DNA of 64,000 nucleotides from Allobosea sp. BK604. Its GTDB lineage: Bacteria; Pseudomonadota; Alphaproteobacteria; Rhizobiales; Beijerinckiaceae. The position numbers were made by a program, and so were the translations under genes. Positions 1 to 64,000 of this stretch are shown piece after piece (positions within the stretch are counted from its first letter, which is position 1; each line of letters begins with the position of its first letter). The DNA is taken from contig NZ_SLZF01000012.1 of NCBI RefSeq assembly GCF_004341515.1, positions 186,001 through 250,000 on the forward strand. Direction: 5' to 3'. A model generated the notes under the pieces. It worked only from the letters and a program-made list of their open reading frames with translations, was not told where the DNA came from and did not search any database.

Positions 1-966
1 GCCGCCGCCATATTCGGCCGCAATCTCGCCGAAGCGCTCCGCCTGTTCCTTCACCCCGACTTCCGAACCGTGGAACTCGACGAAGAGCATCGTCGTCTCC
101 GGCAGGCCGAGCTTGGAATGGATGTTGACGCCGCGGATCATGACGTCGTCGAGCAATTCGATGCGCGCCACCGGCAGGCCAGACTGGATGGTGACGATCG
201 TCGCGTCGCAGGCGGCCTGGACCGAGGGGAACGGGCAGACGCCGGCCGAGATCGCCTCGGGAATGCCGTGCAGCTTGACCGTGACCTCGGTAATGATGCC
301 GAGCGTGCCTTCCGAGCCGACCAGCAAGCGGGTGAGATCATAGCCGGCCGAGGACTTGCGCGCCCGGCTCGCCGTCGTGACGACCGAGCCATCGGCCATG
401 ACCGCGGTCAGCGCCAGCACATTCTCCTTCATCGTGCCGTAGCGCACCGCGTTGGTGCCGGAGGCGCGCGTCGCCGCCATGCCGCCGAGCGAAGCGTCGG
501 CGCCGGGGTCGATCGGGAAGAACAGGCCCTGGTCACGCAGGTGCTCGTTCAGCTCCTTGCGGGTGACGCCGGCCTCGACGGTGACGTCGAGATCCTCGGC
601 ATGGACGGCAACGATCCGCTTCATCTGCGAGAGATCGACCGTGACACCGCCGAAGGGCGCGTTGACATGGCCTTCGAGCGAGGTGCCGGTGCCAAAGGCG
701 ATGACCGGCACGCCATGCTTGGCGCAGAGCTTGACGATCTCGGACACCTCGTCGGTGCTCTGCGGATAGACCACCGCATCCGGTGCCTGCGTCGGAATCC
801 AGGTCAGCGTATGGCCGTGCTGGTGGCGCACCGCCTGGCTGGTGACGAGGCGGTTGCCGAAGCTGGCAGCGAGCGCGCCGATCACAGCTGAAATCGCCTC
901 TGGAGACGGCGGCAGGGTTGCGGCGGAAGCGGAGGCGGCATGAAAGGCTGTGACAGGCAGGCTCAT
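1..966 (-). CDS. FAD-binding oxidoreductase, D-lactate/glycolate dehydrogenase type (partial, C-terminus outside window)
   Basis: About 322 N-terminal residues are visible; the gene runs off the left edge. An FAD-binding PCMH domain occupies most of it, with the nucleotide-binding stretch GTGTSLEGHVNAP and the flavin-contacting DPGADASLGG and GTNAVRYG segments that are typical of D-2-hydroxyacid dehydrogenases of the GlcD/DLD family. These enzymes oxidise D-lactate or glycolate and pass electrons to cytochrome c or quinone. The start at 966 (MSLPVTAF) is preferred over the ATG at 972 because the CGGAAA stretch then lies at a usable distance. The exact substrate cannot be told from this half. 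It is divergent from the thioesterase at 1274. Confidence 0.85.
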   Translation of the reverse strand, partial: MSLPVTAFHAASASAATLPPSPEAISAVIGALAASFGNRLVTSQAVRHQHGHTLTWIPTQAPDAVVYPQSTDEVSEIVKLCAKHGVPVIAFGTGTSLEGHVNAPFGGVTVDLSQMKRIVAVHAEDLDVTVEAGVTRKELNEHLRDQGLFFPIDPGADASLGGMAATRASGTNAVRYGTMKENVLALTAVMADGSVVTTASRARKSSAGYDLTRLLVGSEGTLGIITEVTVKLHGIPEAISAGVCPFPSVQAACDATIVTIQSGLPVARIELLDDVMIRGVNIHSKLGLPETTMLFVEFHGSEVGVKEQAERFGEIAAEYGGG

Positions 967-1040
967 TGTCATTTTCCGGACGAGGCGCTTAACTTGGAAC
1001 TGGTTGGCTTCTTAAGCGGTTGAATTAAGTGAGGTCGACC

Positions 1041-1093
1041 CTAGAGCATGTGCGCGAAAAGTGGGAACCGCTTTTCGGACATTGTCATGCTCT
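1041..1093. repeat. Short palindromic intergenic repeat (AAAGTGGGAACCG family)
   Basis: A 53-base hairpin with arms AGAGCATG and CATGCTCT and an inner pair around GAAAAGTGGGAACCGCTTTTC. Related hairpins lie at 29512-29556 and 45700-45744. It begins with CTAG, like the 106-base repeats. It sits in the 307-base divergent gap between the FAD oxidoreductase and the thioesterase. The rest of that gap holds one small dyad (GATGGTT/AACCATC, 1183-1200) and no gene. Confidence 0.75.
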
Positions 1094-1273
1094 TAAGTCG
1101 TATCGGGCTGCTTCTGTGCGGCTCGTCATGGTCGGCGGCGAGATTCGCCTGACACATGGATTAAAGGCATCAGGTGAAACGCGATGGTTTCTTAACCATC
1201 TGGCGTCTTCATCGGATCTGAAGAGCGCGAGCGGGGGCCGTACCGCTCGTGTGACAGCGAAAGGGAGGCGGCC

Positions 1274-1834
1274 ATGAAAGACGATATCCGCGCTCCGGCG
1301 CTGTTCTTCGCTCCATTCGTCTCGTCCGCCATGCGGGTCGAGCCGCAATGGATCGACTATAACGGCCATCTCAACATGGCCTATTACCATGTCCTGTTCG
1401 ATCGCGCCGTCGACGAGGTCTTCTCGCTCGTCGGCATGAGCCAGGACTATGTCGAGACGCGCCACGCTGCGTTCTTCGCGGCCGAGTGCCACATCCTCTA
1501 CAAGCGTGAGCTGACCGAGGGCGATGTGGTGCGCGTCACCGCCCAGCTCATCGCCTTCGACGAGAAGCGCCTGCACTATTATCTCGAGATGCGCCATGCC
1601 AGCGAGGGCTGGCTCGCGGCGACGAGCGAGAACCTGTCGCTCCATGTCGATACGACGAGCCGCAAGGTCACGCCCTTCCCGGCCGACATCCTCGCCAATC
1701 TGGCGCTGATGAAGGCGGCCCATGGCATGATGCCGTTGCCGGCGACGATCGGCCGCATGATCGGCATGCCCAAAAAGACCGCCATCACCATCGAAAGCAT
1801 GAGCGGCGAGCGCGAGGCCGAGACCCGACATTGA
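1274..1834 (+). CDS. Hotdog-fold acyl-CoA thioesterase (4HBT family)
   Basis: A 186-residue protein with the 4-hydroxybenzoyl-CoA thioesterase signature near residues 31-46 (DYNGHLNMAYYHVLFDRA), where the Asp and the following helix form the active site. It probably hydrolyses a short or unusual acyl-CoA in the cytoplasm. Close relatives include stand-alone thioesterases and the thioesterase parts of carnitine/betaine degradation enzymes, so a betainyl-CoA-like substrate is possible but unproven. The ATG follows a good GGGAGG site. A small GC hairpin follows the stop at about 1838-1853. Confidence 0.8.
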   Translation: MKDDIRAPALFFAPFVSSAMRVEPQWIDYNGHLNMAYYHVLFDRAVDEVFSLVGMSQDYVETRHAAFFAAECHILYKRELTEGDVVRVTAQLIAFDEKRLHYYLEMRHASEGWLAATSENLSLHVDTTSRKVTPFPADILANLALMKAAHGMMPLPATIGRMIGMPKKTAITIESMSGEREAETRH

Positions 1835-1878
1835 GGGCGGCGCGAGCCGCCCTGTCGGAACGGGCGGCCAGTCCCTAT

Positions 1879-1901
1879 CTCCGGTGATCAGATCACCGGA
1901 G
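1879..1901 (+). promoter_or_regulatory. Near-perfect 23-base palindrome covering the ribosome binding site of the DUF427 gene
   Basis: Two 11-base arms, CTCCGGTGATC and GATCACCGGAG, flank a single central A. The right arm contains GGAG, the only good Shine-Dalgarno match for the ATG at 1910. It could be a repressor operator or an RNA hairpin that hides the ribosome binding site. No known regulator is assigned. Confidence 0.6.
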
Positions 1902-1909
1902 CAACCATC

Positions 1910-2191
1910 ATGGTCAAGGCAGTCTGGAACGGCGCGGTGCTCGCTGAATCCGACGACACGGTCGTCATCGAGGGGAACCATTATTTCCCGCGCGAGACGA
2001 TCCGGGGCGAGTATTTCAAGCCGAGCGAGACCACCTCGATCTGCCCCTGGAAGGGCACCGCGAACTATCACTCGATCGTCGTCGATGGGGCCGAGAACAA
2101 GGATGCGGCGTGGTATTATGCCGATCCGCAGCCGGCTGCCGCCGAGATCAAGAACCGCGTCGCCTTCTGGAAGGGAGTGACCGTCAGCTGA
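1910..2191 (+). CDS. DUF427 domain protein
   Basis: A 93-residue single-domain protein matching the DUF427 pattern: an N-terminal strand MVKAVWNGAVLAES, then YFPRETI, then the conserved SICPWKGTANYHSI block (about residues 44-57), then AAWYYADP. DUF427 proteins form a small beta-rich fold; their biochemical role is not settled. The gene stands alone, with a strong palindrome over its ribosome binding site, and ends 9 bases from the convergent btaB stop. Confidence 0.85.
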   Translation: MVKAVWNGAVLAESDDTVVIEGNHYFPRETIRGEYFKPSETTSICPWKGTANYHSIVVDGAENKDAAWYYADPQPAAAEIKNRVAFWKGVTVS

Positions 2192-2200
2192 GCGTGCAGG

Positions 2201-2869
2201 TCAGGCTACGCCGCGCTCCGCCACGGCATGGACGGCATAGCCGCGATAGAGACGCGTCGTTCTCGCGCGCACGCCTTCGGCCCGCGCCAAAGCGTCGAGC
2301 GTTTCGCCGAGATCAGGTCGCGGCGTGACGTGAAAAAGCGTCAGCCAGCGGTTGAGCACTGCCTTGAACGGGCCGGGCAGCCCCGCCTGGTCGCCGAAAT
2401 CGACGATATGCAGCGAACCGTCCGGCGCGAGCGTCCTGAGCGCCTGTGCCACGACGCCCTGCCAGGGCGGGATCATCGAGAGCGCGTAGGAGATCACGAT
2501 CCGGTCGAAGCCGCCGAGGCCGAACAGGACCTGCGGATCGAAGGCGGTGGCGTCGGCTTGAGCCAGCGTGATCCGATGTGACAGGCCGGCACGCTCGACA
2601 TTGCGCCGCGCCGTCACCAGCATCTCCTCGGAAACGTCGAGCCCATAGCAGACCGCATTCGGATAGGTCTGCGCCAGCTTGATCAGGTTGCGGCCGGTGC
2701 CACAGCCGATCTCGAGCACGCTGCCGCCGAGCGGCGGATCGAGCGCCGCGATCATGCCGTCCCGCCCGAGCAGGTAGAACTTGCGGCTGGCATCGTAGAT
2801 ATGGCGCTGGTGGCGGTACATCCGGTCCATCAGACCGGCGGCTTCGCCGCTTCGCGCGGCCGCGCTCAC
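2201..2869 (-). CDS. btaB: Diacylglyceryl-homoserine N-methyltransferase
   Basis: A 222-residue class I SAM-dependent methyltransferase with glycine-rich motif I VLEIGCGTGRNLIKLA near residues 50-65. It should add three methyl groups to the amino group of diacylglyceryl-homoserine to give the betaine lipid DGTS. The assignment rests on its position directly behind btaA: the two overlap by four bases (GTGA) and use a GTG start here. Together they make a phosphorus-free membrane lipid, in other bacteria induced by phosphate starvation. No Pho box was recognised upstream. Confidence 0.88.
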   Translation of the reverse strand: MSAAARSGEAAGLMDRMYRHQRHIYDASRKFYLLGRDGMIAALDPPLGGSVLEIGCGTGRNLIKLAQTYPNAVCYGLDVSEEMLVTARRNVERAGLSHRITLAQADATAFDPQVLFGLGGFDRIVISYALSMIPPWQGVVAQALRTLAPDGSLHIVDFGDQAGLPGPFKAVLNRWLTLFHVTPRPDLGETLDALARAEGVRARTTRLYRGYAVHAVAERGVA

Positions 2870-4119
2870 GCCGCCGCCCTCGCCAACCGGTAGAGATGGA
2901 AGGCACCGTAGATCGAGGAGCGGTCGCGCTCGCCGAGCTCGCGGCTGCGCGCTTCCTCATAGGTCCACTGGTCGAGGACCGCGTCGGGGATGCGCCCCGG
3001 CAGCAGACGCTCATCGGCAGCGGTCCGGAAGATCACGCGCGCGCCCGGCTTGGCCGTGCGCGTGATCTGCGTCCACAGCGCGGTGAGATCGGCATCATTC
3101 ATCCAGTCCTGCGCATCGAGCAGGACATAGGCGTCACAGCTCTCGGCCGCCCGCCCTTCGAGGAAAGCGGTGATCGCGCTCTGATGATAGCCCACCCTGT
3201 TGGCACGCGCGCGCACCACCTCGAAATTGCGCCGCTCCAGATAGGGCGGCAGCGAGGCGTCCGGCCCGCTCTCATACCCTCGGCCGAAGGCCTGGCGGGC
3301 GAAATAATTCTGCTTCAGGTCGAAGCCGCAGGCGAGCCGCTCCAGCCGGTGGTGGAGCACGGCCTTGATGCCGTCGTCGCTATCGGCGGCGAGCGCCTTG
3401 TACTGCGCCGGGGGGATGCCGAGCCCATAGAGCGAGGCCGGCTGGCGGATCAGCCAGCGCACCAGCTTCTTCTCGAAGACCGGCGCCAGATGCTTGTCGA
3501 ACAGCGCACGTTGCTCCGCCATGTCGCGCGCCTGGAGCATGACCCGTGGATCGTAGCCGAGGGCACGACCAAGGAAATGGCCGGCGCCGATGAAGCGGCC
3601 GAGCAGGCCGTAGCGGTAGAAATTCCTGGCGAAGGCGTCGATGCGCCGCCGCCCTGTCAGGCTCCGCGCCTCCCAATAGCCGCGCGAGACGGAATCGAGC
3701 CTCGGCGCGATCACCTTGTCGTAGAGGGCGACATTGTCCTTCGACTGCGCCTGCCCGAAGAAGCGCAGGAAATCCTCGTGTCGCGTCAGGCTGCCGAGCG
3801 CTGCGATCTTGAGCTTGCCGAGCGCGATATGAGCGCCGTTGAGGTCGATCGCGCTGATCTTCGCCGGATCGCCGGTGAGATAGGACAGGATGTTGCAGGA
3901 GCCGGACGCGATCGCGACGACATGGTCGGATGAGCGCAGGTCGAGCGCCTCCATGTCGACGACCGGGTCCTCCCAGATCTGCGGATAGACCAGCCCGGAA
4001 AAGGCGACCGTGAACATGCGTTCCAGCACGCCCGCCCGGGAGAGCGGCTTGCTGCGGTGGACCGCAGTGGTCAATCCGATGGTGGTCGTGCGCCGGACCG
4101 TGCGTGCCGTTTGCGTCAC
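2866..4119 (-). CDS. btaA: S-adenosylmethionine:diacylglycerol 3-amino-3-carboxypropyltransferase
   Basis: A DUF3419/BtaA-family protein that transfers the 3-amino-3-carboxypropyl group of SAM to diacylglycerol, the first step of DGTS betaine lipid synthesis at the inner membrane. Visible family features are FSGLVYPQIWEDPVVD near the N-terminus, the SGSCNILSYL SAM-binding turn, and AIDLNGAH. An open frame continues upstream to 4368, but the GTG at 4119 is preferred: it has a GAGG site five bases ahead and gives 417 residues, the usual BtaA length. The upstream extension has no family resemblance. Confidence 0.88.
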   Translation of the reverse strand: MTQTARTVRRTTTIGLTTAVHRSKPLSRAGVLERMFTVAFSGLVYPQIWEDPVVDMEALDLRSSDHVVAIASGSCNILSYLTGDPAKISAIDLNGAHIALGKLKIAALGSLTRHEDFLRFFGQAQSKDNVALYDKVIAPRLDSVSRGYWEARSLTGRRRIDAFARNFYRYGLLGRFIGAGHFLGRALGYDPRVMLQARDMAEQRALFDKHLAPVFEKKLVRWLIRQPASLYGLGIPPAQYKALAADSDDGIKAVLHHRLERLACGFDLKQNYFARQAFGRGYESGPDASLPPYLERRNFEVVRARANRVGYHQSAITAFLEGRAAESCDAYVLLDAQDWMNDADLTALWTQITRTAKPGARVIFRTAADERLLPGRIPDAVLDQWTYEEARSRELGERDRSSIYGAFHLYRLARAAA

Positions 4120-4303
4120 TCGTGCCTCGCGCGGCTCGTTGCGAATTGCGAGCCGACTAGAGGAGTCGGATGACGGTTGGGTGACGAGCGAGACGATCAA
4201 CCTCTCCCGGCCATGCAACGGTGGCATGAAACCTTCGTGATGGGGCTGACGAATAGGCTGTTCGCTCCCCATATTCGGGCGCGAACGGAACAGGAGATTG
4301 ACC

Positions 4304-4750
4304 ATGGGCCTGATGGACATGTTCGGCGGCGGCAAGGCGAAGACCGAGGATTTCCCGTTCAAGCTCACCGACGCCGAATGGCGCGCGAAGCTGACGCCGG
4401 AGCAGTATCAGGTGTTGCGCGGCCACGGCACCGAGCGGCCCGGCTCCTGCGCTCTCAATTATGAGAAGCGCGCCGGCACCTTCTCCTGCGCCGGCTGCGC
4501 CAATCCGCTGTTCAAGGCGGGCACCAAGTTCGAAAGCGGCACCGGCTGGCCGAGCTTCGACCAGCCGCTCGAAGGCGCGGTCGAGACCACCGAGGACAAC
4601 AGCTACGGCATGCGCCGTGTCGAGGTCCATTGCGCCAATTGCGGCGGCCATCTCGGCCATGTCTTCCCCGACGGCCCGCCGCCGAGCGGCCTGCGCTACT
4701 GCATGAACGGCGTGGCGATGGATTTCGAGCCGGAGGAGAAAGCGGCCTGA
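4304..4750 (+). CDS. msrB: Peptide-methionine (R)-S-oxide reductase
   Basis: A 148-residue MsrB that reduces methionine-R-sulfoxide in oxidised proteins, usually with thioredoxin. The four zinc-binding cysteines are present as two CxxC pairs (Cys62/65 and Cys110/113), as is the fold motif GTGWPSF. The catalytic cysteine is Cys133 in RYCMNG. The ATG at 4304 has AGGAG seven bases upstream; an in-frame TTG at 4298 is less likely. It is divergent from btaA and followed closely by a GNAT gene. Confidence 0.95.
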   Translation: MGLMDMFGGGKAKTEDFPFKLTDAEWRAKLTPEQYQVLRGHGTERPGSCALNYEKRAGTFSCAGCANPLFKAGTKFESGTGWPSFDQPLEGAVETTEDNSYGMRRVEVHCANCGGHLGHVFPDGPPPSGLRYCMNGVAMDFEPEEKAA

Positions 4751-4775
4751 GCCGCCTCATCCGCAAAGCCGTCAG

Positions 4776-5273
4776 ATGGAAATCCGCACTGAAGATGTCG
4801 GCGATGCTGATGCCATCGCCGACGTGACGACCAGGGCGTTTCGCGCAGCCGCGCATTCAAGCGGTACGGAAGCGAAGATCGTCGAGGCGCTGCGTCATGC
4901 CGGCGCCCTTACGGTTTCCCTGGTCGCGACCGAGAGCGGCTCGATCGCCGGCCATGTCGCCGTGTCCCCGGTTCGCATCGACGGGCGGGAAGAACGCTGG
5001 TTCGGGCTCGGCCCTGTCTCCGTCGCTCCCGAACATCAGTCGAAGGGAATTGGGACCGCCCTGGTCCAGGCGGCGCTTGAGCGACTGCGCGAGCTGAAGA
5101 CGGACGGCTGCATCGTCCTTGGCGACCCGGCCTTCTACCGGCGCTTCGGCTTCAGCAGCGATCCCGGACTTGGATACGGGGATGTTCCGCCGGAATATCT
5201 CCAGCGGCTCCTTCTCGCAGGCACGCCGCCCAAAGGCGAAGTCAGATATCATCCCGCCTTCGACGGGTCCTAG
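4776..5273 (+). CDS. GNAT N-acetyltransferase, YhbS-like
   Basis: A 165-residue GCN5-related acetyltransferase. The acetyl-CoA pyrophosphate loop is QSKGIGTALV (about residues 89-98), preceded by the LGPVSVAP strand. The later GDPAFYRRFGF segment is typical of the YhbS subgroup. The substrate is unknown. It lies 25 bases after msrB and may share its transcript. Its TAG stop codon is the first TAG of the 106-base repeat that begins at 5270, so the repeat supplies the end of the gene. Confidence 0.85.
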   Translation: MEIRTEDVGDADAIADVTTRAFRAAAHSSGTEAKIVEALRHAGALTVSLVATESGSIAGHVAVSPVRIDGREERWFGLGPVSVAPEHQSKGIGTALVQAALERLRELKTDGCIVLGDPAFYRRFGFSSDPGLGYGDVPPEYLQRLLLAGTPPKGEVRYHPAFDGS

Positions 5274-5375
5274 AGCATTTTCGAGCGAAGTGGATACCGG
5301 TTCGCGTGAAGAAAATGCGTCAAAACAAGTAGATAGAGAATTTTCGCGATTCGAAGAAACGCGGAAATGCTCTAG
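5270..5375. repeat. 106-base RIME-like repeat, copy 1
   Basis: Bounded by CTAGAGCATTTTC on the left and GGAAATGCTCTAG on the right, with two internal palindromic halves. It differs by two bases from the copy at 62905 and by four from the copy at 29608. Its left CTAG contains the stop codon of the GNAT gene. Size and two-palindrome form resemble the Rhizobium intergenic mosaic element (RIME); identity to the published element was not tested. Confidence 0.9.
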
Positions 5376-5391
5376 GGAGGGGAAGGCCCTC

Positions 5392-7044
5392 TTACGTGGC
5401 CGGCACCGCCCTCCTCGCCAATGCCCCCGCATCGACCGAACCCGGCAAATCGCCGAAATGCCCAGCCCATCGCCCTTCCAGCCGGGTCGCGATGAACGCG
5501 TCGGCCACCGCATTCGGCGCATGGCGCAGCAGCAGAGAGGCCTGCAGCATGACCGCCAGCCGCTCGACCAGCCGTCTCGCCTGGCCCTCGTCGCGCGCCA
5601 TCTCGGCAAGCTCGCCCTCGATACCCGCCAACGCGGAATCGTAGCGCCGGTCCTCACCCTCCGCCTCGCGCATCTCGTCGAGCAGTGCCGGCAACGAGTC
5701 GGGCTCGCGCTCCAGCGAGCGCAGCACGTCCAGGCAAATCACGTTGCCCGAGCCCTCCCAGACGCTGTTGAGCGGCGCCTCGCGATAAAGCCGCGCCATC
5801 GGATTCTCTTCGATGAAACCATTGCCGCCATGGCATTCGAGCGCCTCGACCACCACGGCCGGCGTCCGCTTCGCCACCCAGTATTTCGCGATCGGCGCAC
5901 CGATCCGCGCCAACAGCCTTTCGCTCTCGCTTTCCCTCTGCCGATCCACCGCCGCGAAGAGCCGGAAGGCGAGCCAGCCCGCGGCCTCGGCCTCGATCGC
6001 AAGGTCGGCGATCACGTTCTGCATGATCGGCTGATCGATCAGCGCCCGCTGGAAGGCGCGCCGGTGCTGGGCGTGATGGGCCGCCAGCGAAACCGCAAGC
6101 CGCATCTGCCCGGCCGATGCCGCCGCGATATCGAGCCGCGAGCCCTGGTTCATTGACAGGCCGGTGCGCAGCCCACGGCCCGGCTCGCCGATCATATGCC
6201 CGATCGCACCGCGGAACTCGACCTCGGAAGAGGCATTCGAGCGGTTGCCGCACTTATCCTTGAGCCGCTGGATCGCGACGCCGTTGCGCGACCCATCCGG
6301 CAGCCAGCCCGGCACGACGAAGCAGGAAATGCCCTCCTGGGTCCGCGCCAAGGTCAGGAACAGGTCGGAATGCGGCACCGAGAAGAACCATTTATGCCCG
6401 GTCAGCGACCAGGTGCCGTCGCCATTATCCTCGGCGACCGTCTGTGTCTGGCGCAGGTCCGAGCCACCCTGCTTCTCGGTCATCGCCGTGCCGACGGTCA
6501 CGCCCGTCTTGCCCATGGCCGGCATCTGGCGCCGGTCGTAGCGGTTGGACGAGATCAGCCTGCCCCATTGCGCCCACAGGTCGGGCTCCTGCCGGAGGAC
6601 CGGGATCGCGGCATAGGTCATGCTGATCGGGCAGCAGATGCCGCTCTCGCCCTGGCTCCAGAGATAGGAGAGCGCCGCTCGCGCGACCTGCGCGCCGGGG
6701 GCCGGTCGGTTCCAGGCCAGCGCATGCGTCTCCTGGCCGATGGCGAGCTCCATCAGCTCGTGCCAGGCAGGGTGGAACTCGATCTGGTCGATGCGGTTGC
6801 CGAAGCGATCGAAAGCCCTGAGCTCGGGCGTATGGCGGTTGGCGAGCCGCGCCAGTTCCTGCACCCCTGCCGAGCCAACCGTGCGCCCGGCCTCGTGCAG
6901 CCGCTCGCTTGCCCAATCGGCATCGAAGACCGCGATAGCCTCCGCGAGGACCGGGTCGGCCCCGAAGGCGTCGTAATCGGCGAGTATCGGAACCTGGTTC
7001 GTCGCCTCGGGGGTGGCATAGCGGGGAACGATATCCACATTCAT
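5392..7044 (-). CDS. AidB-type acyl-CoA dehydrogenase
   Basis: A 550-residue flavoprotein of the acyl-CoA dehydrogenase family with the longer AidB layout (E. coli AidB has 541 residues). Visible are GTAMTEKQGGSDLRQT (flavin and substrate loop), GHKWFFSVPHSD, and the C-terminal ECHGGNGFIEENPMARLYRE, which contacts FAD. AidB proteins bind DNA and are linked to alkylation damage; acyl-CoA turnover is weak or unknown. The start at 7044 (MNVDIVPRYA) has an AGGA site upstream; the frame is open to 7074. It is divergent from uvrD, a pairing that would suit a genome-maintenance role. Confidence 0.85.
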   Translation of the reverse strand: MNVDIVPRYATPEATNQVPILADYDAFGADPVLAEAIAVFDADWASERLHEAGRTVGSAGVQELARLANRHTPELRAFDRFGNRIDQIEFHPAWHELMELAIGQETHALAWNRPAPGAQVARAALSYLWSQGESGICCPISMTYAAIPVLRQEPDLWAQWGRLISSNRYDRRQMPAMGKTGVTVGTAMTEKQGGSDLRQTQTVAEDNGDGTWSLTGHKWFFSVPHSDLFLTLARTQEGISCFVVPGWLPDGSRNGVAIQRLKDKCGNRSNASSEVEFRGAIGHMIGEPGRGLRTGLSMNQGSRLDIAAASAGQMRLAVSLAAHHAQHRRAFQRALIDQPIMQNVIADLAIEAEAAGWLAFRLFAAVDRQRESESERLLARIGAPIAKYWVAKRTPAVVVEALECHGGNGFIEENPMARLYREAPLNSVWEGSGNVICLDVLRSLEREPDSLPALLDEMREAEGEDRRYDSALAGIEGELAEMARDEGQARRLVERLAVMLQASLLLRHAPNAVADAFIATRLEGRWAGHFGDLPGSVDAGALARRAVPAT

Positions 7045-7160
7045 CGCGGCGCATCCTGACGATCCTGCGCGCATTCAACGCCGATCAGGCGTATCCAGCA
7101 AATTGCGCCGCACCACCCTATATTGCAGATAGAACGAATCACGATCAGCGACCCGAAGCT

Positions 7161-9530
7161 TTGAGCGACGAAACCACCACTTCAGCCCCCCTGCCCCGCC
7201 CCGGCGGATTGGCCGCGCGCGCCGCTGCGCAGCAGGCCACGCCCTACCTCGCGGGCCTGAACCCTGAACAGCGCCAGGCGGTCGAGGCGACGGACGGACC
7301 GGTTCTCGTGCTCGCCGGCGCCGGCACCGGCAAGACCCGCGTGCTGACCACCCGCATCGCCCATCTGATCGCGACCAACCGCGCCTATCCCTCGCAGATC
7401 CTATCGGTGACCTTCACCAACAAGGCCGCCCGCGAGATGAAGGAGCGCGTCGCAAACCTCGTCGGCCCGGTCGCCGAGGGCATGCCTTGGCTCGGCACCT
7501 TCCACTCGATCTCGGCAAAGATCCTGCGCCGTCATGCCGAGTTGCTGGATCTGCGCTCGGACTTCACCATCCTCGACACCGACGATCAGATCCGCCTGAT
7601 GAAGCAGGTGATCACGGCCGAGGGCATCGACGAGAAGCGCTGGCCGGGCCGGATGCTGGCGGGCTTCATCGACTCCTGGAAGAATCGCGGGCTGGCCCCC
7701 AAGGACGTGCCAGCGGGCGAGGCCGCCGTCTTCGCCAACGGCAAGGGCGGCAAGCTCTACGCCGCCTATCAGGACCGGCTGAAGACGCTGAACGCCGTCG
7801 ATTTCGGCGACCTGCTGCTGCACTGCCTCTCGCTCTTCCGCGAGCATGCCGACGTGCTGGCTCATTATCACGAGCGTTTCCGCTATATCCTGGTCGACGA
7901 GTATCAGGATACCAATACGGCGCAATATCTCTGGCTGCGGCTCCTGGCGCAGGGCCGGCGCAACATCGCCTGCGTCGGCGACGACGACCAGTCGATCTAT
8001 GGCTGGCGCGGCGCGGAAGTGGATAACATCCTGCGCTTCGAGCACGACTTCCCGGGCGCGACCGTGATCCGGCTGGAGCGCAACTACCGCTCGACCGGCC
8101 ATATCCTCGCCGCCGCCTCGAAGCTGATCGCCCGCAACCAGGGCCGGCTCGGCAAGACGCTGCGCACCGAGGACGAGCTCGGCGAGAAGGTCACGCTCAC
8201 CGGCGCCTGGGACAGCCAGGAAGAGGCGCGCCTGATCAGCGACGAGATCGAGGCGATGCAGTCCAAGGGCGAGAACCTCGCCGAGGTCGCCGTGCTCGTG
8301 CGCATCTCCGCGCAGATGCGCGAGATCGAGGAGCGCTTCGTCCATGTCGGCGTACCCTATCGCGTCATTGGCGGCCCGCGCTTCTACGAGCGCGCCGAAA
8401 TCCGCGACGCCATGGCCTATCTGCGCTGCGTCGTCAGCCAGACCGACGACCTCGCCTTCGAGCGCATCGTCAACGTGCCGAAGCGCGGCCTCGGCGACGC
8501 CACGATCCAGCTGCTGCACAACCATGCCCGCGCCACCGGCTTCTCGCTGCTGCAATCGGCCCGCGCCGTGGTCGAGACCGAGGAGCTGAAGCCCAAGGCC
8601 CGCACGGCGCTCCGCGAGCTGGTCGAGGCCTTCGCCCGCTGGAGCGGACGCGCCGAGCACATGAAGCAGGGCGAGCTCGCCGAGCTGGTGCTGGAGGAGA
8701 GCGGCTATACCGAGATGTGGCAGAAGGATCGCTCGGCCGATGCCGCCGGGCGGCTCGAGAACCTCAAGGAACTCGTGCGCTCGCTCGACGAGTTTCCCGA
8801 CCTGCCGGCCTTCCTCGAGCACGTCTCGCTGGTGATGGACGCCGATGGCGGCGATGCCGGGGCGCGCGTCTCGATCATGACGCTGCACGCCGCCAAGGGG
8901 CTGGAATTCGACACGGTCTTCCTGCCTGGCTGGGAGGAAGGATTGTTCCCGAGCCAGCGCGCCCTCGACGAGAACGGCCGCGCCGGGCTTGAGGAGGAGC
9001 GTCGCCTCGCGCATGTCGGCCTCACCCGCGCCCGCAAGCGCCTGAAGCTCTATTTCGCCTCGAACCGCCGCATCCACGGCCTCTGGCAATCGAGCCTGCC
9101 GAGCCGCTTCGTCGACGAGCTGCCGGAGGACCATGTCGAGGTGGTGCAGGCACCGTCCGTCTACAGCCAGGGCGGCTACGCGTCCTCGCGCTTCGACCGG
9201 ATGGAAAGCTTTGGCTCCTCCTACCAGACGCCCGGCTGGCAGCGCGCACAGGAGAACAAGGCCAAGTTCGGCTCCGGCGGCGGCTTCTCGGACGGTGGCC
9301 GCGGCGGCTTCGGCCAAGGCGGTGGCCGCACTCGTGGCCCGATGCTGATCGAGGGCGAGCTCACCGCCAAATCGACAGGCAGTTCCGCCTTCGACACGGG
9401 CGCCCGCGTCTTCCACGTCAAGTTCGGCCCCGGCTCGGTGGCGAGCGTCGACGGCAACAAGCTGACGGTGGATTTCGACAAGGCCGGCCGGAAGATGGTG
9501 CTGGACTCGTTCGTGCAAAAGGCGGGGTAA
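7161..9530 (+). CDS. uvrD: ATP-dependent DNA helicase UvrD/PcrA (superfamily 1)
   Basis: A 789-residue 3'-5' helicase for nucleotide excision and mismatch repair. Walker A is AGAGTGKT (residues 52-59); Walker B and motif III appear as LVDEYQDTN and GDDDQSIYGWRGA; motifs V/VI appear as TLHAAKGLEF and HVGLTRARKRL. The frame begins with a TTG codon and has no strong ribosome binding site, so the precise start is less certain. Residues about 700-730 are a glycine-rich linker, followed by a C-terminal Tudor-like tail (VFHVKFGPGSV) that in PcrA binds RNA polymerase. A TATATT box sits about 45 bases ahead. Confidence 0.95.
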   Translation: MSDETTTSAPLPRPGGLAARAAAQQATPYLAGLNPEQRQAVEATDGPVLVLAGAGTGKTRVLTTRIAHLIATNRAYPSQILSVTFTNKAAREMKERVANLVGPVAEGMPWLGTFHSISAKILRRHAELLDLRSDFTILDTDDQIRLMKQVITAEGIDEKRWPGRMLAGFIDSWKNRGLAPKDVPAGEAAVFANGKGGKLYAAYQDRLKTLNAVDFGDLLLHCLSLFREHADVLAHYHERFRYILVDEYQDTNTAQYLWLRLLAQGRRNIACVGDDDQSIYGWRGAEVDNILRFEHDFPGATVIRLERNYRSTGHILAAASKLIARNQGRLGKTLRTEDELGEKVTLTGAWDSQEEARLISDEIEAMQSKGENLAEVAVLVRISAQMREIEERFVHVGVPYRVIGGPRFYERAEIRDAMAYLRCVVSQTDDLAFERIVNVPKRGLGDATIQLLHNHARATGFSLLQSARAVVETEELKPKARTALRELVEAFARWSGRAEHMKQGELAELVLEESGYTEMWQKDRSADAAGRLENLKELVRSLDEFPDLPAFLEHVSLVMDADGGDAGARVSIMTLHAAKGLEFDTVFLPGWEEGLFPSQRALDENGRAGLEEERRLAHVGLTRARKRLKLYFASNRRIHGLWQSSLPSRFVDELPEDHVEVVQAPSVYSQGGYASSRFDRMESFGSSYQTPGWQRAQENKAKFGSGGGFSDGGRGGFGQGGGRTRGPMLIEGELTAKSTGSSAFDTGARVFHVKFGPGSVASVDGNKLTVDFDKAGRKMVLDSFVQKAG

Positions 9531-9584
9531 AGGCGTATTTCTCCAGGCGATGGAACGCGCTATGGTTGCAGGCGGAGGATGCCG

Positions 9585-9755
9585 ATGCACCACAAGCGAA
9601 AACGCCCGAAGAGTTCCCGCGCAGGCTGCCTGCTTTGCAAGCCGCACAAGGCCAATGGCTGCTGCGCTGGTAGCAAGAACATGCGCCACGGCAACCGCCG
9701 CCGCTTTGAGGCGGGAAGCAGCCAGCTTCGCTGCGAAGGGGTGGTTCTGAGATAG
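9585..9755 (+). CDS. Small basic cysteine-rich protein, 56 residues
   Basis: Begins MHHKRKRPKSSRAGCLLCKP after a strong GGCGGAGG site six bases upstream. It contains CxxC (CLLC) and a second cysteine pair (NGCC), with about a quarter Arg/Lys. Short proteins starting HHKRKRPK with a single CLxCKP knuckle recur next to unrelated genes in many proteobacteria. The function is unknown; a nucleic-acid or zinc-binding role is only a guess from composition. It stands alone between uvrD and a GNAT gene. Confidence 0.65.
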   Translation: MHHKRKRPKSSRAGCLLCKPHKANGCCAGSKNMRHGNRRRFEAGSSQLRCEGVVLR

Positions 9756-9868
9756 CTCACGTATCCGCTCGTGGCAGTCCCGGCATGCCTGCCGCGGCGA
9801 TACGGGCTTTTGATTGATCGACTATGAGCCTCGCATCGCCTGCCTTGGCGAGCCGAGGATCTCCATTC

Positions 9869-10309
9869 ATGACTGGCTTCACCCTAGCCCTTTCCGACAC
9901 CGCCGATTCCGCCCTCCAGGCAGTGATCTCCGATGGGCTCAGCAGCTACAATGGTGAGATGGGCGGCGCGCGTGACCGCAAGCCGCTCACGATCGCGATC
10001 AAGGGCGAGGACGGCGCGCCAATCGGGGGCCTGCTCGGGCGCACCTCGATGGGCCTGCTCTTCATCGACCTGTTCTATCTGCCGAAGGAGCTGCGTCGCT
10101 CCGGCCTGGGCAGCCATATCCTCAAGATGGCCGAGGATGAGGCACGTGCCCGCGGCTGCAGCGCCGGCGTGCTCTACACGGTCAGCTTCCAGGCTCCCGA
10201 TTTCTACAAGCGCCATGGCTGGACAGTGATGGGCGAGGTCGCACCCAGCACCGGTGCGGCCCGTGTTTTCCTGACCAAGGTGCTGGATCAGTCGGCGGCG
10301 GCGGCCTGA
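9869..10309 (+). CDS. GNAT N-acetyltransferase
   Basis: A 146-residue GNAT-family protein. The acetyl-CoA binding loop is ELRRSGLGSHILK (about residues 73-85), preceded by the LFIDLFYLP strand, with a late SFQAPDFYKRHGW motif. The ATG at 9869 is chosen for its GAGGA site nine bases upstream; the frame is open to 9824. The substrate is unknown. It ends 10 bases from the convergent VOC gene. Confidence 0.82.
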   Translation: MTGFTLALSDTADSALQAVISDGLSSYNGEMGGARDRKPLTIAIKGEDGAPIGGLLGRTSMGLLFIDLFYLPKELRRSGLGSHILKMAEDEARARGCSAGVLYTVSFQAPDFYKRHGWTVMGEVAPSTGAARVFLTKVLDQSAAAA

Positions 10310-10319
10310 GGCACGCCGC

Positions 10320-10709
10320 CTACTCCGCCTCATGGCAGCAGACGCAGAGCTTGTTGCCCTCGGGGTCGCGGAAATACGCCCCGTAATAATCGGCGTGATA
10401 ATGCGGCCGTAGGCCCGGCGGCCCCTCGCAGCTCCCGCCATGCGCCAGAGCCGAGGCATGGCAGCGATCGACCGTTGCCCGGTCGCTGGCCAGGAGGGCA
10501 ATCATCTGGCCGTTGCCGACGGCGGCCGCTTCGCCATCGAAAGGCCTGGACAGGATGAAGAGCGGGCGCCCGCCCTGCTTCTGCTGCCAGCCGGCCCATC
10601 TACCCTCTTCGTGGAAGCGCAGGCGGTGGCCAAGCTCGGTCAGCAGGGCCGAGTAGAATGGCAGCGACTTCGCAAAATCATTCGTGCCGACATTGACATG
10701 CGAGAGCAT
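10320..10709 (-). CDS. VOC (glyoxalase/bleomycin resistance) family protein
   Basis: A 129-residue vicinal-oxygen-chelate protein made of two babbab modules. It starts MLSHVNVGTNDFAKSLPFY, the typical first strand carrying a metal-ligand histidine, and ends with YGAYFRDPEGNKLCVCCHE, where the glutamate region supplies the last ligand. Members bind a divalent metal and act as lyases, isomerases or drug-binding proteins. The substrate cannot be inferred. It is convergent with the GNAT gene and divergent from prmA. Confidence 0.82.
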   Translation of the reverse strand: MLSHVNVGTNDFAKSLPFYSALLTELGHRLRFHEEGRWAGWQQKQGGRPLFILSRPFDGEAAAVGNGQMIALLASDRATVDRCHASALAHGGSCEGPPGLRPHYHADYYGAYFRDPEGNKLCVCCHEAE

Positions 10710-10861
10710 GGGAGCGTCCCCTGGGGGCCAGATCGACAGCGTAGGAGACTGCTTGGGACTTCGCCAGCGTGGGTCGCATTGCCACGCGAGGCGACCATGC
10801 TGCTGGACCTATCAGGCGGTCTGCGAATGACATTCGCCCGCGCCCCTGCTAAGCCGCCCGC

Positions 10862-11809
10862 ATGCGCGAAGGCCTTCTCCCCGCCACGGTCGCGACCGTG
10901 CTCGAACTCTCCACCAGCGGCGACAAGGCGCGCGCGCTGACCGAACTCCTGGGCGAGGTCTTCGACCCCACGGAAACCGCGATCTCCGCCTTCGAGATCG
11001 AGCAGGGCGTCACCACCCTCTCGCTCAACGCGCCCTGGAAGGTCGAGATCTATTTCGCAGCGCATCCCGACGAGGATGCCGTGCGCGACATGCTGCGGCC
11101 GATCGTCGGCGAGGTCATCGATTCCACGCCTTTCACCACGGTGAACCAGAAGGATTGGGTCGCCGCCAGCCTGGACGGCCTGCAGCCGGTCCGCGCCGGG
11201 CGCGTGCTCGTCCACGGCGCGCATGACCGAGAGGCGATCAGGGTCAACGACGTCGCGATCGAGATCGAGGCGGCGCTCGCCTTCGGCACTGGCCATCACG
11301 GCACCACCGCCGGCTGCCTGCTCGCCCTTGATGCCGAACTGAAGCAGCGTCGCCCGCGCTACGGGCTCGATGTCGGCACCGGCACGGGCATCCTGGCGCT
11401 CGCATTGGCCAAGCAGACCAGGCAGCGCGTCGTCGCCGGCGATATCGACCCGCTCGCGGTCGAGGTCGCCGCGCATAACGCCCGCGTCAACCACGCTCCT
11501 CACGCGCTCGATCTTTATGTCGCGCCGGGCCTGCGCCATGCCAAGGCGAACCGGCGGGGCCATTTCGACCTCGTCTTCGCCAATATCCTGGCGGGGCCGC
11601 TGAAGCGCCTGGCACCCGCGATCACGCACGTGCTCTCGCGTGACGGCACACTGATCCTGTCCGGGCTGCTCGCCATGGACGTCGCCGGCGTGCTCTCGGT
11701 CTACCGGCACCAGGGCGTCTATCTCGCCCGCCAGTCGCTACGCGAGGGCTGGGCGACATTGGTCATGAAAAAAGGCGGCGCAGCTCCGAGAGCGCGCCGC
11801 CTGTCATAG
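10862..11809 (+). CDS. prmA: Ribosomal protein L11 methyltransferase
   Basis: A 315-residue SAM-dependent methyltransferase that trimethylates ribosomal protein L11. An N-terminal substrate-recognition part is followed by ALAFGTGHHGTTAGCL, the signature of PrmA, then SAM motif I GLDVGTGTGILALALA and the catalytic-site segment FANILAGPLKRLAP. Length and motif order fit alphaproteobacterial PrmA. Its last ten or so codons also encode, on the other strand, the stem and T-run of a terminator for the small genes at 11853-12247. Confidence 0.93.
   Translation: MREGLLPATVATVLELSTSGDKARALTELLGEVFDPTETAISAFEIEQGVTTLSLNAPWKVEIYFAAHPDEDAVRDMLRPIVGEVIDSTPFTTVNQKDWVAASLDGLQPVRAGRVLVHGAHDREAIRVNDVAIEIEAALAFGTGHHGTTAGCLLALDAELKQRRPRYGLDVGTGTGILALALAKQTRQRVVAGDIDPLAVEVAAHNARVNHAPHALDLYVAPGLRHAKANRRGHFDLVFANILAGPLKRLAPAITHVLSRDGTLILSGLLAMDVAGVLSVYRHQGVYLARQSLREGWATLVMKKGGAAPRARRLS
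11768..11801 (-). terminator. Intrinsic terminator of the minus-strand small-gene unit, inside the prmA coding end
   Basis: Arms GGCGGCGC (11774-11781) and GCGCCGCC (11794-11801) form a GC stem. Read on the minus strand, the stem is followed directly by six T residues (11773-11768), the classical rho-independent pattern. It lies 51 bases beyond the stop at 11853, which supports real transcription of that small gene. Confidence 0.75.
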
Positions 11810-11852
11810 GCCAGACGATCCCACCGGGATCTTCAGGCTTCGAGCACGTGGC

Positions 11853-11981
11853 TCAGAAGCCCAGATGGCCGTACTTCTGCTCCGCTTCGCTCTGAAGCGC
11901 GCGGGCCTCGTCCCAAACGAGCGAGGTGAATTCGACGGTCTCGACGACCCATTCGACGATGTGCTTGATGATGGCGATCAT
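11853..11981 (-). CDS. Small hypothetical protein, 42 residues
   Basis: Reads MIAIIKHIVEWVVETVEFTS and ends EAEQKYGHLGF. The first half is an amphipathic or membrane-seeking helix and the second is charged. It follows the DUF1127-like gene by 47 bases on the same strand and precedes a good intrinsic terminator, so the two probably form an operon. Its ribosome binding site is weak (GGGACAAAG). No family is recognised. Confidence 0.5.
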   Translation of the reverse strand: MIAIIKHIVEWVVETVEFTSLVWDEARALQSEAEQKYGHLGF

Positions 11982-12028
11982 GGTCTTTGTCCCAGGGTTA
12001 GGTGGCGAGCCCGAAGGCCAGCCGGAAT

Positions 12029-12247
12029 TCAGCGGTTGAAGGGAAGCGAGGCGGGTTTGTCTTGCGCATCACCGAGCACCAGTTCCGCCTCCTTGATGAG
12101 GTGGGAATAGGCGCGAAGCTCGCGCAGAGCCGAGCGGCGGCGGCTCTCGATCATCGCGGCGAATATCCGCTGCCAGAAGCTCAGGCCCTTGAGGTTGGCC
12201 GGCTTGTCGGCGGCGAAACCGGCAGTCGAATTCAACACATAGGTCAC
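12029..12247 (-). CDS. Small DUF1127-like protein, 72 residues
   Basis: A 72-residue protein with the core FWQRIFAAMIESRRRSALRE, which resembles the short arginine-rich DUF1127 (YjiS-like) helix. The C-terminal half is less similar. It has a GTG start with GAGGAG eight bases upstream. DUF1127 proteins in alphaproteobacteria influence RNA turnover and small-molecule uptake, and several are controlled by the LysR-type regulator VtlR; whether this one is so controlled is inference. Upstream lie paired dyads (12324-12357) and a near-palindrome (12408-12427). Confidence 0.65.
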   Translation of the reverse strand: MTYVLNSTAGFAADKPANLKGLSFWQRIFAAMIESRRRSALRELRAYSHLIKEAELVLGDAQDKPASLPFNR

Positions 12248-12323
12248 AGGTCCATCTCCTCAGCAAACGAAGGACAGTCCCGGTCGCTTCCTCGTTCTCT
12301 TGTAAGACTTAAGTGATACGCCT

Positions 12324-12357
12324 TCGCACTTGCGAGAAGAGGCCTTCGCAGATGCGA
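12324..12357. promoter_or_regulatory. Two tandem operator-like dyads, TCGCA-N2-TGCGA
   Basis: Perfect dyads TCGCACTTGCGA (12324-12335) and TCGCAGATGCGA (12346-12357) have centres 22 bases apart, about two helical turns, within an 18-base direct repeat that begins GCCTTCGCA. They lie in the 298-base divergent gap between the DUF1127-like gene and pepP. The regulator is unknown. Confidence 0.6.
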
Positions 12358-12407
12358 GATATGCGTTTTCTGCATGCAGCCCCTAAAATGCGGTTAACGG
12401 TTGCATG

Positions 12408-12427
12408 TGCCGCATAGCTATGAGGCA
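12408..12427. promoter_or_regulatory. Near-palindrome TGCCGCATAGCTATGAGGCA
   Basis: A 20-base inverted repeat, perfect except for one mismatched pair, with the core CATAGCTATG. It is about 160 bases upstream of the DUF1127-like start and 119 bases before pepP. The shape would suit a LysR-type regulator. A GGTTAACGG sequence sits just beside it. Confidence 0.5.
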
Positions 12428-12545
12428 AGCCGCCTAAATTCAAGGCTGATTGGCCTGACCAGTTGGCCGGAACCAGAACCGCTTTTGCGCTGGCCTTCCC
12501 ACCGTCAAGACGTAACGATGCGACAAACCCGCATCCGGACCCGCC

Positions 12546-14390
12546 ATGACCGACTCGCCTGTCTCAGTCCATCCCGCCTGCCGCTTCCAGTCCTTCTCCG
12601 AGCCGAGCGACCCGGCGCATGTGGCCCCGCGCGTCGCCGCCTTGCGCCAGGCGCTGTCCAAGCTTGGGCTCGACGGCTTCATCGTGCCGCGCGCCGACGA
12701 GCATCAGGGTGAATATGTGCCGGCCCACATGGCGCGCCTCGCCTGGCTCACCGGCTTCACCGGCTCGGCCGGCAACGCAGTGATCCTCAGGGACAAGGCG
12801 GCGTTGATCGTCGATGGCCGCTACACCTTGCAATCGGCCGAGCAGACCGACCCCGCCATCATCACTCCCACCAGGATGGAGGTGACGGCGCTCGACCGTT
12901 GGGTCGAGCTCAATCTGACGGCCGGCGCCAAGCTCGGCTACGACCCCTGGCTTCACACGGTCGATGGCGTCTCAAAGCTCGAAAAGGCGGCCGCTGCGGC
13001 CGGCGGCGCGCTCGTCGCGGTGAAGGTCAATCCGATCGATGCGCTCTGGAGCGATCGCCCTGCTCCACCTGCAGCCCCGGTGAGGGCGCATCGCGCCGAA
13101 TTCGCCGGTGAGACCGCGGCAAGCAAGCTCGCCCGCATCCAGGAGGCGCTCACCAAGGCCAGGGTCGACGCGCTGGTGGTCTCCGACCCGCATGCGCTCG
13201 CCTGGGCCTTCAATATCCGCGGTGGCGATGTCGAGCATACGCCGCTGCCGCTCGGCTACGCCATCGTGCCGCGCGAGGGCCGGCCGACGGTCTTCCTCGA
13301 GCCGGAGAAGGTGACGAACGAGGCAGGCGATGCGATCGGCGCCGTGGGCGAGATCGCCCCGCCCGCGGCGCTGCAGAAGCAGATCGAGGCGCTCGGTGCC
13401 GCCAAGGCCAAGGTCCGGCTCGACGCCGGCACGGCGGCGGCCGCACTGGCCATGCTGATCCGCGATGCAGGGGGCACGCCCGATGCCGGAACGGATCCGA
13501 TCGCGCTGATGAAGGCGAGGAAGAATACGGCCGAGCTCGAAGGCACGCGTGCAGCCCATCTGCGCGATGGCGCCGCGATCGTGCGCTTCCTGCATTGGCT
13601 CGCGCGTGAGGCGCCGAAGGGCGGGCTCACCGAGATCGATGCCGTAGCCGCGCTTGAAGACGAGCGCGCCAGAACCGGCCTGCTGAAGGATGTCTCCTTC
13701 ACCACCATCGCGGGCGCCGGTCCCAATGCCGCCCTGCCGCATTACCGCGTCAGCGAGCAGAGCAACCGCAGGATCGAGCCCGGCATCTTCCTGGTCGATT
13801 CCGGCGGTCAGTACGAAGACGGCACGACCGACATCACCCGCACCATGGCGATCGGCGAGCCGACGGCCGAGATGCGCGACCGCTACACCCGCGTGCTCAA
13901 GGGCCATGTCGCGATTTCGCGCGTCGTCTTCGTCAAGGGTACGTCAGGCGCGCAGCTCGACGCTCTGGCGCGGCTGCCGCTCTGGCAGGCAGGCCTGGAT
14001 TTCGACCACGGCACCGGCCATGGCGTCGGCAGCTATCTCTCGGTGCATGAGGGGCCGCAGCGGCTCTCCAAGCTCGGCACCACACCGCTGGAACCGGGCA
14101 TGATCCTCTCCAACGAGCCCGGCTACTACAAGACCGGCGAGTACGGCATCCGCATCGAGAACCTGATCGTCGTCGAGGAGCGCCAGATCCCGGGCGGCGA
14201 CCGCACCATCTATGGCTTCGAGACCATCACCTGGGCGCCCTATGAGCGGGCGTTGATCGATCTCTCGCTGCTGGACGAGGGCGAGATCGCCTGGATCAAC
14301 GCCTATCACGCCCAGGTCTGGAGCAATCTCGCGCCGCTCATGGAGGGCGAGGCGAAGGCGTGGCTCGAGCAGGCCTGCTTGCCTTTGTGA
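12546..14390 (+). CDS. pepP: Xaa-Pro aminopeptidase (M24B)
   Basis: A 614-residue aminopeptidase P of the long, three-domain type, which removes N-terminal residues before proline. Two creatinase-like N-terminal domains lead into the pita-bread catalytic domain. Metal ligands are visible in LVDSGGQYEDGTTDITRT (two Asp), DHGTGHGVGSYLSVHEGP (His), SNEPGYY (Glu) and GIRIENL (Glu). Two manganese ions are expected. It appears monocistronic. Its divergent upstream region carries several dyads that may serve the opposite operon instead. Confidence 0.93.
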   Translation: MTDSPVSVHPACRFQSFSEPSDPAHVAPRVAALRQALSKLGLDGFIVPRADEHQGEYVPAHMARLAWLTGFTGSAGNAVILRDKAALIVDGRYTLQSAEQTDPAIITPTRMEVTALDRWVELNLTAGAKLGYDPWLHTVDGVSKLEKAAAAAGGALVAVKVNPIDALWSDRPAPPAAPVRAHRAEFAGETAASKLARIQEALTKARVDALVVSDPHALAWAFNIRGGDVEHTPLPLGYAIVPREGRPTVFLEPEKVTNEAGDAIGAVGEIAPPAALQKQIEALGAAKAKVRLDAGTAAAALAMLIRDAGGTPDAGTDPIALMKARKNTAELEGTRAAHLRDGAAIVRFLHWLAREAPKGGLTEIDAVAALEDERARTGLLKDVSFTTIAGAGPNAALPHYRVSEQSNRRIEPGIFLVDSGGQYEDGTTDITRTMAIGEPTAEMRDRYTRVLKGHVAISRVVFVKGTSGAQLDALARLPLWQAGLDFDHGTGHGVGSYLSVHEGPQRLSKLGTTPLEPGMILSNEPGYYKTGEYGIRIENLIVVEERQIPGGDRTIYGFETITWAPYERALIDLSLLDEGEIAWINAYHAQVWSNLAPLMEGEAKAWLEQACLPL

Positions 14391-14397
14391 CGCCTCG

Positions 14398-15360
14398 TCA
14401 GCCCCAAAGATCGGTCGAAAGGTACTTCAGCCCGGAATCGCAGATGACCACGGCGATGGTCCTGCCGGCCTCGGCGCCGCCAAGCAGTTGCAGCGCGGCG
14501 GCGACGTTGGCGCCAGCCGAGAAGCCGCCGAAGATACCTTCGAGACGAGCGAGAAGCCGGGCAGTCTCGCGTGCCTGCTCGCCCGAGACCTGCAGATAGC
14601 CGTCGACCGGAAGATGTTTCAGGAAGGCGAGATCCGCCATCGCGTAGCCGCCACCCTGGATCGGATGGTCAGGCCGCGACACGGGCTCTCCCGCCGCCGC
14701 CGCGGCCCCGTCCGGCTCGACGACATAGCAGCGGATCGCTGGATCGCGCTCCTTCAGCGCCCTGGTCACCCCGGCATAGCTGCCGCCGGAACCGATGAAA
14801 TCGGCGAAGACCTCGATCGCGCCGCCACTTGCCTGCCAGAGTTCCGGCCCGGTCGTGCGGTAATGCGCAAGCCAGTTGCCGTCGCGATGGAACTGGTCGG
14901 CGCGGAAGGCGCTACGTTCCTGCGTGATCCGCTTCGCTTCCCGGTCGACGAGTTCGAGATCGCCGCCCGAGACCTGCCCTGGCACCGAGCCGGGCAATTG
15001 ATCGACGAGAATCACCTCCGCCCCCAGTGCTCGCATCATTCGCGCGCGCTCTTCCGAATTGCCCTTCGACATCACGGCGACGAAAGGATAGCCCCGGATC
15101 GCGCAGACGATGGCGAGCCCCGTGCCCATGTTGCCGGAGGTGAGTTCGACCACGGTCTGCCCTGGCTTCAGCGTGCCGGCACGCTCGGCCTCCTCGATGA
15201 TGCCGAGCGCGGCGCGGTCCTTCTTCGAAAAGCCGGGATTGAGGTAGTCGAGCTTTGCGAGGATCGTGCCCTCGACGCCTGCATGCCGCGTCAGCCGGTC
15301 GAGCCGCACCAGCGGCGTGTCGCCGATGGCCTCGACGACGGAGTTCATCACGGCGCGCAT
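14398..15360 (-). CDS. PLP-dependent enzyme of the cysteine synthase family
   Basis: A 320-residue fold-type II PLP enzyme. The PLP lysine lies in NPGFSKKDRAAL (near residue 43), and the phosphate-binding loop is GSGGSYAGV. The substrate-carboxylate loop reads TSGNMGTGLA, where true O-acetylserine sulfhydrylases have TSGNTG, so a different amino acid substrate is likely. The start at 15360 has GGGAG seven bases upstream. It is the last gene of a minus-strand unit after araC-azlC-azlD, which suggests a link to amino acid metabolism or export. Confidence 0.85.
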   Translation of the reverse strand: MRAVMNSVVEAIGDTPLVRLDRLTRHAGVEGTILAKLDYLNPGFSKKDRAALGIIEEAERAGTLKPGQTVVELTSGNMGTGLAIVCAIRGYPFVAVMSKGNSEERARMMRALGAEVILVDQLPGSVPGQVSGGDLELVDREAKRITQERSAFRADQFHRDGNWLAHYRTTGPELWQASGGAIEVFADFIGSGGSYAGVTRALKERDPAIRCYVVEPDGAAAAAGEPVSRPDHPIQGGGYAMADLAFLKHLPVDGYLQVSGEQARETARLLARLEGIFGGFSAGANVAAALQLLGGAEAGRTIAVVICDSGLKYLSTDLWG

Positions 15361-15380
15361 GGTTTCTCTCCCGACCGGTC

Positions 15381-15680
15381 TCAGACCACCAGGCGCAAGG
15401 CAACGACCGCCGCGACGCCGACCGCGACCACCCCCAGCAAGGGCAGTCGCGTCGCAGCGAGCGCTGCCACCACGGTCGCTCCCGTCTCGGCCCAGCCGGT
15501 CGCCAGCGCACTCGGTGCGATCACCGCGATCAGCACGGCCGGCGGGATCGCATCGAAGGCGGCCTGCGCACGCGGTGAGAGATCGAGCCGCCCCGCCAGC
15601 GCCAGGCCGGCGATGCGGGTGAAATAGGTCACGAGCGCCATCCCGAGGATGGCGACGAGGTTCAGTGGATCGAGCGTCAC
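15381..15680 (-). CDS. azlD: AzlD-family branched-chain amino acid exporter subunit
   Basis: A 99-residue membrane protein with about four hydrophobic helices and the family segment MALVTYFTRIAGLAL near the N-terminus. With AzlC it forms a branched-chain amino acid (or analogue) exporter of the LIV-E type. It overlaps the end of azlC by four bases and precedes the PLP enzyme by 20 bases. Confidence 0.88.
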   Translation of the reverse strand: MTLDPLNLVAILGMALVTYFTRIAGLALAGRLDLSPRAQAAFDAIPPAVLIAVIAPSALATGWAETGATVVAALAATRLPLLGVVAVGVAAVVALRLVV

Positions 15681-16393
15681 GGCTGCGCTCCTTCGCTGAC
15701 GGACTGCACCTCGCCTTCGTCACCGGCGGCGAGCCAGGCGGCGAGCAGCCCGCAAAGAGCCCCCGCCGCGACATGCCAGGGCGGGCCGGCGAGCTTGTAG
15801 GTCAGCGCCGAGGCAGCCCCGGCCGCCGCGACGGTCCAGAACGTCACCCTGCCCTTCCAGAACGAGGCGGTGAGCGCAATGAACAGCGCCGTGAAGGCGA
15901 AATCGGCACCGAGCCGCTTCGGATCGCCAAAGGCCGCGCCGACGATCGCCCCGAGGGTCGTCGTGGTCAGCCAGCAGCAAACGAAGGGCAAGGCCATGCC
16001 GAACCAGTAGGCCGGGCTGAGCGCGCGCGAGCGGGCCCGCTTTTCCGCCAGCGCCCAGTTCTCGTCGGCCATGTAGTAGAGGCCCAGGAGCTTCTGGACT
16101 GTGTTGAAGCCGTTCAGCTTCGGCACCAGCGAGGCGCTCATCAGGATATGGCGGGCATTGATCAGCAAGGTCGAGAACACCAGCGCCCAGACCGGGGCCG
16201 GTTGGGTCCAGAGCTCGACCGCGGCGAACTGCGCCCCGCCGGCGAAGACGAATGCCCCCATCAGGAACACTTCGAGCGGCGAGAGCCCCTTGCCGGCGGC
16301 GAGCGCCCCGAGCAGCAGGCCGACCGGTATCGCGGCAACCATTGCAGGCCAGATATCGCTGAGGCCCAGGCGGGCATCGTCCAGGACAGACAT
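15677..16393 (-). CDS. azlC: AzlC-family branched-chain amino acid exporter subunit
   Basis: A 238-residue inner-membrane protein with several hydrophobic helices. The family pattern is seen in PVGLLLGALAAGKGLSPLEV and FMGAFVFAGGAQFAAVELW at the N-terminus and ADENWALAE in the middle. It is the large subunit of the AzlCD exporter. It lies 12 bases after an AraC-family regulator on the same strand, which may control it. Confidence 0.9.
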   Translation of the reverse strand: MSVLDDARLGLSDIWPAMVAAIPVGLLLGALAAGKGLSPLEVFLMGAFVFAGGAQFAAVELWTQPAPVWALVFSTLLINARHILMSASLVPKLNGFNTVQKLLGLYYMADENWALAEKRARSRALSPAYWFGMALPFVCCWLTTTTLGAIVGAAFGDPKRLGADFAFTALFIALTASFWKGRVTFWTVAAAGAASALTYKLAGPPWHVAAGALCGLLAAWLAAGDEGEVQSVSEGAQP

Positions 16394-16405
16394 GAGTGAG
16401 CCGTT

Positions 16406-17269
16406 TCAGATGAGATGGGCGGCGCGAAAGGCGCCAGGCGTCAGCGCATAGCGCGCCTTGAAGGCGCGGGTCAGATGCGCCTGGTCGCAGAATCCGGTCG
16501 CGGCGGCGACATCGCCGGGCCGCTCGCCCCGCGAAAGCAGGTCGCGCGCTCGCCGGACCCGGACATCGACGAGATAGGCATGCGGCGTCAGCCCGGTCTC
16601 CCGCCGGAAGGCACGGATGAGATGATGCCGCGCCAGCCCGCTCAGCCGGGCAATCTCCGCGAGGGAGAGATCCTCGTCGTAATGCGTCTCGATCAGATCG
16701 CGCGCACGGGCGACATGGATAGCCTCGCGGCCGAGCGGCGCGACCGGCCAATCGGCATGGCGGGCGAGGCAGCGCGCATAGAAGCGCAGCAGCATCTCCT
16801 CGCCGGCAAGCAGGTCGAGCCCCGCCTCGATGGTGCGGTGAGCCTCGCGAAAGAGCAGCGCGCCCTCGGGATCGTGGATCAGCGGCGCGCGGAAGAAGGG
16901 CGTGCCCGCGACCTCGCGCCCGGCCAGCGAGGCCGCGACCTCGCGCATCAGCACGACGCTCGGATAGGTCATGCGATAGCTGTAGCCGCCCTCGTGCGGC
17001 GCACCGTCATGGGTTTCGAGCGGATTGACGAAGGTCAGGTGCTCGGGGCGCGCATAATGCTTCACCCCGCGCACGCTGAAACTCTCGCAGCCGGTCTCGA
17101 TCGTGCCGAGCACATAGGTCTCGTGCAGATGCGGCGCATAGGTATGGCGCTGGAACGTCGCCGACAGGCAGTCGAGCCCGTCGAAGCGGCGGGCCGGAAA
17201 CAGCACCGCCCGCTCATCGGCGGCCAGGGGCTCGATGCCGAGCGCTTCGATCTGCGAAATCGCATCCAT
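16406..17269 (-). CDS. AraC-family transcriptional regulator (AraC-type sensing domain)
   Basis: A 287-residue regulator. An N-terminal cupin-like sensing domain (with HTYAPHLHETYVLG near residue 40) is followed by two helix-turn-helix motifs in the last 100 residues: LSLAEIARLSGLARHHLIRA and GDVAAATGFCDQAHLTRAF. This layout is common for regulators placed next to azlCD or LysE exporters. It probably senses an amino acid and activates the downstream azlC-azlD-PLP genes; this is inference from position. Confidence 0.88.
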   Translation of the reverse strand: MDAISQIEALGIEPLAADERAVLFPARRFDGLDCLSATFQRHTYAPHLHETYVLGTIETGCESFSVRGVKHYARPEHLTFVNPLETHDGAPHEGGYSYRMTYPSVVLMREVAASLAGREVAGTPFFRAPLIHDPEGALLFREAHRTIEAGLDLLAGEEMLLRFYARCLARHADWPVAPLGREAIHVARARDLIETHYDEDLSLAEIARLSGLARHHLIRAFRRETGLTPHAYLVDVRVRRARDLLSRGERPGDVAAATGFCDQAHLTRAFKARYALTPGAFRAAHLI

Positions 17270-17365
17270 GCGCGATCATATGCCGCCGCGCCGCAATCGT
17301 GTCTTGAAGAAAAGTGATGGCGACGATCACGCGACCGTCGCCATCAGGCTCCCCAGACCGAGGTC

Positions 17366-18577
17366 TCAGAGGGCCGCTTGTCCGCGCCGCGCCGACAGCG
17401 CGAGCAGTGCGCCGAGCAACGTGCCGAGGCCGCAATAGCCGATGGCGCCGAGCGCACCGAGATGGTCGACGAGCAGCCCGCCGAAGACCGCGCCGCTGGC
17501 GATCGCGATCTGGAAGGCCGCGACGATGAGCCCGCTCGCCGCCTCCGCCTGATCAGGCGCGGCGCGGATGATCCAGGTCTGGACGCCGACCGGGATCATG
17601 CCGAAGGCGAAGCCCCAGAACGCGACGCCAACGGCCGAAACCGGCAGCGATGCACCGAAGAGGGTCAGCCCGAGCGCCATCACGGCGATCAGCAGGGCGC
17701 CGGTGACGACCGAGGCTTTGGCGCTGCGCTCGACCACCGCCGCCCCCGCGAAATTGCCGAAGAAGCCGCCGACGCCATAGGCGAGCAGGACAAGCGAGAT
17801 CATCTCGACGGAAAGGGCGGGCACCTGCTCCAGGAAGGGACGGACATAGGTGAAGCCGGCGAAATGCCCGGAAATGCAGAGCAGGATCGTGAGCAGCACC
17901 AGCCTGACACCCGGCCGCCCCAGCAGCTCCACGAGCGTGCGCGCACTCGGCGCACCCTGCGGCGGCATGCGTGGGAAGGTCGCGAGCTGCGCGACCAGGG
18001 TGACGACGCCGATCAGCGCCGCAAGCGTGAAGACCATGCGCCAACCGATCAGTCCGCCGAGATAGGCGCCGATCGGCGCGGCGCTGACGGTCGCGACCGA
18101 GACGCCGGTGAAGATCAGCGACATCGCCCGCGGAACGAGCCGCGACGGAACGAGCCGCATCGCCATGGCGCCGGCCATCGACCAGAAGCCGCCAATGCCG
18201 ATGCCGAGCAAGAGGCGCGCGACGAGCAGCATGGTCAGGCCGTTGGCCAGCGCCGCAAGCACGCTCGATACGATCAGCAGGCCGGTCAGCGCCCACATCA
18301 CTAGGCGCCGGTCGAGGCGTCCGGTCACGATCGGGGTGAAGAGCCCGGCAACCGCGCCGATCAGGGCGGTCGCGGTCACGGTCTGCCCGGCTGCGCCGTC
18401 GCTGATGCCGAGATCGGCGGCGATCGGCGTCAACAGGCTGGCGGGCAGGAATTCGGCGGTGACGAGGCCGAACACGCCGAGCGCGAGCGCAAGCACGGCC
18501 GCCCAGGCCGGGCTCCGCTCATCGGCATCGGGAAGCGCGTCGAGATCCTGGACTGTGGCGGATAGGGAATCGGACAT
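17366..18577 (-). CDS. MFS transporter, drug/purine-efflux type
   Basis: A 403-residue major facilitator with 12 predicted membrane helices, resembling the NepI/AraJ drug:H+ antiporter group. The N-terminal ALALGVFGLVTAEFLPASLL and the helix 4-5 region LLLGIGIGGFWSMAGAMAMR fit that group. The start at 18577 has GGAG six bases upstream. The gene is divergent from an AraC-family regulator with only 72 bases between, the usual layout of a regulator-controlled exporter. The substrate is unknown. Confidence 0.88.
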   Translation of the reverse strand: MSDSLSATVQDLDALPDADERSPAWAAVLALALGVFGLVTAEFLPASLLTPIAADLGISDGAAGQTVTATALIGAVAGLFTPIVTGRLDRRLVMWALTGLLIVSSVLAALANGLTMLLVARLLLGIGIGGFWSMAGAMAMRLVPSRLVPRAMSLIFTGVSVATVSAAPIGAYLGGLIGWRMVFTLAALIGVVTLVAQLATFPRMPPQGAPSARTLVELLGRPGVRLVLLTILLCISGHFAGFTYVRPFLEQVPALSVEMISLVLLAYGVGGFFGNFAGAAVVERSAKASVVTGALLIAVMALGLTLFGASLPVSAVGVAFWGFAFGMIPVGVQTWIIRAAPDQAEAASGLIVAAFQIAIASGAVFGGLLVDHLGALGAIGYCGLGTLLGALLALSARRGQAAL

Positions 18578-18649
18578 GGGCATCTCCGGAAAGGTCAGGC
18601 CGGGAAATTGGCAATGACCCGCTGGACATTCCATGCTAGAAAACCCACA

Positions 18650-19654
18650 ATGCTTGACCATTCGTCCAAAACTGGCAGTGCCGACCCGTTGACCGAGATG
18701 CTGCGCGGCCTGCGGCTCGATGGCGTCGACTACGCGCGTTACCAGATGGCGGCGCCCTGGGGCCTGCTCTTCCCGGCGCAGCAGGCGGCGCGTTTCCATT
18801 TCGTCGCGGAGAGCGGCTGCTTCCTGCGCACACCGGAAAACGAATGGGTGCAACTCCAGCCGGGCGATGCCGTGCTGCTGCCGCGCGGTGTCGAGCACGC
18901 GCTGGCGAGCGCGCCCAATGCCTGCACCGCGCCGCTCGCCTGCTGCCAGTTCCAGACGGTCTGCGGCGACATCGCCGAGGCGCGCGGCGGCGGCAGTGGC
19001 GAGGAGAGCCTGTTCTTCAGCGGCAGCATGAATTTCAACGTCGACGGCCAGCACCCGTTTCTGCGGATGATGCCGGAGCTGATGTGGGTGCATGAATTCG
19101 CCGCTCACGAGCCCGGCATCTCGCCCCTGTTGAAGACCATGGCCTGCGAGCTGGCGCTCGACCGGGTCGGCGCCGGCAGCATCCTGACGCGGCTCGCCGA
19201 TGTCGTCGCTGCCAGCATTATTCGCTCCTGGGTCGAGCGCGGCTGCGGTGATGCCAGCGGCTGGGTCGCCGCGGCGCGCGATCCGGATATCGGCCGGGTG
19301 CTCGCCGCGGTCCATCTCAACCCGCAGGAGGATTGGACGGTCGAGTCGCTCGCCAGGGTGATGCACGCCTCGCGTTCCGCCTTTGCCGAACGCTTCGCCA
19401 GCGTCGTCGGCGAGACGCCGGCCCGCTATGTCCTGCAGGTCAGGATGCGCCAGGCCCGGCAATGGCTGGTGCGCGACAAGCTCAAGATCGCCGTGGTGGC
19501 GCGCCGGCTCGGCTATGAATCGGAAGCTTCCTTCAGCCGCGCCTTCAAGCGCGTCATCGGCAAGGCGCCGAGCCATTTTCGCGCGGAGCCGGAGACAGGC
19601 GATGGCGAGACGAGGCCCGCGGCTGCCCCGCCGCAGCAATTCGCAGGCTCGTAG
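18650..19654 (+). CDS. AraC-family regulator with cupin sensing domain
   Basis: A 334-residue regulator. Residues about 10-190 form a cupin_6-type sensing domain (VQLQPGDAVLLPRGVEHAL is the metal/ligand cupin strand). The last 110 residues carry the double helix-turn-helix: WTVESLARVMHASRSAFAER and KIAVVARRLGYESEASFSRA. The start at 18650 (MLDHSSKTG) gives a normal family N-terminus; the frame is open further to 18608. It is divergent from the MFS exporter, its likely target. Its last 142 bases overlap the convergent diguanylate cyclase gene. Confidence 0.88.
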   Translation: MLDHSSKTGSADPLTEMLRGLRLDGVDYARYQMAAPWGLLFPAQQAARFHFVAESGCFLRTPENEWVQLQPGDAVLLPRGVEHALASAPNACTAPLACCQFQTVCGDIAEARGGGSGEESLFFSGSMNFNVDGQHPFLRMMPELMWVHEFAAHEPGISPLLKTMACELALDRVGAGSILTRLADVVAASIIRSWVERGCGDASGWVAAARDPDIGRVLAAVHLNPQEDWTVESLARVMHASRSAFAERFASVVGETPARYVLQVRMRQARQWLVRDKLKIAVVARRLGYESEASFSRAFKRVIGKAPSHFRAEPETGDGETRPAAAPPQQFAGS

Positions 19655-20811
19655 CCGAGTGGCTCGGTCCGGGCGCTGCCGGCCGCGGCACCATCCTCAT
19701 GGATCTCGACACGGTTGCGGCCGTTGTGCTTGGCCCGGTAGAGCGCGGAATCCGCGCGCGTGAGAACATCCCGAAGCAGGTCGCCGGACTCGTAACTCGC
19801 GACGCCGAAACTCGCGCTCAGCCTGTGATCGGCGGCAATGAGCGGATGGCTGGCGGCATGGAAGCGAACGCACAGCATGCCCGCCAGTTCGGCGGCCTCG
19901 GCTGCGCTCCGGCGCGGCAGCAGCAGGGCGAACTCCTCGCCGCCGACGCGGGCGGCGGGCTGGCCGGTCCGTGCCAGCAGCACGGCGAAGCTGCACAGGA
20001 TCTCATCGCCGACGTGATGGCCGTAGCGATCATTGACCTGCTTGAAGTAGTCGATATCGCAGAGGATAAGGGCGCCACCGCCCGAACGGCCGTCCCGGAT
20101 CATCTCGTCGAAGGCGAGACGATTGAACAATCCGGTGAGTCCGTCCCGCTCCGAGCGGGTGCGGTAGGTCGTGATCACGCCTCCGATGATCTTGGCCAGC
20201 AGCAGGAAGACGGCCGGGGGCGTCACGATCGCCGTGAGGCGCAACAGCATGCTCTCGAACGACGAATCCCTGATCGACGGATAGGTGGCGGCGCTGTCGA
20301 ACAGCACGGGGAAGAACGGCAACCGCAGGAAGAAGGCGCCGGCGATGCCGGCCAGGGCGAGCATGAGGCAAATGTCCAGCACCCGCCTGCCGGGAGCCCG
20401 GAACAGCCTGATGAGGCTGTCGCAGACCGCCAGCCCGCATGCCAGCTGGAATGGCAGGGTCTGGTAGATGAATGGAATGCCGGCAAGCAGCAGCAGGAGG
20501 GAGACGCCCGCCAGGCCGGCCACCGTCGCGAGCAGCCCCGGATACGCGCGCGGTTCGCCGACCACAAGCCCGGCGGCCTGTCCGAAGCAGAGATAGGCGG
20601 AGGGCAGGAGCAAGATCACCGCGAGTTGCTCGAGGACCGTGCCGTTCGACTGGCTGAGGATCAGGATGACGATGCTGCCGATGAACATCGCCGCCGCGAG
20701 CCAGGCGAGCGATGATTGCCGGCGCAGGCCGAAATAGATCGCGACGCTCAGGCCGGCCAGGAACGCGAAGATGCTGGCTTGCACGAAGCCCAGGCTCACC
20801 ATCGTGTTCAT
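19513..20811 (-). CDS. Membrane-bound diguanylate cyclase (GGEEF)
   Basis: A 432-residue protein. Seven hydrophobic helices fill residues 1-215; a GGDEF domain follows, with DGLTGLFNRLAFDE, CDIDYFKQVNDRYGH and the active-site loop RVGGEEFALL, so it should make c-di-GMP. The start at 20811 follows an AAGGGGG site. After the domain ends (NRVEIHED) a tail of about 55 low-complexity residues runs antisense into the AraC gene. That tail may be a read-through extension, since no family feature is seen in it. Confidence 0.88.
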   Translation of the reverse strand: MNTMVSLGFVQASIFAFLAGLSVAIYFGLRRQSSLAWLAAAMFIGSIVILILSQSNGTVLEQLAVILLLPSAYLCFGQAAGLVVGEPRAYPGLLATVAGLAGVSLLLLLAGIPFIYQTLPFQLACGLAVCDSLIRLFRAPGRRVLDICLMLALAGIAGAFFLRLPFFPVLFDSAATYPSIRDSSFESMLLRLTAIVTPPAVFLLLAKIIGGVITTYRTRSERDGLTGLFNRLAFDEMIRDGRSGGGALILCDIDYFKQVNDRYGHHVGDEILCSFAVLLARTGQPAARVGGEEFALLLPRRSAAEAAELAGMLCVRFHAASHPLIAADHRLSASFGVASYESGDLLRDVLTRADSALYRAKHNGRNRVEIHEDGAAAGSARTEPLGYEPANCCGGAAAGLVSPSPVSGSARKWLGALPMTRLKARLKEASDS

Positions 20812-20988
20812 TGAGGGCGGCCCCCTTACGCGCGCCGCAACATGGGACATCCTCGCAAAGTTTCGGTTAACGGAGGACTACTGCGATCGGGCATGCGGCA
20901 GCCATCCGGGCGGCATGTCCGCTGCAGCGATTTACAGGCTGCCGGTCGTTCGTCAGAACTCGCCGTACCGACGAATGGTGGAGCCGAC

Positions 20989-22230
20989 ATGAGCATTCGC
21001 GAGCAGCTGATCGAGCGCTTCTTCCGCTATGCCGCGGTCGAGAGCCAGAGCAATGCGAAATCCGCCTCGTTGCCGAGCACGCCGGGCCAGCAGCGTCTCG
21101 CCGAACTGCTGGCCGAAGAGCTGCGGGCGCTCGGGCTGGAGAACATCGTCATTGATGAGCACGCCACCGTCACGGCGCTGAAGCGCGGCACCGTGCCGGG
21201 CGCAGCGAAGATCGGCTTCATCGCCCATCTCGACACGTTCGACGCCGGGCTCTCGGCGGTGGTCCGCCCGCAAGTGCTGCGCTTCGAGGGCGAGGATCTC
21301 TGTCTCAACCGCGAGCAGGACGTCTGGCTGCGCCTCGCCGAGCATCCCGGTCTGCGCGACTGGACGGGTGCCGACATCATCGCCAGCGATGGCACGAGCG
21401 TGCTCGGCGCCGACAACAAGGCTGCCGTCACGGTGGTGATGACGCTCCTCGCCACGCTCGGGCCGCAGGACGCGCATGGCGACATCCTCGTCGCCTTCGT
21501 GCCTGACGAGGAGATCGGCCTGCGCGGCTCGAAAGTGCTCGATCTCGCCCGCTTCGCCTGCGACTTCGCCTATACGATCGACTGCTGCGAGCTCGGCGAG
21601 GTCGTGATCGAGACCTTCAACGCCGCTGCCGGCGAGATCACCTTCACCGGCGTCAGCGCCCATCCGATGTCGGCCAAGGGGGTCATGGTCAATCCGCTCC
21701 TGATGGCGCACGACTTCATCGGCCAATTCGACCGCGCCGAGACGCCCGAGAACACCGAAGGCCGCGAGGGCTATTTCTGGTTCAACGCGATCGCGGCCAA
21801 CGCCAGCGAAGCCCGCCTGCAGATGCTGATCCGCGATTTCGACAAGGAGCGCTTCGCCTGGCGCAAGCGCCGCGTCGCCGAGGTCGCCGAGGACATCGCG
21901 GCGCGCTACCCGACAGGCCGGGTCGAGTGCAAGATCACCGACACCTATGGCAACATCCATGACAGCCTGGGCGAGGACCGCCGCTCGGTCGACCTGCTCT
22001 TCGGCGCACTGGAGAGGCTGCAGATCAGGCCGAAGCAGATCCCGATGCGCGGCGGCACGGATGGCGCGGCCCTGTCACCGCGTGGCCTGCCGACACCGAA
22101 CTTCTTCACCGGCGCCTATAATTTCCACTCGCGCTATGAGTTCCTGCCCGTCCCGGCCTTCGAGAAGTCCTACGAAGTCGCCCGGATGATCTGCACATTG
22201 GCGGCGGAGCGGACGAAGACCGCAGCCTGA
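20989..22230 (+). CDS. pepT: Peptidase T (tripeptide aminopeptidase)
   Basis: A 413-residue M20B zinc peptidase that removes N-terminal residues from tripeptides in the cytoplasm. The ligand motifs are GFIAHLDTFDAG (first zinc His and Asp), LGADNKAAV (bridging Asp) and FVPDEEIG (catalytic Glu); a late HSRYEFLPV segment carries the last ligand. The start at 20989 has GGAG about six bases upstream; the frame is open 147 bases further. It is monocistronic and followed by a palindromic repeat that could end transcription. Confidence 0.93.
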   Translation: MSIREQLIERFFRYAAVESQSNAKSASLPSTPGQQRLAELLAEELRALGLENIVIDEHATVTALKRGTVPGAAKIGFIAHLDTFDAGLSAVVRPQVLRFEGEDLCLNREQDVWLRLAEHPGLRDWTGADIIASDGTSVLGADNKAAVTVVMTLLATLGPQDAHGDILVAFVPDEEIGLRGSKVLDLARFACDFAYTIDCCELGEVVIETFNAAAGEITFTGVSAHPMSAKGVMVNPLLMAHDFIGQFDRAETPENTEGREGYFWFNAIAANASEARLQMLIRDFDKERFAWRKRRVAEVAEDIAARYPTGRVECKITDTYGNIHDSLGEDRRSVDLLFGALERLQIRPKQIPMRGGTDGAALSPRGLPTPNFFTGAYNFHSRYEFLPVPAFEKSYEVARMICTLAAERTKTAA

Positions 22231-22232
22231 AA

Positions 22233-22354
22233 CATCATTGCGGGCATCCGGGTCTTGCCTTCGGCAAGCCCGAGTACAGGCTCCGCGAAGCAATCCAGGG
22301 GGCTCGCTCTACGTCCTCCTGGATTGCTTCGTCGCTATGCTCCTCGCAATGACG
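22233..22354. repeat. Long palindromic intergenic repeat (GCAATCCAG/CTGGATTGC family)
   Basis: A 122-base imperfect palindrome: CATTGCGGG at the left pairs with CTCGCAATG at the right, and GAAGCAATCCAGG pairs with CCTGGATTGCTTC. Elements with a CTCCGCGAAGCAATCCAG core are very common between genes of Bradyrhizobium and relatives. It lies between the convergent pepT and ligA, separating their 3' ends. Confidence 0.85.
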
Positions 22355-22367
22355 ACTTTGGGCCGCC

Positions 22368-25549
<3,182 letters not shown>

Positions 25550-25558
25550 GCTGCCCCC

Positions 25559-25586
25559 GCGGCCGGGCGAACACGCGTCCGGCCGC
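25559..25586 (+). terminator. GC-rich hairpin after the DUF2189 gene
   Basis: Arms GCGGCCGG and CCGGCCGC with a 10-12 base loop begin 10 bases after the stop codon. No T-run follows, so it may be a processing hairpin or a weak terminator. Confidence 0.5.
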
Positions 25587-25719
25587 AATGGTCTCACAAG
25601 AATTCCTGGATCTCCCGAAAAAGTCTTGCGCCGCTTTGAACCGGCTCGCGCCTCGCCGCGACCAACGGGCATGAGGCCGCGTGCTGCGGACCTCGCAAGC
25701 GCAAGCAAGGGAGATCCCC

Positions 25720-26028
25720 ATGTCCGTTCGCACGAGCTTCACCGCTCTCGCCGCCGCCGTCGTCCTCGGCACCGGCGCCCTCGTTGCTGGCTCGCTCGCC
25801 ACCGCGACCTCGGCTGAAGCCGCGCCCGGCTGGCACGGCAAGGGTGGCCACCACGGCCATGTCGGCAAGGGCTGGGGTCATCACCGCCATGGCGGCTGGG
25901 GCCATCGCGGCTGGGGCTTCCGTCCCGCCTATACCGGCGCCTATTTCGGCGGCTGCTACAGGGTTTATCGCCGCGGCTTCGTCCCCGGCATCGGCATGGT
26001 CGTCCGCCCGGTCACCATCTGCCGCTAA
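25720..26028 (+). CDS. Secreted His/Gly-rich small protein
   Basis: A 102-residue protein starting MSVRTSF with a clear Sec signal peptide (hydrophobic core AALAAAVVLG to AGSLA, cleavage probably after SAEA near residue 35). The mature part begins with a low-complexity stretch of His, Gly and Trp (10 or more His) and ends with an aromatic/valine-rich tail carrying two cysteines (GGCYRVY and VTICR). It may bind metal through the histidines; this is inference. AGGGAG lies five bases before the ATG. A hairpin at 26048-26073 follows. Confidence 0.75.
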   Translation: MSVRTSFTALAAAVVLGTGALVAGSLATATSAEAAPGWHGKGGHHGHVGKGWGHHRHGGWGHRGWGFRPAYTGAYFGGCYRVYRRGFVPGIGMVVRPVTICR

Positions 26029-26047
26029 GCCGATGCAGATCGGCGAG

Positions 26048-26073
26048 CAGGAGCCGGAGCGATCCGGCTCCTG
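26048..26073 (+). terminator. Hairpin after the His/Gly-rich protein gene
   Basis: Perfect 11-base arms CAGGAGCCGGA and TCCGGCTCCTG with a 4-base loop start 19 bases after the stop. Only two T residues follow, so it is a probable but not classical terminator. Confidence 0.6.
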
Positions 26074-26215
26074 TTCGCGTCGCCAGCATTGCTCGGTCGC
26101 CATATCGCGCCACGCCATGTCGACCGCCGGCACGATCGGCAGCGAGGCCGGGAGCCCGATCGCCGAAAGCTGCCCCGCGTCATCATCGTTGATCAGCGTC
26201 GCGATCCGACAGTTC

Positions 26216-26240
26216 GGAACCTTTGCCGTCAAAGTCGGTT
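26216..26240 (+). promoter_or_regulatory. Possible EcfG (general stress response) promoter
   Basis: GGAAC at 26216-26220, 16 bases, then GGTT at 26237-26240 approximates the alphaproteobacterial EcfG consensus GGAAC-N16/17-CGTT, with one mismatch in the -10. It lies 72 bases before the 24-residue peptide gene. Confidence 0.35.
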
Positions 26241-26311
26241 CAAGCAACGTCCGTCCCGTGTCGCAGTGGTTTCACGGGAGCGCGGCAGTCGATTTCAAGC
26301 TGGGGCGTTTC

Positions 26312-26386
26312 ATGAACAACATCATTTACATCGTCGGACTGATCGTCGTCGTTCTGGCTATTCTGTCCTTCCTCGGCCTGCGCTGA
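26312..26386 (+). CDS. 24-residue single-helix membrane peptide
   Basis: The whole protein is one hydrophobic helix: it opens MNNIIYIVGLIVVVLAILSF and ends LGLR. Near-identical peptides, as far as I recall, occur in many Hyphomicrobiales genomes and are often unannotated because of their size. A GGGG ribosome binding site is about six bases upstream, and an EcfG-like promoter lies further up. Function is unknown; a stress-related membrane role is inference. Confidence 0.65.
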   Translation: MNNIIYIVGLIVVVLAILSFLGLR

Positions 26387-26440
26387 GCCCAGCTGCAGAC
26401 CGAATGTGGCAGAGCAGAGCGCGACGCTCCAGCCGCGCGC

Positions 26441-28462
26441 TCAGCGGCGCTCATCTCCGCGCGGCTTCTTGCGCTTGAACGGCTTCCCTCCCGGTCCACC
26501 CGCACCGCGCCCATCGTCGCGCTGCTCGAAGCGCGGCTTGGCTCCGGCAAACGGCTTGGCGAACGGCTTGCCGCCGGGCTTGCCGGAATGCGGCTTCCCG
26601 CCCGGCTTGAAGGCGCCGTCGCCTTGCGGCTCACGATCAGCGCGCACCGGATCGTAGGATTTCGCCGCGCCAAACGGCTTGCCCTTGCCTTCATAGGGCT
26701 TGCGCTTGGGCGCTCCGGAATGGGAGCGCTCCTCGTCGCGATGCTCGCGCTGCACCCTCGTCTCGGCGCCATGGCTCGCCTTCTCGCCAAAGGGCTTGGC
26801 TGGCCGCCGCTCGCCCTCGCCGAAAACCTGCTCGATCGTGATCCGGTCGCGATCGGGAGCCCCTGCGAGCGACGCGAAGCGCTCCGCAACATCGGCATCG
26901 ATCTCGACCTTGGTCTCGCGGTCGAAGATGCGGATGGCGCCGACCTCGTCGCGTGTGATCTTGCCGCGCCGGCACAGCATCGGCAGGAGCTGGCGCGGAT
27001 CGGCTCCATCCTTGCGGCCGATATTCAGGCGGAACCAGACGGTCTCGCCACGCGGCCCAGCCTTGCGCGGGCCGTCAGATTTCGGGCTGTCGGAGCGATC
27101 AAACTCGCGCCGTTCGCCATATTCGCGCGGCTTGCGCTCGTCGCGCCCATAATTGGGATCGCCGACCTCTTCCGCCGCCGGCAGGCGCGAGCGATAGACC
27201 CTGACCAGGGCCGCGGCAATCTCCTGCGCCGAACGGCCGGCAAGCAGGGCCTCGATCATCGAGGCATCATCTGTAGCGTTCTCCCCGCTCAGCAGCGGGT
27301 CGCCGAGCAGCCGCTCCTGATCGAGCGCGCGGATCTCTTCCGGCGTCGGGGGACCGGCCCATGTCGCCTCGGCCCCGGCGACGCCGAGCAGCATCTCCGC
27401 CTTGCGCCGGCGCGAGGGCGGCACCAGGAGCACGCTCGTGCCGCGCTTGCCAGCGCGCCCGGTGCGGCCGCTGCGATGCTGCATCACCTCGGGATCGTTC
27501 GGCAATTCGGCATGGATCACGAGTTCCAGGCCCGGAAGGTCGATGCCGCGCGCCGCGACATCGGTCGCGACGCAGACCCGGGCCCGGCCGTCGCGCAAGG
27601 CTTGCAGTGCGGAGTTGCGCTCGCTCTGGCTCAGCTCGCCCGAGAGCGCCACGGCCGAGAAGCCGCGCTCGAGCAGGATCGCCTCGAGATGGCGCACGGC
27701 GTTGCGGGTGTTGCAGAAGACCAGCGCGCAGGGCGCATCGTGGAAGCGCAGCAGATTGACGACCGCGAGCTCCGCCTCCTTCGGGTAGACCCGGATCGCA
27801 CGGTAGTCGATATCGGCATGGCCGCGCGCCGCGCCAGTGACCTCGATGCGCAGGGCGTCGCGCTGATAGTTCTGTGCCAGCGCGATGATCGCCTTCGGCA
27901 AGGTCGCGGAGAAGAGCAGGCTACGCCGCTCCTCCGGCGCCGTCTTCAGGATGAATTCGAGATCGTCGCGGAAGCCGAGATCGAGCATCTCGTCGGCCTC
28001 GTCGAGCACCACGGCCTTCAGGGCGGAGACATCGAGCCGATGGCGCTCGATATGGTCGCGCAGGCGACCGGGCGTGCCGACGACGATATGCGCGCCCTCG
28101 TCGAGCAGGGCCGCCTCGCGACGCGGATCCATGCCGCCGACGCAGGAGATCACGCGGGCGCCGGCCTGCTTGTAGAGCCAGGACAGTTCGCGCTGGACCT
28201 GGAGCGCCAGCTCGCGGGTCGGGGCGATGATGAGCGCCAGCGGCTGCCCGGCGCGCCCCAGCGTTTCGGCGCCGCCGAGCAGCGTCTCGCCGATGGCGAG
28301 CCCATAGGCGACTGTCTTGCCCGAGCCGGTCTGCGACGAGACGAGCAGATCGCGCCCGGCGGCCGCCTCCTCCAGCACCGCGTTCTGGACCGGGGTCGGT
28401 TCGTTGTAATTGCGTTCGGCGAGCGCACGCGCGAGCGGCGGGCTCGTGGGGAGGAAGGACAT
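26441..28462 (-). CDS. DEAD-box RNA helicase with DbpA-type RNA-binding domain
   Basis: A 673-residue ATP-dependent RNA helicase of the DeaD/CsdA kind. Motifs in order: SQTGSGKT (Walker A), PTRELALQ, GTPGRL, DEAD in VLDEADEMLD, SAT in LLFSATLP, then ATDVAARGIDLPGL and HRSGRTGRAG. A DbpA RNA-binding domain follows near residues 475-535 (WFRLNIGRKDGADPRQLL). The last 120 residues are a disordered basic tail with repeated KPF units. It probably helps ribosome assembly or mRNA decay, especially in the cold. It is convergent with the 24-residue peptide gene. Confidence 0.92.
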   Translation of the reverse strand: MSFLPTSPPLARALAERNYNEPTPVQNAVLEEAAAGRDLLVSSQTGSGKTVAYGLAIGETLLGGAETLGRAGQPLALIIAPTRELALQVQRELSWLYKQAGARVISCVGGMDPRREAALLDEGAHIVVGTPGRLRDHIERHRLDVSALKAVVLDEADEMLDLGFRDDLEFILKTAPEERRSLLFSATLPKAIIALAQNYQRDALRIEVTGAARGHADIDYRAIRVYPKEAELAVVNLLRFHDAPCALVFCNTRNAVRHLEAILLERGFSAVALSGELSQSERNSALQALRDGRARVCVATDVAARGIDLPGLELVIHAELPNDPEVMQHRSGRTGRAGKRGTSVLLVPPSRRRKAEMLLGVAGAEATWAGPPTPEEIRALDQERLLGDPLLSGENATDDASMIEALLAGRSAQEIAAALVRVYRSRLPAAEEVGDPNYGRDERKPREYGERREFDRSDSPKSDGPRKAGPRGETVWFRLNIGRKDGADPRQLLPMLCRRGKITRDEVGAIRIFDRETKVEIDADVAERFASLAGAPDRDRITIEQVFGEGERRPAKPFGEKASHGAETRVQREHRDEERSHSGAPKRKPYEGKGKPFGAAKSYDPVRADREPQGDGAFKPGGKPHSGKPGGKPFAKPFAGAKPRFEQRDDGRGAGGPGGKPFKRKKPRGDERR

Positions 28463-28619
28463 TTCTTGTCAGGCCTTGGGTTGCGGCACGCGTGCCTCGC
28501 GTGCGGGGCGGCGATACGCGACGCCACGACATTGCTGCGGCTCATAGAGCAGATCGGCGCAAAAGGAAATGGAGCCTGCCGCAGGCGCGTGGTCTATCGA
28601 TCGTTGAGAGGCGGATTCG

Positions 28620-28646
28620 CCGATCAGGTTGATCCAACCTGATCGG
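28620..28646. promoter_or_regulatory. Perfect inverted repeat upstream of the MBL hydrolase gene
   Basis: Arms CCGATCAGGTT and AACCTGATCGG (11 bases each) around the loop GATCC. It ends 42 bases before the MBL start and lies in the divergent gap with the DEAD-box helicase gene. It may be an operator; no regulator gene is adjacent. Confidence 0.5.
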
Positions 28647-28688
28647 ATCCGGCTCTAGGCAGCGCAGGCGACTGGAGGCCCGCTCGAC

Positions 28689-29510
28689 ATGGACAGGACA
28701 TCGCGCCGCTTCGGCCAGTTCGAGCTGCGTCTCCTCAAGGACGGCATCTTCGAGGCATTTTCGAAGGTTCTCACCCACACGGCCGGGGCAGAGGCGCGCC
28801 AGGCCGCCATTGCGGCATTGGGCCGGCGCGCCTTCAGCATCGATGTGAACTGCTTCGCCCTGCGCGGGCCGGATGGGCCGATGCTGATCGATGCCGGCAC
28901 CGGGACCGCTTGGGGCGAGGCTCTTGGCCATGCCCGCGCTGCCCTGGTCGCGGAAGGCCTGTCTGCGGGCGAGATCCGTCGCGTCCTGGTCACCCATCTT
29001 CACGGCGATCACGCGCTCGGATTGTTCGACGGGGATGAGCCGTATTTTCCCCAGGCCGAGATCTGGGTCCCGCGCGCCGATTTCGCCTTCTTCACCGACG
29101 CGCAGGCCCGCGCGTCATTGCCGAAAGCGCGTCAAGGCGGTTTCGACATCGCGGAACGCCTGCTTCGGCTCTATGACGGGCACGTGCGCCTGATCGACCC
29201 GGGCGAGATCCTGCCGGGGATCGAACTCCATGCCCTGCCGGGGCACACGCCCGGCCATTGCGGCTACCTGATCCGCGGTGAACCGGAGAGCGCGATGCTC
29301 TGGGGCGATGCGGTGCATCTGGCGGATTTGCAGGCGGCAGACCCGGATATCGGCCTTGAATATGATCTCGACCGGGCCATAGCGGCGGCGACCCGCCGCA
29401 ACGTGCTCGCGCAATCCGCACGGGAGGGCTGGCTCGTTTCGGGCGGGCACATCCACGGCTTTGGCCGGGTGCGCTCCAGCGGCAGCGGCTTCGAGATCGC
29501 CCCCACCTAA
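28689..29510 (+). CDS. MBL-fold metallo-hydrolase
   Basis: A 273-residue metallo-beta-lactamase-fold enzyme. The zinc motif HLHGDH lies near residues 102-107, with GHTPGHCGYL supplying a further His, LWGDAVH the bridging Asp, and a final GGHIHG the last His. The overall pattern is that of quorum-quenching lactonase-like and related hydrolases, but the substrate cannot be told. GGAGG lies 10 bases before the ATG. It stands alone between the DEAD-box helicase gene and recN, with a short repeat hairpin directly after its stop. Confidence 0.85.
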   Translation: MDRTSRRFGQFELRLLKDGIFEAFSKVLTHTAGAEARQAAIAALGRRAFSIDVNCFALRGPDGPMLIDAGTGTAWGEALGHARAALVAEGLSAGEIRRVLVTHLHGDHALGLFDGDEPYFPQAEIWVPRADFAFFTDAQARASLPKARQGGFDIAERLLRLYDGHVRLIDPGEILPGIELHALPGHTPGHCGYLIRGEPESAMLWGDAVHLADLQAADPDIGLEYDLDRAIAAATRRNVLAQSAREGWLVSGGHIHGFGRVRSSGSGFEIAPT

Positions 29511-29511
29511 C

Positions 29512-29556
29512 GCATCGGCCCGAAAAGTGGACTGCGGTTTTCGGAAAAGCCGATGC
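29512..29556. repeat. Short palindromic repeat (GAAAAGTGG family)
   Basis: A 45-base hairpin with arms GCATCGGCC/GGCCGATGC-like ends and an inner GAAAAGTGG...GTTTTCGG core. It begins two bases after the MBL stop and may end its transcript. The same core is seen at 1041-1093 and 45700-45744. Confidence 0.7.
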
Positions 29557-29607
29557 GAAACGAAGGAGCTGGATCATAGGACCGAACACGGTATCCGGTC
29601 CGATCAA

Positions 29608-29713
29608 CTAGAGCATTTTCGAGCGAAGTGGACACCGGTTCGCGTGAAGAAAATGCGTCAAAACAAATAGATAGAGAATTTTCGCGGTTCGGAGAAACGC
29701 GGAAATGCTCTAG
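29608..29713. repeat. 106-base RIME-like repeat, copy 2
   Basis: The same 106-base element as at 5270 (four differences), here between the convergent MBL and recN genes. Its right-hand CTAG supplies the TAG stop of recN on the minus strand, mirroring copies 1 and 3, where the left-hand CTAG ends the plus-strand gene. Confidence 0.9.
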
Positions 29714-31395
29714 CCGCGCAGGCCTGCCGCGCTCAGGAGCCGCCCGGCCGCCGCCCTCGCCTCTTCCGTGATCGAGGCGCCGGCAAGCATGCGCGCGATC
29801 TCCTCGCGCCGTGTCTGGTCCATCAGCGGGGTCACGCGGGTCACGGTCTTGGCGGCGGCCGCCGCCCCCGTCGCCGATTTCGCGATCAGGAAATGCTGGC
29901 CGGCCTTGGCCGCGACCTGCGGCGCATGGGTGACCGAGATCACCTGCACCCGTCCGGCCAGCCGCGCCAGCCGCTCGCCGATCGCATCCGCCACCGCGCC
30001 GCCGACGCCGGTGTCGATCTCGTCGAAGACCAGCGTCGGCGCCGAGCCGCGTTCGGCCAGCACGACCTTCAGCGCCAGCATGAAGCGCGAGAGCTCGCCG
30101 CCCGACGCGACCTTCATCATCGGGCCGGGCCGCGTGCCGGGATTGGTCTCGACCCAGAACTCGACCCTGTCGAACCCTTCCGGCCCGCGTGCGGTCTCGT
30201 CGCTGTCGATCTGGGTGATGAAGCGGGCCCGCTCCAGCTTGAGCGGCGGCAGTTCCGCCTTGACCGCCTTGTCGAGCCGCGCCGCCGCCTGCTTGCGTCC
30301 GGCAGAGAGCGCCTGCGCCTGCGTGAGATATTGCCCCTCGGCCTTCGCCAGTTCGGCTTCCAGCCGCGACAGCGAGCCCTCGCTCTCGTCCAGTTCGGCG
30401 AGATCCGCGCTCATTCGCGCCGCGAGATCGGCCAGCGCATCGACCGGCACATCGAATTTGCGCCCGGCGGCGCGCAGGGCGAAGAGCCGTTCCTCGACCC
30501 GCTCCTGCTCGCGCGGATCATATTCCGCCGCGCGCATCGCCGCGGCCAGGGTCTCGCCCGCCTCTTCCAGGGCGACGATCGCGGTGTTGAGCGCCGCCAT
30601 CGACGGGTCGATGAGGTTCGGCGCCTGCGCGCCACGCCGCTCCAGGCGGCGCAGCACGGCCGATAGCGCGGGAACCGGCGAAGCCTGGCCACCCACAGCC
30701 TCATAGGAATCGATCAGGTCGCGCGAGACCTTTTCGGCCTGCATCATCGCCTGGCGCTCTGCGGCCAGCGCTTCCTCCTCGCCAGGCTGGGGCGCGAGCT
30801 TGCCGAGCTCGGCGACGGCATGGCGCAGGAAATCGGCCTCCTTGCGCGCGGCCTCGACCCGGATGCGCTGCGCCTGCAAGGCCTGGCGCGCCCGCTTCAA
30901 CGTCTCGCTCGCGACAGCGGTCGCTTCGGCCCTCGCCTCGAGCCCGCCGAACCCGTCGAGAATGGCGCGGTGCTGTGCGGCATCGGTCAGCGCCCGGTCG
31001 TCATGCTGGCCGTGGATCTCGACGATCGCAGCTCCGATCATGCGCAGGATCTGGACGCTGACCGGCTGGTCGTTGACGAAGGCGCGGGTGCGGCCATCGG
31101 CATATTGCACCCGGCGCAAGATCAGGTCGCCGTCGGTATCGATCTCCTGCGCCTGCGCCAGCTTGCGGGCGGGATGGTCGAGCGGCAGGTCGAACACGGC
31201 GCTGACCTGCCCCTGCGTCTCGCCATGGCGCACGAGATCGCCATCGCCGCGCCCGCCAAGCGCCAGCGCGAAACCGTCGAGTAGAATCGATTTGCCGGCG
31301 CCGGTCTCGCCGGTCAGCACGCTCAGCCCAGCGCCGAAGGCCAGATCGAGCCGGTCAATCAGAACGATGTCACGGATCGAGAGCTGGGCCAGCAT
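29710..31395 (-). CDS. recN: DNA repair protein RecN
   Basis: A 561-residue SMC-like ATPase for double-strand break repair. Walker A is TGETGAGKSILLDG (about residues 30-43). A long coiled-coil middle is rich in Ala, Glu, Arg and Leu. The ABC signature is seen in VASGGELSRFMLAL, Walker B in TLVFDEIDTGVGG, and the His-switch region in VISVTHAPQVAAKA. It is the last gene of the lpxC-bamD-recN set, and its stop codon lies in the 106-base repeat. Confidence 0.95.
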   Translation of the reverse strand: MLAQLSIRDIVLIDRLDLAFGAGLSVLTGETGAGKSILLDGFALALGGRGDGDLVRHGETQGQVSAVFDLPLDHPARKLAQAQEIDTDGDLILRRVQYADGRTRAFVNDQPVSVQILRMIGAAIVEIHGQHDDRALTDAAQHRAILDGFGGLEARAEATAVASETLKRARQALQAQRIRVEAARKEADFLRHAVAELGKLAPQPGEEEALAAERQAMMQAEKVSRDLIDSYEAVGGQASPVPALSAVLRRLERRGAQAPNLIDPSMAALNTAIVALEEAGETLAAAMRAAEYDPREQERVEERLFALRAAGRKFDVPVDALADLAARMSADLAELDESEGSLSRLEAELAKAEGQYLTQAQALSAGRKQAAARLDKAVKAELPPLKLERARFITQIDSDETARGPEGFDRVEFWVETNPGTRPGPMMKVASGGELSRFMLALKVVLAERGSAPTLVFDEIDTGVGGAVADAIGERLARLAGRVQVISVTHAPQVAAKAGQHFLIAKSATGAAAAAKTVTRVTPLMDQTRREEIARMLAGASITEEARAAAGRLLSAAGLRG

Positions 31396-31452
31396 CGGTT
31401 TCAGCCGGGTGTCGGGTGGCGGAACAGGCGGTCTTCACCGCCAGCTTGGCCG

Positions 31453-32367
31453 TCAGCCTCCGGTGAGGCCGATCAGCGTGCGCGTGAAGCCGTTGAAGGC
31501 CTTGCTGATATAGGAATAGCGATCCTCGCGCGGCTGCAGGCCGCCGCTTTCGAGGAGCACATACGAGTCCTTGTACCAGGGGCTGTCGGGGAAGTTGTGC
31601 CCGAGCACGGCCGCCGCCGTCTGCGCCTCGTTGGTGATGCCGAGCGCCATATAGGCCTCGGTCAGACGCATTAGCGCCTCCTCGACATGGCGCGTGGTCT
31701 GATACTGGGTGATGACGGTGCGGAAGCGGTTCACGGCGCCGGTATAGTTGCGCTTCTCGAGATAGAAGCGGCCGGCATTCATCTCCTTGGCGGCGAGCTG
31801 GTCGCGCGCCATCAGCATCTTTTCCTTGATGTCGAGGACGTATTCCGACTTCGGATACCTGTCGAGCAGCTCCTGCATCGCCTGCAGGGCAAGGCCGGTG
31901 CGCTCCTGATCGCGTGTCGCATCCGGGATCTGGTTGAAATAGGACATCGCCAGAATGTACTGCGCATAGGCCGCGTCGGGGCTCTGCGGGTTCTGGGCGA
32001 TGAAGCGCTTCGAAGCGGTGATCGCCTCGTCATATTTCTGCGCCTGGAAATTCGTGTAGGCCGTCATGATCATGCCCCTCTTCGCGTAGGGCGAGAACGG
32101 GGCAGACTTGTCGATCTCCTCGAAACGCTTCGCGGCGCCGTCGCTGTCGCCGTTCTGCAGGCGCGCCAGACCCTCGTTGTAGAGCTTGTCGGCGGGAACC
32201 TCGTCCTTGACCTCGGGCTTGTAGACCTCGGGCCGGTCGAACGGATTGAGCGAGGACAGCGTATCGCAGCCGCCGAGCAACAAGCCGACGCCAAGCGCCA
32301 GGGCAGCACCCGGCCGCAGCGACCGCGCGTTTCCGGTGATTGGGGTGTTCAGCCGCTTGACGCTCAC
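31453..32367 (-). CDS. bamD: Outer membrane assembly lipoprotein BamD
   Basis: A 304-residue lipoprotein of the BAM complex, which inserts beta-barrel proteins into the outer membrane. The signal sequence ends in the lipobox LLGGC, with acylated Cys34. Five TPR-like helical repeats follow, beginning AEKLYNEG-like DKLYNEGLARLQNGDSDGA. The C-terminal part contains the usual FPDSPWYKDSYVLL segment. It lies 57 bases ahead of recN in the same direction. The linkage lpxC-bamD-recN is common in alphaproteobacteria. Confidence 0.95.
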   Translation of the reverse strand: MSVKRLNTPITGNARSLRPGAALALGVGLLLGGCDTLSSLNPFDRPEVYKPEVKDEVPADKLYNEGLARLQNGDSDGAAKRFEEIDKSAPFSPYAKRGMIMTAYTNFQAQKYDEAITASKRFIAQNPQSPDAAYAQYILAMSYFNQIPDATRDQERTGLALQAMQELLDRYPKSEYVLDIKEKMLMARDQLAAKEMNAGRFYLEKRNYTGAVNRFRTVITQYQTTRHVEEALMRLTEAYMALGITNEAQTAAAVLGHNFPDSPWYKDSYVLLESGGLQPREDRYSYISKAFNGFTRTLIGLTGG

Positions 32368-32551
32368 GTCGTCCGTCCTCTTTCGATCGTCACCGCAGGA
32401 TGGCGAAGGATGCCCTTTACCTCAGACGCCACGCCCGCGCTACCGTCGAAAGCCGGGTTGCGAACAAGCGAAGCTGTCCAGGGCATTCGATAGAAACCGG
32501 GCGAATGCAAGGCGCAGGGCCTGCCCGGCCGCAATTCGACGCGTTTTCGGC

Positions 32552-33496
32552 TCAGTTCAGGTCGGGCGCGAAAGCGGCGGGAGCCGCCGCTGCCATCTGC
32601 GCGGCGCCATGAGCATAGACCGGCGCAGCCTCGACGATCGCGTAATTCGCGCGGTCGGCGAACAGGGCCTCCAGGATCTTCACGTTCATCCGGTGGCCGC
32701 CGCAATAGGAGCGGAACTCGCCGAGAATCGGATAGCCGGCAAGCGCCAGATCACCGACCGCGTCGAGCACCTTGTGGCGCACGAACTCGTCGGCATAGCG
32801 CAGGCCGTCAGGGTTGATCACCTTGTCGTCGCCGATCGCGACCGTGTTGTCGAGCGAGGCGCCGAGCGCGAAGCCGGCCTTCCAGAGCTGCTCAACATCA
32901 CGCATGAAGCCGAAGGTCCGGGCCCGCGAGATCTCGGTCGCATAGGCGACCGGATCGAGATCGAAGACCTTGCGCTGCCGGCCGATCACCGGCGTGTCGA
33001 AGTCGATCTCGACATCGAGGCGGAAGCCGCCATCGAACGGCACCAGCTCGGAGAAGGAGCGGCCATGCTCGACACGGACGGGCTGCAGGATCTGCAGGTA
33101 ACGGCGGTTGGCGCCGAGCGCGACCAGCCCGGTCGCCTCGATCGCCGCGACGAATTCCGCCGCGCTGCCATCCATGATCGGCATTTCCGGCCCGTCGATC
33201 TCGACAAGGACGTTGTCCAGGCCGAGGCCGGCGCAGGCCGACATCAGGTGCTCGATGGTCGCGACCGAAGCCGAGGCACGGTCGCCGATCACGGTGCAGA
33301 GCTCTGTGGCGCTGACCTTGTTGTATTTCGCGTGGATGAGCTGCGCCGGCGCGGCCTCGGTTTCCTTGCGCAGGAACACGATTCCGGAGTTGGCGCTGGA
33401 GGGACGCAGACAGATACCGGCCGAAGCCCCCGAATGGACGCCGATACCTTGTAACATCACGGGTGCGCGAAGGGTGGTCTGCCGATCAAGAATCAT
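32552..33496 (-). CDS. lpxC: UDP-3-O-acyl-N-acetylglucosamine deacetylase
   Basis: A 314-residue zinc enzyme for the committed step of lipid A synthesis. Zinc ligands His83 (ATIEHLMSA), His241 and Asp245 (RHKVLDAVGD) and catalytic His268 (YCGGHRMN) are all present. The start at 33496 (MILDRQTTLRAP) leaves the normal N-terminus; the frame is open further. It follows ftsZ after a 442-base gap that should hold its own promoter, and precedes bamD by 184 bases. Confidence 0.95.
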   Translation of the reverse strand: MILDRQTTLRAPVMLQGIGVHSGASAGICLRPSSANSGIVFLRKETEAAPAQLIHAKYNKVSATELCTVIGDRASASVATIEHLMSACAGLGLDNVLVEIDGPEMPIMDGSAAEFVAAIEATGLVALGANRRYLQILQPVRVEHGRSFSELVPFDGGFRLDVEIDFDTPVIGRQRKVFDLDPVAYATEISRARTFGFMRDVEQLWKAGFALGASLDNTVAIGDDKVINPDGLRYADEFVRHKVLDAVGDLALAGYPILGEFRSYCGGHRMNVKILEALFADRANYAIVEAAPVYAHGAAQMAAAAPAAFAPDLN

Positions 33497-33877
33497 TCCG
33501 GTATCCAATCTCGAACGCAAACGAATCCAGCTCCGCGCAAGGCACAGGCACACTGATGCGTCTACGGTCCTCAGCGATCCAGCGTGGAGCACCGCTCCGC
33601 CGCCGTTTGTCCCCTTTTGTGCGATCGCAACATAACCGTTGCGCGAAAGGTCACAAAATCACGCTTTCTTTCGCTCTGTAACAAGCTGAGTTGGCCAGAA
33701 AAACTTAACCATCCCATTGAGGGATATAGTTTTTTTAGGGTAAACAGAGTTCCGCTTCGGACCGTGCACCGGGCTCTGTTACACGCCGGTGACGGCCTGC
33801 GCGGGTCAGCCCCCGACCGATTCTTCACAGCGAATCGAGCGGGGGCATAAGCCGTTTCTATCAATATGTTAGCCGGT
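33497..33877. promoter_or_regulatory. ftsZ-lpxC intergenic region with a CtrA-like half-site
   Basis: No gene is seen in this stretch. It holds TTAACCAT (33705-33712), which with the following bases approximates a CtrA box (TTAA-N7-ATTG), an A/T-rich run near 33730, and two GANTC sites at 33819 and 33832. It probably contains the lpxC promoter. Confidence 0.4.
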
Positions 33878-33925
33878 GATTCCCCAAGCTCGAACGCAGC
33901 TGGCTGCGTTTTCCATCGGGGAATC
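33878..33925 (-). terminator. Two-step hairpin after ftsZ
   Basis: Outer arms GATTCCCC and GGGGAATC enclose an inner perfect stem AACGCAGC/GCTGCGTT. It begins 13 bases after the ftsZ stop. There is no T-run, so it may be a barrier hairpin or processing site. Both outer arms contain a GANTC methylation site. Confidence 0.55.
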
Positions 33926-33938
33926 CTTGAGTCCCGCC

Positions 33939-35666
33939 TCAGTTTGCCTGGCGGCGGAGGAAGGCCGGGATCTCCAGCTGATCCTCCTCGCTGGTGCGGC
34001 TCGGCGCGGCGCGGCCATGCGGATCGAGCTGACCCTGGGCCGGACGCTGGGCCGGCTGCTGCACCGGGCGGCGCATATACTCGGCATGGGCCGCGCTCGG
34101 AGCTGACGGCGCCGCCGCCTGGACCGGCGGAGCCTGCCGCGGCATCGGAGCGGGAGCCGGCATCGGGGCTTCGGCCATCTCGTCATCCTTGCGGCCGAAC
34201 CCGACCGAGGCCAGGCGCTGCATCAGCGACATGCGCTTCTGCTCGACCGAGGCCGGCGGCTGCGGCACGGCCTGGACGCCGCGGCTCGCAGCGATCTGAT
34301 TCTGCGCCGGCATCGGCAGGTCCTCGATTCGCGGCATGCGAGTCGGGCGAACGACAGCGCGCTCGGGCGCCGGCGGAATGAAGCTCTCCTCGGCGTGACG
34401 GAGCGGCTCCTCGAACATGACAGGCTCGACCATCGGCGCGGCCGCCATGACGGGGCGCGGCTGAACCGGCTCGATGCGCAGATCATCGGCCATGCTCGGC
34501 TGCGGCGCCGGAGCGACCTGGCGCGGCAGCTCGGCCACCGGCGCGGGGCGCAGGTCCATGAGCGGCTCGGGCTGCATCGGCGCGGGAACCGGGCGCAGGG
34601 CCGCAGCGCTCTGGTTGCGCAGGCGGGCCTCGGCCTTAAGCCGCTCGGCGACCTGGGCGATGCGGGCCTCGGTCTCGTCGACCTCGGCCTGGGTCGAGAT
34701 CGGCTTGTCGATGCCGGTGGCGACCACCGAGACGCGCACCGTGCCCTCGAGCGATTCGTCGAAGGTCGCGCCGACGATGATATTGGCCTCCGAATCGACT
34801 TCCTCGCGGATGCGGGTGGCGGCCTCGTCGACCTCATAGAGCTTCATGTCGCGCCCGCCGGTGATCGAGATCAGCAGGCCGCGCGCGCCCTTCATCGAGA
34901 CGTCGTCGAGCAGCGGGTTGTTGATCGCGGCCTGGGCCGCGGTCAGCGCGCGCTTCTCGCCCTGCGCCTCGCCGGTGCCCATCATCGCCTTGCCCATGCC
35001 GCGCATCACGGCGCGCACGTCGGCGAAGTCGAGATTGATCAGGCCGGGACGGACCATCAGGTCGGTGATGCAGGCGACCCCGGAATAGAGCACCTGGTCG
35101 GCCATGCCGAAGGCATCGGCAAAGCCGGTGGTCTCGTTGGCGACGCGGAACAGGTTCTGGTTCGGGATGACGATCAAGGTGTCGACCGCCTCGTTCAGCT
35201 CGCCGATGCCGGCCTCGGCCATGCGCATGCGGCGATGACCCTCGAACTGGAACGGCTTGGTCACGACGCCGACGGTCAGTATACCCATGTCGCGGGCGAC
35301 GCGGGCGATCGCGGGAGCCGCGCCCGTGCCGGTGCCGCCGCCCATGCCGGCGGTGATGAAGACCATATGCGCGCCCGCCAGATGATCACGGATCTCGTCG
35401 ATCACTTCCTCGGCCGCCGCGCGCCCGACCTCCGGCTGCGAGCCGGCGCCGAGGCCCTCGGTGACCTGCAGACCCATCTGGATGATGCGCGGGGCGCGCG
35501 AGAGCGCCAGAGCCTGCGCGTCGGTATTGGCCACGACGAAATCGACACCGTCGAGGCCAGCCTCGATCATGTTGTTGACGGCATTGCCGCCGGCTCCACC
35601 GACACCGAACACGGTAATCCGGGGCTTCAGTTCCCGGATGTCCGGGGCTTGCAGATTCATCGCCAT
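33939..35666 (-). CDS. ftsZ: Cell division protein FtsZ
   Basis: A 575-residue tubulin-like GTPase that forms the Z ring. The GTPase domain fills residues about 14-330, with [13 protein letters not shown] and the tubulin signature [10 protein letters not shown] (109-118). A long linker rich in Pro, Ala, Met and Arg follows. The C-terminal peptide [16 protein letters not shown] binds FtsA and other partners. Length far above the E. coli 383 is usual for rhizobial FtsZ. The start at 35666 has AGAGG six bases upstream. A 106-base gap separates it from ftsA and should hold an ftsZ promoter. Confidence 0.96.
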
Positions 35667-35772
35667 GGTTGCCTCTTCCAATTCTTGTCCGGCGCCTGGC
35701 GGGAGCCGTCCCGTTGCTGTTTTACTCGTCGCCATCCCACCGGCCGCCGCGCCGGCTGAAGAGCGTTACCCC

Positions 35773-37098
35773 TTAGAAACTGTCCTTCAGCCACCGCCCG
35801 ACGCGCGAGAAGTAGCCATCCGTGCCGGTCGCGAAATAGGCGCCGCTGGCCCGGGGTTCGAAATGCTCGATATGCGCCACCTGCGGATAGACGAGCAGAC
35901 CGACTGAAGCTGCGAAGGCCGGGCCCTTGCCCGCCTCCGGCAATCCCTTGATGCCGAGCGGCCGACCGGTGCGGACCTGGCCGCCGAGGATGCGGCGCGC
36001 CACTTCCGGCAGGCCGGTGAGCTGGCAGGCCCCGCCGGTGAGCACGACGCGGCGCCCGGCCTGGGCCGAGAAGCCGGCGGCGTGCAGCCGATCGCGGACC
36101 AGTTCGACGATCTCCTCGACGCGTGGCTTGATGATGCGCACCAGATGCGACTTGGCGAGGTGGTTCGGCATGTCGCGCTCGTCGTCGTCGACTTGCGGCA
36201 CCGCGATCATGTCGCGCTCGTCGGAGGCGCTGGAGATTGCCGAGCCGTGCAGGGTCTTCAGCCGCTCCGCCGCCGAGACGCGGGTCGAGAGCCCGCGCGC
36301 CACGTCCATGGTGATATGGTTGCCGCCGACGGCGACCGCGTCGACATGCACGAGATGGCCGCCGGCGAAGACGCCGAGGCTGGTGGTGCCGCCGCCCATG
36401 TCGACCGTGACGACGCCCATCTCGGCTTCGTCATCGACCAGGACCGAGAGGCCGGACGCATAGGGCGTCGAGACCACGGCCTCGACCTCGAGATGGCAGC
36501 GCTCGACCGCGAGCATCAGGTTGCGCGCCGCCGCCGCCTCGCAGGCGACGACATGCATGTCGACCGAGAGCTTGCCGCCGGTCAGCCCGCGCGGATCGAG
36601 AACACCGGGAACACCGTCGAGCGCATAGCCCGTCGGCAGCGCATGGAGCACCGCCTTGCCCGGCCGCAGCGCATGGGTCGCCGCGCCCGCCAGCACGCGC
36701 TTGACGTCGCCGTCCCCGACCGAGCTGCCGCGCAGATCGACGCTCGCCGCATAATGCTGCGAGCCGAGCCTGCCGCCGGTCAGGTTGACGATGACCGACT
36801 GGACCTCGACCTTGGCCATGCGCTCGGCCGCATCGACCGCCGCGCGAATGGCGCGCTCGGCATTCTCGAGATCGATGATCGCGCCGCCCTTCACGCCGAG
36901 CGAACGCTGATGGCCGATGCCGATGATGCGCGCGACATGGGTGCGCCCGCGCAGCCGCTCATTGGCCTCGGCCGGGTTGAGCTCGGCGATCAGGCAGACG
37001 ACCTTGCTCGTGCCGATATCCAGAATCGACAATGTCGCGCTCTTGCGCGACGACAGCGGCCGCATCCGCGGCGTCAGACCGTGGGAGTTGAGGTTCAC
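35773..37098 (-). CDS. ftsA: Cell division protein FtsA
   Basis: A 441-residue actin-like ATPase that tethers FtsZ to the membrane. The phosphate-1 motif is SILDIGTSKVVCLI (residues 23-36), and the phosphate-2 region is VVTVDMGGGTTSLGVF. The C-terminal amphipathic helix is seen in GYFSRVGRWLKDSF. It uses a GTG start overlapping the ftsQ stop by four bases. Confidence 0.95.
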   Translation of the reverse strand: MNLNSHGLTPRMRPLSSRKSATLSILDIGTSKVVCLIAELNPAEANERLRGRTHVARIIGIGHQRSLGVKGGAIIDLENAERAIRAAVDAAERMAKVEVQSVIVNLTGGRLGSQHYAASVDLRGSSVGDGDVKRVLAGAATHALRPGKAVLHALPTGYALDGVPGVLDPRGLTGGKLSVDMHVVACEAAAARNLMLAVERCHLEVEAVVSTPYASGLSVLVDDEAEMGVVTVDMGGGTTSLGVFAGGHLVHVDAVAVGGNHITMDVARGLSTRVSAAERLKTLHGSAISSASDERDMIAVPQVDDDERDMPNHLAKSHLVRIIKPRVEEIVELVRDRLHAAGFSAQAGRRVVLTGGACQLTGLPEVARRILGGQVRTGRPLGIKGLPEAGKGPAFAASVGLLVYPQVAHIEHFEPRASGAYFATGTDGYFSRVGRWLKDSF

Positions 37099-38018
37099 GC
37101 CTCGCCTCCCTTCTTCGGCTTGTTCTTGCTCTTGAGCTGCTCGGCGCGGGCCGCAGCGGCCTCCTCCGTCAATCGCATCACCACCCGGTCGGGCTGGCGC
37201 AGATCGATGGCGAGCAGGTCCTTGTCGAGCAGGTGCATATCGTTTTCGAGGCCGGCGAGACGCTTGACCGCGGCGGCGGGGTCGACCTCGGGCAGCCGGA
37301 CATCCATGCCGTTGTCGAGCTTGAGGTTCCAGCGCCGGCCGGAGATCAGGCTGCCGGCGCGGATGCGCGGGGCCATCGGACCGGCATCGGCCAGGAGCGC
37401 GAGATATTCCTTGGCGCGCTTGTTAGCGTCGTCGCCGACGACCAGCGGCAGCCGGGCGAAGCGGCCATCATCCATCTTGTCGATCACGGTACCGTCGGCT
37501 GCGATGAGGAAGAGGTCACCCTTGACCTGCCAGAGTGCGTAGGGCTCGCGCTCGACCAGCGTGATCGAGACTTCGCCCGGATAGAGCTTGCGGACGGTGG
37601 CCTCGCGGATCAGCGGTGTCGCCTCCAGGCGGCGGCGCGCCTCGTCGGCATCGAAGAAGGCGAGCGAGGTCTTCGAATCGATGCCGGCGGCGACCAGCAC
37701 TTCAATCTCCGAGAGCTCGGCGATGCCGGAGATCGTCACCCGGTCGATGCCGAGGCCGACCAGCCGCGCCAGCATGTGCTTGGGCTCGCCATAGCTCTCG
37801 CGCAGCGTGTCGAGATGGCCACCCATCACCGTGCCGGCGCCGATGCTGAGCGCCAGGAAGCCGAGGGCGAGCATCGTGCCGATGCGCTGCGGCAGGCGCT
37901 GCGCCAGCGGCACCGCGATCGCGCTGCGGCGCGAGCGGAACCAGCGGCGCGAGCGCTCGCTGACCAGCAATTGCGGGCCAGGGACAGGCACCGGCAGACG
38001 TTGGCTTGTCACCGCCAT
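37095..38018 (-). CDS. ftsQ: Cell division protein FtsQ
   Basis: A 307-residue bitopic membrane protein linking early and late divisome proteins. A basic cytoplasmic N-terminus is followed by one helix (MLALGFLALSIGAGTVMG). The POTRA domain begins near IDRVTISGIAELSEIEVLVA, and the FtsQ domain contains VSITLVEREPYALWQV. The start at 38018 (MAVTSQ) lies five bases after the ddl stop; a start at 38057 would overlap ddl. Confidence 0.93.
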   Translation of the reverse strand: MAVTSQRLPVPVPGPQLLVSERSRRWFRSRRSAIAVPLAQRLPQRIGTMLALGFLALSIGAGTVMGGHLDTLRESYGEPKHMLARLVGLGIDRVTISGIAELSEIEVLVAAGIDSKTSLAFFDADEARRRLEATPLIREATVRKLYPGEVSITLVEREPYALWQVKGDLFLIAADGTVIDKMDDGRFARLPLVVGDDANKRAKEYLALLADAGPMAPRIRAGSLISGRRWNLKLDNGMDVRLPEVDPAAAVKRLAGLENDMHLLDKDLLAIDLRQPDRVVMRLTEEAAAARAEQLKSKNKPKKGGEA

Positions 38019-38023
38019 CGCCC

Positions 38024-38938
38024 TCACCGATCCAAGGAGGCGTCCTCCACCATCCATTTGACGAGCTCACCGAAATTCAGGCCCGCGTGGGCAGCCAATT
38101 CGGGCACCAAACTTGTCTCGGTCATCCCGGGCTGCGTGTTGACTTCCAACCAGACGAGCGTGTCGCTCTCGTCGTCGTAACGGAAGTCAGAACGGCTGAC
38201 GCCCCGGCACCCGATTGCTTGATGCGCCGTTAACGCACACTCTTCGATCTGCTGGTAAATTTTCGGTAAAATTTGAGCCGGACAGATGTGGATCGAACCA
38301 CCTTTTGCGTACTTCGCGTCATAGTCGTAGAAGACGCCCGTCGCGGCCCGAATCTCGGTCACGCCCAGCGACTTGCCGCCCATGACGGCGCAGGTCAGCT
38401 CCCGTCCGGCGACGAAGCTTTCGGCCAGCAGCATCTCCCCGCAGGGCCAGTCCTCGCGGGCCACTTCCTGGGGCGGATGTTCGCGGTCTTTCTTAACGAT
38501 CACGACGCCGACGGAGGAGCCTTCATCCACCGGCTTGAGCACATAGGGCGGCGGCAGCGCATGCTTCTTCGCCGCATCGAAGCGCGAGAGCGTGACGCCG
38601 CGCGCGACCGGAACGCCGGCCGCTGCCGCGACGATCTTCGCCCGGTCCTTGCGCATCGCGAGGGCCGAGGCCAGCACGCCGGAATGGGTATAGGGAATGC
38701 GCAGGATTTCGAGCACGCCCTGGATCGTGCCGTCCTCGCCGAAGCGCCCGTGCAGCGCATTGAAGGCGACATCGGGCCTGAGCCGGGCCAGCACCTCGGC
38801 GATATCGGGCTTCACCTCGACGCGGGTCACGCGATAGCCGACGCTTTCAAGCGCATTGGCGCAGCCCTCGCCGGACCGGAGGCTGACCTCCCGTTCGACG
38901 GACCAACCGCCCATCAGCACCGCGACATGTTTGGTCAT
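38024..38938 (-). CDS. ddl: D-alanine-D-alanine ligase
   Basis: A 304-residue ATP-grasp enzyme that makes the D-Ala-D-Ala end of the pentapeptide. It begins [20 protein letters not shown], the family N-terminus. The ATP-grasp elements are [15 protein letters not shown] and, near the end, [17 protein letters not shown] with the Mg-binding Glu and Asn. It opens the ddl-ftsQ-ftsA run. The CtrA-type box at 38980 lies 42 bases upstream. Confidence 0.96.
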
Positions 38939-38979
38939 AAGGGTCCCCGCTTGCTAGCGCCGAACCTGACCAGTCATGG

Positions 38980-38994
38980 TTAATAGATGGTTAA
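38980..38994. promoter_or_regulatory. CtrA box TTAA-N7-TTAA upstream of ddl-ftsQA
   Basis: TTAATAGATGGTTAA is an exact match to the CtrA consensus TTAA-N7-TTAA. A further half-site TTAACCAT lies at 39010-39017. The 99-base gap between murB and ddl is the only sizeable space between these genes, so a cell-cycle-regulated promoter for ddl-ftsQA is likely. In Caulobacter, CtrA controls ftsQA. Confidence 0.65.
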
Positions 38995-39037
38995 TGCCGC
39001 AACGGCATCTTAACCATTTGATCGCTAGGGTCTGTAC

Positions 39038-39964
39038 TCAGGCCGCCAAGCCGAGCCGCTTGATCTCCCAGTGCAGCTCGTAGCCGGACTTGTCCTTGAC
39101 CCGGCGACGGACCTCCTCGCCGAGATTCTCGATATCGGCCGCGGTGGCCCCGCCCGTGTTGATCAGGAAGTTGCAATGCATCTCCGAGACCTGCGCGCCA
39201 CCGATGCGCAGGCCGCGGCAGCCGGCCGCGTCGATCAGCTGCCAGGCCTTGCCGCCATCGGGGTTCTTGAAGGTCGAGCCGCCGGTGCGCTCCTTGATCG
39301 GCTGCGCCGCCTCGCGTGCCGCCGTCACCCGGTCCATCTCGGCGAGAATGGCCTTCTGGTCGCCGGGCCGCCCCTGGAACAGGGCGGAGGTGAAGATGAT
39401 CTCGGCGGTCGAGAGCGCGCTGTTGCGATAGGTGAAACCCATATCGGCATGGGACAGCGTGACGATCTCACCCTTGCGCGTGACACCGCGCGCCTCGACC
39501 AGGACATCGGTCGTCTCGCCGCCATGCGCGCCGGCATTCATCCTGAGCGCCCCACCGATGCAGCCGGGAATGCCGCGATAGAAGGCGAGCCCGTCGAGCG
39601 AGGCATCGGCCGCCGCGCGCGCCACCTTCACATCCGGAACCGAGGTTCCGGCCCGAAGCCGATCGCCGTCCTCCAGCGTGATCTCGCCAAAAGCCTTGCC
39701 GCCGAGCCGGATGACGAGGCCGGGAATGCCGCCATCACGCACGATCAGGTTCGAACCGAGGCCGACCACCGTCACGGGAATATTCGCCGGCAGCTTCGAG
39801 AGCAGATAGGCGAGATCCTGCTCATCGGCCGGGGTGAACAGCACCTGCGCCGGCCCGCCGACGCGGAACCAGGTCAGGCCAGCCATCTCCTGGTTGGCCA
39901 GAAGCCGGCCGCGCAGCTCGGGCGCGGCAGCGCGAAGGTCGGGGGTGATGTCGGGGAAGGTCAT
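39038..39964 (-). CDS. murB: UDP-N-acetylenolpyruvoylglucosamine reductase
   Basis: A 308-residue flavoenzyme that reduces UDP-GlcNAc-enolpyruvate to UDP-MurNAc. The FAD-binding part has [20 protein letters not shown] and [21 protein letters not shown]. The C-terminal catalytic region has [20 protein letters not shown] (catalytic Ser) and ends [13 protein letters not shown] with the downstream acid. It is separated from murC by the DUF559 insertion. Confidence 0.96.
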
Positions 39965-39979
39965 CGATGAGGCCGCGCG

Positions 39980-40402
39980 CTACTCCTTCTCCCCTCGGGG
40001 GAGAAGGTGGCTCCGCGAAGCGGAGACGGATGAGGGAAGTCCGGCGAGACCTAAGACGTCGGCAATCTCGCGCAGAACGAAGTCGAGATTTCCTAGAACC
40101 CGATCATTGGCAAAGCGCAAGACCCTGTAGCCCTCGCGGCGCAGGAAGGCGTCACGTTGGGCATCCCTGGCCTTTGCCTCCTGCGTGAGATGCGGCTCGC
40201 CATCCAGCTCGACGATGATCCGATGCTCAAAGCAGCAAAAATCGGCGATAAACGGGCCGATTGCCATCTGGCGCTTGAATTTCAAGCCATTGAAGCGGCG
40301 CCCCCGAACCGCCTGCCAGAAGGCAGCTTCCGCCCTGGTGGGCTGGCGGCGCTGATCGCGAGCGAAGGCGAGCGCTTCAGGCGAATTCTTTCGCTCCAGC
40401 AC
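39980..40402 (-). CDS. DUF559 (VSR/restriction-endonuclease-like) protein inserted in the mur operon
   Basis: A 140-residue DUF559 protein with a PD-(D/E)XK-like nuclease fold related to very-short-patch repair enzymes. The core is FKRQMAIGPFIADFCCFEH (42-60) followed by RIIVELDGEPHL (61-72) and GYRVLRFANDRVL. It starts with GTG at 40402. The AGGGAAGG just upstream is part of the right inverted repeat, so the repeat gives the ribosome binding site. Residues 122-139 are encoded by the left inverted repeat, ending LLPRGEKE. Biochemical function is not established for this family. It sits between murB and murC on the same strand. Confidence 0.88.
   Translation of the reverse strand: MLERKNSPEALAFARDQRRQPTRAEAAFWQAVRGRRFNGLKFKRQMAIGPFIADFCCFEHRIIVELDGEPHLTQEAKARDAQRDAFLRREGYRVLRFANDRVLGNLDFVLREIADVLGLAGLPSSVSASRSHLLPRGEKE
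39984..40039. repeat. Left 56-base inverted repeat of the DUF559 unit
   Basis: Begins TCCTTCTCCCCTCGGGGGAG and ends ACGGATGAGGGAAG. Inside are two small hairpins, CCTTCTCCCC/GGGGAGAAGG and CTCCGC/GCGGAG. It is the near-exact reverse complement of 40406-40461, with changes mainly in the second hairpin, where pairing is kept. Confidence 0.9.
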
Positions 40403-40405
40403 AGC

Positions 40406-40461
40406 CTTCCCTCATCCGTCAGCGCTTCGCGCTGCCACCTTCTCCCCCGGGGGGAGAAGGA
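40406..40461. repeat. Right 56-base inverted repeat of the DUF559 unit
   Basis: Begins CTTCCCTCATCCGTCAGC and ends in the CCTTCTCCCC/GGGGAGAAGG hairpin. It lies between the DUF559 start (40402) and the murC stop (40470). Read on the minus strand its end, GAGGGAAG, is the likely ribosome binding site of the DUF559 gene. Confidence 0.9.
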
Positions 40462-40469
40462 AGCAAGCA

Positions 40470-41873
40470 TCAATCCAGCGCCGCCAGCTCTCCCGGCAGC
40501 GCATAGGCCCATTGCGTGATGTTGCCCGCTCCGAGGCAGACGACATAGTCGCCCGGCCCGGCGAGCTCCTTCACCATTCCGGCGAGCTTGTCCGGTCCCT
40601 CCAGCGCCAGAGCATGGCGGTGGCCCCGCGCCTTGATGCCGGCGACGAGGCTGTCGCGGTCGGCGCCCGGAATCGGCGCCTCGCCGGCCGCATAGGTCTC
40701 GGCCACGATCACCGTGTCGGCATCGTTGAAACAGGCGGCGAAATCGTCGAACAGGCTGGAGAGGCGGGTATAGCGATGCGGCTGCACGATCGCGATGACC
40801 TTGCCCTTGGTCGAGGCCCGCGCCGCCTTGAGCACGGCGGCGATCTCGACCGGGTGATGGCCGTAATCGTCGAAGATCAGCGCGCCGTTCCATTCTCCGG
40901 TCTTGGTGAAGCGGCGCTTCACGCCGCCGAAGCCGGCGAGCGCCTCGCGGATCTGCGGCACCGGCACGCCGAGATCATAGGCCACCGCGATCGCCGCCGT
41001 GGCATTGAGCGCATTGTGATGGCCCGGCATCGGCATGATCAGGTCGCGGATGACCTCGTCGCGGTTGCGCTTGCGGTCGCGGATCAGCAGCGTGAACTTG
41101 GCCTGGCCGCCGGCGAGGTCGATATCGATCAGCCGGAAATCGGCCTGCGGGTTCTCGCCATAGGTGATGACGCGGCGGTCCTCGATCTGGCCGACCAGCC
41201 CCTGCACGGTCGGATGGTCGATGCACATCACGGCGAAACCATAGAAGGGCAGGTTCTCGACGAAGGAGCGGAAGGCCTCCTTGATCGCGTCGAAGGTCTT
41301 GAAGTGGTCGAGATGCTCGGGGTCGATATTGGTGACGATCGCGACATCGGCCGGCAGCTTCAGGAAAGTGCCGTCGGACTCGTCGGCCTCGACCACCATC
41401 CAGTCGCTCTCGCCCATGCGGGCATTGGTGCCGTAGGCGTTGATGATGCCGCCATTGATCACGGTCGGATCGAGGCCGCCCTTCTCCAGCAAGGTCGCGA
41501 CCAGCGAGGTCGTCGTCGTCTTGCCATGGGTGCCGGCAATGGCAACGCAGGTCTTCAACCGCATCAGCTCGGCCAGCATCTCGGCCCGGCGCACCACCGG
41601 CAGGCGGCTTTCGCGGGCGGCGGCGAGCTCGGGATTGTCGCGCTTGATCGCGGTCGAGACCACGACGACCTCGGCCTCGCCAAGATTCTCGGCGGAATGG
41701 CCGATGAAGGTCTTGATGCCCTTCTCGGCCAGGCGCCGGACATTGGCGTTGTCGGAGGCGTCCGAGCCCTGCACCTTGTAGCCGAGATTGTGCAGCACCT
41801 CGGCGATGCCGGACATGCCGATGCCGCCGATGCCCACGAAGTGGATCGAGCCGAGTTCCGCCGGCAGCTTCAT
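40470..41873 (-). CDS. murC: UDP-N-acetylmuramate-L-alanine ligase
   Basis: A 467-residue Mur ligase adding L-Ala to UDP-MurNAc. The N-terminal [18 protein letters not shown] binds the UDP part, the P-loop is [15 protein letters not shown] (about residues 110-124), and the central motif is [12 protein letters not shown]. The last domain has [16 protein letters not shown], typical for MurC. It follows murG after 52 bases. Confidence 0.96.
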
Positions 41874-41925
41874 GATTCAGACGTCTCCTGTGGGGGCGGT
41901 AGCCGTCCCGCGCTCGGGACCAACA

Positions 41926-43026
41926 TCAAGACTTGATGCCCGCGACTTGCATGACGAGGCGGGCGAGTCGATCGGCCGCGTCGGGAATGCCCGCGCTCTT
42001 GGCGTTGGCGGCCATGGCAGTCAAGCGCGACGGCTCGGCGATCAGTGCGGAAAGCTCGCCGGCAAGCCGCCGCGGCGTGAAATCGGGCTGCAGGATGCGG
42101 ATGGTCCCGCCCGCCTTTTCGAGCACGGCGGCATTGGCCGCTTGGTCCTGGTCGAGCGCGCCGGGCAGCGGCACGAGCAGCGAGGGCCGGCCGATCACGG
42201 TGAGCTCGGCGACAGTGGATGCCCCCGACCGGCCGACGACGACATGCGCCGCCGCCATCCGCGCCGGCAGGTCCTTGAAGAAGGGCGCGATCTCCGCGGG
42301 AATACCAAGATCGCCATAGATCTTGCGGACGCGATCATCATCCTCGGAACGCGCCTGCTGCACGATCGAGAGCCGCGCCCTCTCCTCGGCGGACAGGAGC
42401 TGGATCGCCGGCGGCACGATATCGGCCATGATCCGCGCGCCCTGGCTGCCGCCGAAGACGAGCAGGCGAATGCGGCCCGTCCCGGGATCGCCATAGGGCA
42501 ACATCGCCTCGATCACGGCCGGCCGCACCGGGTTGCCGACCTGGACGCATTTCGCCACCTGGGCAGGCTTGAGGCCGCCGACCTCGGCAAAGCCGGTCGC
42601 GATCGTGTCGACGCGCGAGGCCAGGAAGCGATTGGCGCGGCCGGCGACGGCATTCTGCTCGTGCACCAAGGTCTTCACGCCCATGAAGGAGGCAGCCAGC
42701 ACCGGCGGCACGGTCGGATAGCCTCCGAAGCCGACGACGACGGCCGGCCTCACCGCCTTGACCACGTGCCGCGACGCGGCGAAGCCCTTCGCCAGCTCGA
42801 GCAGCGCCAACCCCATCTTCAGCGGCGAGCGGCCAGACGGCGTCGCGGCCGGGATCGGGTGCAGCGATTCCGCCGGGAAGCTGCCGGCATATTCCGCCGC
42901 GCGTGTATCGGTGATCAGCGCGACCCGCGCGCCCTGCCGGTGCAGGGCATGGCTCAGCGCCTCGGCCGGGAAAAGATGACCGCCCGTGCCTCCGGCGGCG
43001 AGCAGGACGAGCGGAGCACTTGCCAT
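41926..43026 (-). CDS. murG: UDP-GlcNAc transferase to lipid I (MurG)
   Basis: A 366-residue glycosyltransferase that turns lipid I into lipid II on the inner face of the membrane. The first G-loop is LLAAGGTGGHLFPAEAL (residues 7-23). The region FGGYPTVPPVLAA and the second-domain G-loop FGGSQGARIMADIVP match, and the UDP-GlcNAc site VVGRSGASTVAELTVIGRP is intact. It starts three bases after the ftsW stop. Confidence 0.96.
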   Translation of the reverse strand: MASAPLVLLAAGGTGGHLFPAEALSHALHRQGARVALITDTRAAEYAGSFPAESLHPIPAATPSGRSPLKMGLALLELAKGFAASRHVVKAVRPAVVVGFGGYPTVPPVLAASFMGVKTLVHEQNAVAGRANRFLASRVDTIATGFAEVGGLKPAQVAKCVQVGNPVRPAVIEAMLPYGDPGTGRIRLLVFGGSQGARIMADIVPPAIQLLSAEERARLSIVQQARSEDDDRVRKIYGDLGIPAEIAPFFKDLPARMAAAHVVVGRSGASTVAELTVIGRPSLLVPLPGALDQDQAANAAVLEKAGGTIRILQPDFTPRRLAGELSALIAEPSRLTAMAANAKSAGIPDAADRLARLVMQVAGIKS

Positions 43027-43029
43027 GGT

Positions 43030-44163
43030 TCAGCGTCCGAATTCGCCGAAGCTCTCGGCGCGCGGCCGCTTGCGCGTCAACGCCAGCAGGAAACCGGTGC
43101 CGAGCGCCAGGGAGATCAGCGACGAGCCGCCATAGGAGATGAAGGGCAAGGTCATGCCCTTGGCCGGCATCATGTGCAGGTTGACCATCATGTTGATCGC
43201 GGCCTGGACGCCGAAGAGCAGAGCCAGTCCCGTCACGGCCAGACGGATGAACGGGTCTTCCGCCTTCTGCGCCACGAACAGCGCCCGGAGCACGATCGTG
43301 GCGAAGAGCGCGACGAGGACGATGCAGACGACGATGCCGAACTCCTCCGCCGTCACCGCGAAGATGAAGTCGGTATGCGCGTCGGGCAGGATGCGCTTCA
43401 CCGTGCCCTCGCCCGGGCCTTTGCCGAACCAGCCGCCCTGCGCGAAGCTTTCAAGCGCCGTATCGACCTGGAACGTGTCGCCAGAGCCCTTGTCCATGAA
43501 GCGCTCGATGCGGGCGCGCACATGCGGCACGAGCTGGTAGGCGACGAGAATGCCGGTCGCGCCGACGCCGCCAAGCCCCATCACCCAGAACCAGTGCAGG
43601 CCGGCGACGAAGAAGAGCCCGCACCAGACCATGCTGATCAGCAGCGTCTGGCCGAAATCGGGCTGCAGCACGAGCGGCACGATGGTCAGCGGCAGCAGCA
43701 GGAAGGCGAGGATCGTGCCCGGCAGGTCCGGCCGGCGGGTGCCTTCCGAGAAGGCCCAGGCAGCGAGCACCACGAAGGCGGGCTTGAGGAATTCGGACGG
43801 CTGCACTGAGCCGAGCGGGCCCAAGGTCAGCCAGCGCCGCGCGCCCTTGACCTCGACGCCGAGATAGAGCGTCCCGACCACCATCGCGAGCGAAACGACG
43901 TAGAGCAGCAAGGCGGAACGGCGCACCTGCCGCGGCGTCAGGAACGAGGTGGAGATGAACACCGCCATGGCGATCAGGAGATAGACCGCCTGCCGATTGA
44001 CGAAATGGAAGGTCGAGAGCCCAAGCCGCTCGGCCACCGGCGGTCCGCCGGCCATCAGCAGCACGACGCCGGAGACCATCAGGGCGACCAGGGTCGTGAG
44101 GATGACGCGGTCGATCGACCACCACCAGCGGCCGCTAAGGCTGGGTTCCGCGCGCGAGACCAT
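43030..44163 (-). CDS. ftsW: Septal peptidoglycan polymerase FtsW
   Basis: A 377-residue SEDS-family glycosyltransferase with about ten membrane helices. It uses lipid II at the septum together with FtsI. Family motifs are GPLGSVQPSEFLKPAFVVL, QPDFGQTLLISMVW, and the late LPFISYGGSSLISLALGTG. The 104-base gap before it carries three GANTC sites and a GGTTAACC element, so it may start a sub-transcript of ftsW-murG-murC. Confidence 0.95.
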   Translation of the reverse strand: MVSRAEPSLSGRWWWSIDRVILTTLVALMVSGVVLLMAGGPPVAERLGLSTFHFVNRQAVYLLIAMAVFISTSFLTPRQVRRSALLLYVVSLAMVVGTLYLGVEVKGARRWLTLGPLGSVQPSEFLKPAFVVLAAWAFSEGTRRPDLPGTILAFLLLPLTIVPLVLQPDFGQTLLISMVWCGLFFVAGLHWFWVMGLGGVGATGILVAYQLVPHVRARIERFMDKGSGDTFQVDTALESFAQGGWFGKGPGEGTVKRILPDAHTDFIFAVTAEEFGIVVCIVLVALFATIVLRALFVAQKAEDPFIRLAVTGLALLFGVQAAINMMVNLHMMPAKGMTLPFISYGGSSLISLALGTGFLLALTRKRPRAESFGEFGR

Positions 44164-44211
44164 GTCGAGGCTCCATCACCGGGCAGGCAGATAAAGAGCG
44201 CCCGCTCCAGC

Positions 44212-44254
44212 GAATCACTCTGTCAATGAATGGTTAACCGATTGATTCCGACTC
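44212..44254. promoter_or_regulatory. GANTC cluster and TTAACC element upstream of ftsW
   Basis: GAATC at 44212, GATTC at 44244 and GACTC at 44250 are CcrM methylation sites, three within 43 bases. GGTTAACC (44232-44239) lies between them and resembles a CtrA half-site. This is the only sizeable gap between murD and ftsW. Confidence 0.45.
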
Positions 44255-44267
44255 GAGCCGATTGCCC

Positions 44268-45695
44268 TCAAGCCTGGCTCGATTCGAACCCCGGCAGCGC
44301 CTTCACCAGCGCACGGAACCGATCGCCGCGCACCTCGAAATTCGGGAACTGGTCGTAGGAAGCGCAGGCAGGCGAGAGCAGCACCGCGATCTCGCCATCG
44401 CCCGCTTGCGCCAGGGCATCGCGCGTCGCGGAAGCGACTGCGGCATCGAGCGTGCCGCTGCGCTCATAGGCGACGCGCCCGTCATCCTCGAAGGTTCCGG
44501 CGAACTCGTCGCTCGCCGCACCGATCAGATAGGCCTTGGCGATGTTGCGGAAATAGCGCCGGAGGCTCTCGATGCCGCCTTCCTTGGCCTTGCCCCCGAG
44601 GATCCAGAAGATGCCGTTGAAAGAGGTCAGCGCCTTCTCGGTCGAATCGGCGTTGGTCGCCTTGGAATCGTTGATAAAGACGACGCGGCCGATGCGGCCG
44701 AGCTCCTCCATGCGATGGGCGAGGCCGGGATAGCTCTTGAAGCCGGCCTGGATCTCTTCCGCGGTGAGGCCGAGCGCGGCGCAGGCGGCGAAAGCCGCCG
44801 CCGCATTCTGGGCATTGTGCGAGCCCCGCAGCGAGCCGATTCCGGCAAGGTTGGCGACGACGCGCGGCTTGCCGTCCTTGACCTCGACGATGCGGGTGTC
44901 GAGCTTGCCCTGGTTGGCGGTGACACCGGCGAAGACGCCGGCATCGAGCGGCTGCTCGCCGCTGATCCTGACAAGCGGCTTGCCGGACGCCGCGCGGCGG
45001 CGCGCCATCTGCTTCGAGGGCTCGTCGTCGACGCCGACGACGGCGATATCCGCGGAGGTGACCATCCGCTCCTTGATCGCGCCATAGGCCTCGAACGTGC
45101 CGTGCCGGTCGAGATGATCCGGCGTCAGGTTCATCTGGATGCCGACGGTCGGGGCGAGCGACGGCGTCAGGTCGATCTGGAAGGTCGAGCACTCGATGAC
45201 ATGGATGCGCGCATCCGACGGCGGCGCCAGCGCCAGCACGGCGGTGCCGATATTGCCGCCCATCTGGACGTCGCGACCGGCGCTCTTCAGCACATGGGCG
45301 ATCAGGGCCGTCGTGGTCGATTTGCCATTGGTGCCGGTGATGCAGATGACCGGCGCTTTCGGTGCGAGTGTCGCCCGCTCGCGGAAGAACAGCTCGATAT
45401 CGCCGATGATCTCGACATTGGCCGCCTTCGCCTTGCCGACCGTCCAATGCGGCTGAGGATGCGTCAGCGGCACGCCGGGCGAGAGGATGAAGCTGGCGAA
45501 GCCGCCCCAATCGGCCTGCGCGAGATCGACGATGCCGATGCCTTCGGCCGCCGCCTTGTCGCGGCTCTCCGGCTTGTCGTCCCAGGCCGCGACCTCGGCG
45601 CCTCCAGCGATCAGCGCGCGCGCCGTCGCCAGACCCGAGCCGCCGAGACCGAACAGGGCGACCTTGCGCCCGGCGAAAACGGAGATGGGGGTCAT
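44268..45695 (-). CDS. murD: UDP-N-acetylmuramoyl-L-alanine-D-glutamate ligase
   Basis: A 475-residue Mur ligase adding D-Glu. The N-terminal [20 protein letters not shown] binds the UDP moiety, the P-loop is [20 protein letters not shown], and [11 protein letters not shown] supplies the magnesium site. The C-terminal domain has [17 protein letters not shown], which binds the incoming D-Glu. The ATG at 45695 has no Shine-Dalgarno sequence: a palindromic repeat begins five bases upstream. Expression may rely on a leaderless or structure-dependent start, or the true start may differ. Confidence 0.94.
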
Positions 45696-45699
45696 GACG

Positions 45700-45744
45700 G
45701 CATGATGCCGAAAAGTGGGAACCGGTTTTCGGGCGACATCATGC
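45700..45744. repeat. Short palindromic repeat between mraY and murD
   Basis: Arms GCATGATG/CATCATGC enclose GAAAAGTGGGAACCGGTTTTC. It belongs to the same family as 1041-1093 and 29512-29556. It takes up the space where the murD ribosome binding site would be expected. Confidence 0.8.
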
Positions 45745-45763
45745 CTCACTTGGAATTGGTGAT

Positions 45764-45788
45764 CGCAAAAGTGGCTTCCACTTTTGCG
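45764..45788. repeat. Perfect hairpin directly after mraY
   Basis: Arms CGCAAAAGTGG and CCACTTTTGCG (11 bases) with the 3-base loop CTT, starting eight bases beyond the mraY stop. Together with 45700-45744 it forms a pair of hairpins inside the dcw operon. Confidence 0.8.
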
Positions 45789-45796
45789 GAACACGC

Positions 45797-46879
45797 TCAG
45801 CGCAGCTTCAGCGTGGCGAGGCCGATCAGTGCCAGCACCACGGAGATGATCCAGAAGCGGATCACCACCTGCGGCTCGGTCCAGCCCAGCTTCTCGAAAT
45901 GATGGTGGATCGGCGCCATCAGGAAGACGCGCTTGCCGGTGCGCTTGAACACCGCGACCTGGATGATCACCGAGAGGGCCTCGATGACGAAGAGGCCGCC
46001 GACGATGGCGAGCACGATCTCGCTCTTGGTCGCGACCGCGATCACGCCGAGCAGGCCACCGAGGCCGAGCGAGCCGGTATCGCCCATGAAGATCTGGGCC
46101 GGCGGCGCGTTGAACCAGAGGAAGCCGAGGCCCGCGCCGATCACCGCGCCGCAGACCACCGAGAGCTCGCCGGCGCCTGGCACGTGATGGATATAGAGGT
46201 AATTGGCGAAGACCGCGTTACCGGTCAGGTAGGAGATCATGCCGAAGGTGCCGGCTGCGATCATCACCGGCACGATGGCGAGCCCGTCGAGCCCGTCGGT
46301 CAGGTTGACGGCATTGCCGGCGCCGACCACGACGAAGGCCGTGACCAGCGGGAAGAGCAGGCCGAGTGGGATCACCCATTCCTTGACGAAGGGCAGTGCG
46401 AAGCCGGACGAAATGCCGGCCGGGCCGACGCGCATGACGAAATAGCAGGCGATCACAGCGACCACGATCTCGATCGAGAGCCTGGCCTTGCCCGAGAAGC
46501 CCTTGTGCGACTGCTTGGTGACCTTGAGGTAGTCGTCATAGAAGCCGATCGCGCCGAAGCTCGCGGTGACGAACAGCACGATCCAAACGTAAGGGTTGCG
46601 CAGGTTGCCCCAGAGCAGCACCGCCGCGAACAGGCCGGACATGATCATCAGGCCGCCCATGGTCGGCGTGCCGCGCTTGGCGAGATGCGATTCCGGCCCG
46701 TCCGTCCGGATCGGCTGGCCCTTGCCCTGCTTGATCCGCAGCCATGAGATCGCCGCCGGGCCGAAGAAGAATACGAATAGCAGCGCGGTCGCTGTGGCAC
46801 CGCCGGCCCGGAAGGTGATGTAGCGGAAGACGTTGAGGATCGGGAAGGCGCCGGCGAAATCGGCGAGCCAGACGAGCAT
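45797..46879 (-). CDS. mraY: Phospho-MurNAc-pentapeptide transferase
   Basis: A 360-residue inner-membrane enzyme with ten helices that makes lipid I from UDP-MurNAc-pentapeptide and undecaprenyl phosphate. Active-site motifs are FYDDYLKVT (Asp pair), [14 protein letters not shown], and [12 protein letters not shown]; the late [15 protein letters not shown] motif is intact. It begins 18 bases after murF. Confidence 0.96.
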
Positions 46880-46897
46880 TGAGCGGGATTCCTTCCC

Positions 46898-48325
46898 TTA
46901 TTCGTCGATTGCGGCCGCGGGGAAGCGGGCCGTGATGGCCTTGACGATCGGCCCCATCCGGGAGCCGAGCGAGCCCTTGATGGTGAGCACGTCGCCGGCG
47001 CGGATCGCCTCCACCACCAGCGGCTCGAGCCCGCTCGCCTGCGCGGCATAAGCGCCGCGATGGCGTGCTGGCAAGGCATCGTAGAGACCGCGCATCAGTG
47101 GGCCACAGGCAAAGACGAGGTCGACATTGTTCTCGTCGACCGCTCCGGCGAGCCCCTTGTGCAGCTCAGGCCCGGTCTCGCCGAGCTCGAGCATGTCGCC
47201 GAGGACGGCGATGCGGCGCCCGCGCCCGGAGACCGGCATGCGGCCGAGATTCTCGATCGCGGCCCGCATCGAGGCCGGATTGCCGTTATAGCTCTCGTCG
47301 ATCAGGATGAAGCTTCCGGCCGGCGCGTGCAGCACCTGCTGGGCGCCGCGGCCGACAGGCGGCGTCAGCTCGCCGAGCGCCAGGGCCGCCAGCGCAAGAT
47401 CGGCGCCGAGCGCCTCGACCGCCGCCAGAACCGCCAGCGAATTCAGGACGATGTGCTTGCCCGGGCTGCCGAGCCGATAGGCGACCGGCTTGCCGAGCAC
47501 GATCGCATCGACCGTCGACATGTCCGGCTTCAGAGAGCAGGAGACCAGCCGCACGTCGGAATCGGCATGTTCGCCGAAGCTGATGATCCGCCCGGCCGGG
47601 CTCTGCTCGGCCAGTTTCCAGAGCAGGCCGGCCTGCGGGATATCGGCATTGACGATCGCGGTGCCGCCCGGCTTCAGCCCCTGGAAGATCGCAGCCTTCT
47701 CCTCGGCGATCCCCTCGACCGACTTGAAGGCGGCAAGATGCACCGGCTGCACCGTTGTGACGATTGCGACATCCGGCGTCACCAGCTTCGCCAGCGGCAG
47801 GATCTCGCCGGGCGCGTTCATGCCGATCTCATAGACGCCATAGCGTACCGAGGCGGGCGTCCGGCACAATGTCAGCGGCACGCCCCAGTGATTGTTGTAG
47901 GAGGCGACGGGCGCATGCGTCTGCCCCTGGCGCGACAGCACGAGCCGCAGCGCCTCCTTCGTGCCGGTCTTGCCGACCGAGCCGGTGACCGCGACGACGC
48001 CTGCGTTCAACTCGCGTCGGCGCGCGACGCCCGCCCGCTCCATCGCGCGCAGCACATCGTCGACGACGGCGTAGGATCCGGCGCCGTTGAAGACATGCGC
48101 ATGCGCCTCGTCGATCACCGCAAGCGCCGTGCCCTTCTCCAGGGCGCCGGCCACGAATTCATGCCCGTCCCGGGCCTCGCCCTTGATCGCGAAGAAGGCA
48201 TCGCCGGCAGCAAGCGTGCGCGTGTCGATCGAAATGCCGGAGATCTCGGCGGGCCGCGCACCGACAAGCCGCGCACCCATCGCCTGCAGAAGCTGTTCTC
48301 CGGTCCACAAGGGCGCGCCGCTCAT
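46898..48325 (-). CDS. murF: UDP-MurNAc-tripeptide D-alanyl-D-alanine ligase
   Basis: A 475-residue Mur ligase adding D-Ala-D-Ala. The N-terminal DTRTLAAGDAFFAIKGEARDGHEF region fits MurF. The P-loop reads VTGSVGKTGTKEALR, the central segment NNHWGVPLTL is typical, and FILIDESYNGNPASM marks the C-terminal domain. Its start overlaps the murE stop (ATGA). Confidence 0.95.
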   Translation of the reverse strand: MSGAPLWTGEQLLQAMGARLVGARPAEISGISIDTRTLAAGDAFFAIKGEARDGHEFVAGALEKGTALAVIDEAHAHVFNGAGSYAVVDDVLRAMERAGVARRRELNAGVVAVTGSVGKTGTKEALRLVLSRQGQTHAPVASYNNHWGVPLTLCRTPASVRYGVYEIGMNAPGEILPLAKLVTPDVAIVTTVQPVHLAAFKSVEGIAEEKAAIFQGLKPGGTAIVNADIPQAGLLWKLAEQSPAGRIISFGEHADSDVRLVSCSLKPDMSTVDAIVLGKPVAYRLGSPGKHIVLNSLAVLAAVEALGADLALAALALGELTPPVGRGAQQVLHAPAGSFILIDESYNGNPASMRAAIENLGRMPVSGRGRRIAVLGDMLELGETGPELHKGLAGAVDENNVDLVFACGPLMRGLYDALPARHRGAYAAQASGLEPLVVEAIRAGDVLTIKGSLGSRMGPIVKAITARFPAAAIDE

Positions 48326-49776
48326 CCTTCGATCTCCGCAATGGCCGCCCTCACCACCTCGTGGTCGGAGAAGGGCAAGGTCCGGTCGCCTATGATCTGG
48401 CCGGTTTCATGGCCTTTTCCGGCAACGACCAGCAAATCCCCAGCTTGGAGCATTCCGACCGCGCTACGGATCGCCTCCGTCCGATCGCCGATTTCCCGAA
48501 GTCTTGGCGAGGCGGCCATGACCTCGGCCCGGATCGTCGCCGGGTCCTCGCTGCGCGGGTTATCGTCGGTGACGATGGCGATATCGGCCTTCTCGGCGGC
48601 GATGGCGCCCATCACCGGGCGCTTGCCCCTGTCGCGGTCGCCGCCGCAGCCGAAGACGCAGATCAGCCTCCCGCTCGCATAGGCCCTGAGCGCGCCGAGC
48701 ACCGCCGCCAGCGCGTCGGGCTTATGCGCATAATCGACGACGACGAGCCCGCCATTGATCTCGCCGACCCGTTCGAGCCGGCCGGGAACGCCCTCGAGGC
48801 GGGAGATCGCCTGCAGCGAGGCGGCGGCGTCCTCGCCAGTGGCAATGGCGAGCCCGGCTGCGACCAGCGCGTTGCCGGCCATGTAATCGCCGACCAGCGG
48901 CAGCAGCACTTCGAGCTCCCGCCCTTCGGCCCGTACCTTGAGCCGCTGCGAAAAGCCCTCCGGCGAGACCGAAAGCAGCGTCAGTGTCTCGCCGGCCCGG
49001 CCGACGCCGATCAGCGGATGCTTTTTCGCGGCCGCCTCGGCCGCTTCCCTTGCGTAGGGTTCGTCACGGTTGATCACGACCGGCATGCCGGCCGGCAGCA
49101 ATTCCCAGAGCCGCATCTTCGCAGCCAGGTAGGCTTCGACACTCGGGTGATAGTCGAGATGGTCGCGGCCGAGATTGAGGAAGGCGCCCGCCCTCAGCCT
49201 GACGCCGTCGAGACGGTGCTGGTCGAGCCCATGCGAGGATGCCTCCATCGCGAGATGGGTGACACCATCTCCCGCCAATGCGTCGAGAGATGCGTGCAGC
49301 GTCAGCGGGTCCGGCGTGGTCAGCGAGCCGTATTTCGCGCCCTTGGCCGTGACGATACCAACCGTGCCGAGGCTTGCGGCCTCGTGCCCGAGCGCCGAGA
49401 AGATCTGCCGGGTGAAATCGGCGACCGAGGATTTGCCGCTGGTGCCGGTGACCGCGACGATGGTGCCGGGCTGGCGCGGATGGATTCGCGACGCCGCCAG
49501 CGAAAGCGCCAGCCGCGGCTCGACGACCTGCGCGAAGGCGATGGCCGAATCGACGCCCACCGGCCGCGCATCGCCCGAGACGATCGCGGCAGCGCCGCGG
49601 CTCACCGCATCCGCGATGAATTGCGCGCCATCCGCCTTGGCTCCGGCCAGCGCCACGAAGACATCGCCCGCCGCGACCTTGCGGCTATCGGCCGTGACGC
49701 CCGTGACCATGCGTGACGCGTCGTCCGGAAACGCCCCCGGGAAGAGTTGGCCCAGGCTGAAACCGCGTCCGTCCAT
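48322..49776 (-). CDS. murE: UDP-MurNAc-L-Ala-D-Glu:meso-diaminopimelate ligase
   Basis: A 484-residue Mur ligase adding the third residue of the stem peptide. The P-loop is VTGTSGKSSVADFTRQIF, and MEASSHGLDQHRLDG is the conserved substrate block. The motif TDDNPRSEDP indicates meso-diaminopimelate rather than lysine. It starts 20 bases after the ftsI stop. Confidence 0.95.
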   Translation of the reverse strand: MDGRGFSLGQLFPGAFPDDASRMVTGVTADSRKVAAGDVFVALAGAKADGAQFIADAVSRGAAAIVSGDARPVGVDSAIAFAQVVEPRLALSLAASRIHPRQPGTIVAVTGTSGKSSVADFTRQIFSALGHEAASLGTVGIVTAKGAKYGSLTTPDPLTLHASLDALAGDGVTHLAMEASSHGLDQHRLDGVRLRAGAFLNLGRDHLDYHPSVEAYLAAKMRLWELLPAGMPVVINRDEPYAREAAEAAAKKHPLIGVGRAGETLTLLSVSPEGFSQRLKVRAEGRELEVLLPLVGDYMAGNALVAAGLAIATGEDAAASLQAISRLEGVPGRLERVGEINGGLVVVDYAHKPDALAAVLGALRAYASGRLICVFGCGGDRDRGKRPVMGAIAAEKADIAIVTDDNPRSEDPATIRAEVMAASPRLREIGDRTEAIRSAVGMLQAGDLLVVAGKGHETGQIIGDRTLPFSDHEVVRAAIAEIEG

Positions 49777-49796
49777 GGTCTTGTCAGGTCCCTTGC

Positions 49797-51563
49797 TCAG
49801 CGCGCGCCCCAGGCGCCCAGTTTCGCCATCAGCGGGAAGGGCTGGGCCGGCGGATCGAAGCGTGGCGCGAGGCCCAGAATCGGGGCCGCCCGTTCGATCA
49901 CCTTGCCGGTGGTGACGCCGGCATTCCAGGCGGCCGTCGAATAGCCGCCGCTCTCGGCATAGCCTTTAGGCTCGTCATAGATCGCAAGGAAGAGGTATTT
50001 CGGCTTGTCCGAGGGCGCGATCGCCGTGAAGGTCGTGAAGTTCTTGTTCTTGGCGTAGCGGCCGTTGATCACCTTCTCGGCCGTGCCGGTCTTGCCACCG
50101 ACGAAATAGCCGGGGATGTCGGCCTTGCGGGCCGAGCCCTTCTCGCCGTTCAGGCGCATGATGAAGCGCATCGCCTCCGAGGTCTCGGGCTTGATCACGC
50201 GCACGCCGAGGCGCTGCGCCTCTTCCGGCGAGCGCTTGATGAAGGTCGGCGTGATGAAGTTGCCGCCATTGACCAGCGCTCCGACCGCCGCCAGCGCCTG
50301 GATCGGTGCCACCGCGAGGCCGTGACCGAAGGCGATGGTCGCCGTGTTGATCTCGCCCCAGCGCCTGGGCACGATCGGCTCGGCACTTTCCGGCAGCTCG
50401 GTGCGCATGCGGTCGAGCTGGCCCATCTTGCGCAGGAAGGCCTTGTGGCCCTCGACGCCGACCGACAGCGCCATCTTGATCGAGCCGATATTGGAGGAAT
50501 GCAGGAACACCTCCGGCACGGTCAGGGTCCGGCCGGTGCCGTGGTATTCCTTGATGACCTGGCGGCCGAACCGCATCATGCCACCGGCGGTGGAATAGGA
50601 CGAGTTGATGTTGGCCTTGCCCGAATCCAGCGCCATGGCGATGGTCAGCGCCTTGAAGGTCGAGCCCATCTCGTAGACGCCGACATTCATCCGGTTGATC
50701 CGGTCCTTGTCCTGCGCATCGACGGGGTTGCTCGGGTCGAAATCGGGAAGCGAGACCGAGGCGATCATCTCGCCGGTGGTCACATCCATGACCGCGCCGG
50801 CAGCGGCGATGGCGCGGAAGCGCTCCATGCCCTTCATCAGCTCGTCGCGCAGCAGGTGCTGCACGCGCAGGTCGATCGAGAGCTGGACCGGCTTGAGATC
50901 GGAGGCCTGCGTCGCGAGCCCGGCCCCGTTCAGGTCCTGCAGCCCCTGCGAGTCGATCCATTTCTCGATGCCGGCGATGCCGATATTGTCGATATTGGCG
51001 AAGCCGAGGATATGCGCCGCCGCCGGTCCGTTCGGATAGACGCGCTTGTTCTCGGGCACGAAGCCGACGCCGGGAATGCCGAGGCGATAGACCTCGGCCT
51101 GCTGGCGCGGCGTGACCTCGCGCTTGATCCAGACGAAGCCCTTCTTGGTGCTGAGCTTGTCGCGCAGATCCTTGGCGTCGAGATCGGGCAGGACGGCGGT
51201 CAGCAGCTCCGTCGCCTCGTCCTTGTCGATGATATTGCGCGGCTCGGCGAAGACGGAGACGGAGCGCACATCGGTCGCCAGCACAGTGCCGTTGCGGTCG
51301 ACGATGTCGGGCCGGGCCGCCGAGATCGCGGACGAGGTGGCGCGGCGCAGGCCGACCTGCTCGTTCGGCAAGGTGGCCAGCATCACCAGCCGCCCGGTGA
51401 TCGCGATGAACAGGGCGGAGAAGCCGAGGATGACGAGCCCGACGCGCGGTTGGCTCTTCTCCCCGCTCATCCGGAAGACGTCGCGCAGGAAAGCGAGCCC
51501 GCCGCGCTTCGGCTTGGCCTCGGTGTGGTTCTCCTCGGCCACCGCGTCCGTGTTTGCGCTCAT
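49797..51563 (-). CDS. ftsI: Septal transpeptidase FtsI (PBP3)
   Basis: A 588-residue class B penicillin-binding protein. It has a short cytoplasmic N-terminus and one helix (GLVILGFSALFIAITGRLVM), then a pedestal domain. The transpeptidase domain carries SxxK as STFK in GSTFKALTIAMAL, SxN as SSNIG, and KTG in GGKTGTAEK. The start at 51563 (MSANTDAV) overlaps the ftsL stop by four bases. It works with FtsW in septal wall synthesis. Confidence 0.95.
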   Translation of the reverse strand: MSANTDAVAEENHTEAKPKRGGLAFLRDVFRMSGEKSQPRVGLVILGFSALFIAITGRLVMLATLPNEQVGLRRATSSAISAARPDIVDRNGTVLATDVRSVSVFAEPRNIIDKDEATELLTAVLPDLDAKDLRDKLSTKKGFVWIKREVTPRQQAEVYRLGIPGVGFVPENKRVYPNGPAAAHILGFANIDNIGIAGIEKWIDSQGLQDLNGAGLATQASDLKPVQLSIDLRVQHLLRDELMKGMERFRAIAAAGAVMDVTTGEMIASVSLPDFDPSNPVDAQDKDRINRMNVGVYEMGSTFKALTIAMALDSGKANINSSYSTAGGMMRFGRQVIKEYHGTGRTLTVPEVFLHSSNIGSIKMALSVGVEGHKAFLRKMGQLDRMRTELPESAEPIVPRRWGEINTATIAFGHGLAVAPIQALAAVGALVNGGNFITPTFIKRSPEEAQRLGVRVIKPETSEAMRFIMRLNGEKGSARKADIPGYFVGGKTGTAEKVINGRYAKNKNFTTFTAIAPSDKPKYLFLAIYDEPKGYAESGGYSTAAWNAGVTTGKVIERAAPILGLAPRFDPPAQPFPLMAKLGAWGAR

Positions 51564-51949
51564 GGCCGGCCTCCTGGGGTGGTGATGCCCTGCGTCTTGC
51601 GATCCTTGGGAGTCTCGGTCGGCAGGCCGAGCCCGAGATCGGCGAGCTTGCGGCCGATCTCGTCGACCTTTGGCCCGCGATTGGGCAGGTCGGAGGCCCG
51701 CACGGTCTGCAACACGTTGAAGGGCTGCAGATCGAGATGGCGGTCGGCCAGCGCCTGCAGCCTGTCCGGCCGGTTCAGGAACTGCCACTCGGCCTTGAGC
51801 ACGGCGATGGCGTCACGCTCGCGCTGGGCCTTGGCCTTGATCTTCTGGAGCTGCTCGGTCTCGAGCGTCGTCTCGTATTTGATCGTGTAGGCGTAGAGCG
51901 CCGAGGAGACGAGCGCGCCGATCGCGATGACATGCAGGAGCTTGATCAT
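51560..51949 (-). CDS. ftsL: Cell division protein FtsL
   Basis: A 129-residue bitopic protein. One N-terminal helix (LLHVIAIGALVSSALYAY) is followed by a coiled coil (TLETEQLQKIKAKAQRERDA) and the conserved LQALADRHLDLQPF region that docks with FtsB/FtsQ. The place between rsmH and ftsI confirms the identity; FtsL is otherwise poorly conserved in sequence. Confidence 0.92.
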   Translation of the reverse strand: MIKLLHVIAIGALVSSALYAYTIKYETTLETEQLQKIKAKAQRERDAIAVLKAEWQFLNRPDRLQALADRHLDLQPFNVLQTVRASDLPNRGPKVDEIGRKLADLGLGLPTETPKDRKTQGITTPGGRP

Positions 51950-51953
51950 GCGG

Positions 51954-52994
51954 TCAGTGTCTCCGGCGCGGTTGTGGTTGCGGGAGTTCGGCGAGCGCGA
52001 CGAGATCGGCGTCCGGCGGACGCGTTGGCGCCTCTGTTCGCTCGGCGGCGCGCAGCTTGGCCGAGCGGGCGCGCGGATTGCTCCGCATCTCCTCCTCGGA
52101 AGGCGCGACCGGCCCCTTCGTCACCGGCTTGAAGGTAGCGACCGGCACGGCGGCAGCCGGCGCATGGCGCGAGCCGGCGGGCACCCGGCCCGAGCGCGCG
52201 GCGAAGAACTGCTTGACGATGCGGTCTTCCAGCGAATGGAAGGTCACGACCGCGAGCCGGCCGCCGGGCTTCAGCACGGCTTCGGCCGCATGCAGCGCCT
52301 GGACGAGCTCGCCGAGCTCGTCGTTGACCGCGATGCGCAGCGCCTGGAACACCCGCGTCGCCGGATGGGCTCCGCCGGGCTCGGCCCGGACGATGCCGGC
52401 GACGAGATCGGCGAGTTGCTTCGTCGTCGTCAGCGGCGCCTTACGCCTGGCCTCGACCACCGCGCGCGCCACGGCGCGCGACCGCCGCTCCTCGCCATAA
52501 TGGTAGAAGATATCGGCGAGCCTGCCCTCCTCGCCCTCGTTGACGAGATCTGCAGCGCTTTGCCCATGCCGTCCCATGCGCATGTCGAGCGGCCCGTCGA
52601 AGCGGAAGGAGAAGCCGCGCTCGGCCTCGTCGAGCTGCATCGAGGAGACGCCGATATCGAGCACGACGCCGTCGAGCGGCACCATCCTGAAGCGCTCGGC
52701 CTCCTCGGCCAGCTCGCCGAACCGGGCCTGCGAGATCGTGAGACGCCCATCCATCGCCGCGACGAGATCGGCCCCGCCGGCGACGGCGGTCGGGTCGCGG
52801 TCGAGCGCCAGCAGGGTCGCCTGCGGCTCTCGTTCCAGCAGCGCGCGGGCATAGCCACCGGCACCGAAGGTGCCGTCGAGATAGCGCCCGCCAGCTTTGA
52901 GCGCGAGCGCGTCGAGAGCTTCCGCCAAGAGCACCGGCACGTGACGAGCCGGTCCGCCAATGGCGCCAGTATCCCGGCTGCCATGGCCCGTCAT
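51954..52994 (-). CDS. rsmH: 16S rRNA (cytosine-1402-N4) methyltransferase
   Basis: A 346-residue methyltransferase (MraW) acting on C1402 of 16S rRNA. It starts with [13 protein letters not shown], then [17 protein letters not shown] (SAM motif I), LALDRDPTA, and the family block [20 protein letters not shown]. The late [16 protein letters not shown] motif is intact. Its start overlaps the mraZ stop (ATGA). Confidence 0.96.
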
Positions 52995-53470
52995 GTCCCC
53001 GATGCTCCCGACGAAACTGAATTCTGCGAGCCGAGCGCCCGCTTGACGTCGCGCAGACGGCCGCGCGCCGCCTCCAGATGCGCCTGGAAGCGCGACGGTT
53101 CCCAGATCTGGAACTTGTGGCCCTGCCCGACGAAGGTCACGGCATCGGTGATGCCGGCATGCGCCTTCAGCGTCTCGCTCAGCATGATGCGGCCCTCCGG
53201 ATCGATCTTCAGCACCTCGGATGTGCCGTTCAGCGCCGTCGACAATGACTCCCACTCCTCCGAGAAGGGCGAGAAGCGCGAGAGGATATCGTCGATCGTC
53301 GCCCTCAGCGCGTGACCGCCGGCATCCAGCGTCTCGAGATCGAGCGCCGGGTGAACATAGAGCCCCTCGTAGCCATCCTTGAGCAGGACGGCGCGAAAGC
53401 TTGCGGGAATCGAGACGCGCCCCTTGGCGTCGAGCCGGTTGGTGAAATTCGAGACGAAGCGGTCCGTCAA
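52991..53470 (-). CDS. mraZ: Transcriptional regulator MraZ
   Basis: A 159-residue protein with two SpoVT-AbrB-like domains. The first contains [20 protein letters not shown]; the second contains [20 protein letters not shown]. MraZ represses its own dcw operon by binding TGGG repeats near the start. It has a TTG start with GGGAGG five bases upstream; spaced TGGG boxes lie at 53629-53652. Confidence 0.95.
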
Positions 53471-53628
53471 CGCCGCCTCCCGGCCTGCTCTCCCCCTCCC
53501 CGATCAAGGGCCGCACGGGCGGGATCGGGGCCTCCCGTCGAAGCGGGCAAAGCGCTGGCGTGAGCCAAAATCCGCGCGGCACACGGACCCTGACCTGCAC
53601 ATTGCCTGCCGGCTTCGACGGGATGATT

Positions 53629-53652
53629 TGGGATAACATGGGCCAGTGTGGG
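53629..53652. promoter_or_regulatory. mraZ: Three TGGG boxes at exact 10-base spacing (MraZ operator)
   Basis: TGGG occurs at 53629, 53639 and 53649; an imperfect CGGG continues the series at 53619. E. coli MraZ binds TGGGN direct repeats with the same 10-base period. The boxes lie about 160-180 bases upstream of the mraZ start, on the strand opposite to transcription. The rest of the 352-base gap to ohrR holds TTAAGGTTAA at 53713 and no gene. Confidence 0.6.
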
Positions 53653-53822
53653 CGTCAACGGAATCGGATGCCCCGACGCGGTGACGCCGGAGCCAATCCG
53701 CATCACAGCTTGTTAAGGTTAAGTATCCGTAAGCGCCGCTCTTTTGGGCATTTTCGAATGCATGAAGCCGTCGGCCTTCGCGGAAAAGGCCGGGCTGGCA
53801 CGCGAAAATATTTTTGATCGGC

Positions 53823-54305
53823 TCAGCCGGCGCTGTCGGCCGCCTTCAGCAGCGTGTCGCGCAACTGGTGCAGATCGCCGACGAGCCGCCTCGCCTCGTC
53901 GGGCGAGCCGCCGATCGCACAGGCCATCTTTTCCGGCACGAGCCGCGCCTTGTCGCCGAGCCGGTTCCCCGCCTCGGTCAGGAAGAGCCGGACCTGCCGC
54001 TCGTCCTCGCGGTCGCGCTCGCGGCGGATCAGCCCGGCCGCTTCCATCCGCTTCAGCAGTGGCGTCAGCGTGCCGGAATCTAGCATGAGCTGCTCGCCGA
54101 CCGCCTTCACGGTGATGCCGTCACAATCCCACAGCACCATCATGACCAGATATTGCGGATAGGTCAGGCCGAGATCGGCGAGCACCGAACGGTAGAGCTT
54201 CGTGAAGGCATGGCCCGCCGAATAGATGGCGAAGCAGAGCTGCTCGTCCGCCTTCGGCAACGGCGCCTTGGAACCATCCGACCCTGTCATCGCTTCGTTT
54301 CGCAT
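53823..54305 (-). CDS. ohrR: Organic hydroperoxide sensor OhrR (MarR family)
   Basis: A 160-residue MarR-family repressor. The sensing cysteine is Cys24 in DEQLCFAIYSA, the family position. The winged helix contains VKAVGEQLMLDSGTLTPLLK and RRERDREDERQVRLFLT. Organic peroxides oxidise the cysteine and release the protein from DNA. The start at 54305 has GGGAGG nine bases upstream. It is divergent from ohr, its expected target. Confidence 0.92.
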   Translation of the reverse strand: MRNEAMTGSDGSKAPLPKADEQLCFAIYSAGHAFTKLYRSVLADLGLTYPQYLVMMVLWDCDGITVKAVGEQLMLDSGTLTPLLKRMEAAGLIRRERDREDERQVRLFLTEAGNRLGDKARLVPEKMACAIGGSPDEARRLVGDLHQLRDTLLKAADSAG

Positions 54306-54376
54306 TCTGACCGCCTCCCCGCACATGGCCCGAACGCGCCGGTGGCGCAACGGGTTCATTGCGAAAAATTATGTCG

Positions 54377-54406
54377 TTGACAATTAGATTGTGCACTATC
54401 TATATT
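54377..54406 (+). promoter_or_regulatory. ohr promoter with overlapping OhrR operator
   Basis: TTGACA (54377-54382), 18 bases, then TATATT (54401-54406) forms a good housekeeping promoter for ohr. The dyad ACAAT-TAG-ATTGT (54380-54392) overlaps the -35 and spacer, where a bound OhrR would block polymerase. Confidence 0.6.
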
Positions 54407-54479
54407 CCAATCGCAAGTTCACCACACCCCAGCCGAGCGGACCGACACCGACCCGCAGGCAAAACCGCAGGAGCGCATC

Positions 54480-54902
<423 letters not shown>

Positions 54903-54920
54903 GCCGAACTGACCAAAACG

Positions 54921-54954
54921 CAAACGGGCCGGGAGATCGCTCCCGGCCCGTTTG
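54921..54954. terminator. Bidirectional terminator between ohr and rnpB
   Basis: Perfect 14-base arms CAAACGGGCCGGGA and TCCCGGCCCGTTTG with a 6-base loop, 18 bases after ohr. It has short T-runs on both sides, so it can end both ohr and the convergent RNase P RNA. Confidence 0.8.
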
Positions 54955-54967
54955 GCATGTGAAGATG

Positions 54968-55367
54968 GAGTGCCAGTCGGCCTGTAAGCCGGGTTCTGGA
55001 CGGCCGGGAGATCGCTCCCCCGACGTGACGGCCATTCCTCTGGGACGCACATTGCTGTGCGCCTCAAGCAACCAACCCGGACGACAGGGCCTGGAAACCG
55101 GCCCCTCCTCCCTCGCGGGAGGAGCATCGTCCCTATTCGGTTTTGCTCCCGGTGGGGCTTGCCATGCCGTCCCCGTTGCCGGGTCCGCGGTGCGCTCTTA
55201 CCGCACCTTTTCACCCTTACCCCGCGCCGAGGCGCAAGGCGGTTCGATCTCTGTGGCGCTTTCCCTAGGGTCGCCCCCGCCGGACGTTATCCGGCACCGT
55301 GTTTCCGTGGAGCCCGGACTTTCCTCCCCCGCGAACGGGAGCGGCCGTCCGGCCGACTGGCAACACG
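54968..55367 (-). ncRNA. rnpB: RNase P RNA (M1, class A)
   Basis: About 400 bases. Read on the minus strand it has the P1 stem CCAGTCGGCC near the 5' end pairing with GGCCGACTGG at the 3' end, the conserved GAGGAAAGTCCGGGCTCC (P3-P4 region), AGGGAAAGCGCCACAGAGA, AAAAGGTGCGGTAAGAGCGC, and the closing ACCCGGCTTACAGG. This ribozyme trims the 5' ends of tRNA precursors. Ends are estimated from the P1 stem and may be off by a few bases. Confidence 0.95.
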
Positions 55368-55413
55368 GCTAAGTGAGCCCTCGCCCTCGCCACGTCAAGG
55401 CGGCAGGCGTCGC

Positions 55414-55983
55414 TTACGAGTTCTGGGCCGAGATCGTGCGGACCTTGGCGCAATAAGCCCGATTTGCGCCACTAAGCCGACTGGCGAGATGGCCGCTCTG
55501 ATACTTCATGATGGTGCGGCAGGTATCGCCGCCGGCGAGCCGATAGGCCTGCGCCAGATATTTCATGCCGAAGCGGGCATTGGTCTCGGCATCGAGCAGG
55601 CCGCCGGCCCCTCCGCTATAGCCGAGGCCCCGCGCCGTCTGGTGGCGGATCTGCATCAACCCGAAATTGCCGGCATTGGACGCGCGCGGATTGTAGCGGC
55701 TCTCGACCCGGACCACGGCATCGGCCAGCGAGAACGGCACGCCGTTGGCGGCCGCGTGGCGGGCGATGATCTGCCTGATCGCCTCTGAGCCGGCCGGGGC
55801 GGCAAGAGCCTGGCGCCGGCCCTTGCCGCGCGTCTTCGTCGTGGCGTCCTGAGCGACCTTCTCGCCGTCACCCGAGAGCGGAGCAGCAGCGCCCGTTTCG
55901 CCATTCACAGCAGTGCAGGCCGTCTGCAAGGATGCAAGGCAAATAAGGAGCGCAACGGCACTGCCGCGGGTTGAATATATCAT
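55414..55983 (-). CDS. Lytic transglycosylase (SLT domain), probable lipoprotein
   Basis: A 189-residue protein starting MIYSTRGS, with a signal sequence ending LASLQTAC, a possible lipobox. The SLT catalytic domain shows VVRVESRYNPRASN (catalytic Glu in ES), NFGLMQIRHQTARGLGY, and NARFGMKYLAQAYRLAGGD. It cleaves the glycan chain of peptidoglycan. An alternative ATG at 56052 gives 23 extra residues ahead of the signal peptide and has a fair ribosome binding site, so the start is uncertain. The 366 bases upstream hold a small hairpin (56163-56181) and no gene. Confidence 0.85.
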   Translation of the reverse strand: MIYSTRGSAVALLICLASLQTACTAVNGETGAAAPLSGDGEKVAQDATTKTRGKGRRQALAAPAGSEAIRQIIARHAAANGVPFSLADAVVRVESRYNPRASNAGNFGLMQIRHQTARGLGYSGGAGGLLDAETNARFGMKYLAQAYRLAGGDTCRTIMKYQSGHLASRLSGANRAYCAKVRTISAQNS

Positions 55984-56418
55984 GATCTGGGAACCCCAAT
56001 CGTCCGATTCGCGGTTGATGGGGCGAATGAATTGATCGCCAAATGTGTTCATAATCTGACCGCCTGTGCAATAAATCTATGCTTTATTGGCGTGTATTTA
56101 TTATTTAACCTAGGTTTAGCCTCCATGTAATAAGCATGTAGTTAGGGCAAGAATCACTTCGGTGCCGCAATGTTTCTGCGGCGCCGGAGTCAAGACAAAA
56201 CGTTGCCGCATTCCCGTCGCATTTCGGCTGCGGACGGTCTTCGCGCGAAATTTATGTGGCCACCTTCGCAACACGTTCGGGAAGCACTTGCGGCAAGAGT
56301 GCTCATTGGCTCGGCGCGTCAGCCCGCTTATTCTGATTCCATCTTCGGTCATCGCGGCGCCCTCCGAGGCAGCCTCCGGTGCCGGGTTTTCGACACCGGG
56401 CGGGGAGGCGCCTGAACC

Positions 56419-57165
56419 ATGGTTTCGTCTTTCTGGGGCGCGCTCGGCGGCGGCGGCATCGGCTTCGCGCTGGGCGGCCCGCTCGGCGCGCTCATCGGCG
56501 CCGTGGCCGGCCATGTGCTGGTCGACCGCGAAGGCGCCCCCTTCGCGCCGGCGCCGCGCGAGCTGATCTTCACCACCGGGCTCGTCGCGCTCTCGGCCAA
56601 GATGGCGCGCTCGGACGGTGTCGTGACCCGCGACGAGATCGCGGCCTTCCGCCGCATCGTCAAGGTGCCGGCGGAGCAGCAGGACCGGATCGAGAAGCTC
56701 TTCGACCTCGCCAAGCAGACCAGCGCCGGCTTTGAGGCCTATGCGGCGCAGATCGCCGATGCCTTCAAGGACGAACGTCCGCTGCTCGAGGACGTGCTCG
56801 ACGGGCTCTTCCTGATCGCGGCAGCCGATGGCGCCATCCACGAGGCCGAGCATGCCTATCTGCGCGATGTCGCGACGATCTTCGGCATCGCCGAAGCGGA
56901 TTTCGCCCGCATCGAGGCCCGCCATATCCGCCGCGCCGATGACCCCTATCTCGTACTCGGAGCGACGCGCGAGATGAGCGATGCCGAGCTGCGCAAACTC
57001 TATCGCCGGCTCGTCGCCGAGACCCATCCCGATCGTGAGATCGCGCGCGGCCTGCCGGAGGAAGCGGTTGCGATCGCCACGCGCCGCCTCGCCGCGATCA
57101 ACGCCGCCTGGGACCGCATCGAGAAGGAGCGTGGCCTCGGCGCCCGCCTGCCCGAGCCGGCATGA
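56419..57165 (+). CDS. djlA: TerB/J-domain co-chaperone, DjlA-like
   Basis: A 248-residue protein. The N-terminus is a short hydrophobic glycine-rich hairpin (GGGGIGFALGGPLGALIGAV). A TerB-like domain follows (LIFTTGLVALSAKMARSDGV and two acidic helix-loop segments). Residues about 180-240 are a J domain with the HPD tripeptide in ETHPDRE. It probably stimulates DnaK at the membrane. The next gene, an amidase, overlaps its stop by four bases (ATGA). Confidence 0.88.
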   Translation: MVSSFWGALGGGGIGFALGGPLGALIGAVAGHVLVDREGAPFAPAPRELIFTTGLVALSAKMARSDGVVTRDEIAAFRRIVKVPAEQQDRIEKLFDLAKQTSAGFEAYAAQIADAFKDERPLLEDVLDGLFLIAAADGAIHEAEHAYLRDVATIFGIAEADFARIEARHIRRADDPYLVLGATREMSDAELRKLYRRLVAETHPDREIARGLPEEAVAIATRRLAAINAAWDRIEKERGLGARLPEPA

Positions 57166-57950
57166 GCCTGACCGTCACGCCCGACAGCCGTTTCGCCGCC
57201 AAGGTCTTCCCCTCCCCCAACCATGGCGAGCGCAAGTTCCGCGACGGCGGCACCGCTCGCCGCCCGGACATGCTGATCCTGCATTATACGGGCATGCCGG
57301 ATGCCGGGCAGGCGCTGCAATGGCTCTGCAATCCGGTGGCTCAGGTCTCCTCGCATTATTTCGTCTTCGAGAACGGCCATACGCTCCAGCTCGTGCCGGA
57401 AGAGCGCCGCGCCTGGCATGCCGGTGCCTCGCATTGGGCCGGCGAGACCGACATCAATTCCTGCTCGATCGGCATCGAGATCGCCAATCCCGGCCATCCC
57501 GGCGGCCTGCCCGATTTCCCGCCCGAGCAGATCGCCGCGACGCTGAACCTCTGCCGCGACATTTGCGAGCGCTGGAGCATCCCGCCCGAGCGCGTGCTCG
57601 CCCATTCCGACATCGCGCCCGGCCGCAAGATCGATCCCGGCGAGAAATTTCCCTGGCGACATTTTGCCGAAGGCGGCGTCGGCCTTTGGGTCGAGCCGGC
57701 GCCGATGCGCAGCGGCCGCTTCTTCGCCCGCGGCGAGAGCGGTCAGCCGGTCGAGGCGCTGCAGGCGATGTTCGCCATGTTCGGCTACGGCGTCGCGGTC
57801 GACGGCGTCTTCGACGAGAAGCTCGAGGCGGTCGTCGCCGCCTTCCAGCGCCACTGGCGACAGGAGAAGGTCGACGGCGTCGCCGATTCCTCCACCATCA
57901 CGACGCTGCGCGACCTGCTCGCCCTGACTCAGGCCTCGCGAACGGCCTGA
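57162..57950 (+). CDS. amiD: N-acetylmuramoyl-L-alanine amidase (AmiD-like)
   Basis: A 262-residue zinc amidase. The Amidase_2 domain spans residues about 28-175: MLILHYTGM (first zinc His), SSHYFVFENG, RAWHAGASHW, and LAHSDIAPGRKIDPGEKFPW (later zinc His). A peptidoglycan-binding domain fills residues 195-255 (VEALQAMFAMFGYGVAVDG). No signal peptide is evident, so it may act on recycled anhydro-muropeptides in the cytoplasm like AmpD. Translationally coupled to djlA. Confidence 0.88.
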   Translation: MSLTVTPDSRFAAKVFPSPNHGERKFRDGGTARRPDMLILHYTGMPDAGQALQWLCNPVAQVSSHYFVFENGHTLQLVPEERRAWHAGASHWAGETDINSCSIGIEIANPGHPGGLPDFPPEQIAATLNLCRDICERWSIPPERVLAHSDIAPGRKIDPGEKFPWRHFAEGGVGLWVEPAPMRSGRFFARGESGQPVEALQAMFAMFGYGVAVDGVFDEKLEAVVAAFQRHWRQEKVDGVADSSTITTLRDLLALTQASRTA

Positions 57951-58072
57951 GTGCAGCCTGAACGGCTGCTCTCCGTCGCATTGCAGGAAGTTAACTCGCC
58001 TAAATCCCGCGATTCTGGCATGGTCTGCGGCATGGGATCGTGCGGCCCGAAGGGCCGCGAGGGGAGCTGATC

Positions 58073-59740
58073 TTGCGTAAATGGGTGATCGTAGCCGGAC
58101 TAGGAGTGGCTGCCGCCGCAGGCGCATACTGGACCTTCCGGCCGACCGGCGGAGCCGCCAGCGACGTCGCCTATCGCACCACGCCGGTCGATCGCGGCCA
58201 GATCACCGCCGCCGTGCGCGCGACCGGCACCTTGACCCCGGTGACCACCGTCGTCGTCGGCTCGATGCTATCCGGCCAGATCGTCGAAATCCTCGCCGAT
58301 TATAATTCGCAGGTGAAGGCCGGGCAGATCGTCGCGCGCCTCAACAGCGACCAGATCAAGACCCGCCGCGACGCCGCTGCCGCCGATCTCGCCCAGTCCA
58401 AGGCCGATCTGGTGGTGAAGCGCGCCCAGCTCGACCGTGCCAAGACCGCGCGCGTCAAGGCGAATTCGACGATCAAGGACCTGGAAGCGCAGCGCGACCG
58501 CACCGCGGCCCAGCTCGCCGACGCCAAGCGCACGTTCGACCGCCAGAGCGAGCTCTATAACCGCGGCGCCGGCGCTCAGCAGGCCTATGACTCGGCTCGC
58601 ACCCAGGTCGACATCCAGACCGCGTCGCTCGCCTCCAACGAGGCGCAGCTCGCCTCGGCCAAAGCCGAGCTCGGCGGGCTCGATGCCGACATCGTCCTTG
58701 CCGAAGGACAGGTGCAGTCCGGCGAGGCGCTGATCCAGAGCCGCGACGCCAAGCTGAGCGACATCATGATCGATCTCGGCCGCACCGATATCCGCTCGCC
58801 GGTCGACGGCGTCGTGGTGCAGCGCCAGGTCAATCTCGGCCAGACGGTCGCCGCCTCGCTCTCGGCGCCGGAGCTCTTCCAGATCGCCCAGGATCTGCAC
58901 GAGATCGACATTTACGCCAATATCGACGAGGCCGATGTCGGACGGCTGAAGCCCGGCCAGTCGGTCAGCTTCACTGTCAACGCCTATCCGAACCGCACGT
59001 TCGAGGGCCGCGTCCTGATGGTGCGCCTCGGCGCGCAGACCATCTCGAATGTCGTGACCTATACCGGCGTCGTCCGGGTCGAGAACCGCGACATGGCGCT
59101 GTTGCCGGGCATGACCGCCAATCTCCAGGTCGTCACCGAGGACCGCCAGGATGCGTTGCGCGTCGCCAACGCCGCCCTGCGCTACCGCCCGAGCGGCAGC
59201 ACCGCCGCCCCGCTCGCCGCGCCGTCCCCTTCCGCCGCAGCCCCCGGCGGAGCCCGCAACGGCCAACGCGCCATGGCTGCGCTGCGCGAGCGCATCGAGA
59301 CCGAGGTTCAGCCGACGCCGGACCAGAAGCAGGCCATCACCGCCATCCTGCAGGAACGCCGGGCAGCCGGACGCGAGGCCATGACCGGCCTCTCCGACGA
59401 GGAACGCCGCGCCGCCTTCCGCGCCGCCCGCACCGAGATGCAGGCGAAGATCGCCGCTGCGCTCGATCCGGAGCGCCGCGCCAAATTCCTTGCGATCACG
59501 CAGGAAGGCCGGCCTTCGCCGCAGCAGGGCGCGCCCGGCCGCGTCTATGTGCTCGATGGTGACGGCCAGCCCAAGCTCGTCCAGGTCATGCTCGGCCCGA
59601 CCGACGGCGCCTTCACGGAGATCGTCGCCGGCGATCTCAAGGAAGGTGCGCAGGTCGTTGTCGGCGGCGGCCCGCGCACCGCGGCAGCGTCCGAGCAGCC
59701 CGCCGGCCGCCCGCCGGTGCGCGGCCCGCGCCTGTTCTGA
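58073..59740 (+). CDS. macA: MacA-like periplasmic adaptor with an embedded helical insert
   Basis: A 555-residue membrane-fusion protein. The N-terminal anchor helix is WVIVAGLGVAAAAGAYW. Two biotinyl-lipoyl halves (VVVGSMLSGQIVEILADYNS and IRSPVDGVVVQRQVNLGQTV) flank a long coiled coil, then a beta-barrel domain. Between the barrel and the final domain (GRVYVLDGDGQPKLVQVMLG) lies an extra segment of about 110 residues (376-485): an Ala/Pro linker and three charged helices resembling Spy/LTXXQ proteins (PTPDQKQ, LSDEERRAAF, LDPERRAKF). The TTG at 58073 follows GGGGAG; the frame is open to 58040. It opens the macAB operon. Confidence 0.88.
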   Translation: MRKWVIVAGLGVAAAAGAYWTFRPTGGAASDVAYRTTPVDRGQITAAVRATGTLTPVTTVVVGSMLSGQIVEILADYNSQVKAGQIVARLNSDQIKTRRDAAAADLAQSKADLVVKRAQLDRAKTARVKANSTIKDLEAQRDRTAAQLADAKRTFDRQSELYNRGAGAQQAYDSARTQVDIQTASLASNEAQLASAKAELGGLDADIVLAEGQVQSGEALIQSRDAKLSDIMIDLGRTDIRSPVDGVVVQRQVNLGQTVAASLSAPELFQIAQDLHEIDIYANIDEADVGRLKPGQSVSFTVNAYPNRTFEGRVLMVRLGAQTISNVVTYTGVVRVENRDMALLPGMTANLQVVTEDRQDALRVANAALRYRPSGSTAAPLAAPSPSAAAPGGARNGQRAMAALRERIETEVQPTPDQKQAITAILQERRAAGREAMTGLSDEERRAAFRAARTEMQAKIAAALDPERRAKFLAITQEGRPSPQQGAPGRVYVLDGDGQPKLVQVMLGPTDGAFTEIVAGDLKEGAQVVVGGGPRTAAASEQPAGRPPVRGPRLF

Positions 59741-59751
59741 AGGCCTGGCCG

Positions 59752-60497
59752 ATGGCCCTGATCGAAGCAAGGGAGCTCAGCCGGGTCTACGATCTCGATT
59801 CCGGCCGCGTCACGGCGCTCGACCGCGTCTCGCTCGAGATCGAAAGCGGCGATCTCGTCGCCGTGATGGGTCCGTCCGGCTCGGGCAAGTCGACCTTCAT
59901 GAACCTGATCGGCTGCCTCGACCGGCCGACCGGAGGCCATTACGTTCTCGACGGCGTCGCGGTCGAGACGCTCTCCAGCGATGGCTTGGCGGAGCTGCGC
60001 AACCGCAAGCTCGGCTTCGTCTTCCAGCAGTTCAACCTGCTGCCGCGGGTCGATGCCTGTGCCAATGTTGAGCTGCCGATGGTCTATGCCGGCATCGACG
60101 GCAAGTCCCGGCGTGAGCGCGCGCTGCGGGCGCTGGCCCGCGTCGGCCTCGCCGAGCGCGCCCATCACCGTCCGATGCAGCTCTCCGGCGGCCAGCAGCA
60201 GCGCGTCGCCATTGCCCGCGCGCTCGTCAACGAACCGCGCCTGCTCCTCGCCGACGAGCCGACCGGCGCGCTCGACAGCCGCACCGCGCTCGAGATCCTC
60301 GGCCTCTTCCAGGACCTCAACCGCGAGGGCGTCACCGTCGTGCTGGTCACGCATGATGCCGAGGTCGCGCGCCACGCCCGCCGCGTCATCCGCTTCCGCG
60401 ACGGCCACCTGCTGTCCGACCAGCGCCAGGAACCCGCAGATGCGCGCGCCGCGCTCAGCGCGCTCGACCTGTCGCATCAGCTCCCCGAGGCCGCCGA

Positions 60498-60501
<4 letters not shown>
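59752..60501 (+). CDS. MacB-type ABC transporter ATP-binding protein
   Basis: A 249-residue ATPase. Walker A is GPSGSGKST (residues 38-46), the Q-loop is FVFQQFNLLP, the signature is LSGGQQQRVAIARAL, Walker B is LLLADEPTGALD, and the H-loop is VLVTHDAEVARHA. It belongs to the LolD/MacB exporter subfamily and is encoded apart from its permease, unlike E. coli MacB, where they are fused. It lies 11 bases after the adaptor gene and overlaps the permease by four bases. Confidence 0.93.
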
Positions 60502-61730
<1,229 letters not shown>

Positions 61731-61835
61731 CCTGGAGCATTGTCGAGCGAACTGGGCTCCGGTTCGCACGAAAAAATGCGATATAACAAAAGCTTATAGA
61801 GTCCCGCAATTCGGAAAAAAGGTGGACTGATTTAG
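61731..61835. repeat. Degenerate 106-base-type repeat, copy 4
   Basis: Starts CCTGGAGCATTGTCGAGCG, follows the order of the 106-base element (TCCGGTTCGC, AAAAATGCG, ACAA, ATTCGGA) and ends near TTTAG, but is much diverged. It begins directly after the macB permease TAG stop. The following 80 bases lead to the diguanylate cyclase start. Confidence 0.6.
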
Positions 61836-61915
61836 GGCCGGGAACTTCGTTAAGGATTTGTCCCTTAGCCTCGGTCGGATTGCCGTCGGGCGGCGCTGTG
61901 CCCGCCGCTTGTCGT

Positions 61916-62908
61916 ATGAGGCGAGACTTGAACCCTACGCCGCTGCCCGACGCCGAAGCCCGCCGCCTCTACGATCAGGCCGCATCGCTGGCGGGGATCG
62001 GAGCCTGGGAATGTCGGCTTTCGAACCAGCAGCTCACCTGGACGGACGGCGTCTACGATATTTTCGGCCTGACGCGCGGCTCGGCCCTGCACCGGCCCTC
62101 GATCGTCGATCTCTATCATGACGCCTCGCGCGCAGAGATGGAGCGCCTGCGCGCCAGCCTGATCCGCACCGGCCAGGGCTTCACCCTCGACGCGCGGGTT
62201 CTGACCGTCGATGGAGCCGAGCGCTGGATGCGCCTCAGCGCCAATGTCTCGCATAGCCATGGCCGGCCGGTCTGCATCTACGGCGCCAAGCAGGACGTCA
62301 CGCGGGAAAAGCAGATGTGGCTGGGCCTGCGACGCCTTGCCTATAGCGACCCGCTCACCGGCCTCGCCAATCGCCGCGCCTTCGAGGCCGACCTGTCCGA
62401 GTTGCGCCGGTGCCCCGCGGACAGCCGTGCCCTCGGCCTGCTCGCCCTCATCGATCTCGACCTGTTCAAACCGGTCAACGACCGCTACGGCCATGCCGCC
62501 GGCGATGCCTGCCTGCGCCAGATCGCGCGGCGATTGGAGGCGGTGCTGAGCGACGCGAGGATGATCGCGCGGATCGGCGGCGACGAATTCGCGCTGCTGC
62601 TATACTCGGCGCCCGGCCGGCCGCACGTGCTGCATCGGCTCCGCCAGGCGCTCGCAGCCCTGTCGCGGCCGATCCTGTGGAACCATCAGCAGATCGAGAT
62701 CGGCGCCTCGATCGGAGCGACCATGCTGTCGCCCGGCCGCAGCATCGATCCCGACCAATGCTTCGCCGAGGCCGATTCCGCGCTTTACGTCGCCAAGGCG
62801 GCCGGGCGGAACCGGCTGCATGTCTTCGGCGACCCACTGCAGGCCTCCCCGGCCGCGGAGGCGATGAGCAATGCCATCGCCGCCGGCAATGCGCTGCGGC
62901 TGATCTAG
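61916..62908 (+). CDS. PAS-GGDEF diguanylate cyclase
   Basis: A 330-residue soluble protein. A PAS fold spans residues about 15-135, with GIGAWECRLSNQQLTWTDGV and the PAC segment GAKQDVTREKQMWLGL. The GGDEF domain follows with DPLTGLANRRAFEADLSEL, LIDLDLFKPVNDRYGHAAGD and the intact active site RIGGDEFALLL. It should make c-di-GMP in response to a PAS-sensed signal. The start at 61916 is the first ATG giving a normal PAS N-terminus. Its TAG stop is part of the 106-base repeat, and a degenerate copy of that repeat lies upstream. Confidence 0.88.
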   Translation: MRRDLNPTPLPDAEARRLYDQAASLAGIGAWECRLSNQQLTWTDGVYDIFGLTRGSALHRPSIVDLYHDASRAEMERLRASLIRTGQGFTLDARVLTVDGAERWMRLSANVSHSHGRPVCIYGAKQDVTREKQMWLGLRRLAYSDPLTGLANRRAFEADLSELRRCPADSRALGLLALIDLDLFKPVNDRYGHAAGDACLRQIARRLEAVLSDARMIARIGGDEFALLLYSAPGRPHVLHRLRQALAALSRPILWNHQQIEIGASIGATMLSPGRSIDPDQCFAEADSALYVAKAAGRNRLHVFGDPLQASPAAEAMSNAIAAGNALRLI

Positions 62909-63010
62909 AGCATCTTCGAGCGAAGTGGATACCGGTTCGCGTGAAGAAAATGCGTCAAAACAAGTAGATAGAGAATTTTCGCGATTCGAAGAAGCGCGGA
63001 AATGCTCTAG
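62905..63010. repeat. 106-base RIME-like repeat, copy 3
   Basis: Two differences from the copy at 5270. The left CTAG contains the stop codon of the diguanylate cyclase gene. It is in the same orientation as copies 1 and 2. Confidence 0.9.
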
Positions 63011-63153
63011 GCTCCGCGCGGCCCGGGCCGTCGACGTCGCACGCAGGTGACGAGCCCCAGCCAAGGACAGCGCTTTCGGGCTCACCCTATGCGTAAGCCG
63101 CCGCAAGCATCTCTGCCGCTATCTTGACGCGCTCGCCCCCCTCTTCACCGCCA

Positions 63154-63216
63154 GCGTCATCCGCGGAAATTCTCACCTTTGATCGCGAATTCGACGCCGC
63201 CGTCTCGGCCGCATGA
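63154..63216 (+). pseudogene. Possible remnant of a PIN-domain toxin gene (C-terminus only)
   Basis: In one frame the sequence reads SSAEILTFDREFDAAVSAA and stops. The LTFDREFD pattern is the usual end of VapC-type PIN toxins. No start, upstream domain or antitoxin is seen. The rest of the 405-base gap between the repeat and the Na/Pi gene holds a hairpin at about 63349-63370 and nothing else recognised. Short matches like this can arise by chance. Confidence 0.25.
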
Positions 63217-63415
63217 CGTTGCGGCATGGATGAAGACGAAAGTCTATCGACTTTCACAATGGTCACCTCTCTGTCGCACAGCGCACCTAGGTTGCCGCGG
63301 GCTGATGGGTGAGAGGTGAGTAGCGTCTTGTCGACGTTTCTTGCGTGGCCGCGGGAGTAATATCCCGCGTCGGATTTCTCACGCCTGATCGAGCAGCCTT
63401 CACGGAGCGGATCAG

Positions 63416-64000
63416 ATGCAAGTCGATATTTTCACGCAGGTGATCGTACCTGTCATCGGTGGCCTCGGCATCTTCATGCTCGGCCTCGAATTCATGAGCA
63501 ACGGCATTCAGAACCTTGCCGTCAACAAGATGCGCGCACTGCTGGCCAAGATCGCCGGCACCCCGGTCAAGGGCGTGATGGCGGGCACCTTCATTACCGG
63601 CATCATCCAGTCCTCGACCGCGATGACCGTCATGGTCGTCGGCCTCGTCAATGCCGGCGTCATCGGCCTGCGCCCCGCCATCTCGGTGATCATGGGCGCC
63701 AATATCGGCACGACGCTCGGTAACGGCCTGATCGCCCTGCCCCTCGGCCCGCTCGGCCTGCTGCTCGCCGGCATCTTCGCGCTGATCTACATCTTCGGTA
63801 AGACCGACAAGGTGAAGAACATCGCGCTCGCCTGCATGGGCTTCGCGCTGATCTTCTACGGCCTCAACCTGATGACTGGCGGCCTGCGTCCGCTGCGCTC
63901 GATGCCCGAGATCATGTCGGTGATCTCCTCGCTCAAGGCCGACAGCTACCTGAACCTGATCTACTGCGTGCTGATCGCCGCCGGCATCACCGCGATGATC
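63416..64000 (+). CDS. Na/Pi cotransporter family protein (partial, C-terminus outside window)
   Basis: The first 195 residues are visible. The PNaS-family repeat motif is GIIQSSTAMTVMVVGLVNAG (around residues 62-81), and GANIGTTLGNGLIAL follows. Several hydrophobic helices begin at VIVPVIGGLGIFMLGLEFM. It imports phosphate with sodium, or regulates its flux. Many such proteins carry a PhoU domain at the C-terminus, which would lie outside. GGAG lies about nine bases before the ATG. A hairpin with arms CGCGGGA and TCCCGCG lies about 46 bases upstream. Confidence 0.9.
   Translation, partial: MQVDIFTQVIVPVIGGLGIFMLGLEFMSNGIQNLAVNKMRALLAKIAGTPVKGVMAGTFITGIIQSSTAMTVMVVGLVNAGVIGLRPAISVIMGANIGTTLGNGLIALPLGPLGLLLAGIFALIYIFGKTDKVKNIALACMGFALIFYGLNLMTGGLRPLRSMPEIMSVISSLKADSYLNLIYCVLIAAGITAMI

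What the first reader, a model, noticed from the sequence alone, without database searches (positions are those of the whole stretch)
39980..40461. DUF559 nuclease-like gene carried between 56-base inverted repeats inside the mur operon
The murB-murC junction is interrupted by a DUF559 gene flanked by near-identical 56-base inverted repeats, each made of two small hairpins. One repeat encodes residues 122-139 of the protein and the other supplies AGGGAAGG as ribosome binding site, so gene and repeats look like one unit. Differences between the two repeats fall mainly in the second hairpin and keep it paired. By analogy with REP-associated tyrosine transposases, DUF559 could mobilise or maintain these REP-like elements; such a role is, to my knowledge, not described. 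The unit lies in the same direction as the operon, so it is transcribed without blocking murB.
Basis: partly seen in the sequence, partly recalled or inferred. Interest (0 to 1): 0.8.

Follow-up and report, generated by a model that had tools for sequence, protein, structure and literature searches.

The report
Nuclease paired with triplex-forming DNA repeats
A small gene for a putative DNA-cutting enzyme (DUF559) sits between two mirror-image copies of a short folding DNA repeat, and across many bacteria genes of this family keep the same company, which points to an enzyme dedicated to a repeat class that had no known partner.

Summary
In detail: a 140-aa DUF559 gene lies between 56-nt inverted repeats (91% complementary) at the murC-murB junction of a probable Bosea genome. 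The association is general. Inverted repeats flank 158 of 239 DUF559 loci (238 distinct), against 5 of 345 mock slots. Of the 238, 206 have, within 300 nt, a hairpin followed by a mirror-image third strand; 47 of 3,352 other stretches do. This is the published intrastrand-triplex (TM/PIT) motif; around its E. coli copies Holder et al. 2015 found no mobility gene. Genomes with DUF559 carry about 20 times more such palindromes (9.3 versus 0.48 per Mb; 80 versus 191 genomes), with or without a RAYT-type transposase. Related DUF559 proteins have related repeats, even among paralogues in one genome (rho 0.77). Best reading: a RAYT/REPIN-like system built on a Vsr/homing-endonuclease-type nuclease fold. 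Association and cognate pairing are shown; that the nuclease drives repeat copying is inferred. The window's unit looks old, vertically inherited, under purifying selection and repeatedly lost. My literature searches found no report of this link.

The parts
39980..40402 (-). DUF559 (PF04480, Vsr-like fold) gene, 140 aa, GTG start
   Evidence: fold; dN/dS 0.16
39984..40039 (+). repeat arm on the gene's 3' side; encodes residues 122-140, which the predicted structure leaves disordered
39985..40007 (.). hairpin 1 (CCTTCTCCC / GGGAGAAGG) of that arm
40011..40025 (.). hairpin 2 of that arm (variable stem, compensatory changes)
40028..40036 (+). third strand GGATGAGGG, mirror of the purine arm GGGAGAAGG with A read as A or T; lies toward the gene
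   Evidence: read; arm found by the motif finder; motif class tested
40406..40461 (-). inverted repeat arm on the gene's 5' side
40438..40460 (.). hairpin 1 of the 5' arm
40420..40434 (.). hairpin 2 of the 5' arm
40409..40417 (-). third strand GGATGAGGG of the 5' arm
   Evidence: read; arm found by the motif finder
40405..40412 (-). AGGGAAGG, possible ribosome binding site supplied by the arm (plus one base outside it)
   Evidence: read; not tested
40470..41873 (-). murC (host gene upstream of the unit; name not from a family search)
   Evidence: used to find the junction
39038..39964 (-). murB (host gene downstream of the unit; name not from a family search)

Best explanation
The unit is one copy of a widespread two-part system: a small Vsr-like nuclease (DUF559) and its cognate triplex-type palindromic repeat (hairpin, optional second hairpin, mirror-image third strand). 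The repeats are scattered through the genome, often as inverted doublets with third strands inward, and the nuclease gene sits where such a doublet has its spacer. SHOWN: the two arms, the cognate pairing of enzyme and repeat type, the correlation of repeat number with DUF559 presence, and constraint on the enzyme. INFERRED: the nuclease recognises the element when it is extruded or single-stranded (replication, repair) and nicks or cuts there, and the repair or copying that follows spreads doublets, with or without the gene, much as RAYT transposases are thought to spread REPINs. In the window's lineage the unit has been inherited at murC-murB and decays by deletion to a single hairpin or to nothing.
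Against: No cleavage or movement was observed. No target-site duplication or clean recent empty site could be read; congener intergenic DNA is too diverged. The window's unit looks old and vertical. 32 of 238 DUF559 loci have no such element within 300 nt. Direct repeats also exceed the mock slots (93 of 239 vs 12 of 345), partly because hairpin 1 is its own reverse complement, so orientation is a bias, not a law; gene-less doublets elsewhere are mixed (10 inward, 4 outward, 9 direct). Some genomes with 30 or more palindromes lack DUF559 (9 of 56 in the family). Four of 23 genera go the other way. E. coli ycjD has a TM element only on its 3' side, about 170 nt away, plus a degenerate copy at its end, and my strict finder does not detect it. 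A DUF559 protein of Caulobacter has been interpreted as a mismatch-repair enzyme (PMC12907096). Loci were high-scoring matches, not random ones.
Confidence: 0.52

Rival explanations
1. Guardian: DUF559 is a host nuclease that processes extruded hairpins or triplexes and makes many repeats tolerable; the repeats spread by another route.
Against: Does not explain why the gene itself is bracketed by its cognate element at many unrelated loci, or why paralogues in one genome each carry their own type.
Confidence: 0.17
2. Homing: DUF559 is a selfish endonuclease that cuts at a repeat (for example a solo hairpin) and is copied in by gene conversion, so only the gene moves, into existing repeats.
Against: At murC-murB the DUF559 tree groups the same main clades as the murCB tree, which fits inheritance plus loss. 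Both arms are alike within a unit (0.517 vs 0.212 between loci), which fits movement of the whole unit.
Confidence: 0.19
3. Mismatch repair: DUF559 is a Vsr-like repair enzyme, and the repeats nearby are incidental insulators or terminators.
Against: Repair does not predict cognate flanking repeats or genome-wide repeat abundance.
Confidence: 0.08
4. Bystander: palindromes gather in intergenic DNA and DUF559 merely lies in such places; another transposase, such as RAYT, drives them.
For: Elements are somewhat commoner in intergenic segments (8 of 227) than in arbitrary stretches (47 of 3,352).
Against: 206 of 238 DUF559 loci against that background. Y1_Tnp presence has no effect in either stratum. 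0 of 10 Y1_Tnp genes have the element. The own genome has no Y1_Tnp match.
Confidence: 0.04

Closest known systems
RAYT-REP/REPIN system (PMC2817692, passages; Bertels and Rainey 2011 PMC3116915, abstract)
   Same: Enzyme gene flanked by two inverted palindromic repeats; repeats abundant genome-wide, doublets inverted; repeat groups go with specific enzymes
   Different: DUF559 has a Vsr-like fold, not Y1/HUH; the repeat has a mirror third strand; repeat number does not track Y1_Tnp here. The GT(A/G)G head of REPs was not looked for
Intrastrand triplex motif TM/TMECO, earlier PIT elements (Holder 2015 PMC4666352)
   Same: CCCTCNCCC hairpin plus GGGNGAGGG third strand; inverted pairs in E. coli; more than 260 genomes
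   Different: The paper found no mobility gene around the E. coli copies; here a cognate nuclease gene is found, and variants with a second hairpin in the second loop are included
DUF559 / YcjD / Caulobacter VsrA (PF04480)
   Same: The enzyme of this unit is a member
   Different: No repeat association was found in the papers that I searched
Vsr-type homing endonuclease I-Bth0305I (3r3p)
   Different: Its biology (recalled: phage intron homing) is not tied to palindromic repeats
Bacterial MITEs and their parent insertion sequences
   Same: Gene-less inverted-repeat doublets next to gene-bearing copies with like ends
   Different: No target-site duplication seen; no known transposase fold

Membership tests
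DUF559 (PF04480) | Pfam profile match above gathering score | tested here: met
   122.1 bits vs cut-off 20.6
Vsr-like / PD-(D/E)XK nuclease fold | structural match to solved members | tested here: met
Vsr (mismatch endonuclease) | sequence-profile relation to E. coli Vsr | tested here: inconclusive
   hhalign 8.8% probability, E 0.0038, against a single sequence
Vsr (mismatch endonuclease) | cuts at T:G mismatches | not testable with these tools
   needs enzyme assays
RAYT-REPIN | enzyme is a Y1/HUH transposase (PF01797) | tested here: not met
   only PF04480 and weak PF18741 at E up to 0.001; no PF01797 match in the own genome
RAYT-REPIN | enzyme gene flanked by inverted repeats abundant in the genome | tested here: met
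RAYT-REPIN | repeat type goes with enzyme type | tested here: met
TM/PIT intrastrand triplex element | pyrimidine-purine hairpin followed by a mirror purine third strand | tested here: met
   class near DUF559: own mirror 477 of 1,000 overlapping hairpin frames vs 285 unreversed and 169 for another's arm; both window arms found by the finder (L009, L010), with a 20-nt second loop instead of the published N3
TM/PIT intrastrand triplex element | forms a triplex in solution | not testable with these tools
   in vitro data for E. coli TMECO in PMC4666352 (abstract and passages)
Transposable element | movement or target-site duplication | tested here: inconclusive
   presence/absence among congeners seen, no duplication readable
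Homing endonuclease | cuts the vacant allele and is copied in | not testable with these tools
   fold match only
Anti-phage defence protein | match to a PADLOC model | tested here: not met
   0 families for 4 DUF559 proteins

The most novel reading that the evidence does not exclude
DUF559 is a new class of transposition enzyme: a single small Vsr-like nuclease that recognises a three-stranded (hairpin plus mirror strand) DNA fold and has spread triplex-type repeats, including the orphan PIT/TM elements of E. coli, through a large part of the bacterial domain.
Probability: 0.4. Interest if true: 0.95.

Novelty: new variant of a known kind. Interest (0 to 1): 0.86.

Why it matters
[quoted passage not shown] This work names a candidate and gives it a cognate, testable substrate in each genome. 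It would also give a biological role to a large 'domain of unknown function' annotated only as an endonuclease, and suggest that the REP-plus-nuclease arrangement arose at least twice, on unrelated enzyme folds.

Tried and rejected
Rejected: RAYT as driver; anti-phage defence label (0 families); a known Rfam RNA at the locus (none at gathering threshold in 39000-41500); a recent insertion of the window's unit (favour an old vertical copy). Led nowhere: reading target-site duplications from congeners and from 20 G027 doublets. Two of the 10 Y1_Tnp loci have inverted repeats of another kind. No fold of a RAYT or other Y1 transposase is among the 50 structure rows shown; that list cannot exclude one. 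My first pass used only exact 10-mer seeds and missed gapped repeats; one search replaced it. misread junctions of loci on the reverse strand; one search replaced it. The protein table read 19 loci on the wrong strand; corrected (the inverted-repeat counts do not depend on strand).

Sampling limits: one search used 30 loci given by the search, 60 of the further listed matches and the own one; one search used 68 phylum loci and the best 80 of 569 relatives, found with an alignment of 8 sequences. These are high-scoring matches, not a random draw. L223 repeats L057 (same contig), so 239 loci are 238 distinct; it was dropped, not. L250/L252 (two Chitinimonas records) are 99% and L036/L055 95% alike and were kept. 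Own-genome doublets were counted 7 times but are 4 distinct ones. Genomes with weak DUF559 matches (E above 1e-10: 8 in the family, 28 in the phylum) were kept apart and counted as DUF559-negative. Cross-genus p values treat pairs as independent and are too small; the shuffles are the fair test.

Recalled, from no call: the names murB and murC for the host genes (also in the finding), ilvB-ilvH for the G027 site, what I-Bth0305I does, and that hairpin-forming ends can be deleted between direct repeats.

Full report
WHAT IS THERE. In the window two host frames, 40470-41873 and 39038-39964 (minus strand; murC and murB by recognition), are separated by a 140-codon gene, 39980-40402 (-), which matches PF04480 DUF559 at E 1.2e-35. 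It lies between arms 39984-40039 and 40406-40461, 56 nt, 91% complementary, first in the list of inverted repeats of the 64 kb. Each arm reads, from outside to the gene: hairpin 1 (CCTTCTCCC / GGGAGAAGG), hairpin 2 with a variable stem, then GGATGAGGG. The left arm encodes the protein's end, which the predicted structure leaves disordered (mean pLDDT 53-56 for residues 121-140). The right arm supplies a purine-rich stretch before the GTG start. The genome (7.6 Mb) has one DUF559 match and 62 and 66 matches on the two strands to the hairpin-1 palindrome, control 0 and 1. The genus is probably Bosea: a contig of the same-genus genome G011 has the length and place of one of Bosea sp. CS1GBMeth4, and the two DUF559 genes on it are identical.

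IT IS A GENERAL RULE. I took 91 DUF559 loci from the same family (own one included), 68 from the phylum and 80 named ones from GTDB genomes. Inverted repeats with score 22 or more across the gene occur in 69 of 91, 39 of 68 and 50 of 80. Mock gene slots in the same loci give 4 of 117, 1 of 79 and 0 of 149. Direct repeats of that score occur in 39, 26 and 28 loci, mock 4, 3 and 5 (same calls). The repeats differ from locus to locus but share one architecture. The named loci with such repeats include alpha-, beta- and gammaproteobacteria and metagenome-assembled genomes labelled Desulfobacteraceae, Geobacteraceae, Planctomycetota and Dehalococcoidia (labels as deposited).

THE ARCHITECTURE IS THE INTRASTRAND-TRIPLEX MOTIF. 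A strict finder (8-nt pyrimidine arm, exact purine partner, then an exact mirror image of the purine arm with A matched by A or T, gap up to 60) hits within 300 nt upstream/downstream in 70/58 of 91, 48/43 of 68 and 57/43 of 80, on both sides in 45, 33 and 34, against 11 of 769, 9 of 563 and 27 of 2,020 other 300-nt stretches. On at least one side: 206 of 238 distinct loci. Intergenic segments away from DUF559: 8 of 227. The mirror relation is specific: of 1,000 hairpin frames near DUF559, 477 are followed by the mirror of their own purine arm, 285 by the same letters unreversed, 169 on average by the mirror of another hairpin's arm; the 5' side gives 88 (frames overlap, so they are not independent). 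Gaps peak at 2-3 nt, with a broad second group, mostly 13-30 nt, where a second hairpin can lie. This is the motif CCCTCNCCCN3-6GGGNGAGGGN3GGGNGAGGG of Holder et al. 2015 (PMC4666352; abstract, passages and sections 15 and 18 read). They report 23 copies in E. coli MG1655, five inverted pairs, and no mobility gene around those copies. E. coli's own DUF559 gene, ycjD, has a match to the published hairpin about 170 nt beyond its 3' end, with the third strand, and a degenerate copy over its end. My strict finder does not find it, because of a mismatch, and its 5' side shows a different inverted repeat.

ORIENTATION. The third strand points to the gene in 255 of 319 nearest elements, and 86 of 116 flanking pairs are inverted with third strands inward. 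Gene-less doublets of the own genome have the same orientation, 4 of 4 distinct ones, with 43-62 nt between. So the gene sits where a doublet has its spacer. In the other fetched loci, doublets away from DUF559 are mixed: 10 inward, 4 outward, 9 direct.

REPEAT NUMBER FOLLOWS DUF559, NOT RAYT. Family sample of 149 genomes: median 8.9 palindromes/Mb in 85 with DUF559, 1.4 in 56 without, 0.9 in 8 with weak matches; p 1e-10; the reversed-pattern control does not differ. DUF559-bearing members are higher in 19 of 23 genera with both kinds; within-genus permutation p 4e-4. Phylum sample of 299: 9.3 in 80 with, 0.48 in 191 without, 0.31 in 28 with weak matches; p 8e-24; within-family permutation p 2e-4. 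The reversed control is slightly lower with DUF559 (0.32 vs 0.48, p 0.04), that is, in the opposite direction. Y1_Tnp (RAYT-type) presence has no effect, p 0.80 and 0.95 in the two strata, while DUF559 has a strong one in both. Of 10 Y1_Tnp loci none had the element. Exceptions: 9 of 56 family genomes without DUF559 hold 30 or more palindromes; 5 of 191 phylum genomes without it, and 1 of 28 with a weak match, hold 50 or more. These are correlations.

COGNATE PAIRING. Left and right arms of a locus resemble each other (5-mer similarity 0.517) more than arms of different loci (0.212; 93 loci). Pairs of DUF559 genes in one genome: those under 45% identical have unlike elements (0.119, 21 pairs), those at 70% or more like ones (0.804, 6 pairs); rho 0.77 over 44 pairs. 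Across genera the nearest DUF559 neighbour's element is more alike than in any of 200 shuffles (0.348; mean 0.199, maximum 0.221; 195 loci). In G027 one element type has 30 + 23 matches, 28 of them exact, and none in nine other genomes, three of them congeners. Of six G027 DUF559 genes examined (of eight), three carry this type on both arms (one arm of L080 lacks one C), two carry a second type and one a third.

THE WINDOW'S UNIT LOOKS OLD. Among 30 murC-murB junctions fetched out of 41 genomes of the genus (own one included), 14 have the unit, 7 a single remnant hairpin and 9 neither, read by eye. On a murC-murB tree these states need 8 changes, and the DUF559 tree shows the same main groups, though several of its branches are weak. 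Inheritance with repeated loss fits best; the root was not inferred, so gain and loss are not formally separated. Two copies (L119, L122) align only in part. DUF559 dN/dS is 0.16 (66 pairs of 12 full-length copies), murB 0.165 (22 pairs). Solo hairpins also stand at one other unit site in G066 and, in part, at one own-genome doublet site in G180. They could be deletion scars, since hairpin 1 of the two arms is also a direct repeat, or pre-insertion targets.

IS IT KNOWN. Searches: DUF559 (12 papers), REP-associated + RAYT + Vsr + endonuclease (none), palindromic/VSP terms, REP + Rhizobiales + transposase + MITE, ycjD, COG2852, intrastrand triplex, REP-associated/Vsr-like, extragenic palindrom + Vsr + endonuclease (none), PIT element terms. 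From these listings, and from the abstracts, passages or sections seen of six papers, I found no link between DUF559 and repeats. Only an open-licence library was searched. The RAYT paper (PMC2817692, passages) and the REPIN paper (PMC3116915, abstract) describe the parallel system. PMC3733652 (passages) notes that CGTC repeats have no transposase partner; those are a different repeat class.

Noticed in passing
window 5270-5376, 29608-29714, 62905-63011: Three 107-nt direct repeats, 95-98% identical; another dispersed repeat family of this genome.
   Followed up: no
window 1046-1090, 29512-29556, 45700-45744: 45-nt repeat of the GCAT..GAAAAGTGG..TTTTCGG type, 69-78% identical.
   Followed up: no
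L125, L132, L133, L138, L139 murC-murB junctions; L352, L356: Junctions without the unit carry a different palindromic repeat (GCCGTCATGCTCGGG...CCCGAG type), as if the site is reused by several repeat families.
   Followed up: no
L365, L367, L371, L376 (G027): Some triplex doublets seem to lie inside a further, longer inverted repeat (GCGTCAGCCAAATTGAA...; seen by eye), a nested composite.
   Followed up: no
L363-L382 (G027): Doublets look mostly asymmetric: a TTA-loop arm faces an arm with a different loop and third strand (by eye), recalling the type A plus type B pairs of E. coli TMECO.
   Followed up: partly
L264 (Legionella anisa): DUF559 gene flanked by a 148-column, 95% inverted repeat that is not of the triplex type.
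   Followed up: no
G429, G079: 609 and 515 palindromes per genome, the highest counts seen in the two samples; good places to look for recent activity.
   Followed up: no
G319, G469, G338: Genomes with 120-180 palindromes but no, or only a weak, DUF559 match; two are incomplete (87% and 69%), G469 is not, so another partner enzyme is possible.
   Followed up: no
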